A stretch of 39,366 nt of DNA from Bacteroidaceae bacterium (lineage in GTDB: Bacteria > Bacteroidota > Bacteroidia > Bacteroidales > Bacteroidaceae): NCBI GenBank assembly GCA_021443335.1, contig JABUUE010000004.1:1-39366 (forward strand), in the 5' to 3' direction. The notes beneath the pieces were generated by a model. It was not told the DNA's origin. It saw only the letters and a list, made by a program, of their open reading frames with translations, and did not search any database. Positions 1-39,366 of this stretch are shown here, piece by piece; the stretch's first letter is position 1, and each line of letters starts with the position of its first letter. A program made the position numbers and the translations under genes.

Positions 1-38
1 TCTATCTGATAGAGGAAAGTTCTCAAAAATGCCTCAAG

Positions 39-1001
39 CTAATTTATAGAACCCACCTTAATTCTTTCGCGTGCGGCAGCGTATTCTGCAAGCATCTCTT
101 CCATGGCTTCGTCAACAGTCTGCATCTCGCGTCCCTTGAACAAAGATGCTATCTGTCCGATTTCAAGCTCTCCGTTGTCGATGTCGCCATCAAACATACC
201 TAACTTCGCTCTGCCCACACCGAGTATTTCGAGCAGTTGCTCGGCAGTGGCGTTGTTTGCCTCCGCCTCCTCAAGCACACCCCTGAACTTGTTGTTGATA
301 AGTCGTGTAGGCGAAAGTTTTTTCAGAATCAGTTTTGTGTCGCCCTCATTAAGGTTCAGGCATATCTGTTTGAAAGCATCGTGGGCGGAACTCTCCTTGG
401 TTATTGCAAAGCGTGTTCCTATCTGCACGCCCTCTGCGCCTAAAGCCTCAGCAGCAAGGATGGCATCACCGGTAGCGATACCGCCGGCAGCCACGAGAGG
501 AAGGGATGTAGCCTTACGCACGGCAGGAATAAGACACATTGTTGTTGTCTCCTCACGACCGTTATGACCGCCAGCCTCGAAGCCTTCCGCAACCACAACA
601 TCAACTCCGGCATCCTCACATTTCTTGGCAAAGACAGATGAAGCCACCACATGCGCCACCTTCACGCCGCGCTCATGAAGCCATGAAGTCCATTTCTTTG
701 GACTACCAGCGGAAGTAAACACCACAGGCACATTATATTTCTCCACCAATTCCATCACCTTTGGAGCCATCGGATTAGCGAGAGGAATATTCACGCCATA
801 AGGTTTCCCGTTGACTGCATCTCTGCACTTGATGATATTCTCCTCCAAAACCTCTGCCGTCATCGAGCCTGCGCCTATCAAACCAAGTCCACCGGCATTA
901 GTCACAGCTGCCGCTAATCTCCAGCCGCTGCACCAAGCCATACCACCAGCAATGATAGGATATTTTATGCCGAAAATGTCTGTTATTCTATTGCTCATCA
1001 T
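39..1001 (-). CDS. fabK: FabK-type enoyl-ACP reductase II (nitronate monooxygenase superfamily)
   Basis: A 320-aa FMN-dependent TIM-barrel protein that probably performs the last reduction of the fatty-acid elongation cycle (trans-2-enoyl-ACP to acyl-ACP). Sequence signs: an N-terminal YPIIAGGMAW segment, a glycine-rich AGGLGLIG loop, the FabK-like AEGFEAGGHNG stretch with its conserved His near residue 145, AAGGIATGD and QIGTRF phosphate-binding segments, and a C-terminal GQIASLF like that of characterised FabK. Length matches the family (about 320 aa). Two adjacent ATG codons could start it; the outer one is used here. The last residues (VGSIN) are encoded by a 16-nt sequence that also occurs just after hisIE. 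Members of this superfamily are often annotated as nitronate monooxygenase; the FabK-like motifs make the reductase more likely. Confidence 0.78.
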   Translation of the reverse strand: MMSNRITDIFGIKYPIIAGGMAWCSGWRLAAAVTNAGGLGLIGAGSMTAEVLEENIIKCRDAVNGKPYGVNIPLANPMAPKVMELVEKYNVPVVFTSAGSPKKWTSWLHERGVKVAHVVASSVFAKKCEDAGVDVVVAEGFEAGGHNGREETTTMCLIPAVRKATSLPLVAAGGIATGDAILAAEALGAEGVQIGTRFAITKESSAHDAFKQICLNLNEGDTKLILKKLSPTRLINNKFRGVLEEAEANNATAEQLLEILGVGRAKLGMFDGDIDNGELEIGQIASLFKGREMQTVDEAMEEMLAEYAAARERIKVGSIN

Positions 1002-1069
1002 GTTTGTTTATTATTCAAAACCCGTCAATAATCTGTGATAGATTAGATTTCTACGTCATTTTTCAGATG

Positions 1070-1077
1070 CAAAGTTA
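1070..1077 (-). promoter_or_regulatory. Bacteroidota -7 element for fabK
   Basis: Reads TAACTTTG on the minus strand, matching TAnnTTTG, about 70 bases before the fabK start. No convincing TTTG -33 box is visible 19-21 bases upstream, so this is a -7-only call. It lies divergent from the element of the DUF5715 gene. Confidence 0.45.
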
Positions 1078-1172
1078 ATATAATCCGTTAAAAATCATGC
1101 TACTAATAGGATTAATTTATCTGACTTTAAATTATTTTTAGTCAAAATCAATGATATTTAATAAAAAATCAC

Positions 1173-1180
1173 TAACTTTG
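1173..1180 (+). promoter_or_regulatory. Bacteroidota -7 element for the DUF5715 gene
   Basis: TAACTTTG matches TAnnTTTG and ends only 10 bases before the ATG at 1191, so the transcript would be nearly leaderless. No clear -33 TTTG is visible at the usual spacing. Confidence 0.45.
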
Positions 1181-1190
1181 CGGCCTAATC

Positions 1191-1853
1191 ATGAAAATAC
1201 AGAACAAAAGAATATTAATCAGCAGCTTCTTTTTAACACTAATTATCGGCGCTATTATTGTCGGGGGAATATTCACCGACAGCGACGAATATTACGGTCC
1301 GTTCGACCTTACCCCCCGCCCCATTTCCTACGATTACAGCTTTTCCGACAACAACCGCCTTCAGCTTACTGCCGCCGACGCCATCGGACTTCCACCTATT
1401 GAAAACGACGCGCAATATCAACAGGCTGTCAGAATGGGCAAGTTAGTGCTGATTGAAGATTGCCGAAACTACTATCTTCGTAATGTGAAATTTCCACATC
1501 TCGTACCGACGGCAGCGAAACTGTTAGACGAGATTGGCAAGCGATACAGGGAGAATGTCGGTGATTTCGGTTCGCCACTCAGAATTACAAGCGCCACCAG
1601 AACAAACGATTACCAGCAGCGATTGAGCAGAGGCGGAAACGCTAACGCATCACGCAACTCATGTCACACGCGCGGAACAACAATCGACATATCCTACTCC
1701 CAGCTTAACCACAAGGAAAAGGAGGCGCTTAGCGATGTTTTGGCGGCACTGCGCGGCGAAGGCAGATGTTATGTTATTCGTGAAACGAAACAACCATGCT
1801 ACCACATCACTGCCAGATGGTACATGAAGTGGGATGAAGACTATTTGAAATAG
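1191..1853 (+). CDS. DUF5715-like protein with M15-type D,D-peptidase signature
   Basis: A 220-aa protein with an N-terminal membrane anchor or uncleaved signal (ISSFFLTLIIGAIIVGGIF, about residues 8-28) followed by an extracytoplasmic domain. The segment SCHTRGTTID fits the SxHxxGxxxD zinc-site pattern of peptidase M15 (VanY/D-Ala-D-Ala carboxypeptidase-like). SATRTNDYQQRL precedes it, as the conserved S.R sits before the zinc site in that family, and a late His (CYHITA) could be the third ligand. I recall Bacteroidales proteins of this kind under the label DUF5715. A role in trimming peptidoglycan stem peptides in the periplasm is an inference. It stands alone between divergent fabK and convergent GGGtGRT genes. 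Confidence 0.65.
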   Translation: MKIQNKRILISSFFLTLIIGAIIVGGIFTDSDEYYGPFDLTPRPISYDYSFSDNNRLQLTAADAIGLPPIENDAQYQQAVRMGKLVLIEDCRNYYLRNVKFPHLVPTAAKLLDEIGKRYRENVGDFGSPLRITSATRTNDYQQRLSRGGNANASRNSCHTRGTTIDISYSQLNHKEKEALSDVLAALRGEGRCYVIRETKQPCYHITARWYMKWDEDYLK

Positions 1854-1911
1854 GATTTCTTCAGGTTTATTTCGCATGTAAAACTTGAACCCTAATTCAT
1901 CTTAAACCCAA

Positions 1912-1945
1912 AAGCCTCTCTTAGACTTTTTGCTAAGAGAGGCTT
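1912..1945. terminator. 13-bp perfect hairpin between convergent genes
   Basis: Left arm AAGCCTCTCTTAG pairs perfectly with CTAAGAGAGGCTT around an 8-nt loop. On the minus strand the stem is followed by a short T-rich run (TTTTGGGTTT), so it best serves the GGGtGRT gene. It can also stop transcripts from the plus-strand DUF5715 gene, which ends about 60 bases upstream. Confidence 0.6.
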
Positions 1946-1959
1946 CAGTATTGTCACAT

Positions 1960-1990
1960 AAGTAAGTGGTCAAATTTTGTTCACTTACTT
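1960..1990. terminator. Second hairpin next to the GGGtGRT stop
   Basis: AAGTAAGTG and CACTTACTT form a perfect 9-bp stem with a 13-nt loop, ending 7 bases from the GGGtGRT stop codon. There is no strong T run, so it may be a 3'-end stabiliser or a weak terminator. Confidence 0.4.
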
Positions 1991-1997
1991 CAACAAA

Positions 1998-3017
1998 TTA
2001 TTTCTTGTTGAGAGCGAGGTCAACATTTACTGCACAAGCCACAGAGCAACCTACCATTGGGTTGTTACCAATGCCGAGGAAGCCCATCATCTCAACGTGT
2101 GCTGGAACAGATGAAGAACCAGCGAACTGAGCGTCAGAGTGCATGCGGCCGAGAGTATCTGTCATACCGTAAGAAGCAGGACCGGCAGCCATGTTGTCTG
2201 GGTGGAGAGTACGGCCAGTACCACCACCGGAAGCAACTGAGAAGTATGGCTTTCCTGCGCGTGTGCGCTCCTTCTTGTATGTACCTGCTGTTGGATGCTG
2301 GAAGCGTGTTGGGTTTGTTGAGTTACCAGTGATAGAAACATCAACATCCTCATGCCACATGATGGCAACACCCTCGCGAACATCGTCAGCGCCGTAGCAG
2401 TTTACGGCAGCGCGTGGACCGTTAGAGTATGGAGTCTTCTTAACAATCTTCAGCTCACCAGTGAAGTAGTCAAACTGTGTCTGAACGTAGGTGAAGCCAT
2501 TGATACGAGAGATAATCATTGCAGCGTCCTTGCCGAGACCGTTGAGGATGCAACGGAGAGGCTTGTCTGCTGGTCTTGACTTGTTAGCCATCTGTGCAAT
2601 CTTGATAGCACCCTCAGCGGCAGCGAAAGACTCGTGACCAGCGAGGAATGCGAAGCACTTTGTGTCCTCCTGGAGCAGGCGGGCAGCGAGCTCACCGTGG
2701 CCGATACCAACCTTACGGTCGTCAGCAACAGAACCAGGGATACAGAATGACTGCAGGCCCTCACCGATATAGTTGGCAGCCTCAACAGCATCCTTAGCAC
2801 CTTCCTTAAGAGCGATAGCTGTACCTACAACGTATGCCCACTTAGCGTTCTCAAAGCAAATCATCTGAGTTTCCTCACATGTCATATATGGGTCGAGACC
2901 TGCCTTGTCGCAAATTTCGTTAGCTTCTTCGATTGACTTGATGCCGTGCTTCTCGAGACAAGCGAGAATCTGTGGCATACGACGATCCTGTGATTCGAAT
3001 TTTACTTCTCTAAGCAT
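1998..3017 (-). CDS. GGGtGRT-family protein (function unknown)
   Basis: A 339-aa protein carrying the eponymous ASGGGTGRTLHPDN motif near residue 265, plus further conserved-looking blocks: MTCEETQ with flanking cysteines near residue 50, GIGHGELAARL, AGHESFAAAEGAI, ILNGLGKDAAMIISRING, TGNSTNPTRFQHP, and a C-terminal GIGNNPMVGCSVACAVNV. It has at least ten cysteines. From memory the family is a Pfam family named for this motif, found in anaerobes and often next to a NifU-like gene. That matches here: a NifU-like gene lies upstream on the same strand. Biochemical role is unknown; a link to Fe-S or redox chemistry is inferred only from the neighbour and the cysteines. No own promoter is obvious in the AT-rich repeat-filled leader, so it may be read from the NifU-like gene's promoter. 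Confidence 0.85.
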   Translation of the reverse strand: MLREVKFESQDRRMPQILACLEKHGIKSIEEANEICDKAGLDPYMTCEETQMICFENAKWAYVVGTAIALKEGAKDAVEAANYIGEGLQSFCIPGSVADDRKVGIGHGELAARLLQEDTKCFAFLAGHESFAAAEGAIKIAQMANKSRPADKPLRCILNGLGKDAAMIISRINGFTYVQTQFDYFTGELKIVKKTPYSNGPRAAVNCYGADDVREGVAIMWHEDVDVSITGNSTNPTRFQHPTAGTYKKERTRAGKPYFSVASGGGTGRTLHPDNMAAGPASYGMTDTLGRMHSDAQFAGSSSVPAHVEMMGFLGIGNNPMVGCSVACAVNVDLALNKK

Positions 3018-3140
3018 AATCTTATTTACTATTTAATTATTTACTATTTACTATTGGCCTTTATTTAGCTATTTTTCTATTTGATTATTTTTATATTTAG
3101 CTATTTTATATTTAGCTATTAATTATAACCATTTACTATT
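3018..3140. repeat. AT-rich degenerate repeats (TTTACTATT and TTTAGCTATT)
   Basis: The leader of the GGGtGRT gene is built of short near-repeats: several TTTACTATT copies at 3024-3055 and near 3131, and TTTAGCTATT copies between 3064 and 3120. The same TTTACTATT word recurs at 3623-3652, 4803-4860 and 15497-15560. No gene is visible in this segment. Confidence 0.7.
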
Positions 3141-3200
3141 TAGATAAATACTAACCAATATCTTTATTGAATTTAATGTTTAGGTAACTTTCTTTTACTC

Positions 3201-3571
3201 TTACAGCAATTTACTATTAACAAGTCTATTTATTACAGTAACTATTGAAGAAACTATTTTTTTAAGCAGCTCTATATTTTCGTTATAAAGTTCACTTAAC
3301 TTTTCCTTCTTTATAATACCGCTTTCTCCAATTAACTCTACCCAACGAGATGTTTCGTCAAATTCTTCTTCAACCATTTTCAGTTTATTGAGAAAGTCTT
3401 TATCAGACTTAGCCAGACAAGCTGCACAATAATTGGCATAGGGAGAAGTTCCCGAACGAATTATTTGATTAGCAAGAGCTTTTGAAGATACTGAGTAAGG
3501 CATCGAATCTACAAGGCGAATAATTCTTAATGCAAATGCTTCAGCCTAAATTTCAGTTCTTCTTCTGTCAT
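3201..3571 (-). pseudogene. Four-helix-bundle (23S rRNA IVS/S23-type) protein, frameshifted near its N-terminus
   Basis: The open frame from 3503 encodes 100 aa including SKALANQIIRSGTSPYANY, the hallmark RSGTS segment of the small four-helix-bundle family first named from 23S rRNA intervening sequences. The ORF's first ATG is internal. Upstream in the same frame lies AFALRIIRLVDS, which fits the family's first helix, but a TAG at 3546-3548 closes that frame. A plausible true start (ATG at 3571, MTEEELKFR) is one frame off. Losing one base near 3545-3550 would explain this; restoring it gives about 123 aa, normal for the family. Function of the family is not established. Either a real pseudogene or a sequence error. 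It lies between the NifU-like and GGGtGRT genes. Confidence 0.75.
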
Positions 3572-3622
3572 AATCTACCAAATAACAAATAAATCGCTGC
3601 AATAGTTAAATAGGAGAAGATA

Positions 3623-3652
3623 GTCAATGGTAAATTGTCCAATAGTAAATAA
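3623..3652. repeat. TAGTAAAT-type repeat downstream of the NifU-like gene
   Basis: ATGGTAAAT and AATAGTAAATA words immediately follow the stop of the NifU-like gene and belong to the dispersed TTTACTATT family of this window. Confidence 0.5.
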
Positions 3653-3654
3653 AA

Positions 3655-4356
3655 TTAATCTTTTCGTGGATCAATAGACTTTACTGCGCCGTCTTCTGCC
3701 TTGGTACGGCCGTAAGTACCTGTAACACTCTTGAGAGCCTCGTCTGCTGGCACACCCTTCTTGATAGCGTCCATGAACTTGCCCATGTGAACGAACTCGT
3801 AACCGCAAACCTGGTCGTCAGCGTCGAGATACATCTTTGTGATGTAGCCCTCAGTGAGCTGGAGGTAGCGAGTTCCCTTCACCTTTGTACCGTAGAGAGT
3901 ACCAGTCTGTGAGATAAGACCCTTGCCAAGGTCCTCAAGACCTGCACCAATCATCAAACCGCCCTCAGAGAAAGCAGACTGAGTACGTCCGTAAACAATC
4001 TGGAGGAAAAGTTCGCGCATTGCTGTGTTGATAGCGTCGCAAACGAGGTCTGTGTTGAGAGCCTCAAGGATTGTCTTGCCAGGAAGAATCTCAGAAGCCA
4101 TAGCTGCCGAGTGAGTCATACCTGAGCAACCGATTGTTTCTACGAGACACTCTTCGATAACGCCTTCCTTCACATTGAGAGTGAGCTTACAAGCACCCTG
4201 CTGTGGAGCGCACCAGCCAATACCGTGAGTAAGACCAGAGATGTCCTTGATTTCTTTTGCCTGCACCCACTTGCCCTCTTCTGGGATTGGTGCAGGACCA
4301 TGGTTCGGGCCTTTTGCCACGCAACACATGTTCTGAACTTCGTGTGAATATACCAT
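3655..4356 (-). CDS. NifU/IscU-like iron-sulfur cluster scaffold protein
   Basis: A 233-aa protein whose first half resembles the IscU/NifU N-terminal scaffold fold. Candidate cluster ligands are Cys56 (GACKLTL), Cys77 (TIGCSGMTHSAAMASE) and Cys106 (LVCDAI), in the order expected of scaffolds; extra cysteines lie at 11-12, 49 and 70. The C-terminal half (from about residue 130) is not a known NifU module to me and includes a GTLYGTKVKGTRYLQL segment and a YEFVHMGKFMDAIKKG segment. It probably assembles or holds an Fe-S cluster in the cytoplasm. No IscS-like desulfurase is present here. The same-strand downstream partner is the GGGtGRT protein, a pairing I recall from other anaerobes, which suggests a dedicated scaffold and client rather than general Fe-S assembly. 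Confidence 0.8.
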   Translation of the reverse strand: MVYSHEVQNMCCVAKGPNHGPAPIPEEGKWVQAKEIKDISGLTHGIGWCAPQQGACKLTLNVKEGVIEECLVETIGCSGMTHSAAMASEILPGKTILEALNTDLVCDAINTAMRELFLQIVYGRTQSAFSEGGLMIGAGLEDLGKGLISQTGTLYGTKVKGTRYLQLTEGYITKMYLDADDQVCGYEFVHMGKFMDAIKKGVPADEALKSVTGTYGRTKAEDGAVKSIDPRKD

Positions 4357-4411
4357 AATTACATTAAAATTTATGATTTATGATTTGTCTGTTTTTGCAG
4401 TTATTACGCCG

Positions 4412-4419
4412 CAAAATTA
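4412..4419 (-). promoter_or_regulatory. Bacteroidota -7 element for the NifU-like gene
   Basis: Minus strand reads TAATTTTG (TAnnTTTG), about 55 bases before the ATG. No clear -33 box at standard spacing. It lies back to back with the element for the TPR gene. Confidence 0.5.
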
Positions 4420-4493
4420 TAAAAATTTGCGGAAAAATCGTTCACAAAAGTGGATTTTTATGGTTTTTTAAGCAATATTTTTCTCAAAAACAT

Positions 4494-4501
4494 TACTTTT
4501 G
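4494..4501 (+). promoter_or_regulatory. Bacteroidota -7 element for the TPR gene
   Basis: TACTTTTG fits TAnnTTTG, 40 bases before the ATG at 4542. The expected -33 position holds only a T-rich stretch. Confidence 0.45.
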
Positions 4502-4541
4502 CAAAGTGAAAGTAATAAATCTAACAGTAAACAATCAGTAG

Positions 4542-4784
4542 ATGAACGAACAAATATATATCGGAATGGCTAAAATGCAGATTGAGGCTGGCGATGTGCA
4601 GAACGCATTGACCATTCTCACATCAGCATTGAAACAATATCCCGACAGCGCACAACTGCATCTCGAACGAGGCAGAATATACCGAACTTTGGGGAACAAC
4701 GAAGCAGCACTTTTCGACCTCAAGAAAGCCGCCGAGCTCAATCCGCAGCTAATCAACATCTCGACATTGGCGAAGCTGGATTAA
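4542..4784 (+). CDS. Small tetratricopeptide-repeat (TPR) protein
   Basis: An 80-aa cytoplasmic protein made of roughly two TPR helices pairs: GMAKMQIEAGDVQNALTILT (unit 1) and ERGRIYRTLGNNEAALFDL (unit 2), with the usual G..A.. spacing and a trailing AAELNPQ. Such units bind partner proteins; no partner is evident. The ATG at 4542 is preceded by a plausible -7 box, which supports it being a real gene. The rluA-type gene starts about 80 bases downstream across a repeat tract. Confidence 0.75.
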   Translation: MNEQIYIGMAKMQIEAGDVQNALTILTSALKQYPDSAQLHLERGRIYRTLGNNEAALFDLKKAAELNPQLINISTLAKLD

Positions 4785-4802
4785 AAAGCCTCGAAAACTC
4801 GA

Positions 4803-4860
4803 AATAGTAAATAGTAAATCCCAAAAATAGTAAATAGTAAATCCCAAAAATAGTAAATCC
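4803..4860. repeat. 23-bp tandem repeat of the TAGTAAATAGTAAATCCC type
   Basis: Two near-perfect copies of an AAAAATAGTAAATAGTAAAT-CCC unit followed by a shortened third copy fill the gap between the TPR gene and the pseudouridine synthase gene, ending 3 bases before the GTG start of the latter. Confidence 0.8.
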
Positions 4861-4863
4861 CCC

Positions 4864-6183
4864 GTGTTTCACCCCCTTCCATACGCCGGCTCTCTACCCG
4901 AAAAGTTCACCTACCCTTTCTGCTACCAGCCGCATCCCTCGGCAGTGATGGCGGCAGAGATTGTCCAAAAATACCTCAGCAGCAAAGAGGAATGGGCAGA
5001 CGAACTAAACAATGGCAAGATGTTCGGCGTGATGGTTGTGACCGATGCCGCCAAAGAATCATCCCCCTTCTTCATCGCCGCCTATAGCGGACTTCTCGGC
5101 GGAAGAAACGACCACGAGTTTTTCGTGCCGCCAGTGTTCAACTCACAGAACAAAGACGAGCATTTCAAGACAACGGAAAGAAGGATAAGCGCACTGAGCA
5201 GAGGCGGCAGGGAGACAAGAGCCTACTCCATAAACCTGCAACGATGGCTGTTCATGCAGTACAACATGAGAAACGCGTTCGGAGAAAGCCGTAATGTGCT
5301 CGACATATTCAAGGATTACTACTCTGCGTCAAAGGCTTACGAAAGGAAAGCCAACGGAGTGCCACCGTCAGGAACCGGCGACTGCTGTGCGCCGAAGCTG
5401 CTGCAATATGCCTTTCTTCATAACCTCAAGCCCGTCTGTATGGCAGAATTTTGGTATGGCAATTCGCCGAAAGGGGAAATCAGGCACCATCTACAGTATT
5501 ATCCCGCCTGTTCAGGAAAATGCAAGCCACTGCTTTCTTACATGCTGCAAGGATTAGACATAGAAGAAAACCCGCAAGAGGCAGCCATAAAGGGCAAGTT
5601 GGAAACAGTCTATGAGGACAAATGGATAGTCGTGGTGAACAAGCCGTCAGGAATGCCGTCAGTACCCGGCAAGATAGGAGTGAAATCAGTTGTCGAGCAT
5701 TTGAGCCCCACGCTGTTGCCCGTACACAGGTTAGACATGGCAACAAGCGGACTGCTCATATTGGCAAAGAACGAAAAGACGCACAAAGAGATGCAGAGCA
5801 TGTTCGCGGCACGACGAGTGAAAAAGGAATATGCAGCCATCGTCGAAGGGCATATCAGTCAGGAAACAACGGAAATATCCCTGCCACTATCGCCCGACAT
5901 CCTCAACAGACCATACCAGAAAGTAGATTACGAGAAAGGCAAAGAGGCTGTCACCATCGTCAGGCGACAAGACGCCACGCGAGTGCTTCTATATCCGCTC
6001 ACCGGCCGCACACACCAGCTGCGAGTACACTGCGCCCACTGCCAAGGACTCAACGCCCCAATCAAAGGCGACGAGCTATACGGCAAAACGGCAGACAGAC
6101 TATACCTCCACTGCCAACGGTTGGAGTTCACGCACCCCGAGACACACAAGGCAATCACACTCACCTGCCCCACCCCATTTTAA
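4864..6183 (+). CDS. RluA-family pseudouridine synthase with N-terminal extension
   Basis: A 439-aa protein. The C-terminal domain (about residues 245-439) carries the RluA signature PVHRLDMATSGLLILAKN, with catalytic Asp at residue 291, and GRTHQLRVH further on. It isomerises uridine in structured RNA; the exact target cannot be told. The N-terminal 220 residues are a family-specific extension with a cysteine-containing TGDCCAPKLL...EFWYG block and later C...C pairs, which could bind metal or RNA. I recall this architecture from other RluA-like proteins. The start is taken as GTG: an in-frame stop (4831) and no ATG lie upstream, and the residues from FHPLPYAG onward look conserved, so the internal ATG at residue 29 is less likely. 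Confidence 0.85.
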   Translation: MFHPLPYAGSLPEKFTYPFCYQPHPSAVMAAEIVQKYLSSKEEWADELNNGKMFGVMVVTDAAKESSPFFIAAYSGLLGGRNDHEFFVPPVFNSQNKDEHFKTTERRISALSRGGRETRAYSINLQRWLFMQYNMRNAFGESRNVLDIFKDYYSASKAYERKANGVPPSGTGDCCAPKLLQYAFLHNLKPVCMAEFWYGNSPKGEIRHHLQYYPACSGKCKPLLSYMLQGLDIEENPQEAAIKGKLETVYEDKWIVVVNKPSGMPSVPGKIGVKSVVEHLSPTLLPVHRLDMATSGLLILAKNEKTHKEMQSMFAARRVKKEYAAIVEGHISQETTEISLPLSPDILNRPYQKVDYEKGKEAVTIVRRQDATRVLLYPLTGRTHQLRVHCAHCQGLNAPIKGDELYGKTADRLYLHCQRLEFTHPETHKAITLTCPTPF

Positions 6184-6190
6184 CCCAGCC

Positions 6191-6278
6191 GCAACTCACT
6201 ACGAGCATCACCGCAACTTGCTACGAGTATCGCTGAAACTCGCTGCGAGTATCGCTGAAACTCATTCACTGTCTCAGG
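6191..6278. repeat. Four tandem 22-bp repeats after the pseudouridine synthase gene
   Basis: Consecutive 22-bp units start at 6191, 6213, 6235 and 6257. The first three are close copies (ACTCGCTGCGAGTATCGCT core, itself containing the palindrome ACTCGC-T-GCGAGT); the fourth has diverged. The tract begins 7 bases after the stop codon. Confidence 0.8.
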
Positions 6279-6293
6279 GAAACTCGTGCCGCG

Positions 6294-6327
6294 CGCTTTG
6301 CTTGCAAAGTTCTTTGCAAGCAAAGCG
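6294..6327. terminator. 15-bp perfect hairpin in the rluA-sppA gap
   Basis: CGCTTTGCTTGCAAA pairs perfectly with TTTGCAAGCAAAGCG around a GTTC loop. It is about 110 bases downstream of the pseudouridine synthase stop. There is no T run directly after it, so it may be an end-stabilising stem or a palindromic repeat rather than a classic intrinsic terminator. Confidence 0.5.
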
Positions 6328-6646
6328 GCAAAGCTGAGTCCGAATAAGCGAGAAAAAAGCAATTATTTTTATGATTTTGCAAGTCGGAATACGCAAATGC
6401 AGTGTGGAATTTGGGTTTAATCGTAGTGTGCGCAATTATTATGTTTATGTTTGTTGATGTTGATATGTTGATGTTGATGTTAACTTAGTGATAAATTTAA
6501 AGGATGCATGCACAATTTTTTGGTATAGCATGGTTTTTACTATGCGAAACCACACCACACAATGCCTACAAATGCGCCAAAATGGAATAATTGACATACG
6601 ATAAGAGATTTTTTGCATAAAAGTAGCGTATCTGAAAAAAAAAATG
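6328..6646. other. Non-coding stretch upstream of sppA
   Basis: Rest of a gap of about 500 bases between the pseudouridine synthase and sppA genes. It is AT-rich and contains a GTTGAT-type tract at about 6453-6481. ORFs in the track here lack family resemblance and look spurious. No tRNA or known RNA fold was recognised. Confidence 0.5.
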
Positions 6647-6654
6647 TAATTTTG
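6647..6654 (+). promoter_or_regulatory. Bacteroidota -7 element for the sppA operon
   Basis: TAATTTTG fits TAnnTTTG, 45 bases upstream of the sppA ATG. A T-rich TTTTTTG lies too far upstream (about 31 bases) to be a standard -33 box. Confidence 0.5.
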
Positions 6655-6698
6655 CACACAGTAAAAACAAGATCTAAAAACCGTATATTTTGAAAGAA

Positions 6699-8468
6699 AT
6701 GAGTTTCATAAAATCAGTCCTCGCCACAGTTGTTGGTATCATGGCTTTTTTTGCCATCATGTTATGCTTCTTTATCGGCAGCCTGGTAGGCATAGCGTTT
6801 TCCAGCAGCTCGCCGTCAATCGCCGACAACTCTGTTTTCGTGATTAATCTCGACGGCGACCTCACCGAGCGCGCATCTTCCAATCCGCTGCAGAAGATTA
6901 TGGGCACTCAAAAAACATCGCTGGCACTCGACGACATGATAGCAAACATCAAGAAGGCGAAGGCTAACGACAAGATAAAGGGAATATTCCTGGACTGCGG
7001 TTCACTCGGCACATCGACAGCCTCACTGGAGGAGATTCGCCGACAGCTTCTCGACTTCAAGAAGAGCGGCAAATGGATTATCGCCTACGCCGACAACTAC
7101 GACGCCGACACCTACTACCTGGCAACTGTTGCCAACAAGGTGCTCATCCACGAGCAGGGAGGACTGGACTGGCACGGCCTTGCATCCAACAACCTCCTGC
7201 TGAAAGACGCGCTGGCAAAGTTCGGCATCAAGTTTGCAGTGACCAAGGTCGGCAAATACAAGAGCGCGCCCGAAACGCTGACAGCCGACAAGATGAGCGA
7301 GCCTAACCGCGAGCAGATTACAGCCTACATGAACGGCATCTGGAACAACATCGTGAAGGGCGTCTCTGACAGCAGAAAGATATCTGCGGAAAAGCTGAAC
7401 GAATACGCCGACAGCCTCATCACCTTCTCGCCAGCAAAGGATTACCTGAAATATCACTTGGTTGACCAGCTCGTAAGCGGCAACGACGAGGTGAGGGCTG
7501 TGGTAAAGAAAATGCTCGGCATCGGCAAAGACGACGACATAAAGACGGTGTCTATGGCAACGATGAGCAAGCAAGAGGATGTTGACACTGACGGCGACGA
7601 GATAGCTGTTTACTACGCCTACGGCGACATTGTTGACGACCCATCAACAGGCATCAACGCAGCTTCTGACGAGATTGTAGGCAACACGGTTTCCGACGAC
7701 CTGATGAAGTTGGCAGACGACAAGGAAGTGAAGGCCGTAGTGATACGCGTAAACAGCGGCGGCGGAAGTGCTTTCGCTTCGGAGAAGATGTGGCAGGCAG
7801 TAAAATACCTGAAGGGAAAGAAGCCGGTTGTTGTATCTATGGGCGATTTGGCTGCTTCAGGCGGCTACTACATGAGCTGCCTTGCCAACTGGATTGTTGC
7901 CGAGAAAACCACTCTCACCGGCTCTATCGGAATCTTCGGAATGTTCCGCGACCTCAGCGACCTCCTGACAAACAAGCTCGGGGTGAAATACGAAACTCTC
8001 AAGACCAACGAGCACAGCGATTTCGGCAATATGTTCCGCTCGTTCAACGAGTCCGAGAAAGCCTTGCTCGAGAAATACATCACCCGCGGCTACGACCTTT
8101 TCCTCTCGCGCGTGGCTGAGGGCAGAAAGATGACTAAAGACCAGGTGAACGAGATAGCGCAAGGTCGCGTATGGCTTGGCGAAGACGCACTGAAGAACAA
8201 ACTCGTTGACGAGATAGGTGGCATAGACGCTGCCTTAGCGAAGGCGGCGAAACTGGCAAGGATGGAGAAATATCACACCCAGGCATATCCTTCTGCTGAA
8301 GACTTCAACCTCAACGCCCTGCTCGACCAGCAGGAGCAGGACATTCTCAACGAAAAGCTGACCGGCGTTTTCGGCGAATACTACAGCACATTCAAGTTCA
8401 TCCAAACCATCGACAAGCAAAACCACATACAAGCGCGCATTCCGTTCATCATGGAAATAAATTTATAA
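6699..8468 (+). CDS. sppA: Signal peptide peptidase SppA, long (67K) type
   Basis: A 589-aa membrane-anchored serine protease that degrades leftover signal peptides in the inner membrane. An N-terminal transmembrane helix (LATVVGIMAFFAIMLCFFIG) is followed by two tandem SppA/crotonase-like domains. The catalytic dyad is visible: Lys188 in KVGKYKSAPE and Ser387 in GDLAASGGYY, separated by 199 residues, as in the E. coli enzyme (200). NSGGGSAFAS and TGSIGIFG support the fold. The ORF track starts at a TTG at 6690; the ATG at 6699 (MSFIKSVLATVVG) fits homologues better. First gene of a plus-strand cluster with lpxK, thiL and maf. Confidence 0.92.
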   Translation: MSFIKSVLATVVGIMAFFAIMLCFFIGSLVGIAFSSSSPSIADNSVFVINLDGDLTERASSNPLQKIMGTQKTSLALDDMIANIKKAKANDKIKGIFLDCGSLGTSTASLEEIRRQLLDFKKSGKWIIAYADNYDADTYYLATVANKVLIHEQGGLDWHGLASNNLLLKDALAKFGIKFAVTKVGKYKSAPETLTADKMSEPNREQITAYMNGIWNNIVKGVSDSRKISAEKLNEYADSLITFSPAKDYLKYHLVDQLVSGNDEVRAVVKKMLGIGKDDDIKTVSMATMSKQEDVDTDGDEIAVYYAYGDIVDDPSTGINAASDEIVGNTVSDDLMKLADDKEVKAVVIRVNSGGGSAFASEKMWQAVKYLKGKKPVVVSMGDLAASGGYYMSCLANWIVAEKTTLTGSIGIFGMFRDLSDLLTNKLGVKYETLKTNEHSDFGNMFRSFNESEKALLEKYITRGYDLFLSRVAEGRKMTKDQVNEIAQGRVWLGEDALKNKLVDEIGGIDAALAKAAKLARMEKYHTQAYPSAEDFNLNALLDQQEQDILNEKLTGVFGEYYSTFKFIQTIDKQNHIQARIPFIMEINL

Positions 8469-8538
8469 GCGGCTCAAGTTTTGCTTGCGAAAGTTGAGTT
8501 TATAAGCGCCTCAAGTTTCATTTGTACAAGTTAAACGC

Positions 8539-8604
8539 GAAGCTGAAAGCGGAGTTAAAAGAAGCTGAAAGCGGAGTTAAAAGAAGCTAAAAGCGGAGTT
8601 AAAA
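8539..8604. repeat. Three tandem 22-bp repeats directly upstream of lpxK
   Basis: Units begin at 8539, 8561 and 8583 (GAAGCTGAAAGCGGAG... type); the first two are identical and the third has one change. The array ends 4 bases before the lpxK ATG, so copy-number change would alter the leader immediately next to the start. Upstream (8474-8535) lie CTCAAGTTTTGCTTGCGAAAG-like words seen in other gaps. Confidence 0.85.
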
Positions 8605-8608
8605 AGGG

Positions 8609-9793
8609 ATGTTAAAAATACTGCTTTTCCCCATAGCCTGGATTTACGGCATGATAATAGCCATCAGGAATCATCTTTTCGACACCAATGTGTTGAAGAG
8701 GCGGAGTTATAACATTCCCGTGATTTCCGTTGGCAACATCACAATGTGCGGCACAGGCAAGACTCCACACACGGAATACATTGTCAACCTCCTGAAAAAC
8801 TCGTGCAAGGTTTCCGTGCTGAGCAGAGGATACATGAGAAAGACGAAGGGTTATGTCTTGGCAAACGAAAAAACCGAAATGCAGGACATCGGCGACGAAC
8901 CTTTCCAGATGCACAGAAAATTCCCGGACGCGACCATCGCCGTAAGCGAAAACCGCTGCGAGGGCATCGACAGGCTGATAGAGGAAGAGAAGGTAGAGGC
9001 AGTGATTCTCGACGACGCCTTCCAGCACCGCTATGTAGAGCCGGGACTGAGCATACTGCTTGTTGACTTCCACCGCCCCATTTCGCGCGACCACATGATA
9101 CCCGTGGGACTGCTCCGCGAGCCTGCAAGCGCAAGGAAAAGGGCTGACATAATAGTGGTGACAAAATGTCCGCAAGACATCAATCCTTTGGACATACGCG
9201 TGACGACAAACGACCTGCGCATGCTCGCCTTCCAGAAACTGTTCTTCTCCACAATAGAATATTCCCCGCTAAAGCCATTGTTCTACAACGACGTTCCGGA
9301 GATGCCGCTTTTCAACCTGAAGAAGATTAATGTGCTGCTCGTGACAGCCATCGGTTCGCCGGCAAACATTGTGAAAGACCTTGAGCCTTACGGGGCGAAA
9401 CTAAAGGAACTGCACTACCGCGACCACCACCAGTTTACGGAGAAAGAGGTCTATGAAATAAACGAGACTTACTCGTTTATGTCCTCGCCTAAGATAGTGA
9501 TAACCACAGAGAAAGACGCCACGAGACTGCAGAACCTCAACGGCTTCTCGAACGAAATGCGCAAATCAACCTATGTCTTGCCTATCAAGGTGAAGATAAT
9601 GCTTGACCAGGAAGACGAATTCAACAGGCTCATACTCGACTATGTTCACAAAGACACGACAAACATCACAAACACCGAGCCACAACAATACGAAGAGAAA
9701 GAGGTTACACTAACTAACAGCGGCAACACTGCCGACGAGGAAACCTTCTCTCCCCCACCACCAATAACCATAAACTTCAAGGAAAACGACTAA
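8609..9793 (+). CDS. lpxK: Tetraacyldisaccharide 4'-kinase LpxK
   Basis: A 394-aa inner-membrane-associated kinase that phosphorylates the 4' position of the lipid A disaccharide precursor. The N-terminus (LLFPIAWIYGMIIAIRNHLFD) is a membrane-binding helix, followed by the family block VISVGNITMCGTGKTPHTE with its Walker A P-loop, LSRGY, GDEP, AVSENRCEG, and DDAFQHRYVEPGLSILLVDFHRP. TEKDATRL appears near residue 300. The C-terminal tail of some 50 residues (Glu/Thr-rich, ending in PPPPITINFKEND) extends past the usual domain and looks disordered. It follows sppA across a repeat-filled gap and precedes thiL by 48 bases. Confidence 0.93.
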   Translation: MLKILLFPIAWIYGMIIAIRNHLFDTNVLKRRSYNIPVISVGNITMCGTGKTPHTEYIVNLLKNSCKVSVLSRGYMRKTKGYVLANEKTEMQDIGDEPFQMHRKFPDATIAVSENRCEGIDRLIEEEKVEAVILDDAFQHRYVEPGLSILLVDFHRPISRDHMIPVGLLREPASARKRADIIVVTKCPQDINPLDIRVTTNDLRMLAFQKLFFSTIEYSPLKPLFYNDVPEMPLFNLKKINVLLVTAIGSPANIVKDLEPYGAKLKELHYRDHHQFTEKEVYEINETYSFMSSPKIVITTEKDATRLQNLNGFSNEMRKSTYVLPIKVKIMLDQEDEFNRLILDYVHKDTTNITNTEPQQYEEKEVTLTNSGNTADEETFSPPPPITINFKEND

Positions 9794-9841
9794 GTAATGA
9801 ATTCAAGCCTTGCAAGTTTTTGACTTGCGAAACACAATCAA

Positions 9842-10867
9842 ATGGACATTTCAAAACTCGGAGAATTTGGACTTATAGACCATCTGATGGATGGATATGA
9901 ACTGAAGAATCCATCATCAGAACATGGCGCGGGCGACGATTGTGCCGTGCTCAACCATAGCAACAGGCGTGTGCTTGTAACCACCGACATGCTTATGGAG
10001 GGCGTTCATTTCGACCTCACATACATAAGTCTTGAGCTGTTAGGCTACAAGGCGGCAATGGTAAACATTTCCGACATCTTTGCAATGAACGGAAAGCCGG
10101 AACAGATGACCGTCAGTATAGCGCTCTCAAAAAAGTTCTCTGTAGAGAATTTAGAAGATTTCTACAAAGGACTGCACCGCGCCTGCGACAAATGGAACAT
10201 TGACATTGTTGGCGGCGACACTTCGTCATCGCTCACAGGACTTGCCATAAGCATCACATGCATCGGCAGCGCTGACAAGGACGAAATAGTTTACCGCTCA
10301 GGAGCAAAGGAGACAGACCTTATCTGCGTCTCCGGCGACCTCGGAGCTGCTTATATGGGCTTGCAGATATTAGAACGAGAGAAGGCTGTTTTTTACCAGA
10401 CGAAAACCGACAACGACTTCCAGCCTGACTTTGCCGGGAAAGAATATCTGCTGGAACGCCAGCTGAAGCCTGAAGCACGCGGCGACATCTTGGAAGCCTT
10501 GCGCTCATACGGAATACAGCCGACAGCCATGATTGACATCTCCGACGGACTGTCGTCAGAACTGCTCCACATATGCAAACAAAGCAAATGCGGCTGCCGT
10601 ATCTACGAGAAGAACCTGCCAATAGACTATCAGACAGCGGTTACAGCCGAGGAGTTCTCGATGAACGTAACCACATGCGCAATGAACGGCGGCGAAGACT
10701 ACGAGCTGCTCTTCACCGTGCCAATAGGCGACCTACAGAAAATCGAACAGATAGAAGGGGTGAAGATGATTGGCTACATCACAAAGCCGGAGCTCGGCGC
10801 ACAACTTATAACGCGCGACAACCAGGAATTTGAAATCAAGGCACAAGGATGGCAACACGAGATATGA
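9842..10867 (+). CDS. thiL: Thiamine-monophosphate kinase
   Basis: A 341-aa cytoplasmic enzyme phosphorylating thiamine monophosphate to thiamine diphosphate. Family blocks: GAGDDCAVL near residue 30 and TTDMLMEGVHFDL (Mg/ATP-binding aspartates), GYKAAMVNISDIFAMNG, DIVGGDTSSS, VSGDLGAAYMGL, IDISDGLSSELLHI and NGGEDYELLFTVP. Length is normal. The stop overlaps the maf start in an ATGA arrangement, implying translational coupling. The 48-base gap after lpxK holds CTTGCAAG/CTTGCGAAA words. Confidence 0.93.
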   Translation: MDISKLGEFGLIDHLMDGYELKNPSSEHGAGDDCAVLNHSNRRVLVTTDMLMEGVHFDLTYISLELLGYKAAMVNISDIFAMNGKPEQMTVSIALSKKFSVENLEDFYKGLHRACDKWNIDIVGGDTSSSLTGLAISITCIGSADKDEIVYRSGAKETDLICVSGDLGAAYMGLQILEREKAVFYQTKTDNDFQPDFAGKEYLLERQLKPEARGDILEALRSYGIQPTAMIDISDGLSSELLHICKQSKCGCRIYEKNLPIDYQTAVTAEEFSMNVTTCAMNGGEDYELLFTVPIGDLQKIEQIEGVKMIGYITKPELGAQLITRDNQEFEIKAQGWQHEI

Positions 10868-11442
10868 AGAAACTGATACTTGCATCAAACAGCCCGCGCC
10901 GCAAGGAACTGCTTGCCGGTCTCGACATTCCCTTTGAGGTGAGAGTCATTGACGGCATTGACGAGTCACACCCCGAAGGTGTTGACATCTACTCCCTGCC
11001 GGAAATTCTTGCGCAGAGAAAGGCTAACGCCTACAAAGACCACATCAGCGACGACGAGGTATTACTGACGGCTGACACCGTTGTAATCTTAGGCGAGAAG
11101 ATTCTCGAGAAGCCTACTTCGCTCGAAAACGCCAAGGAGATGCTGCGACAACTGAGCGGCAAGTCGCACAGCGTAGTCACAGGTGTCTGCATAGGCACGA
11201 AAAACGACCTCAACCACAGTCACTTCTCCGTCCTTACGGAAGTGCGCTTCAAGAAACTCACAGAAGAGGAGATAAACTACTATGTGGAAACTTACAAGCC
11301 TCTCGACAAGGCTGGAGCCTACGGAATACAGGAATGGATAGGCTATGTGGGAGTGACTGGCATAGACGGAAGTTTCTACAATGTTATGGGATTACCAGTG
11401 CAAAGATTGTATCCGGAATTGATAAAAATCATAAACTTATGA
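10864..11442 (+). CDS. maf: Maf-family nucleotide pyrophosphatase
   Basis: A 192-aa enzyme of the Maf/YhdE group, which hydrolyses dTTP, UTP and modified pyrimidine nucleotides and has been linked to septum formation. Signs: ASNSPRRKELLAGL at the N-terminus, LTADTVVILGEKILEKP, and DKAGAYGIQEW with GVTGIDGSFYNVMGLP near the C-terminus. The ORF track starts at 10849, but the ATG at 10864 overlaps the thiL stop (ATGA) and gives the standard MKKLILASNSPRR start. Last gene of the sppA cluster; a strong terminator follows. Confidence 0.92.
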   Translation: MKKLILASNSPRRKELLAGLDIPFEVRVIDGIDESHPEGVDIYSLPEILAQRKANAYKDHISDDEVLLTADTVVILGEKILEKPTSLENAKEMLRQLSGKSHSVVTGVCIGTKNDLNHSHFSVLTEVRFKKLTEEEINYYVETYKPLDKAGAYGIQEWIGYVGVTGIDGSFYNVMGLPVQRLYPELIKIINL

Positions 11443-11541
11443 CGCAATGATACTTTTATTGATAAAATACTTGCAAGTTTGCTAACATAGTCGTAACTTT
11501 GCAACGTGTTTTTCATGGTATTAGATTATTAAGGTTAGAAG

Positions 11542-11571
11542 ATTGGTTGTCGCGAGACAATCAATTTTTTT
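11542..11571 (+). terminator. Intrinsic terminator of the sppA-lpxK-thiL-maf cluster
   Basis: ATTGGTTGTC pairs with GACAATCAAT (one G-T wobble) around a GCGA loop and runs directly into a T7 stretch, about 100 bases past the maf stop. This is a textbook plus-strand intrinsic terminator. Confidence 0.85.
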
Positions 11572-11612
11572 ATACCCATGCTGATTACAAACAAATAATC
11601 GGCATGGGTATA
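11571..11612. terminator. Second large hairpin between convergent operons
   Basis: TATACCCATGC and GCATGGGTATA pair perfectly, continued by GATTA/TAATC after one T-G wobble, giving about 17 bp around an 8-nt loop. It abuts the terminator above and could act as a bidirectional barrier between maf (+) and the Nfn-like gene (-). Confidence 0.6.
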
Positions 11613-11649
11613 AATTTTGGATTTACATTTATGAGCAAAATATCCCCCG

Positions 11650-11754
11650 AATAATTTATGGGCAAATAATTTATAGGCAAATAAATTATAGGCAAATAAA
11701 TTATAGGCAAATAAATTATAGGGAAATAAATTATAGGGAAATAAATTATGAGAA
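11650..11754. repeat. Seven 15-bp tandem repeats
   Basis: Units of the form AATAAATTATAGGCA start at 11650, 11665, 11680, 11695, 11710, 11725 and 11740. Later copies read AGGGA instead of AGGCA and the outermost ones are more diverged. The tract sits between the terminators of two convergent operons. Because 15 is divisible by three, the minus strand reads as a spurious five-residue repeat ORF. Confidence 0.85.
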
Positions 11755-11759
11755 AAAGA

Positions 11760-11793
11760 AAATCCCCGAAAGCCAAATAGTCTTCGGGGATTT
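11760..11793 (-). terminator. Intrinsic terminator of the serS/Nfn-like transcript
   Basis: AAATCCCCGAA and TTCGGGGATTT form a perfect 11-bp stem. On the minus strand the stem runs into TTTTCTTTTT, starting about 20 bases after the stop of the Nfn-like gene. Confidence 0.8.
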
Positions 11794-11812
11794 ATCGTAG
11801 GGAAAAGTGTTA

Positions 11813-14167
11813 TTACTTAGAAAGTTTCTCGTGCATATTCATGGCAGCTCGCCTTCCGTCGCCCATGGCGAGGATAACTGTTGCTCCTCCACGAACGATA
11901 TCTCCACCAGCATAGAGGTTAGGACGGGATGACTCCATTCCTTCGTTGACAACGATAGTGTTCTTGCGTCCGAGTTCAAGTCCTGCAATAGACTTTGGCA
12001 CGAGAGGATTTGGAGAAACGCCAACGGCAACAACAACCTGGTCAACATCGAGAGTGACAGTCTTGCCTTCTACTGGCACTGGCGAACGACGACCGGAAGC
12101 ATCTGGTTCTCCGAGCTCCATAACCTGCAATATCGCCTGGCATACACGCCCCTGCTCGTCAGCCTTGTACTCTATAGGATTGTGGAGAGTAAGGAAATTA
12201 ATGCCTTCTTCCTTGGCGTGCTTAACCTCTTCCAAACGGGCAGGCATCTCCTGCTCGCTGCGGCGATACACAAGCGTAACCTCCGCACCAAGGCGTTTCG
12301 CGGTACGACAAGAGTCCATCGCCGTATTGCCACCACCAACAACGAGAACGCTCTTGCCTAGGTTTATCGGAGTGTCAGTATGAGGGTTGGCAGCATCCAT
12401 AAGGTTCACACGGGTGAGATACTCGTTGGATGACATAATATTGATAGCATTCTCACCAGGAATATTCATGAAGTTTGGAAGTCCCGCACCAGAAGCAACA
12501 AAGATACCACAGAAATTCTGCGCTTCGAGTTCGTCAACAGAAATTGTCTTGCCAACAATGCAGTCTGGCATAAAATGAACTCCCATCTTACGAAGGTTGT
12601 CAATCTCAACATCAACAATCTTGTTCGGCAGACGGAACTCAGGAATTCCGTACTTCAACACTCCGCCGATTTCGTGGAGAGCCTCATATACAGTGACATC
12701 ATAACCGAACTTTGCCATCTCACCGGCAAAGGTAAGTCCGGCAGGACCAGAGCCTACCACAGCAACCTTCTTGCCATTGCTTGACGCTATCTCGGGAACA
12801 GAGATGTTTCCGCTCTCGCGCTCATAGTCAGCGGCAAAGCGCTCAAGGTAACCGATAGCAACTGCCTGCTTGCCCATCTTCAGATGCATACACCTACTCT
12901 CGCACTGCTTCTCCTGCGGACAAACACGACCGCAAACTGCCGGCAGTGTGGATGTTGACTTCAGCACCTTAGCCGCAGCAAGGAACTCGCCACGTTCTAT
13001 ATTCTTGACGAAAGAAGGGATATTGATGCTTACAGGACAGCCCTGAACACATTCCGGATTAGCACAGTCAAGGCAACGCTTAGCCTCAACAAGTGCCTGC
13101 TCGGAAGTGAGACCTGTGTTAACTTCCTCTATGCGGGTAGTGGCGCGATAGACAGGGTCAAGTTCCGGCATGATAACACGCTCAATGGCTGCGCGCTCCT
13201 TAGCCTTCATCGACTTACGGAGTTCCTGACGCCACTCAGCGTTGCGGTCGGTGAGAGTCTCTAAAGATTCAGAGTTTGCCTTGTTGTCAGAAGTATCAGG
13301 AGCGTCAGAGATTTCTGCGTTATCTTCATTAGTCAACTGGCAAATATGCTCCTCGTAATGCTCCATCTCGTCGCGCTCAACGTTCTTGAATGTTCCCATA
13401 CGTTTGAACATCTCATCCCAATCGACAAGAGCGCCGTCGAACTCAGGACCGTCAATGCAGACAAACCTGGTCTTACCACCAATGGAAAGACGGCAAGCAC
13501 CGCACATTCCTGTACCGTCAACCATAATTGTGTTGAGCGACACATCTGTAGGAATGCCATATTTCTGTGTTAGCAAACAAGAGAACTTCATCATCATTGG
13601 AGGACCGATGGCAAACGCCTTGTCAATCTTTGGCTCCTGCTGGATGAACTTCTCAATACCAACAGTAACAACACCCTTTTCGCCCTTTGAGCCGTCGTCG
13701 GTCATGATAATAAGTTCGTCGGAACTTGCGCGAACCTCATCCTCAAGAATAACGAGGTCTTTATTACGACCGGCAATTACTGAAAGTACGCGGTTGCCTG
13801 CGGCCTTCAAAGCCTTGATGATAGGCAACATAGGAGCAACTCCTACTCCACCGCCGGCACAAATAACTGTTCCGAAGTTCTCTATATGAGTAGGATTTCC
13901 AAGCGGACCTACAATGTCAAGAACGAAATCGCCTTCGTTCAGATTACAAAGCTTTGTACTTGAAAGACCAACTTCCTGCACAACAAGTGTAATTGTGCCT
14001 TTCTCTATGTCAGCATCAGCTATTGTAAGCGGCATACGCTCACCCAACTTGTCAACACGAACGATGACAAAGTTACCAGCCTTACGGCTCTTCGCTATCA
14101 GCGGCGCTTCTATCTCAAAGAGAAATACCTTCTCTGAGAATTGATGTTTTCTAACTATCTTATTCAT
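11813..14167 (-). CDS. Fused Nfn/SudBA-type flavoprotein: ferredoxin-NADP reductase-like domain plus glutamate-synthase small-subunit-like domain
   Basis: A 784-aa fusion. Residues 1 to about 280 resemble the FNR-type, dihydroorotate-dehydrogenase electron-transfer subunit (NfnA/SudB): a GNFVIVR FAD segment, VICAGGGVGVAPMLPIIKAL, and a [2Fe-2S] site in DGTGMCGACRLSI...FVCIDGPEFDG. An acidic linker (about 280-315) joins it to a GltD/NfnB-like half: [4Fe-4S] cysteines in RCLDCANPECVQGCPVSINIP and CGRVCPQEKQCESRC, FAD site VAVVGSGPAGLTFAGEMAKFGYDVTVYE, NAD(P) site VLVVGGGNTAMDSCRTAKRLGAEVTLVYRR, and a C-terminal YAGGDIVRGGATVILAMGDGRRAA. In anaerobes the two-subunit version couples NADH, NADPH and ferredoxin by electron bifurcation, and this fused form probably does the same; glutamate synthase activity is less likely without a large subunit nearby. 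Six bases separate it from serS. Confidence 0.88.
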   Translation of the reverse strand: MNKIVRKHQFSEKVFLFEIEAPLIAKSRKAGNFVIVRVDKLGERMPLTIADADIEKGTITLVVQEVGLSSTKLCNLNEGDFVLDIVGPLGNPTHIENFGTVICAGGGVGVAPMLPIIKALKAAGNRVLSVIAGRNKDLVILEDEVRASSDELIIMTDDGSKGEKGVVTVGIEKFIQQEPKIDKAFAIGPPMMMKFSCLLTQKYGIPTDVSLNTIMVDGTGMCGACRLSIGGKTRFVCIDGPEFDGALVDWDEMFKRMGTFKNVERDEMEHYEEHICQLTNEDNAEISDAPDTSDNKANSESLETLTDRNAEWRQELRKSMKAKERAAIERVIMPELDPVYRATTRIEEVNTGLTSEQALVEAKRCLDCANPECVQGCPVSINIPSFVKNIERGEFLAAAKVLKSTSTLPAVCGRVCPQEKQCESRCMHLKMGKQAVAIGYLERFAADYERESGNISVPEIASSNGKKVAVVGSGPAGLTFAGEMAKFGYDVTVYEALHEIGGVLKYGIPEFRLPNKIVDVEIDNLRKMGVHFMPDCIVGKTISVDELEAQNFCGIFVASGAGLPNFMNIPGENAINIMSSNEYLTRVNLMDAANPHTDTPINLGKSVLVVGGGNTAMDSCRTAKRLGAEVTLVYRRSEQEMPARLEEVKHAKEEGINFLTLHNPIEYKADEQGRVCQAILQVMELGEPDASGRRSPVPVEGKTVTLDVDQVVVAVGVSPNPLVPKSIAGLELGRKNTIVVNEGMESSRPNLYAGGDIVRGGATVILAMGDGRRAAMNMHEKLSK

Positions 14168-14173
14168 GCCTCT

Positions 14174-15496
14174 CTATAATGTGATGTATTCAAATCCCGT
14201 ATAAGGTACCAATGCTTTCGGCATACGGATGCCCTGTTCGGTCTGGTTGTTCTCTATGATGGCAGCCACGATTCTTGGCAAAGCGAGCGCAGAGCCGTTG
14301 AGAGTGTGGCAGAGTTCTGTCTTCTTTGTTTCAGCCTTACGGTAGCGGCATTTCAGACGGTTAGCCTGATAGGTGTCGAAATTGCTGACAGAAGAAACCT
14401 CCAGCCAACGGCCTTGTGCCTCGGAATAGACCTCAAAGTCATAGCAGATGGCAGAAGTGAAACTCTGGTCGCCGCCACAAAGACGGAGTATGCGATATGG
14501 CAATTCGAGTTTCTGCAGCAAACCTTCAACATGCTCAAGCATTTCCTTATGACTTTCTGCAGAATGCTCTGGTGTGTCAATGCGCACAATCTCTATCTTT
14601 GAGAACTCGTGCAGGCGGTTCAATCCGCGAACATCCTTGCCGTAAGAACCAGCCTCGCGACGGAAACACTGTGTGTAAGCGCAGTTCTTTATCGGGAGTT
14701 GCTTCTCGTCGAGAATAACATCACGATAGATATTTGTTACAGGAACCTCGGCTGTAGGAATGAGATAAAGGTCGTCTAACTCGCAGTGATACATCTGTCC
14801 CTCCTTGTCAGGAAGCTGTCCGGTGCCATAACCAGAAGCAGCATTAACCACTGTTGGCGGCATTATCTCTGTGTAGCCTGACTTACGAGCCTCGTCCAAA
14901 AAGAAATTGATGAGAGCACGCTGAAGTCGAGCGCCTTGACCAACATAAACGGGGAAACCCGCACCTGTAATCTTAACACCAAGGTCGAAATCTATGAGAT
15001 TATATTTCTTAGCCAGTTCCCAGTGCGGCTCTTTTGCCTCACTGTTGCTTGGGTTTGTGTTCCAATTGCCGACAGTATCTTGACCAACAACACATTCCTT
15101 AAGGTTAGATTTCACAACCCAGTTATCCTCTGCGCATGCTCCTTCAGGAACCTCGTCGTAAGGAATGTTAGGAATGGTGCAAAGATGCGCATTCAGTTCG
15201 TCTTCTGCCTTTTTCTTGGCAACCTCCATGTCAGCAGCTTCGGCTTTCAGCTTTGCCACCTCGGCTTTTGCTGCATCTGCCTCTTCCTTCTTGCCTTGCT
15301 TCATCAGCTGACCAATAACCGAAGCATATTTTTTACTCTCAGCAAGAATAGCATCGAGTTTTGTCTGTGAATCACGACGCTCCTTGTCGTAACTGATTGC
15401 TTTTTCAACAGCTTCCTTGGCCCCATGGAAGTGCTTCTTTTCAAGACCATTGATAACTCTTTCGGTCTCTTCTGTAATAAGTTTGAGTGTTAACAT
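14174..15496 (-). CDS. serS: Seryl-tRNA synthetase
   Basis: A 440-aa class II aminoacyl-tRNA synthetase that charges tRNA-Ser. The N-terminal coiled-coil arm (about residues 25-110, Lys/Glu/Ala-rich) contacts the tRNA long variable arm. Class II motifs follow: LIPTAEVPVTNIY (serine-binding TAE), FRREAGSYGKDVRGLNRLHEFSKIE (motif 2), and LNGSALALPRIVAAIIENNQ (motif 3). Length is slightly above the usual 420-430. The leader contains a 15-bp tandem repeat right up to the ATG, and the Nfn-like gene follows after 6 bases, so both are probably one transcript. Confidence 0.96.
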   Translation of the reverse strand: MLTLKLITEETERVINGLEKKHFHGAKEAVEKAISYDKERRDSQTKLDAILAESKKYASVIGQLMKQGKKEEADAAKAEVAKLKAEAADMEVAKKKAEDELNAHLCTIPNIPYDEVPEGACAEDNWVVKSNLKECVVGQDTVGNWNTNPSNSEAKEPHWELAKKYNLIDFDLGVKITGAGFPVYVGQGARLQRALINFFLDEARKSGYTEIMPPTVVNAASGYGTGQLPDKEGQMYHCELDDLYLIPTAEVPVTNIYRDVILDEKQLPIKNCAYTQCFRREAGSYGKDVRGLNRLHEFSKIEIVRIDTPEHSAESHKEMLEHVEGLLQKLELPYRILRLCGGDQSFTSAICYDFEVYSEAQGRWLEVSSVSNFDTYQANRLKCRYRKAETKKTELCHTLNGSALALPRIVAAIIENNQTEQGIRMPKALVPYTGFEYITL

Positions 15497-15565
15497 AATG
15501 TTATTTACTATTGGACTATTTACTATTGGACTATTTATTATTGGACTATTTACTATTTTCTATTG
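15497..15565. repeat. 15-bp tandem repeat in the serS leader
   Basis: Three to four copies of CTATTTACTATTGGA (with an ATT variant) begin just upstream of the serS ATG. On the coding strand the unit reads TCCAATAGTAAATAG. It is the same word family as the repeats at 3018, 3623 and 4803. Confidence 0.8.
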
Positions 15566-15590
15566 GGCTATTTTCCACAAACTTTCGCAC

Positions 15591-15619
15591 GTTCAATTGG
15601 AATTCAATGTTTATTGAAC
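15591..15619. terminator. Weak hairpin after fbp
   Basis: GTTCAAT and ATTGAAC form a 7-bp stem with a 15-nt loop, 17 bases past the fbp stop on the minus strand. No T run follows, so its role as terminator is uncertain. Confidence 0.3.
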
Positions 15620-15636
15620 ATTTGCGAGACACGAAT

Positions 15637-17673
15637 CTAATATTTGTTGTTCTCTTTAATTATTCCGTGACGGTAAGCATATAACAGTGTTTTGAGGTCA
15701 TCTATTTGTTGTCTCAATATCTGTCCTTGGTCGGTATCGGCAACAAGCAGACGCTTTCCGGACATTTCAACAATCTGCCTCATAGATTTAATATCTGTAC
15801 CTCTTGCCACAGCATCTTCTGTGGAAGTGAAAGCCTCATGCTGTACAAGTTCAAATCCGCGAGAGTGATAAACAAGCGTATAGCCTGCAATACCGGTTTC
15901 CTTGTGATAAGGCTCTGAGAATCCGCCGTCGATAACCATCAACGAACCGTCAGCCTTCACGGGGTTTTCACCCTTATTCACATGTACTGGTACATGTCCA
16001 TTTATAATATGACGATGTTCGCCTGTAACACCGAAGGCGTCAAGAATATTTTGACAGACATCCTTATCGTTGCGAAGGGTAAAGTAATGTCCCTTGTCTT
16101 CTTTCCATGTATCCTTATCTTTCAGGAAATAGCGTTCAAAAGTAGCCATCTTGCTCTTGTTGAACAAAGTGGAATCCTTGCCGCTCCAAAGGTAAAGGAA
16201 ATAGTCTATGGCATCTTGCTTGTTTTGCTTTGGAGTGTCATTATTAAACGCCGCACGGATGACAAGTCCTGTATGGTGAAGGAGTTCCTTGCCACTATAT
16301 TTCTTCCCATTAGGCAGCAGAACCTCTTTCATTGTACCATCAGCATTCAGCGGGATGGCAGCATGATAAAGAAGGTTATTGTTGATGACGGAGTACATAC
16401 ATCCATGAGAGAGAAGCAAGCGAATATGCTTATGCAGTTTCTCGCTGACACGGAAAGAATGGTGCAGACGACGCATCAAATCACACTCTTCCTCCGTAAG
16501 TTCTGTTGGATTGGCAGGGTCAATCGTTGGGAAATTGAAGCTGTTCATCTCGTAATTGCAGATTTCAGAATCGCCTGAAGCTGACGGCATGCGACAAGTC
16601 TTGGTCTCAAAATCAAGACATGAGAGAAGGTCTCTGTCACTCATCTCCCACTCAGGATGCTTGGCAACTATCTGTGCCTCCACCTTAAACTGGATGATAC
16701 TGATAGCCTTATGCATAAGCCCGGCAAGATGCATTGTCTTCTCGTCAAACTGCGCCTTCTTGTCGTCGTTGGTGATAGGCATAAACTCCTCGCAAGGGTC
16801 GTCGCCATAAGTTTCAAGGGCGAAAGTGGCAAGCGGCACAAGGTTTATTCCATAGCCGTCTTCGAGGGTTTGAAGGTTGGCATAACGCAGAGAAAGACGA
16901 ATGACATTGCAGATGCAAGCATCGTTGCCTGCTGCCGCTCCCATCCACAGGATATCATGATTGCCCCACTGTATATCCCAACTATGATAATTTTTTAGGT
17001 AGTCAAGAATAAGATGCGCACCAGGTCCGCGGTCAAAGATGTCGCCAAGAATGTGTAACGAATCTATTGACAGACGCTGAATGACATTTGATATTGTAAT
17101 GATGAAATCGCTTGCACGACCAGTGGAAATAATCGTATCGATAATCATGTTCACATAAGCCACCTTGTTGTCTTCATTGGTGCGCTCGTGCAAGAGTTCC
17201 TGTATAATGTAAGAGAAATCTTTCGGCAACGCTTTGCGAACCTTTGAGCGAGTGTATTTGCTTGACACCTCAATCAGGATTTGCACAAGCTGATGAAGTG
17301 TGACATGACACCAATCGTCAAAGTCATTCTCCTCATTGCGCACAATCTCAAGCTTCTCTTCCGGGTAATATATCAATGTGCAGAGTTCGCGCTTCTCCGC
17401 CTCTCTCAACTGATTTCCGAAAATCTCGTTAACTTTTCTCTTGATATTTCCCGAAGCATTTTTCAGCACATGCATAAAAGCCTGATGCTCACCGTGAAGG
17501 TCAGCAAGAAAATGCTCCGTACCCTTAGGCAGGTTAAGTATTGCGCTAAGATTGATAATCTCAGTGCTGGCAGCGGCAATCGTTGGAAAAGAATGAGAAA
17601 GCAGCTGCATATATCTCATGTCTTTTTCGATTATTTCTTTCATAGTTTTTAAATCACTCATCTTTGAAATCAT
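15637..17673 (-). CDS. fbp: Class III fructose-1,6-bisphosphatase
   Basis: A 678-aa enzyme of the Firmicutes/Bacteroidota-type FBPase (B. subtilis Fbp family), hydrolysing fructose 1,6-bisphosphate to fructose 6-phosphate in gluconeogenesis. The N-terminal block EIINLSAILNLPKGTEHFLADLHGEHQAF is characteristic. Metallophosphatase-like motifs are visible: LADLHGE, LGDIFDRGPGAH, WGNHDILWMGAAAGN and a late INGHVPVHVNKGENPVKADG. Length agrees with the B. subtilis enzyme (about 670). Two further Met codons lie within the first 11 residues, so the start is approximate. It is 19 bases downstream of the GT4-like gene and closes that part of the minus-strand run. Confidence 0.95.
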   Translation of the reverse strand: MISKMSDLKTMKEIIEKDMRYMQLLSHSFPTIAAASTEIINLSAILNLPKGTEHFLADLHGEHQAFMHVLKNASGNIKRKVNEIFGNQLREAEKRELCTLIYYPEEKLEIVRNEENDFDDWCHVTLHQLVQILIEVSSKYTRSKVRKALPKDFSYIIQELLHERTNEDNKVAYVNMIIDTIISTGRASDFIITISNVIQRLSIDSLHILGDIFDRGPGAHLILDYLKNYHSWDIQWGNHDILWMGAAAGNDACICNVIRLSLRYANLQTLEDGYGINLVPLATFALETYGDDPCEEFMPITNDDKKAQFDEKTMHLAGLMHKAISIIQFKVEAQIVAKHPEWEMSDRDLLSCLDFETKTCRMPSASGDSEICNYEMNSFNFPTIDPANPTELTEEECDLMRRLHHSFRVSEKLHKHIRLLLSHGCMYSVINNNLLYHAAIPLNADGTMKEVLLPNGKKYSGKELLHHTGLVIRAAFNNDTPKQNKQDAIDYFLYLWSGKDSTLFNKSKMATFERYFLKDKDTWKEDKGHYFTLRNDKDVCQNILDAFGVTGEHRHIINGHVPVHVNKGENPVKADGSLMVIDGGFSEPYHKETGIAGYTLVYHSRGFELVQHEAFTSTEDAVARGTDIKSMRQIVEMSGKRLLVADTDQGQILRQQIDDLKTLLYAYRHGIIKENNKY

Positions 17674-17692
17674 TTCATTCCTTTATCAGGGT

Positions 17693-18922
17693 TTATCCCT
17701 GCACTTGCCAAAGCAGCAGTTTGTCTTTTATCTTCCGTGTTATATCATCGTCTAACGGTTCCATTGGCATGAAACCTTCTTCAAGGTTGTAATAGTCTTT
17801 CAATAACTGCATCAGTCTCGCAGTGTCTTGCAAAGCACCCATACGAAGAAGAATGACATTCAATGTGTCTTCATCATAATACGTTGTCTTCAGCGCCTTA
17901 TACAGCTCTATGAGATGTCTCTGCGAAATAGAATTGTGAACAATCTCATGCTTTACGTTCAACAACAGCCTTATGATTAACAAGTCGTTTTCTGTTGCCT
18001 TTTCCTCTTTGCCATAAGCCTCCAAGTCTGATTTGCCCGAAAGCATCTTCACAGAATAAAGAGTATCCACATTCTTTTTTGTGTTATAGACATAATGCAG
18101 TGTGTTATCAGCATAGTCTTTCGCCCCGTTAGGCAGAAAAGGAAGCAAGATTTTGAGAGTACCCTCATACTGGGCATGTAGTATGATACGGCCCAATCCT
18201 GACAAAGGTGCGGCTGAGGAGGAACTGCTATCAGATGGCTCAATAGACGTATAAGACGAATGTTTATTGCCAACATGTTGTTTCTGCATCACCGCCTCTT
18301 TCAGGAGCATAACCTCTTTCTGTTTTTCCTCGTCAGTCATGAACAGATAAGGATTACTGTTTGACAGCGTCTCACATAAAGTAGCATAATCAGAACGCAT
18401 CTGTTCTTCTGAGTAGCCTGGCACAAGAAGCGCATTCGGGATGTTCACCACATGCAGATTCGTCTGGATATTAGTCTCCTGGGGAGAATCCGTCAGTATG
18501 ACATCTGCTTTTTCCACAATCTTTTGCTGATACAATCTGGTTTGTAGGAAGCGTTGCAGTATGTTTGAGTTATGCCATGGCATAAGCAACTTATGAGTGG
18601 AAAGAATCAGTGGCCGTTTGTAAAACTTTTCATTCCAATCCACAATGTCAGCCATAACACTTGACCAGCACGAATGTATGTTGATGATGTCTGGATTCAC
18701 TTCGTCCATTACTTTACAGAAACGGCGCTTGTTTTTCCATCTCACCCATTTGAAATATGACAGATAATGCACCTGAACACCCTCAACCTCAACATCATAT
18801 TCAGGTTTGGGCATCAGCAAGTGAACCTCCAGTTCCTCGTCTGCATCGTTAGCCAATAGTTCAAAATATTCTTTCGGCAAACGAATTGGGTCAAAGTCAT
18901 CTATATAGTGAAGAATCTTCAA
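17693..18922 (-). CDS. Glycosyltransferase GT4-like N-terminal domain with unrecognised C-terminal half
   Basis: A 409-aa cytoplasmic protein. Residues 1 to about 175 resemble the acceptor-binding N-terminal Rossmann domain of GT4 transferases (MKILHYIDDFDPI; PDIINIHSCWSSVMADIVDWN; PLILSTHKLLMPWH; KADVILTDSPQE; NIPNAL). The expected donor-binding second Rossmann domain with its E-x7-E motif is not visible. Instead there is a helical stretch, a serine-rich linker (SDSSSSSAA, about residue 230) and a C-terminal part, mostly helical by eye, that I do not recognise. It may be a non-catalytic or strongly diverged partner of the GT2 protein encoded immediately upstream (12-base gap), perhaps in polysaccharide assembly. 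A short overlap with fbp regulation cannot be judged. Confidence 0.6.
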   Translation of the reverse strand: MKILHYIDDFDPIRLPKEYFELLANDADEELEVHLLMPKPEYDVEVEGVQVHYLSYFKWVRWKNKRRFCKVMDEVNPDIINIHSCWSSVMADIVDWNEKFYKRPLILSTHKLLMPWHNSNILQRFLQTRLYQQKIVEKADVILTDSPQETNIQTNLHVVNIPNALLVPGYSEEQMRSDYATLCETLSNSNPYLFMTDEEKQKEVMLLKEAVMQKQHVGNKHSSYTSIEPSDSSSSSAAPLSGLGRIILHAQYEGTLKILLPFLPNGAKDYADNTLHYVYNTKKNVDTLYSVKMLSGKSDLEAYGKEEKATENDLLIIRLLLNVKHEIVHNSISQRHLIELYKALKTTYYDEDTLNVILLRMGALQDTARLMQLLKDYYNLEEGFMPMEPLDDDITRKIKDKLLLWQVQG

Positions 18923-18934
18923 CTCTGATTTAAT

Positions 18935-20137
18935 TTAATACTTATGACTGATAAATTCCGTTTTATCAGATATCATATACTTTATCTTATATATGAAATG
19001 TTGCCACAGCAGATACAACTCAAAGTGTGTGATGAATTTCGCCTTAAGCTCTACCCTAAACCTTTTCAGCGATTTCTTTGCAAGCCATTCCCTGATGAAC
19101 AAGCCAATAGGTAATGATAGAAAAGATGCGGTAGCTGCTATCCATTGTGAAGTATAAAACGCATAGACAGCCATGAGGATAGCTATCGGGAACGACAGGT
19201 GCAAAACCATCTGGTCAAGGGCCACAAGCATACGATGTTTCCACTTGCGTTGCAGATGCTTGCGAGTCTCATGGAAACAACGATGGAAAAGGTCAAATTC
19301 ATGAGCCGTATATTTGTCTCTTGCACACCATGAATCGGGATGAGTCTCTACAGCCACATTATCTTGTAAAGCATAAGTGTTTACCAAAAATTCATACTCG
19401 CCAAAGGTGTATTTCAGATTACCCGAATATCCTTTGCCATTCATGAACATCGACTTTCGGAACATCAGGTTTCCTCCCGCCGTACTGTAGGCCAGCCCTT
19501 GCTCTGCCTGGCGCAGATTATACAGTTGCCACAGATGTCGCTCAAAGCGTTGGAAGTCAGCATGTCTTTGTTCTCTTGCATTCACGGCATTTTTAAAAGA
19601 GCCGACAGTGAATTTCTCTTTCGCAATAGTTGTATATCCGAGAACAATGTCTTTTCCAAAGCAGTTGCGTGCCATGACGTTCAGCCAATTGTAACTTTTT
19701 GGCTCAACATGACCGTCGGTCAGCATTATCCAATTATATCTCGCTGCCTTGACGCCAAGAGTAACAGCCAACTTCTGCAACCCCATGTAGTGAGAAGAGT
19801 CTGGCACATACGTTGTACGCAGTCTCTCTTTATTAGGCAGTTGCGACAATTGAAACTGATAACTCTCCTCATGTATCTTCTCATTATCCACAACAAGTAT
19901 TACCTCATAGTCCGACTCATACTGCTGGTTCAGAAACGATGACAGTTTCATCAAAACACGTTCCGGATTATCAAACGCAGAAATAATAACACTTATCGAC
20001 GGCATCTTTATGCCATCAGTGCCATTATATTCTCTAACCCTTCGTAACTTTCTGAAATAAGCGGAGCATAGCGGCAGTAATATCACTATCGCTATGCTTG
20101 CTATTATGAGGAATACACTTGTCGTAGTCAATGACAT
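18935..20137 (-). CDS. Membrane-bound family 2 glycosyltransferase
   Basis: A 400-aa protein. An N-terminal helix (VFLIIASIAIVILLPLCSAYF) precedes a GT-A domain with PSISVIISAFDNPERVLMKLSSFLNQQ and YEVILVVDNEK, an LTDGHVEP segment at the usual DxD position (TDG rather than a clear DxD), and STAGGNLMFRKSMF, which fits the acceptor-site GGN of GT2 enzymes. Two further hydrophobic segments lie near residues 305-345, so it is probably an inner-membrane enzyme making a cell-surface glycan. It lies between lysA and the GT4-like gene, with 12-28-base gaps, so it is probably co-transcribed with amino-acid genes to which it has no obvious metabolic link. Confidence 0.8.
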   Translation of the reverse strand: MSLTTTSVFLIIASIAIVILLPLCSAYFRKLRRVREYNGTDGIKMPSISVIISAFDNPERVLMKLSSFLNQQYESDYEVILVVDNEKIHEESYQFQLSQLPNKERLRTTYVPDSSHYMGLQKLAVTLGVKAARYNWIMLTDGHVEPKSYNWLNVMARNCFGKDIVLGYTTIAKEKFTVGSFKNAVNAREQRHADFQRFERHLWQLYNLRQAEQGLAYSTAGGNLMFRKSMFMNGKGYSGNLKYTFGEYEFLVNTYALQDNVAVETHPDSWCARDKYTAHEFDLFHRCFHETRKHLQRKWKHRMLVALDQMVLHLSFPIAILMAVYAFYTSQWIAATASFLSLPIGLFIREWLAKKSLKRFRVELKAKFITHFELYLLWQHFIYKIKYMISDKTEFISHKY

Positions 20138-20165
20138 ATTTTGGAATATCAGTTAATTAGAAAAT

Positions 20166-21317
20166 CTATAATTCATCGCTTGTCCAGCCTTTCGGGAGTT
20201 GCCTGCAGTTATAGCCAGACGCCATTATCTCGCCATAAGCTCCAGCGGAACGCAAGGCTATTAGATCGCCACGCTTTGTCTTATTAACCTTGCGTGCCTT
20301 GCCAAACACATCTGTAGATTCACAGATAGGTCCGACAACATCATACACTTCCTCCGCCTCGTTGCTCATAATGTTTTCTATCTTATGATAAGCATCATAG
20401 AGCGCAGGACGAATAAGGTCCGTGAAGCCAGCATCGACGATGAGGAATTGTTTTGCCACACCCTGCTTAATATATAATGTGCGAGTGATGAGCGTTCCGC
20501 ATTGAGCCACCACCGAGCGTCCAAGCTCAAAGTGAAGCGTCTGACCGTCGCGGAGTTTCAGGCCATCAGCGTAGGTCTTGAAAAAATCCTTGAAGTTTGG
20601 AACAGGGTTTGCGTCAGGGTCCTGATAATCAACACCTAAGCCGCCACCCACATTTATACTTTGCAAGGTTATTCCTTCTGCCTCGAGTTGGTCCTGAAGT
20701 TCGTTAACACGCTGGCACAACGCAGCGAAGTCATCCATCTCCAATATCTGCGAGCCTATATGGAAATGCAGACCAGTGAAGTTGACGTTTGGCATTTCAT
20801 TGGCTATACGAATAGCCTTTGTCATATCACGCATCGCAATTCCAAATTTGTTTTCAGCAGTTCCTGTAGTGATGTTTGCATGAGTGTGTGCTCCTACCTC
20901 CGGATTAATACGGAAAGCCACATTTGCCTTTGTCTCAAGATTGCCGGCAAGCTCGTTGATAACCTCCAGTTCAGGAAGACTTTCCACATTGAAACATGCA
21001 ATGCTGAGGTTCAGACCAAGTTCTATCTCCCAGTCAGCCTTTGCCACACCGGCGAAGACAATCTTGTTTGCAGGAAATCCCGCAGCCACAGCAGCCTCCA
21101 CCTCTCCACCGCTCACACAGTCTGCTCCCATTCCGCTCTTTGCTATGATACGGAGAAGCTTCGGATTAGCGTTTGCCTTTACTGCGTAGTGAACGCAAAA
21201 GTTATCATATTTCCCTGCTTCTTCGTTGATGTTGTCAAGTGTTGTGCGCAACAAGTCGGCATCGTAGAAGTAAAAGGGAGTGTCTATATTGTTTAGTTGT
21301 TGTGTTGGAAAATTCAT
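20166..21317 (-). CDS. lysA: Diaminopimelate decarboxylase
   Basis: A 383-aa PLP enzyme that converts meso-diaminopimelate to lysine. The PLP lysine sits in VHYAVKANANPKLL; other family blocks are GMGADCVSGGEVEAA, FHIGSQI, NVGGGLGVDY, ELGRSVVAQCG, VGPICESTDVFG (active-site Cys of the adjacent subunit) and SAGAYGEIMASGYN. Length is a little short of the E. coli enzyme but normal for Bacteroidota. It follows lysC by 39 bases, so the first and last steps of the lysine pathway are paired. Confidence 0.95.
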   Translation of the reverse strand: MNFPTQQLNNIDTPFYFYDADLLRTTLDNINEEAGKYDNFCVHYAVKANANPKLLRIIAKSGMGADCVSGGEVEAAVAAGFPANKIVFAGVAKADWEIELGLNLSIACFNVESLPELEVINELAGNLETKANVAFRINPEVGAHTHANITTGTAENKFGIAMRDMTKAIRIANEMPNVNFTGLHFHIGSQILEMDDFAALCQRVNELQDQLEAEGITLQSINVGGGLGVDYQDPDANPVPNFKDFFKTYADGLKLRDGQTLHFELGRSVVAQCGTLITRTLYIKQGVAKQFLIVDAGFTDLIRPALYDAYHKIENIMSNEAEEVYDVVGPICESTDVFGKARKVNKTKRGDLIALRSAGAYGEIMASGYNCRQLPKGWTSDEL

Positions 21318-21356
21318 TGTGTTGATTTTTTGAGTTAGAGTAATCGTTGACTCTGG

Positions 21357-22673
21357 TTATTGGAAGAGTGTAGCACTTAGATTTTGCAACGCACGCTTCT
21401 TGTCTTCTTCCTTGATAAGGAATGAGATGTTGAAATTAGAACCGCCATAAGAAACCATACGAACAGGAATGTCTTTCATCGCATCAGTGGCAAGAGTCTC
21501 GAAACCAATATTATTCCATTCAAGGTCTCCCACAACGCAGATGATACACATGTCCCTGTCAACAGTCACTGTGCCATATTTCTTCAACTCATCGACAATC
21601 TTGTCGAGATTCTTGTTATTGTCAATGCTCATTGACACACCAACCTCACTTGTTGTAATCATGTCAATAGGAGTATTGTAACGCTCAAACGTCTCAAACA
21701 CCTTACGCATAAAGCCCGATGCGAGGAGCATGCGACTGCTCTTTATCTTGATGGCAGTTATGTTGTCCTTGGCGGCAACAGCCTTTATCTTTCCACGTTG
21801 AAGCTCGTTGTTGATTATTGTGCCTGGTGCTTGCGGATCCATTGTGTTTTTCAGACGAACAGGAACACCGGCGAACTTTGCAGGCTGAACACAAGTAGGA
21901 TGCAGAATCTTCGCACCGAAATAAGCCAATTCGGCAGCCTCCTCAAAGTTCAGTTGCGAAACAGCCTCAGTGTTATCCACAAAACGCGGGTCGTTATTGT
22001 GCATGCCGTCGATATCTGTCCATATCACTATCTCTTCTGCCTTTATGGCAGCACCCACAAGCGAGGCAGTATAGTCAGATCCACCACGCAGCAGATTGTC
22101 AATCTCATTGTATGCATTCATACAAATGAAACCCTGTGTGATATAAATCTGGTAGCCCTCGTTTGCTTCAAGAACGCGATGTATGTTTTCTACGATGTAG
22201 TGCATGTCAGGCTCGGCGTTCTTGTCTGTTTTCATGAAGTCAAAAGCAGAGAGAAGCACAGCCTTCACACCACACTCTTTAAGGTAATTGACAACCATAT
22301 TTGTTGACAGAATCTCGCCCTGCGCAACAACTTTCTTCTCCTCGGCACTTGTGAAATGACCTTTTGTGAAAGAGCGGAGATACATGAATCTGTCATGAAG
22401 AACCTCACGAACAGTCTCTTTCATCTCCTCCGTCTTGTACAGCTCGTCAACGTGCTTTGCGTATTTTGTTTCAAGTTGTCGAATAACCTCGTTCGCTCCC
22501 TCTGGGTTGTGATGATATAGATAATTTGATATCTCTATCAGCGAGTTTGTTGTCCCTGACATTGCTGAAAGCACCACAAATGTTGGTTGTCCGCTTTCAG
22601 TGATAATCTTTGACACGCCTTGCATTCTCTCTGCAGAGCCTACACTCGTGCCGCCAAATTTCATTACTTTCAT
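21357..22673 (-). CDS. lysC: Aspartate kinase (monofunctional)
   Basis: A 438-aa enzyme phosphorylating aspartate at the head of the lysine/threonine/methionine pathway. Motifs: MKVMKFGGTSVGSAERM at the N-terminus, FVVLSAMSGTTNSL, GEILSTNMVV, LLRGGSDYTASLVGAAI, IWTDIDGMHNNDPR and ELAYFGAKILHP. Two C-terminal ACT domains (about 300-438) contain TTSEVGVSMSID and RMVSYGGSNFNISFLI and would mediate feedback inhibition by amino acids. No homoserine dehydrogenase domain is attached. Pairing with lysA suggests the lysine-responsive isoenzyme, but the effector cannot be read from sequence. Confidence 0.95.
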   Translation of the reverse strand: MKVMKFGGTSVGSAERMQGVSKIITESGQPTFVVLSAMSGTTNSLIEISNYLYHHNPEGANEVIRQLETKYAKHVDELYKTEEMKETVREVLHDRFMYLRSFTKGHFTSAEEKKVVAQGEILSTNMVVNYLKECGVKAVLLSAFDFMKTDKNAEPDMHYIVENIHRVLEANEGYQIYITQGFICMNAYNEIDNLLRGGSDYTASLVGAAIKAEEIVIWTDIDGMHNNDPRFVDNTEAVSQLNFEEAAELAYFGAKILHPTCVQPAKFAGVPVRLKNTMDPQAPGTIINNELQRGKIKAVAAKDNITAIKIKSSRMLLASGFMRKVFETFERYNTPIDMITTSEVGVSMSIDNNKNLDKIVDELKKYGTVTVDRDMCIICVVGDLEWNNIGFETLATDAMKDIPVRMVSYGGSNFNISFLIKEEDKKRALQNLSATLFQ

Positions 22674-22709
22674 ACGTACGATATATAGTTTTTGGTTGTT
22701 GTCAATCTG

Positions 22710-23411
22710 TTAATTGTCCAGACTTGCTATAATCTCTTTATATTTGTCTGTTACATTCTCAAGTCGGTTATCCTTACACAGATAGACCGTTCCCGGGAAT
22801 GAATTTAGCAGGTTCAAATTATGTGTGGACATGATAATCGATGTTCCCATTGCAGAAATGTCGTGCATCAATGTCGCAATGCCGTTAGCAGTCTCAGGGT
22901 CAAGATTTCCTGTCGGCTCATCAGCAATTATGAGAGCAGGCTTGTTGAGTATGGCACGTGCAATAGCCGCACGCTGCTGCTCGCCACCAGAAAGCTCATG
23001 AGGCATGCGTTCTGCCTTGTCTGCCAGTCCTACCGCCTCAAGCACCTCTGAGATTCTTTGGGCGCAGTCAGCCTTCTTTGTTCCTGTTGCTCGAAGCACG
23101 AAATAAAGGTTCTTATACAGTGTGCGGTCATGGAGCAACTGGAAATCCTGGAACACTATTCCCATCTTCTTACGCAAGTCCGGAATATGACTACGTTTTA
23201 GTTTCATCAGGTTGAAGTCAAAGATGCGAGCCTCCTGTGCGCTTTCAATGTCAAGCTCACAATACAGAGATTTCAGAAGACTCGACTTACCAGTCCCCAC
23301 CTTTCCTATAATATACACAAACTCACCCTCCTTGACCTCGAACGATACATTGTCAAGAATGGGGTCTTCGCCTATGTGTTGAAGAGTAACATCTTTATAG
23401 CTTATCAACAT
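22710..23411 (-). CDS. FtsE-like ABC transporter ATP-binding protein
   Basis: A 233-aa ATPase with Walker A GKVGTGKSSLL, a FQDFQLL Q-loop, signature LSGGEQQRAAIARA, Walker B ALIIADEPTGNLD and switch His in STHNLN. It resembles FtsE, the ATPase of the FtsEX complex that controls cell-wall hydrolases during division; no ftsX-like permease gene is nearby. The track ORF starts 12 codons earlier (23447), but MLISYKDVTLQHIG is the usual N-terminus for this group, so the ATG at 23411 was chosen. It lies upstream of lysC by 36 bases, an arrangement I recall in other Bacteroidales. Confidence 0.82.
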   Translation of the reverse strand: MLISYKDVTLQHIGEDPILDNVSFEVKEGEFVYIIGKVGTGKSSLLKSLYCELDIESAQEARIFDFNLMKLKRSHIPDLRKKMGIVFQDFQLLHDRTLYKNLYFVLRATGTKKADCAQRISEVLEAVGLADKAERMPHELSGGEQQRAAIARAILNKPALIIADEPTGNLDPETANGIATLMHDISAMGTSIIMSTHNLNLLNSFPGTVYLCKDNRLENVTDKYKEIIASLDN

Positions 23412-23450
23412 ATCATTTATATTTTTACACAAGTTTTGCAAGCTCAACCT

Positions 23451-23478
23451 TTAACACCTATCCTTATAGAACCCACCT
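23451..23478. repeat. Dispersed AAGGTGGGTTCTATAA element after hisIE
   Basis: Immediately after the hisIE stop the minus strand reads AAGGTGGGTTCTATAA, an exact 16-nt match to the 3' end of fabK (about positions 45-60), where it encodes the last residues. Confidence 0.7.
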
Positions 23479-24090
23479 TTAGTGTTTATGCCAGTTCGGG
23501 TCGTGTCTCACTTGCAGTTCTTTAGCCACATCCTCTATGCGGAGACCTTTGCTTGTCAGCAAGACAATCAGGTGATAGAACATGTCAGAAGCCTCGTATA
23601 TGAGGCGCTCGTTGGTTCCGTTACAAGCCTCTATCACAGCCTCAAGCGCTTCCTCACCCACCTTTTGTGCCATGCGGTTGAGTCCGTCCTTGAAAAGACT
23701 TGTGGTGTATGAACCTTCAGGCATTTCCTTATAGCGTTTCTCGATAAAATCGTTTAGGAAAGAGAGGAAGAGCAGAGGGTTCTTGTCGTTGGTCTCGCCC
23801 CAACAGGTATCTGTTCCTTTATGGCAAGTAGGACCTGCCGGAATAGCTTTCACCAATAGAGTGTCATTGTCGCAGTCTATCTTAATATCCACAAGCGTAA
23901 GGAAATTTCCACTTGTCTCTCCCTTTGTCCACAAACATTTGCGTGAACGGCTCCAGAAAGTCACTTTCTTTGTCTCAAGAGTCTTGTCGTAAGCCTCCTG
24001 ATTCATGTAACCGAGCATCAGCACTGTTTTTGTCTCCGCATCCTGAACGATTGCGGGAACAAGGCCATTCATCTTTTCAAAATCTATCAT
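23479..24090 (-). CDS. hisIE: Bifunctional phosphoribosyl-AMP cyclohydrolase / phosphoribosyl-ATP pyrophosphatase
   Basis: A 203-aa fusion catalysing steps 2 and 3 of histidine synthesis. The HisI half (about 1-105) has VLMLGYMNQEAYDKT, TFWSRSRKCLWTKGETSGN, DCDNDTLLV (metal-binding aspartates and Cys) and PAGPTCHKGTDTCW. The HisE half (about 110-203) has SYTTSLFKDGLNRMAQKVGEEALEAVIEA and EASDMFYHLIVLL. Fits the usual fused length of about 200 aa. It follows hisF by 42 bases. Confidence 0.95.
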   Translation of the reverse strand: MIDFEKMNGLVPAIVQDAETKTVLMLGYMNQEAYDKTLETKKVTFWSRSRKCLWTKGETSGNFLTLVDIKIDCDNDTLLVKAIPAGPTCHKGTDTCWGETNDKNPLLFLSFLNDFIEKRYKEMPEGSYTTSLFKDGLNRMAQKVGEEALEAVIEACNGTNERLIYEASDMFYHLIVLLTSKGLRIEDVAKELQVRHDPNWHKH

Positions 24091-24094
24091 ATTG

Positions 24095-24141
24095 CATTTA
24101 TTTGTTAATTCAATCCAAGGGCAAAGCCAAAGTCAAAGCCT
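24095..24141. repeat. CCAAAG-type degenerate repeat at the hisF 3' end
   Basis: CCAAGGGCAAAGCCAAAG-TCAAAGCC on the plus strand overlaps the last hisF codons. Related tracts lie at about 25704-25731 and 34430-34452. Confidence 0.55.
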
Positions 24142-24894
24142 CACATTTACCCCTTCTGCCTTTAAATATTGTTTCAGCTCAGGTATCGGAATCTCGCCGA
24201 AATGGAAAACGCTGGCTGCCAAAGCCGCGTCTGCCTTACCCTTGTCGAAGACGTCAAGAAAATCCTCTTTTCTGCCTGCGCCGCCACTGGCTATTATCGG
24301 TATTGTCAGTTCCTCCGACAGTCGGCACAAAGCCTCGTTGGCAAAACCTTGTTTCGTACCGTCGTGGTTCATTGAAGTAAAGAGTATCTCCCCTGCTCCA
24401 CGGTCGGTCACCTCCTTTGCCCATTCAAGCAGTTTCCTTTCCGTCTTCAAGCGGCCGCCGTTGAGATAGCACCACCACTCGCCGTCGTCTTCAAGTCGGG
24501 CGTCGATGGCACAAACACACACTTGTGAGCCGAATTTGCCAGTTATCTCATCAATCAATTCAGGACGACGTATAGCTGCCGAATTAACGCTTATCTTGTC
24601 GGCACCAGCATAGAGCAGTCTTTCCACATCTTCAAGAGCATTGATGCCACCGCCAACAGTAAACGGGATATTTATTTCCTCTGCCACACGCGTCACCATT
24701 TCAGCAAATGTCTTACGACCTTCATGACTTGCCGTGATATCCAAGAAGACAAGCTCATCAGCACCTTGCTCGGAATATATCCTGCCTAATTCCACAGGGT
24801 CTCCCGCACTTCGCAGATTCACGAAGTTCGTGCCCTTCACTGTTTCGCCGTCTTTTACATCGAGGCATGGAATAATGCGTTTTGCTAATGACAT
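24133..24894 (-). CDS. hisF: Imidazole glycerol phosphate synthase subunit HisF
   Basis: A 253-aa TIM-barrel cyclase that uses ammonia from HisH to make imidazole glycerol phosphate and AICAR. Catalytic aspartates are visible in [11 protein letters not shown] (residue 11) and [11 protein letters not shown] (about 131). Phosphate-binding loops: [29 protein letters not shown]. The last codons and stop (AGG CTT TGA) are part of a CTTTGG-rich degenerate repeat that continues into the gap before hisIE. HisA and HisF are adjacent, with a 3-base gap. Confidence 0.97.
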
Positions 24895-24897
24895 ATC

Positions 24898-25611
24898 TCA
24901 GACCTTTAACCTTTCTAATATTATTCTTCCCTCATAGAAGGCTTTTCCGAACACTACGGCAGGAATTCCAGCCTCGTCAAGAGCCTCTATGTCAGCATTT
25001 GAAGACACACCGCCAGAGGCTATAAGATGCAACGACGGGAAGCGAGACATAATCTCCTTATACAGTGTGATGGCAGGTCCCGCAAGCGTTCCGTCTTTGG
25101 TTATATCTGTACACAACACATTCCTCACGCCCTTTTCCATATAATAACTTATGAAAGGCATCAGGTCTTCTGCGGAGTCTTCCTTCCAGCCGTTGATACT
25201 CACTTTGCCGTTTCTAACATCAGCACCAAGCACTATCTTGTCTGCGCCGAAGCGTTCTATCGTACGACAGGTGAAGTCGCGGTCGGTAACAGCTATCGAG
25301 CCAAGCGTCACCATCTCTGCACCAGCAGCAAACGCCTTTGCAAGGTCGGCCTCCGATTTTATGCCGCCACCAAAATCCACCACAAGATTTGTCTCGGCGA
25401 CGATGGCTCTCAGCACATCCTCGTTGACAATATGCTTAGCCTTTGCCCCGTCAAGGTCAACCACATGAAGGCGCTTGAACCCGATGCGTTCAAACTCCTT
25501 GGCAACTTCCACAGGGTTTTCGTTGTAAACCGTCTTCTGGTCATAGTCGCCTTTTGTCAGTCTGACGCATTTGCCGTCTATTATGTCTATCGCCGGTATG
25601 AGTTCTATCAT
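24898..25611 (-). CDS. hisA: ProFAR isomerase HisA
   Basis: A 237-aa TIM-barrel isomerase of histidine synthesis (ProFAR to PRFAR). Catalytic aspartates in LIPAIDIIDGKCVRL (residue 8) and VLGADVRNGKV (about 128); phosphate-binding VDFGGGIKSEADL and LIASGGVSSNADI. Sequence distinguishes it from its paralogue HisF by the IDIIDGK and KDGTLAGP segments. Preceded by a 184-base repeat-filled gap after hisH. Confidence 0.96.
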   Translation of the reverse strand: MIELIPAIDIIDGKCVRLTKGDYDQKTVYNENPVEVAKEFERIGFKRLHVVDLDGAKAKHIVNEDVLRAIVAETNLVVDFGGGIKSEADLAKAFAAGAEMVTLGSIAVTDRDFTCRTIERFGADKIVLGADVRNGKVSINGWKEDSAEDLMPFISYYMEKGVRNVLCTDITKDGTLAGPAITLYKEIMSRFPSLHLIASGGVSSNADIEALDEAGIPAVVFGKAFYEGRIILERLKV

Positions 25612-25626
25612 TTCTTAACGATTACT

Positions 25627-25794
25627 TAACTAAACTTTCGCAAGCTCAAGTTTGAGTTAAAGGTCTAAGGTTTTAAGGTCTAAGGTTAAAGGTTTAAGGT
25701 CTAAGGCCAAAGCCAAGGCCAAAGCCAAGGTCCCTCCAACCTCCAACCTTTAACCTTAAAACCTAACGAAAGTTGAGCACTTGCGAAACTTGAA
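25627..25794. repeat. Imperfect inverted repeat with TAAGGTCT/CCAAAG core between hisH and hisA
   Basis: The gap starts with AACTTTCGCAAGCTCAAG and ends with the roughly inverted CGAAAGTTGAG...CTTGCGAAACTTGAA. Inside, plus-strand TTAAAGGTCTAAGGTTTTAAGG-type words are answered by CCTTTAACCTTAAAACCTAA on the other side, with an AAGCCAAGGCCAAAGCC core. The transcript could fold into a long hairpin in the middle of the his genes. Confidence 0.75.
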
Positions 25795-26391
25795 TTACTT
25801 AATCTCAAGGAAGTTTCTCAATATCGTCTCGCCCACCCGCCCACTCTTCTCCGGGTGAAACTGCGTGGCGTAGAAGTTATCCTTGTGCAACGCCGCGCTG
25901 TATGGCTGTATGTAGTCTGCCGTGGCTATTGTATATTCGCATTGCGGCACATAGTAACTGTGTACGAAATAAGCGTAGTCGTCGCCATCTTTCAGCCCAT
26001 CAAACAGAGGTGTCTTGAGCTCTTTCAAGGCGTTCCATCCCATTGCGGGAACCTTGTCCACGTGTCTTTGTGGCTGAAATCGCAAAACCGGAAGGTCAAA
26101 TATTCCGATGCAGTCAACATCACCCTCATCAGAATGTTTGCACATCAGCTGCTGACCGACACATATTCCAAGCACTGGCTGACGCAGCGAGCGAATAACC
26201 TCATCGAGACGATGGCTCTTCAGCGACGCCATTGTAGTCCTCGCCTCACCTTGACCAGGAAACAAGACGCGGTCCGCCTTCTGCAGTATCTCGGCGTCAT
26301 GCGTCAAGACAGGCTCTATGCCCAATCGTTTCAGCGCGTTGACCACGCTGTAAATGTTGCCCGCGTTGTATTCTACGATTGCTACGGTCAT
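25795..26391 (-). CDS. hisH: Imidazole glycerol phosphate synthase subunit HisH
   Basis: A 198-aa class I glutamine amidotransferase feeding ammonia to HisF. N-terminal VAIVEYNAGNIYSVVNAL, nucleophile Cys in LGICVGQQLM, and the His-Glu pair in YATQFHPEKSG complete the triad. The oxyanion-strand motif, usually PGVG, reads FPGQGEA here. The track ORF starts at 26409, but MTVAIVEYNAGN from 26391 is the standard N-terminus and clears the purU stop by 14 bases. First histidine gene of the run; hisG, hisD, hisC and hisB are not in the window. Confidence 0.94.
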   Translation of the reverse strand: MTVAIVEYNAGNIYSVVNALKRLGIEPVLTHDAEILQKADRVLFPGQGEARTTMASLKSHRLDEVIRSLRQPVLGICVGQQLMCKHSDEGDVDCIGIFDLPVLRFQPQRHVDKVPAMGWNALKELKTPLFDGLKDGDDYAYFVHSYYVPQCEYTIATADYIQPYSAALHKDNFYATQFHPEKSGRVGETILRNFLEIK

Positions 26392-26405
26392 CTTTACCTC
26401 AAAAA

Positions 26406-27278
26406 TCAAGTAAATATAAATGTTCTGTTGTTGTATGTAAGGATTTTGTGCTCAATATGTTTCTTCACAGCCCTCGACAGCACAATCTTCTCTAAGTCAC
26501 GGCCTTTCAGCACAAGCGTGTCGGGAGTGTCGCGGTGAGTGATGCGCACCACATCCTGCTCGATGATAGGACCGGCGTCGAGTTCTGTCGTAACATAATG
26601 GCTCGTCGCTCCGATGATTTTCACGCCTCTCTGCCAAGCCTGATGATAGGGTTTTGCGCCGATAAACGCCGGAAGGAACGAGTGGTGTATGTTTATTATC
26701 CTGTGAGGATAAGCCTTTATCATCTTCTCCGTAACTATCTGCATGTAGCGTGCAAGCACTATGAAGTCAACATTCTCTTTTTTCAGCAACTCCATCTCTG
26801 CCGCTTCCACATCATCCTTGTTTGAGTGGTCCTTCTTTATCGACCAAACATAATACGGAATGTTAAACTGCTCGGCCACATAGCGCAGGTCCTCATGATT
26901 GCTTATGATACAAGGTATCTCGCACTCTAACTCACCCGAATTGTAACGCGCAAGGAGGTCATATAGACAGTGGCTCATCTTTGACACGAAGAGCGCCATG
27001 CGAGGCTTCTTGTCGCTGAAATGAAGATAATACCTCATATCATAGCGTTGAGCATACAGCGTGTTTATGTATTCCGAAATCTTCTCCTGAGGAATCAGAA
27101 AATCCGCCAATTCCCACTCTATGCGCATGAAAAACACGCCGCCTTGGTGGTCCACGTATTGGTCAAGATATACAATGTTACCCTTATTGTCAGTGATAAA
27201 CTTTGTAACCTCCGAGATAATGCCCTGCTTGTCAGGACAGTGGAGCAGAAGTATCGCTGTAGGTTTATTTTCTGTCAT
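26406..27278 (-). CDS. purU: Formyltetrahydrofolate deformylase
   Basis: A 290-aa enzyme that hydrolyses 10-formyl-THF to THF and formate, balancing the one-carbon pool. An N-terminal ACT domain (ILLLHCPDKQGIISEVTKFI, about 1-85) is followed by a PurN-like formyltransferase domain with the Asn-His-Asp set in INIHHSFLPAFIGAKPYHQA and ELDAGPIIEQD. The track ORF (to 27476) has a hydrophobic, non-conserved 66-residue extension and overlaps the likely promoter; MTENKPTAILLLHC at 27278 is chosen. It is divergent from lpxD and opens the minus-strand run. Confidence 0.93.
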   Translation of the reverse strand: MTENKPTAILLLHCPDKQGIISEVTKFITDNKGNIVYLDQYVDHQGGVFFMRIEWELADFLIPQEKISEYINTLYAQRYDMRYYLHFSDKKPRMALFVSKMSHCLYDLLARYNSGELECEIPCIISNHEDLRYVAEQFNIPYYVWSIKKDHSNKDDVEAAEMELLKKENVDFIVLARYMQIVTEKMIKAYPHRIINIHHSFLPAFIGAKPYHQAWQRGVKIIGATSHYVTTELDAGPIIEQDVVRITHRDTPDTLVLKGRDLEKIVLSRAVKKHIEHKILTYNNRTFIFT

Positions 27279-27335
27279 AATATACTTATTCAAGTTTCTC
27301 GATGCGAAAGTTAAGACACTTTCTTTTAATGCGTG

Positions 27336-27343
27336 CAAAATTA
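27336..27343 (-). promoter_or_regulatory. Bacteroidota -7 element for purU
   Basis: Minus strand TAATTTTG, about 58 bases before the purU ATG. Its position inside the extended track ORF argues against that extension being translated. No -33 box at the standard spacing. Confidence 0.5.
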
Positions 27344-27468
27344 GTAAAAAAAAGGAACAATACCCTTTGCAGGCTGCGGAAAAGTAGTAAAACAAAGAAT
27401 ATTTCTTAATATTGCACAATATTTCTTTTGATAAAATATAGAAAAAAAGCAGAAAACTAAGGTAATTC

Positions 27469-27499
27469 TTGCACAAATAATATTCTTTTTATAATTTTG
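27469..27499 (+). promoter_or_regulatory. Promoter of the lpxD-lpxC/fabZ-lpxA operon
   Basis: TTG at 27469-27471 and TAATTTTG at 27492-27499 are separated by 20 bases, close to the Bacteroidota TTTG-N19-21-TAnnTTTG pattern. The ATG of lpxD lies 31 bases past the -7 element. Confidence 0.65.
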
Positions 27500-27529
27500 C
27501 CGCATAAAATACCGCAACATTAACAAACA

Positions 27530-28561
27530 ATGGAATTCTCAGCAAAGCAAATTGCAGAACTCATCGGAGGAAAGATTGAGGGCGACGAGAACGCCCCAGT
27601 GTCCTCCTTTGCCAAGATTGAGGAAGGACAGAAAGGAGCCATCTCCTTCTTGGCAAATCCAAAATATCTGCACTATATATACGAAACCCAGTCAAGCGTT
27701 GTGCTCATAAACGACGACACAATCCTTGACCGTCCCGTCAGTGCCACGCTCATTCGCGTGCCCAACGCGTATGAGTCTATTGCAAAGTTACTGCAATTTT
27801 ACCAGTCCATGCAGCCCCGAAAGAGTGGCATAGACTCTCTCGCTTTCATAGACCCGGAGGCCACTGTTGAAGAAAACTGCTACATCGGAGCTTTCGCATA
27901 CATTGGCAAGGGAGCCCATGTCGGAGAAGGAAGCCTTATCTACCCTCACGCCTACATCGGCGACGGAGCGACCATAGGCAAAAACTGCCAGCTCTTCCCA
28001 AAGGTAACTATTTACCACGGCTGCCGGCTCGGAAACAATGTCACTATTCACGCAGGAAGTGTCATCGGAGCCGACGGATTCGGCTTTGCGCCTAACCAAG
28101 AAGGCTACGACAAGATTCCGCAGATAGGAACTGTTGTCATTGAGGACAATGTTGAAATCGGAGCCAACACATGCGTCGACCGCTCAACCATGGGGCAGAC
28201 AGTGCTGCGCAAAGGCGTCAAGCTCGACAATCTCGTGCAGATAGCCCACAATGTTGAGGTCGGAGAAAACACCGTCATGTCGGCGCAAGTAGGCATTGCA
28301 GGAAGCACAAAAGTCGGCAAGTGGTGCATGTTCGGCGGACAGGCAGGCATTGCCGGCCACAGCACAATAGGCGACAAGACCATGCTTGCAGCACAGGCAG
28401 GAATACCAGGCAACACCAAGGGAAACGAAACCCTCATGGGAACGCCGGTAATGGACATAAAGAAGTATTTCAAAAGCTACGCCATTTTCAAAATGCTTCC
28501 TGAAATGTACAAAGACCTCAACGAACTGAAAAAAAATTTAACAAGTAAGTTACAAGGGTAA
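27530..28561 (+). CDS. lpxD: UDP-3-O-acylglucosamine N-acyltransferase LpxD
   Basis: A 343-aa cytoplasmic acyltransferase adding the N-linked hydroxyacyl chain in lipid A synthesis. The N-terminal uridine-binding domain ([17 protein letters not shown]...[14 protein letters not shown]) precedes a left-handed beta-helix of hexapeptide repeats (about 110-310; e.g. [32 protein letters not shown]). The catalytic His is expected in [18 protein letters not shown]-terminal helix ([17 protein letters not shown]) ends the protein. Spacing to the fused lpxC/fabZ gene is 21 bases. Confidence 0.97.
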
Positions 28562-28582
28562 AACCCCAAAACCATAAGAATT

Positions 28583-29968
28583 ATGCCAAAACAAAAAACG
28601 CTGAAAGGCAGTTTTTCCCTTTGTGGAAAAGGATTGCATACAGGACTGACTCTTACAGTCACCTTCAATCCAGCACCAGAAAATACAGGATACAAAATTC
28701 AACGCATCGACATTGAAGGTCAACCCGTCATCGACGCCATCGCCGAAAATGTCGTCGACACACGACGCGGCACCGTCGTCGGAAAAGGAGATGTGAGGGT
28801 TTCAACTATCGAACACGCACTCTCAGCACTCTACGCACTCGGCATCGACAACTGTCTCATGCAAGTCAACGGGCCGGAGTTCCCCATCCTTGACGGCTCT
28901 GCCATTATCTATGTCAACAAGATTAACGAGATTGGCACAGAAGAACAGGCTGCGCCGAAAGACATCTACATCATACGCAAGAAGATTGAGGTACGCGACG
29001 AGGAGACCGGTTCCTCAATAACCATTCTTCCCGACGACGACTTCTCGATCACCGCCATGTGCTCGTTCGAAAGCAAATTCATCAACTCCCAGTTTGCCAC
29101 CATTGAAAAGCCTGGCGACTACGCCAAGGAGATTGCACCCGCGCGCACATTCGTCTTCGTGCGAGACATAGAGCCGCTCCTGCAGGCAAACCTCGTGAAA
29201 GGCGGAGACATGGACAACGCCATCATCATTTACGAGCGACAGACAACACAAGAAAACCTCGACCACCTCGCCGACCTCATGAAGGTGCCACGCAGAGACG
29301 CCTCAAAACTCGGCTACATACAGCACAAGCCGCTGCAGTGGGAAAACGAGTGCACACGCCACAAACTCCTTGACATCGTTGGCGACATGGCCCTTATTGG
29401 TCGGCCTATAAAAGGAAGAATCATCGCCACACGCCCCGGACATTCCATCAACAACAAGTTTGCCCGACTGATGCGCAAGGAAATCAAGAAACACGATGTG
29501 CAGGCCCCAATGTACGACGCCAACGAAGAGCCCGTAATGGATGTCAACAAGATTCGCTCCCTGCTCCCACACCGCTATCCTATGCAGCTCGTCGACAAGA
29601 TTATCGCCATCGGCCCTACCTCCATCGTCGGCGTCAAGAACATCACCTCCAACGAGCCTTTCTTCCAGGGACATTTCCCCGAAGAGCCCGTCATGCCCGG
29701 AGTGCTGCAGATTGAGGCCATGGCACAGTGCGGCGGACTCCTCGTGCTCAATTCCATCGAAGAGCCGGAACGCTGGTCAACATACTTCATGAAAATCGAC
29801 AATGTGAAGTTCCGTCAGAAGGTTGTTCCCGGCGACACGCTCCTTTTCCGTGTCGAGATGATAGCACCGCTGCGCCACGGCATTAGCACCATGCGCGGAT
29901 ACATGTTCGTTGGCGACCACGTAGTCTCAGAAGCCACATTCACCGCGCAGATTGTTAAAAACAAATAA
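28583..29968 (+). CDS. lpxC/fabZ: Bifunctional UDP-3-O-acyl-GlcNAc deacetylase / 3-hydroxyacyl-ACP dehydratase (LpxC-FabZ fusion)
   Basis: A 461-aa fusion typical of Bacteroidota. The LpxC half (1 to about 300) commits UDP-acyl-GlcNAc to lipid A; zinc ligands are His78 (STIEHAL), His260 and Asp264 (HKLLDIVGD), with GPEFPILDGSA and the GHSINNKFAR segment. The FabZ half (about 320-461) dehydrates 3-hydroxyacyl-ACP; catalytic residues are near His330 (LPHRYPMQLVDKI) and Glu378 (GVLQIEAMAQ), and GHFPEEPVMPG is diagnostic. The fusion puts the two enzymes competing for 3-hydroxyacyl-ACP under one promoter. Both halves keep their key residues. lpxA begins 15 bases downstream. Confidence 0.97.
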   Translation: MPKQKTLKGSFSLCGKGLHTGLTLTVTFNPAPENTGYKIQRIDIEGQPVIDAIAENVVDTRRGTVVGKGDVRVSTIEHALSALYALGIDNCLMQVNGPEFPILDGSAIIYVNKINEIGTEEQAAPKDIYIIRKKIEVRDEETGSSITILPDDDFSITAMCSFESKFINSQFATIEKPGDYAKEIAPARTFVFVRDIEPLLQANLVKGGDMDNAIIIYERQTTQENLDHLADLMKVPRRDASKLGYIQHKPLQWENECTRHKLLDIVGDMALIGRPIKGRIIATRPGHSINNKFARLMRKEIKKHDVQAPMYDANEEPVMDVNKIRSLLPHRYPMQLVDKIIAIGPTSIVGVKNITSNEPFFQGHFPEEPVMPGVLQIEAMAQCGGLLVLNSIEEPERWSTYFMKIDNVKFRQKVVPGDTLLFRVEMIAPLRHGISTMRGYMFVGDHVVSEATFTAQIVKNK

Positions 29969-29983
29969 AATACAGGGCTATCC

Positions 29984-30754
29984 ATGAACACCATTCACCC
30001 ATTGGCAATAATACATCCCGACGCAAAACTCGGCGACAACAACGTTATAGGACCCTTCTGCGTCATTGAGGAAAACACCGTCATAGGCAACAACAACGAG
30101 CTCAAGAACAGTGTCACCATCCAGTATGGCGCGCGCATAGGCGACAACAACGAGTTCTTTCCCGGAGCAAGCATATCGACAAAGCCACAAGACCTGAAGT
30201 TCCGCGGAGAAGAAACGCTGTGCGAGATTGGCAACAACAACTCCATCCGCGAGAATGTCACCATCTCACGAGGAACAGCATCGAAGGGAACAACAAGGGT
30301 TGGCAGCGGCAACCTCCTTATGGAGAACATGCACATAGGTCACGACTGCGTCATCGGCAACAACTGCATCATCGGCAACACCACAAAGTTTGCCGGCGAG
30401 GTCGTCGTCGACGACAACGCCATTATCTCCGCCTGCGTCCTTGTCCACCAGTTCTGCCATGTCGGCGGCTACGGCATCGTGCAGGGCGGCACACGATTCT
30501 CCGTCGATGTTCCCCCATTCATCGTTGCAGGCAAGGAACCCGCCCACTATTGCGGAGTAAACGTCATCGGACTGCGCCGCCGCGGCTTCACCAACGAGAC
30601 CATCAACACCATCCACGACGCTTACAGAACACTCTACGGCGCACCGACTCTCAACGAAGGGTTGGAGATACTCGAGTCAATGACCGACCGACCGAAAGAG
30701 ATACAGATGATTATCGACTTCGTGAAAACATCCAGGCGCGGAGTTATGAGATAA
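29984..30754 (+). CDS. lpxA: UDP-N-acetylglucosamine acyltransferase LpxA
   Basis: A 256-aa trimeric acyltransferase making the first acylated lipid A intermediate. A left-handed beta-helix of hexapeptide repeats starts at HPLAIIHPDAKLGDNNVIGPF. The catalytic His lies in MENMHIGHDCVIGNNCIIGN, and the GGYGIVQGGTRFSVDVPPFIVAGKEPAHYCGVNVIGLRRRGF block leads into the C-terminal helical domain. Last gene of the lpx operon. A CTAAGT-type repeat begins about 30 bases after the stop. Confidence 0.97.
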   Translation: MNTIHPLAIIHPDAKLGDNNVIGPFCVIEENTVIGNNNELKNSVTIQYGARIGDNNEFFPGASISTKPQDLKFRGEETLCEIGNNNSIRENVTISRGTASKGTTRVGSGNLLMENMHIGHDCVIGNNCIIGNTTKFAGEVVVDDNAIISACVLVHQFCHVGGYGIVQGGTRFSVDVPPFIVAGKEPAHYCGVNVIGLRRRGFTNETINTIHDAYRTLYGAPTLNEGLEILESMTDRPKEIQMIIDFVKTSRRGVMR

Positions 30755-30783
30755 AAAAAACGTATGGCGCAAAGCATAAAGCG

Positions 30784-30845
30784 GTAAGTGCTAAGTTCTA
30801 AGTACTAAGTTCTAAGTGCTAAGTATGATTACCCACTTAAAGGCA
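30784..30845. repeat. CTAAGT degenerate repeat with ATGATTACCCACTTAAAGGC tail (copy 1)
   Basis: A run of CTAAGTGCTAAGTTCTAAGTA-like words ends in a fixed ATGATTACCCACTTAAAGGC tail. Positions 30793-30845 match 39310-39362 over 53 bases with one mismatch. Both copies follow the 3' end of a plus-strand gene. Confidence 0.85.
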
Positions 30846-30903
30846 TAATCGAAACCTCAGAAGCAAATCATTCTTGGCACTTACTACTTTTATTTTATAC
30901 TTA

Positions 30904-30925
30904 TAACCCTCCCCTTAGGGGGTTA
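30904..30925. terminator. C/G-rich palindrome at the GH30 stop codon
   Basis: TAACCC and GGGTTA pair, with two further inner pairs, around CCCTTA. The minus-strand stop TAA of the GH30 gene lies within it, so the palindrome supplies the last codons. It lies between the convergent lpxA and GH30 genes and could work as a terminator, though no T run follows. Confidence 0.45.
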
Positions 30926-32357
30926 AGGAGCAGACAATCGTCACAATACTCCTGCCCCGAACTACAATGTCCTTTGCGTCATCGCATTGCAGTTCCTCCA
31001 TATTCTGGCTCCTGCTTGTCACAGTGGCAGACTTAACCTTCATGGCCCCTCTGCCAAAGCCCTGAACATTCAGGCATATCCTTTCATCGTCTGCACTCCG
31101 ATTAAGCAGGCAAACTACAAGCGTCTTTCCGTCAGGACTTATCGCGGCAAGAACACTGTCGTCAGAAGTTTCCACAACAACATACCCCGGAGTAATATTC
31201 CTTGTTACCTGCGCGCGGACAAAATAGTTCTTATTCCTCTTGAAAGGAGGACGATAACCGTCAACATTCCCCGAACATGTTATCAGACACCACTGGTTGC
31301 CACTGTCAACATACTGCCAGTCGCACCATACGGAGGGCTGCAAATACCGCATATCGTCGAAGAGGGTCTTTGCCACGCCTAAATTTCCCATTATTCCTCT
31401 GCCGCCGCCACCGGTCTCACTCATCCACAGTGTCTTGCCTCGCGCCCGGACTTTGTTGCCGAGCGCCGTGCGACACTGACTGCGAGACTGTTCCGACTTC
31501 ACGGGAGAATATCCGTAAGAATGGGTGTTCCATTGCGCAACAGATTCCAGGGCGGCGGCATCTTCCTCATACACGCTCCATGTCTCAAGGCTTTTCTTCT
31601 CATTCGTCTCATCGCTGGCAGATATTACGGTCTTCAGGCAGCTGCGTGCAAGACGAGGTGCAAGATAATCGTTGAGAAAACGCACCTGGTCGGCAGGCAG
31701 AAAACCGCAACCTTCCTGCGTTCCACCCTTGTGCCAATAGTCCGTATTCGGCTCATTGAAGGGGGCAAGGCTGTGGAACTCTATCCCTTCTGCATCACGA
31801 AAATGCTGGCAGACATCCACCAAATATTGCGCATAATCATCGTAATAGTCGGGATGGAGGTTGGTGGCTGTGGGACTGTCGGCGCCAGCACAACATCCGC
31901 TAACCGTCATCCACCAAGGGGGTGTGTTTGCAAAAGCCTCAATGATGGCTCTCTTTCCATAATGCTGGCAGCGGGAAACAATCTTCCGCAATATCCTTAT
32001 CTGAGCCTCGTCGGCATTCCAATCGTAAGGGCTGTTCTCATCTTCCTTAAACCCCTTCATCGCTGCCCGCAGTCCCTTCATCCCTTTCATGTGGTCGGGC
32101 TTGCAGTTTCTGTGCTTCGGGTCATCGCCGCCAGGAATGTTATACCGAAACACGTTATAGTTAAGTCCCTCGGGCGACACCAACCAATCCACCAACTGAT
32201 TTACGTCCTCCTCGGGCCATGTGCCAGCCTCTTTTGCCCACCAGCACAGACTTATTCCCCACCCCTCTACTGTCTGCAAGCGACAGTCTGTGTTTACCGT
32301 GACAACCCTCTGCGCCATGCATGGAAGACACAGAAACAAAAGAAGAAGTTCAAGCAT
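30915..32357 (-). CDS. Secreted glycoside hydrolase family 30-like enzyme (possibly endo-beta-1,6-galactanase)
   Basis: A 480-aa protein with a short signal peptide (LELLLLFLCLPCMAQ) and then a mature TIM-barrel glycosidase. VEGWGISLCWWAKEAG near the N-terminus is typical of GH30 enzymes of the galactanase type. The acid/base Glu202 is in APFNEPNTDYW and the nucleophile Glu314 in LWMSETGGGGRG; a C-terminal beta domain (about 390-480) follows. Substrate is a guess from the GWG.SLCWW motif. The track ORF starts at 32420 and would overlap the M13 gene; the ATG at 32357 starts the signal peptide and leaves a 26-base gap. No SusCD or regulator genes accompany it. Confidence 0.78.
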   Translation of the reverse strand: MLELLLLFLCLPCMAQRVVTVNTDCRLQTVEGWGISLCWWAKEAGTWPEEDVNQLVDWLVSPEGLNYNVFRYNIPGGDDPKHRNCKPDHMKGMKGLRAAMKGFKEDENSPYDWNADEAQIRILRKIVSRCQHYGKRAIIEAFANTPPWWMTVSGCCAGADSPTATNLHPDYYDDYAQYLVDVCQHFRDAEGIEFHSLAPFNEPNTDYWHKGGTQEGCGFLPADQVRFLNDYLAPRLARSCLKTVISASDETNEKKSLETWSVYEEDAAALESVAQWNTHSYGYSPVKSEQSRSQCRTALGNKVRARGKTLWMSETGGGGRGIMGNLGVAKTLFDDMRYLQPSVWCDWQYVDSGNQWCLITCSGNVDGYRPPFKRNKNYFVRAQVTRNITPGYVVVETSDDSVLAAISPDGKTLVVCLLNRSADDERICLNVQGFGRGAMKVKSATVTSRSQNMEELQCDDAKDIVVRGRSIVTIVCSLTP

Positions 32358-32383
32358 CGTACGGTATTTTTTTGTATAGCTTT

Positions 32384-34408
32384 TTACCAGAGCTTGAGTC
32401 TCTTCTCCGGTGCTATCCACATTTTGTCGCCCTCTTTGACATTGAAGGCTGTGTAGAAGTTGTCGATATGTTTGAGCGCCTCATTGACACGGATGTATCC
32501 GATGGAGTGAACATCGCTCTTGGTGAGGTGGCGGATGCCCTTCTCGGTCCAGTTGCCTGCCCAAACGCCGGCATAAGAGAGGAAGAAACGCTGCATAGGT
32601 GTGAAGCCGTCAGCATCGCCGAGCTGGTTGTTCTGCATGGCGATATTGAGGGCTTCCATAGCCACCATGAGACCTCCGTGGTCGGCGAGGTTCTCTCCGT
32701 TAGTCATTTTACCGTTCATCTTCAGGTCAGGGAAGAGTCCCACGGTGTCGAAATAGCCTGCGAAATAGTCGGCTTTCTTCTGGAAGTTTTCGCGGTCCTC
32801 CTGCTTCCACCACTGGCTCATGTTGCCGTTCTTGTCGAAGAGCGAGCCTTTGTCGTCGAAGCCGTGAGTCATCTCGTGACCGATAACCACTCCGATAGCA
32901 CCGTAGTTGATGGCGTCGTCTGCATCGGCGTTGAAATATGGCGGCTGGAGAATACCTGCAGGGAAGCAAATCTCGTTGGTTGTCGGGTTGTAGTATGCGT
33001 TGACGGTCTGAGGTGTCATGTGCCACTCTGTTGGGTCAACCTTCTTGCCGGCAGTGCGACGGAGGTCGTCTTTCTGCTTAAATTCACTGATGGCCTGTGT
33101 GTTCTCAAGATATGACTTCTTTGGGTCGATGGTGATTTCGGAGATGTCGTCCCACTTGTCAGGATAACCAATCTTCACGCGGAAGGTAGAGAGTTTCTGG
33201 ATAGCAGCGTACTTGGTGGCTGGCGACATCCAGTCTTGTGCAATGATGCGGATACCGAGAGCTGTCTGCAGGTTGGCAACGAGGTTCTCCATGCGCTTCT
33301 TGCTGCTCTCAGGGAAATAACGCTCCACATACATCTTGCCGATGGCCTGTCCGAAAGCGCTTTCCACCTGCGCGAGACAGCGCTGCCAGCGTGGCTTCTG
33401 CTCTGTCTTGCCCTCGAGGACTTTGCCGTAGAACTCGAAGTTGGCAGCTGACACCTCGTCAGAAAGACGTGAGACTGTGCTTTGTATCAAATCCCACTCC
33501 ATATAAGCCTTCAGGACTTCCACAGACATTGCAGGAACATACTTGTTAGCCCAGTCGAAATACTTGAGGTTGCTGACAATGAGCTCTTTAAGGCAGTCGT
33601 CGGTAACGCCTTTGCGTTTCACTCCTGTTGTAATATCAATATTAGGCCAGCGGTCGGAGAATTCCTTAAGCGTCATCTTGTTGTAGCGCTTCTCTACATC
33701 GCGACGCTCAACCATGGTGAGAGAGACGTCGGCAATCTGCATCTCGAGGTCGTAAACAAGCTGTGCCTTTTTCTTCGCTCCCTTGATGCCGTAGAGCTTG
33801 AACATGCGCTCGATGTGAGCCTTGAACTTCTTGCGGATGTCCTGCGCCTCTTTTGTTGTCTCGGTGTAATACTCCTTTTGACCGAGAGAGAGTCCGGCAG
33901 TAGAAGCGTAGTATATGTTCCACTCTGAGTTCTTGGCATCAGCGCCGAAGCCGCCGCCATAGAGTGTGCCTACGGAAATGAACGGATGACGATCCCAGAA
34001 GGCTTTCAGTTCCTCGACAGTCTTAGCCTGTGCTATCTCCTTGAAGAGCGGAAGAACGGGAGTGATACCCTCCTTGTTGCGGCGCACAGAATCCATAGAG
34101 AGCTTGTAGAAGTCACTGATTTTCTGCTCGTTGGTACCGAAGTCGTAGGTCTTTGTGAGCAGTTCGTTCATCAAGTCGGTGTTCTTCTTGTCGTTGTTGT
34201 CGCGAAGTACATCGAACATGGTGTAACGACTGTAAGCCGCTGGCACGGGGTTGTACTTTTTCCATTCGCCATTGGCGTACTGGTCGAAGTTGTCCTGTGG
34301 ACGAACAGACTTGTCCATATTGCCGAGGGCAAGTCCTGACTGTGATTGTGCATTTGTTGTTGTCATAGCAAGAATTGCAAATGCGAAAGTTAATAATCTT
34401 TTCAGCAT
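32384..34408 (-). CDS. Secreted M13-family metallopeptidase (neprilysin/PepO type)
   Basis: A 674-aa zinc peptidase with a cleavable signal peptide (MLKRLLTFAFAILAMTTTNAQ). The M13 N-terminal domain starts at VRPQDNFDQYANGEWKKYNPVPA. The zinc site is GHEMTHGFDDKG (His511, Glu512, His515) with the third ligand in NGENLADHGGL; NAYYNPTTNEICFPAGILQPP precedes it as in the family, and the protein ends PEKRLKLW like other bacterial M13 enzymes. It likely degrades oligopeptides in the periplasm or outside the cell. The track ORF extends to 34513 through a CCAAAG repeat and into abc-F; the ATG at 34408 is chosen because it begins the signal peptide. GH30 gene follows by 26 bases. Confidence 0.93.
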   Translation of the reverse strand: MLKRLLTFAFAILAMTTTNAQSQSGLALGNMDKSVRPQDNFDQYANGEWKKYNPVPAAYSRYTMFDVLRDNNDKKNTDLMNELLTKTYDFGTNEQKISDFYKLSMDSVRRNKEGITPVLPLFKEIAQAKTVEELKAFWDRHPFISVGTLYGGGFGADAKNSEWNIYYASTAGLSLGQKEYYTETTKEAQDIRKKFKAHIERMFKLYGIKGAKKKAQLVYDLEMQIADVSLTMVERRDVEKRYNKMTLKEFSDRWPNIDITTGVKRKGVTDDCLKELIVSNLKYFDWANKYVPAMSVEVLKAYMEWDLIQSTVSRLSDEVSAANFEFYGKVLEGKTEQKPRWQRCLAQVESAFGQAIGKMYVERYFPESSKKRMENLVANLQTALGIRIIAQDWMSPATKYAAIQKLSTFRVKIGYPDKWDDISEITIDPKKSYLENTQAISEFKQKDDLRRTAGKKVDPTEWHMTPQTVNAYYNPTTNEICFPAGILQPPYFNADADDAINYGAIGVVIGHEMTHGFDDKGSLFDKNGNMSQWWKQEDRENFQKKADYFAGYFDTVGLFPDLKMNGKMTNGENLADHGGLMVAMEALNIAMQNNQLGDADGFTPMQRFFLSYAGVWAGNWTEKGIRHLTKSDVHSIGYIRVNEALKHIDNFYTAFNVKEGDKMWIAPEKRLKLW

Positions 34409-34429
34409 ATTGTTATTGAACTTTGATTT

Positions 34430-34452
34430 TGGCTTTGGCCTTGGCTTTGGCC
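34430..34452. repeat. GGCTTTGGCC-type repeat between the ABC-F and M13 genes
   Basis: TTGGCTTTGGCCTTGGCTTT on the plus strand fills half of the 53-base gap. It is the same word family as at the hisF 3' end and in the hisH-hisA gap. Confidence 0.6.
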
Positions 34453-34461
34453 AGAAAGAGT

Positions 34462-36465
34462 TTAATTGATTTTGCTTTTCCACTCTTCGAGCACGCTTGC
34501 CTGTTCCTCCCACTGCTCCATGACCTTTGCGATTTGGTCTGACAGTTCGGTGTATTCGGTAACAAGCTTCATGTCTGATGCGTGGGCGGGGTCGAGGAGT
34601 ATCTGGTCAAGTTCTTTCTGGCGTGCCTCGAGACGGGAAATCTCCTTCTCGCAGTCTGCCACAATGCGCTCATACTTGGAAATCTTCCTCTGTATCTCCT
34701 TGCGGGCTTCGTAGGACCCCCCTCTAACTCCCCCCACAAGGGGGGAGGAATGGATAGTTACCTTTTGCAATCCGCACTCAGAACTAACTTTATAGTCCTC
34801 CCCCTTCCCCCCTTGTGGGGGGACCGAGGGGGGGCCTGGAGTTAGAGGGGGGCATTGTTCCTTTTCTTTTGTGTATAAAAAATCATAGATACCTCCGAGA
34901 TGTTCCTTGACCTTTCCGCCGCCGAACTCATAGACCTTGGTGACAAGTCCGTCGAGGAACTCGCGGTCGTGGCTTACGACGATTACAGTGCCGGTGAATG
35001 CCTTGATGGCTTCTTTGAGCACATCTTTCGAGTTCATGTCAAGGTGGTTTGTAGGCTCGTCGAGGATGAGCAGATTGACAGGCTCAAGCAGCAGTTTTAT
35101 CATCGCCAGACGGCTGCGTTCTCCGCCCGACAGCACTTTGACCTTCTTGTCAGACGCCTCGCCTCCAAACATGAACGCGCCGAGGATGTCGCGGATTTTC
35201 AGTCGTATCTCGCCTTTTGCAACATTGTCAATGGTCTGAAACACCGTCAGTTCCTCATCGAGAAGCTGCGCCTGGTTCTGAGCGAAATAACCTATCTGGA
35301 TATTATGGCCAACCTTAAGGTTTCCCGTAAAAGGAATCTCTCCCATAATACATTTGACGAGTGTTGACTTTCCCTCTCCGTTCTTACCTACAAACGCCAC
35401 TTTCTCGCCGCGCTTGATGGTGAGGTTGACACGGTCGAAGACGGTGTGAGAGCCATAGTCCTTGCGCACCTCGTCGCATATCACTGGATAGTCGCCGCTG
35501 CGCTCCGCCGGTGGGAACTTGAGTCGGAGGGCTGAGGTGTCAACCTCGTCAATCTCTATCGGCACAATCTTCTCCAACTGCTTTATGCGCTGCTGCACCT
35601 GGACGGCTTTTGTAGCCTGATAACGGAAACGCTCTATGAAAGCTTTGATGTCGGCAATCTCCTTCTGCTGGTTTTCGTAGGCGCGTATCTGCTGCTCGCG
35701 GCGCTCTTTTCGCAGCACGACATACTCGTTGTACTTGACCTTATAATCTATGACATTTCCGCACGAAATCTCCAATGTGCGGTTGGTGACATTGTTGATG
35801 AAAGCGCGGTCGTGGCTAACCATGACAACAGCTTTGGCGGATGTGGAAAGGAAGTTCTCAAGCCACTGTATGCTCTCAATGTCGAGATGGTTGGTAGGCT
35901 CGTCGAGAAGCAACACATCGGGCCTCTGGAGAAGTATCTTGGCAAGCTCTATTCTCATACGCCAGCCGCCAGAGAACTCGCTCGTTGGCCGCTCGAAATC
36001 GGTGCGCTGAAAGCCAAGGCCGACAAGCGTGCGCTCAATCTCCGCCTCATAACCTTCAGCTCCAAGCATCATATAGCGCTCATGCTCACGAGTGAACTTC
36101 TCAACCAGCGCCATATAGCTCTCGCTGTCGTAGTCAGTGCGCTCGGCTATCTCGTTCTGCATACGGTCAATCCGTTCCTTGAGTTGCAGATTGCCGGCAA
36201 AAGCCTTGCGCGCCTCCTCGCGAACGGTGGTGTCATCTTGCAGCACCATCACCTGTGGCAGATAGCCTATCGTGGTATCGTTAGGCACAGACACGCTGCC
36301 GCTCGTTGGCTGCTGCTGTCCGCATATTATTTTGAGCATCGTCGATTTGCCCGCGCCGTTCTTGCCGACAAGGGCTATGCGGTCGCGGTCGTTGATGACG
36401 AAATTAGCGTTCCTGAACAAAGGCTTTACGCCAAACTCCACTGTAAGATTATCGATTGAAAGCAT
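34462..36465 (-). CDS. ABC-F family ATPase (Uup/EttA-like) with an in-frame repeat insertion
   Basis: A 667-aa soluble protein with two ABC domains. ABC1: GKNGAGKSTMLK, SGGWRMRIELAKILLQRPDVLLLDEPTNHLD. A linker rich in Arg/Lys (about 245-300) is followed by ABC2: GKNGEGKSTLVK, LSGGERSRLAMIKLL, LLILDEPTNHLDM. A C-terminal coiled coil (about 585-667, EARKEIQRKISKYE...) resembles Uup. Such proteins act on ribosomes or in antibiotic protection. The linker between ABC2 and the coiled coil contains residues 538-583 encoded by a palindromic element (CPPLTPGPPSVPPQGG...SSPLVGGVRGGS), unlike anything in the family, yet without stop or shift. The track ORF starts at 36546; MLSIDNLTVEFG at 36465 is the normal start, just after a promoter. 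Confidence 0.92.
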   Translation of the reverse strand: MLSIDNLTVEFGVKPLFRNANFVINDRDRIALVGKNGAGKSTMLKIICGQQQPTSGSVSVPNDTTIGYLPQVMVLQDDTTVREEARKAFAGNLQLKERIDRMQNEIAERTDYDSESYMALVEKFTREHERYMMLGAEGYEAEIERTLVGLGFQRTDFERPTSEFSGGWRMRIELAKILLQRPDVLLLDEPTNHLDIESIQWLENFLSTSAKAVVMVSHDRAFINNVTNRTLEISCGNVIDYKVKYNEYVVLRKERREQQIRAYENQQKEIADIKAFIERFRYQATKAVQVQQRIKQLEKIVPIEIDEVDTSALRLKFPPAERSGDYPVICDEVRKDYGSHTVFDRVNLTIKRGEKVAFVGKNGEGKSTLVKCIMGEIPFTGNLKVGHNIQIGYFAQNQAQLLDEELTVFQTIDNVAKGEIRLKIRDILGAFMFGGEASDKKVKVLSGGERSRLAMIKLLLEPVNLLILDEPTNHLDMNSKDVLKEAIKAFTGTVIVVSHDREFLDGLVTKVYEFGGGKVKEHLGGIYDFLYTKEKEQCPPLTPGPPSVPPQGGKGEDYKVSSECGLQKVTIHSSPLVGGVRGGSYEARKEIQRKISKYERIVADCEKEISRLEARQKELDQILLDPAHASDMKLVTEYTELSDQIAKVMEQWEEQASVLEEWKSKIN
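34717..34852. mobile_element. 136-bp palindromic (MITE/RPE-like) element inside the ABC-F gene
   Basis: The ends are a perfect 15-bp inverted repeat, CCCCCCTCTAACTCC and GGAGTTAGAGGGGGG. Just inside each end lie mutually inverted 16-mers, CCCCCCACAAGGGGGG (34730-34745) and CCCCCCTTGTGGGGGG (34807-34822). The middle 60 bases are ordinary in composition. No transposase is encoded and no clear target duplication is visible. The host frame stays open through both arms. The structure resembles non-autonomous elements or the in-frame palindromic elements known from Rickettsia. Confidence 0.8.
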
Positions 36466-36473
36466 AACCAGCG

Positions 36474-36505
36474 CAAAATTACAACTATCGCTCATTATAA
36501 ACAAA
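36474..36505 (-). promoter_or_regulatory. Promoter of the ABC-F gene
   Basis: On the minus strand TTTG (36505-36502), 20-base spacer, then TAATTTTG (36481-36474), a full match to the Bacteroidota pattern. Its -7 element ends 8 bases before the chosen ATG, so the transcript would be almost leaderless. Confidence 0.7.
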
Positions 36506-36604
36506 CAAACGGCAATCATTATGAAACAAGCAGATGAAAAAAACAATTTGTGTCAATGTTTGGTTGTTGCTTCAACAGAACATCAACTTTCTTTGCACTA
36601 AAGT

Positions 36605-36635
36605 TTTGACATCCGCGTTATTCTGTGTAATTTTG
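36605..36635 (+). promoter_or_regulatory. Promoter of the calcium P-type ATPase gene
   Basis: TTTG (36605-36608), exactly 19 bases, then TAATTTTG (36628-36635): a complete Bacteroidota promoter. The ATG at 36660 follows 24 bases after the -7 element, which supports that start over the upstream one in the ORF track. Confidence 0.8.
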
Positions 36636-36659
36636 CATTTGAAATTATCACAGCTGATT

Positions 36660-39332
36660 ATGAAAAGCTATACTGGACTCACCGAAGCGCAAGTGGCGGA
36701 AAGCCGCAAGAAACACGGAAAAAACATTCTGACACCTCCTGCAAAAGAACCTGTCTGGAAACTGTATCTGGAGAAGTTCCACGACCCTCTGATTATCATC
36801 CTTCTCATAGCGGGAGTTCTGTCTGTGGGAATATCCTGCTACGAATATTGGGGACTGCAAAACGAGCCTGCGGTCTTCTTCGAGCCGATTGGTATTTTTG
36901 TTGCCATACTCCTCGCCACCGGTCTCGGTTTCTACTTTGAATTTGTGGCAAACAAGGAGTTTTCGGTTCTAAACCATGTGAACGACGAGGAGGCGGTGAA
37001 AGTGATACGCAACAGCAATGTCATTGAGATAGCGAGGAAAGACGTGGTTGTTGGCGACATCGTTATTCTGCACACTGGCGACGAAGTGCCGGCAGACGGA
37101 GAACTGCTCGAGGCGGTATCGCTGAACATTGACGAATCAACACTGACGGGCGAACCTGTATGCTCCAAGACTACCGACGAAGCTTGCTTTGACAACGACG
37201 CCACTTACCCGTCAAACTGCGTGTTGCGAGGCACAAAGGTGATGGAGGGACACGGCATTTTCGAGGTAAAAAGTGTGGGCGACGCCACGGAAAACGGGAA
37301 GGTATTTGTGGAAGCGCAGATTGACGACTCCGTGAAAACACCGCTCGACGAACAGTTCGACCGATTAGGAATGATGGTAACTTACATCAGCTACACCATC
37401 GCTGCGCTGATAATCGTGGGCAGACTGCTGCACTACTTCTGCTGTGAGCCGTTTGAGCTTGTAACCTTCCTCTCCCACACGCTGAGAACACTGATGATAG
37501 CCGTGACACTCATCGTTGTGGCTGTGCCCGAAGGTCTGCCAATGGCTGTAACGCTGAGCCTCGCCTACTCCATGCGCTCAATGCTGAAAACCAACAACTT
37601 GGTGCGTAAACTTCATGCGTGCGAGACGATGGGAGCGACAACCGTAATCTGCACCGACAAGACGGGCACGCTGACACAAAACAAGATGCAAGTGGAGAAA
37701 TGGACTTTCAGCAAGCTCACTCCCGAATTAGCGGAAGGCATTGCCGTAAACTCCACCGCCTCGCTCGACTTCTCGGGAGACACTATAAAGCCCGTAGGAA
37801 ACCCGACAGAGGGAGCGCTGCTGCTATGGATGAACAGCAACGGATACGACTACCGCAAGATAAAGACTCTAACGGCAACAATAGAAGAAGTGCCATTCTC
37901 GACGGAGCGAAAATACATGAGCACAACAGTCAATTCGGCTGTAGCGGAAAAGCCTGTGACATACACGAAAGGGGCACCAGAGATAGTCTTCTCCATGTGC
38001 AAAACATCGGACATAGACGAGGAGACGCTGAAAGCAACCCTGAAAGCTTATCAGGATGACGCCTACAGAACATTAGGCTTTGCACGCGACAACCATTTTC
38101 TTGGTGTTGTGGCAATCAGCGACCCAGTTCGCGAGGATGTGCCTACGGAGGTGAAGAAATGTATGGACGCCGGAATAAATGTGAAGATTGTTACCGGCGA
38201 CACTCCGGGAACGGCAATGAAGATAGGGCGCGAGATTGGCTTATGGACAAACAGCGACAACGACGAGAACATTATCACCGGCACTGAGTTTGCGGCTCTC
38301 AGCGATGAAGAGTTGAGACAGCGCGTGAACAATCTGAAAATCATTGCGCGCGCCCGTCCGATGGACAAGAAAAGGCTTGTGGAAGCGTTGCAGGCAAACA
38401 ACCATATTGTTGCCGTGACTGGCGATGGAACAAACGACGCGCCAGCCCTGAACGCTGCTCACGTGGGACTGTCTATGGGCGACGGAACTTCTGTGGCAAA
38501 GGAGGCTTCAGATATAACAATTATTGACAACTCGTTCTCTTCCATCGGTCATGCAGTGATGTGGGGGCGCTCGCTCTACAAGAACATTCAGCGCTTCCTG
38601 CTCTTCCAACTGACGGTGAATGTCTCTGCCTGTCTCATCGTTCTCGTCGGAGCATTTATGGGAACAGAGTCGCCGCTGACAGTGACGCAAATGCTGTGGG
38701 TAAACCTTATCATGGACACTTTCGGGGCAATGGCTCTCGCCTCTCTCCCACCCTCGCCAAGCGTGATGACGGAAAAACCACGCGACCGCAAAGCTTTCAT
38801 CCTGACGAAATCCATGTACGCCAACATCATCGGCGTTGGAGTGGCTTTCTTCCTTCTGCTGTTCTCCATGCTTTTTATCTTCCAGCACTTTGACGTCAAC
38901 TCGCTGACAGACATTCTTTGGATGTTCTTCTATCCAGATTCTATTACGACGGCCATCAGCGCAAGTGCCAGCGATATTGACGCACAGACACGGGCGGTTA
39001 CTCCTTACGAGCAGACACTGCTGTTCTCAATATTTGTCTGGACACATTTCTGGTACATGTTCAACGCGCGCTCGTTTGAAACCGGCGAGAGTTTCTTCGC
39101 CGTACCAAAGAGCACTGGCTTCTGGACAATAGCCATCATAATCTTCGTCGGACAGTTCGTGATAACTGAGTTGCTTCCGCAATTCTTTGATGTTGTGCCA
39201 ATGCTCCACAACAGCGCTCACCCTTACGCCTGGGCAGACTGTCTCGCAATAATCATACTCTCGTCATCAGTGTTGTGGATACGAGAGGTTTTCAGGTGGA
39301 TATCTCCTAAAGTTCTAAGTACTAAGTTCTAA
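36660..39332 (+). CDS. Calcium-translocating P-type ATPase, PMCA type
   Basis: An 890-aa P2-type ATPase that probably exports calcium across the inner membrane. Order: N-terminal GLTEAQVAESRKKHGKN cation-ATPase domain, two membrane helices, actuator with STLTGEPV, helices with the ion-binding VPEGLPMAVTLSLAYSMRSM (M4), phosphorylation site ICTDKTGTLTQNKM (Asp333), nucleotide-binding TYTKGAPEIV, hinge VTGDGTNDAPALNAAHVGLSMG, then helices M5-M10 with WVNLIMDTFGAMALA (M6). The track ORF adds 42 poorly conserved residues upstream, overlapping the promoter, so the ATG at 36660 (MKSYTGLTEAQ) is used. The last residues (KVLSTKF) and the stop are encoded by the CTAAGT repeat. Confidence 0.93.
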   Translation: MKSYTGLTEAQVAESRKKHGKNILTPPAKEPVWKLYLEKFHDPLIIILLIAGVLSVGISCYEYWGLQNEPAVFFEPIGIFVAILLATGLGFYFEFVANKEFSVLNHVNDEEAVKVIRNSNVIEIARKDVVVGDIVILHTGDEVPADGELLEAVSLNIDESTLTGEPVCSKTTDEACFDNDATYPSNCVLRGTKVMEGHGIFEVKSVGDATENGKVFVEAQIDDSVKTPLDEQFDRLGMMVTYISYTIAALIIVGRLLHYFCCEPFELVTFLSHTLRTLMIAVTLIVVAVPEGLPMAVTLSLAYSMRSMLKTNNLVRKLHACETMGATTVICTDKTGTLTQNKMQVEKWTFSKLTPELAEGIAVNSTASLDFSGDTIKPVGNPTEGALLLWMNSNGYDYRKIKTLTATIEEVPFSTERKYMSTTVNSAVAEKPVTYTKGAPEIVFSMCKTSDIDEETLKATLKAYQDDAYRTLGFARDNHFLGVVAISDPVREDVPTEVKKCMDAGINVKIVTGDTPGTAMKIGREIGLWTNSDNDENIITGTEFAALSDEELRQRVNNLKIIARARPMDKKRLVEALQANNHIVAVTGDGTNDAPALNAAHVGLSMGDGTSVAKEASDITIIDNSFSSIGHAVMWGRSLYKNIQRFLLFQLTVNVSACLIVLVGAFMGTESPLTVTQMLWVNLIMDTFGAMALASLPPSPSVMTEKPRDRKAFILTKSMYANIIGVGVAFFLLLFSMLFIFQHFDVNSLTDILWMFFYPDSITTAISASASDIDAQTRAVTPYEQTLLFSIFVWTHFWYMFNARSFETGESFFAVPKSTGFWTIAIIIFVGQFVITELLPQFFDVVPMLHNSAHPYAWADCLAIIILSSSVLWIREVFRWISPKVLSTKF

Positions 39333-39362
39333 GTACTAAGTATGATTACCCACTTAAAGGCA
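39310..39362. repeat. CTAAGT degenerate repeat with ATGATTACCCACTTAAAGGC tail (copy 2)
   Basis: Matches 30793-30845 over 53 bases with one mismatch. The first part overlaps the final codons and stop of the P-type ATPase gene; the window ends 4 bases after the element's tail. Confidence 0.85.
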
Positions 39363-39366
39363 GAGT

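Follow-up and report, generated by a model that had tools for sequence, protein, structure and literature searches.

Split glycosyltransferases of the Alg13/Alg14 type consist of an acceptor-type and a transferase-type protein. Pseudoenzymes in general, including pseudo-glycosyltransferases, have retained the fold of an enzyme and lost its catalysis. Here, we describe two neighbouring genes of a Bacteroidaceae bacterium, P1 and GT2, that resemble both systems. As in the Alg13/Alg14 type, the genes for an acceptor-type and a transferase-type protein lie side by side, but P1 and GT2 include no competent donor-binding partner and the partners are separable in nature. As in other pseudoenzymes, P1 appears to combine a kept fold with lost catalysis, but here domain cores rather than single residues seem to have been excised, and P1 joins two such gutted enzymes of different kinds. 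Although pseudoenzymes are an already known kind of protein, we found in open papers no described case of two apparently core-excised glycan enzymes that are fused and conserved, and our search of the open literature found no paper on PF14907 or on pseudo-glycosyltransferases of the P1/GT2 kind.

P1 is related to two enzyme families. With GT4 glycosyltransferases (GT-B fold, Bacteroidaceae type MKILHYIPS.DRS.GG), P1 shares the N-terminal acceptor domain and the terminal helix, whereas the donor Rossmann domain of about 160 residues is missing. With NTP_transf_5 (PF14907, uncharacterised nucleotidyltransferases), it shares the C-terminal helices with the LEE..M..P.D...G motif region as well as a weak N-terminal W..L...A..Q match, whereas the nucleotidyltransferase core of about 150 residues (LKGxGN...GDIDVW) is missing.

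Genomic context and distribution

The window, i.e., the whole stretch of 39,366 nucleotides that was analysed, contains the gene order ftsE-lysC-lysA-GT2-P1-fbp-serS, all on the minus strand. The original prediction placed two open reading frames, tightly coupled, between lysA and fbp, and this was confirmed: the stop of GT2 and the start of P1 are 12 bp apart, and 19 bases separate the end of P1 from fbp. The features discussed below are as follows.

15637..17673, minus strand: fbp, class III type, conserved downstream neighbour
17693..18922, minus strand: P1, chimeric GT4-shell/NTP_transf_5-shell protein, 409 aa, TTG start at 18922
17708..17995, minus strand: P1 residues ~310-405, NTP_transf_5 C-terminal helical part with the motif LEEGFMPxxPxDDxxTxxIK (hhalign, HMM)
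18128..18316, minus strand: P1 residues ~203-265, putative remnant of the NTP_transf_5 N-terminal helices (W..I..hA..EG...; weak, recurrent, collinear)
18212..18234, minus strand: serine-rich stretch, P1 residues ~231-237, missing from L059/L060
18350..18427, minus strand: P1 residues ~166-191, putative remnant of the GT4 terminal cross-over helix (YS..kMA..M..lY.KV; hhalign)
18428..18922, minus strand: P1 residues ~1-165, GT4 acceptor-type N-terminal domain (PF13579/PF13439, hhalign, AlphaFold Rossmann-like)
18935..20137, minus strand: GT2, degenerate membrane family-2 glycosyltransferase, 400 aa
19391..19402, minus strand: position of the GT2 ED motif (catalytic base), here G-E-Y-E, whereas many other genera of the Bacteroidaceae have GEDD/GDDD
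19709..19717, minus strand: position of the GT2 DXD motif, here D-G-H
20166..21317, minus strand: lysA, conserved upstream neighbour

The start of P1 is backed by its homologues, which begin with MKILHY or MRILHY at the same position. The source genome carries one copy each of P1 and GT2. A P1 profile matched 184 of the 200 genomes of this Prevotella-type genus (E<=1e-3), although a few of the weaker matches may be ordinary GT4s, and 83 of the 86 good-quality ones. The recurrence of the P1 architecture in about 180 of 200 genus genomes is well beyond chance. Outside the genus, full P1 was seen in one sister genus only (G017).

The usual arrangement in the genus is lysA-GT2-P1-fbp. Among 78 P1 loci, which were drawn from match lists so that the fractions are approximate, fbp lies directly downstream of P1 in 73; directly upstream are a full GT2 (46 loci), a short GT2 (19), none (12) or another arrangement (1). 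Strict linkage of P1 to fbp was ruled out by G075, which has P1 and no fbp found in the genome, and by G208, where fbp lies elsewhere. We also looked for an equivalent partner in other genera, but the gene after GT2 in the examined sister genera is, by eye, an apparently unrelated MATE-type transporter. PADLOC gave no match that would point to a role in anti-phage defence.

The N-terminal half of P1 resembles a GT4 without its donor domain

In Pfam, P1 resembles the GT4 N-terminal domain only, slightly below the curated cut-offs (27.4 bits against PF13579, cut-off 29.7; 26.3 against PF13439, cut-off 28.5). All 15 P1 family members that were searched matched the GT4 N-domain models, and none of them matched Glycos_transf_1 or another donor domain. 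Comparison of the P1 N-domain with real GT4s by hhalign gave an E-value of 3.5e-45. Of the two domains of a GT-B enzyme, P1 thus has the N-terminal acceptor Rossmann domain, and the C-terminal donor Rossmann domain (Glycos_transf_1) is absent.

Structural models agree with this picture. An AlphaFold model of whole P1, made from a seven-row alignment and of low confidence (mean pLDDT 60), predicts Rossmann-like beta-alpha elements up to residue ~160-165 and helices only beyond; modelled alone, the C-terminal half was all-helical, again with low confidence (pLDDT 58). In Foldseek, the alignment of the P1 model to GT-B enzymes was limited to about 180-210 residues of their N-terminal part, with a query TM-score of about 0.3. 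As the confidence of the models is low, the claim that the donor domain is missing rests mainly on sequence evidence from across the family. Together, these data support the absence of a donor-binding Rossmann domain from P1, as the original prediction had supposed. A standard GT-B fold was ruled out by the Pfam results for 15 members, the helical AlphaFold models and the partial Foldseek coverage; structure prediction and fold search of the C-terminal half yielded no GT-B fold whose donor site is complete.

The segment of P1 directly behind the acceptor domain (residues ~163-191; consensus in the family, SIT.EEMA.Q...LY.KV.DS) finds its best counterpart in the last helix of GT4s, YSSKKMAEDMVRLYGKI. 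Aligned with the final 23 residues of GT4s, the segment has an hhalign E-value of 3e-5 (probability 73%), and in 13 of 15 GT4s this helix was its best site. On the simplest reading, a GT4 would have lost its donor domain through an internal deletion that spared the cross-over helix. The serine-rich linker that had been noted in P1 is present in the window, but it is not found in the nearest relatives (L059 and L060) and is thus a species-specific feature rather than a family trait.

The C-terminal half of P1 resembles the shell of NTP_transf_5

The C-terminal half had been called unfamiliar; it indeed contains no donor domain, but profile-profile alignment now identifies it as the shell of a nucleotidyltransferase. 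The P1-family profile matches the C-terminal part of proteins of ~350-390 aa across many Bacteroidaceae genomes, which Pfam assigns to NTP_transf_5 (PF14907). An integrase-like origin of these matches was dropped, since the matched proteins belong to PF14907. Aligned with the NTP_transf_5 profile by hhalign, P1 scored a probability of 97% (E 1.5e-10), whereas 30 column shuffles reached at most 2.7%. The alignment was repeated between 71 P1 sequences and an independent set of eight NTP_transf_5 proteins chosen by the PF14907 model alone, which rules out circular choice of the sequences; the probability was 96.4% (E 1.3e-9), and 40 shuffles stayed at or below 0.4%. PF14907 itself gave no match to the window P1 or to 15 family members in Pfam, and neither sequence search nor Foldseek found a relative of solved structure for the C-terminal half.

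In the reverse search with an NTP_transf_5 HMM, most P1s matched positions ~190-308 of the model, with E-values as low as 9e-16, and often showed an additional weak, collinear match at model positions ~9-75. The N-terminal match was found in many P1s (model positions ~17-57, best conditional E 0.001). As single matches are weak, we are less confident of the putative N-terminal remnant than of its C-terminal counterpart. No P1 was matched at model positions ~76-190, the core, which carries LKGxGN...SGDIDVW in NTP_transf_5 relatives. Of NTP_transf_5, P1 thus has the C-terminal helical region, and the nucleotidyltransferase core with its GDxD-type motif is absent.

E382, G383, P386 and T395 in the C-terminal half are near-invariant in the family alignment, and so is PDIVHIHxCW in the N-domain. 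This conservation might reflect an enzyme of new activity, formed by the LEEGFMP motif region and what is left of the GT4 acceptor pocket. We consider this very improbable, as the C-terminal motif aligns to a helical, non-core part of NTP_transf_5 and the acceptor-domain motifs have decayed in several P1s (L061-L064, for example, are without ~55 residues).

A relative of NTP_transf_5 within the genus (L163:1021-1935, 305 aa) has an apparently eroded core motif (VTGPGL...TKGVDLYV) and an MPVEP motif that resembles P1. It may represent another degeneration step.

The neighbouring GT2 is degenerate

GT2 matches the GT-A domain PF00535 above the cut-off (30.7 bits) and has hydrophobic segments at both ends of its sequence. 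We compared the motifs of 47 full-length GT2s of the genus with those of 20 relatives from other genera. The ED base is missing from all 47, which have GE[YF] or AEY instead, whereas most of the 20 relatives have kept an aspartate at this position. DXD is intact (DAD) in seven of the 47. Furthermore, many GT2s of the genus have been shortened to ~200-240 aa; these have neither the catalytic region nor membrane segments but keep the GxYDFI strand. Such a short GT2 and its neighbouring P1, such as those of L179, would probably be soluble. P1 is full length where GT2 is cut, at about a quarter of the loci. Full-length GT2s may have residual activity, which is conceivable because some keep DAD and the lysA-linked GT2 family as a whole has unusual motifs.

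The ED base is also lost in a sister lineage without P1, outside the genus, where the lysA-linked GT2s of L041, L043, L047 and L050 have GATE, GAME or GVTE. This loss is independent.

The pairwise distances of P1 and GT2 are correlated (0.82); with fbp and lysA controlled for, the partial correlation is still 0.70, whereas permutations reached 0.34 at most. Part of this covariation could arise because adjacent genes are inherited or transferred jointly. The genes are usually adjacent, but each also occurs alone: P1 is found without any GT2 of the lysA-linked family in genomes such as G429, G266, G199, G254, G208, G221 and G158, and a GT2 lies directly before fbp without P1 in G177, G193 and G465. 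This means that the partnership is not obligatory. In G235, G159 and G212, GT2 is found beside lysA and P1 with fbp at another place. At L268, L269 and L270, the lysA-linked GT2 is followed by a large ORF of 686-1000 aa, with P1 and fbp elsewhere in the genome.

The original prediction offered a two-protein glycan synthase, in which P1 would present the acceptor and GT2 would bind the donor as in Alg13/Alg14. The short gap between the genes in most genomes, the covariation of their distances and the acceptor-type domain retained by P1 would all fit such an enzyme, but its supposed donor-side protein, GT2, is itself degenerate and dispensable: it is without the ED base, mostly without DXD, internally deleted at many loci where P1 remains full length and absent from some P1 genomes. 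We therefore regard an active two-protein enzyme as quite unlikely.

P1 and GT2 diverge fast under purifying selection

Mean identity is 26% for P1 and 38% for GT2, versus 72-73% for lysA and fbp. This fast divergence, the repeated truncations and the split ORFs seen at L223 and L266 would be expected if P1 and GT2 were decaying, functionless relics that are retained merely through their operon. However, dN/dS among close pairs is mostly 0.03-0.18 for both genes, short GT2s included (one distant pair reached 0.40). Values so far below 1 in fast-diverging genes argue for a maintained function of P1 and GT2. The ORFs are also intact in most of ~180 species, and the C-terminal motif residues of P1 are fully or nearly conserved, so that decay without function seems unlikely.

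Both split ORFs possibly represent recent pseudogenes or assembly errors. At L223:3468-4394, P1 is divided into two ORFs; at L266:2971-4094, in a genome without P1, GT2 is divided into two overlapping ORFs.

A probable non-catalytic partnership in glycan synthesis

By sequence, P1 and GT2 combine homology to enzymes, loss of the catalytic sites and retained selection. The anatomy of P1, a GT4 shell joined to an NTP_transf_5 shell, is shown by its profile matches; likewise, motif and domain comparisons show three catalytic centres that are absent or broken, in shells that are conserved and under selection. P1 is thus probably a non-catalytic fusion of two core-excised glycan enzymes, paired with a degenerate GT2 as a scaffold or regulator. 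The GT4 part would have lost the donor-binding domain by excision and kept its acceptor domain along with the cross-over helix at the end; the NTP_transf_5 part would have lost its catalytic core, which left the N- and C-terminal helices; and GT2 would be a family-2 glycosyltransferase after loss of the catalytic base. Instead of transferring sugars, P1 and GT2 would usually cooperate by binding envelope-glycan enzymes, lipid-linked acceptors or each other, and the shells may act through this binding as scaffold, regulator or decoy in envelope-glycan synthesis.

More tentatively, P1 and GT2 could form a genus-wide, non-catalytic regulator of surface-glycan assembly from which the cores have gone and the docking surfaces have been kept. 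The shells would then bind either next to the active GT4, GT2 and NTP_transf_5 proteins that are clustered in Bacteroidaceae polysaccharide loci or as substitutes for them. A regulatory partner, which had been proposed as the alternative to a synthase, is compatible with the P1-GT2 distance covariation beyond background, but unproven.

P1 would be a clear example from nature of two unrelated enzymes that each lost the whole catalytic core and whose shells were then joined; nearly all sampled members of the genus, a dominant one in the gut, have kept the product. Should the shells be docking surfaces, they may provide a clue to the assembly of bacterial glycan enzymes and a way into the NTP_transf_5 family, which has hardly been studied. 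Annotations as 'glycosyltransferase' at the lysA-fbp locus probably misassign the activity.

Canonical GT4, GT2 and NTP_transf_5 genes adjoin in Bacteroidaceae polysaccharide loci. The canonical GT4s closest to the P1 N-domain were used to select 18 loci, of which 13 also carry NTP_transf_5 and GT2s; the genes of L260 run GT4, hexapeptide acetyltransferase, GT2, GT2, NTP_transf_5. It is plausible that P1 was born by fusion of two neighbours of such a polysaccharide locus.

A module of GT4, hexapeptide acetyltransferase, GT2, sometimes a second GT2, NTP_transf_5 and a protein of ~590-630 aa recurs in Bacteroidaceae polysaccharide loci (L260:1231-7806 and L257:8136-16590; also L247, L249 and L253-L256). 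The two module-end proteins that were tested matched no Pfam family. At L259:3450-5330, an ORF of 626 aa matches both NTP_transf_5 and GT2 profiles and is an apparent natural fusion.
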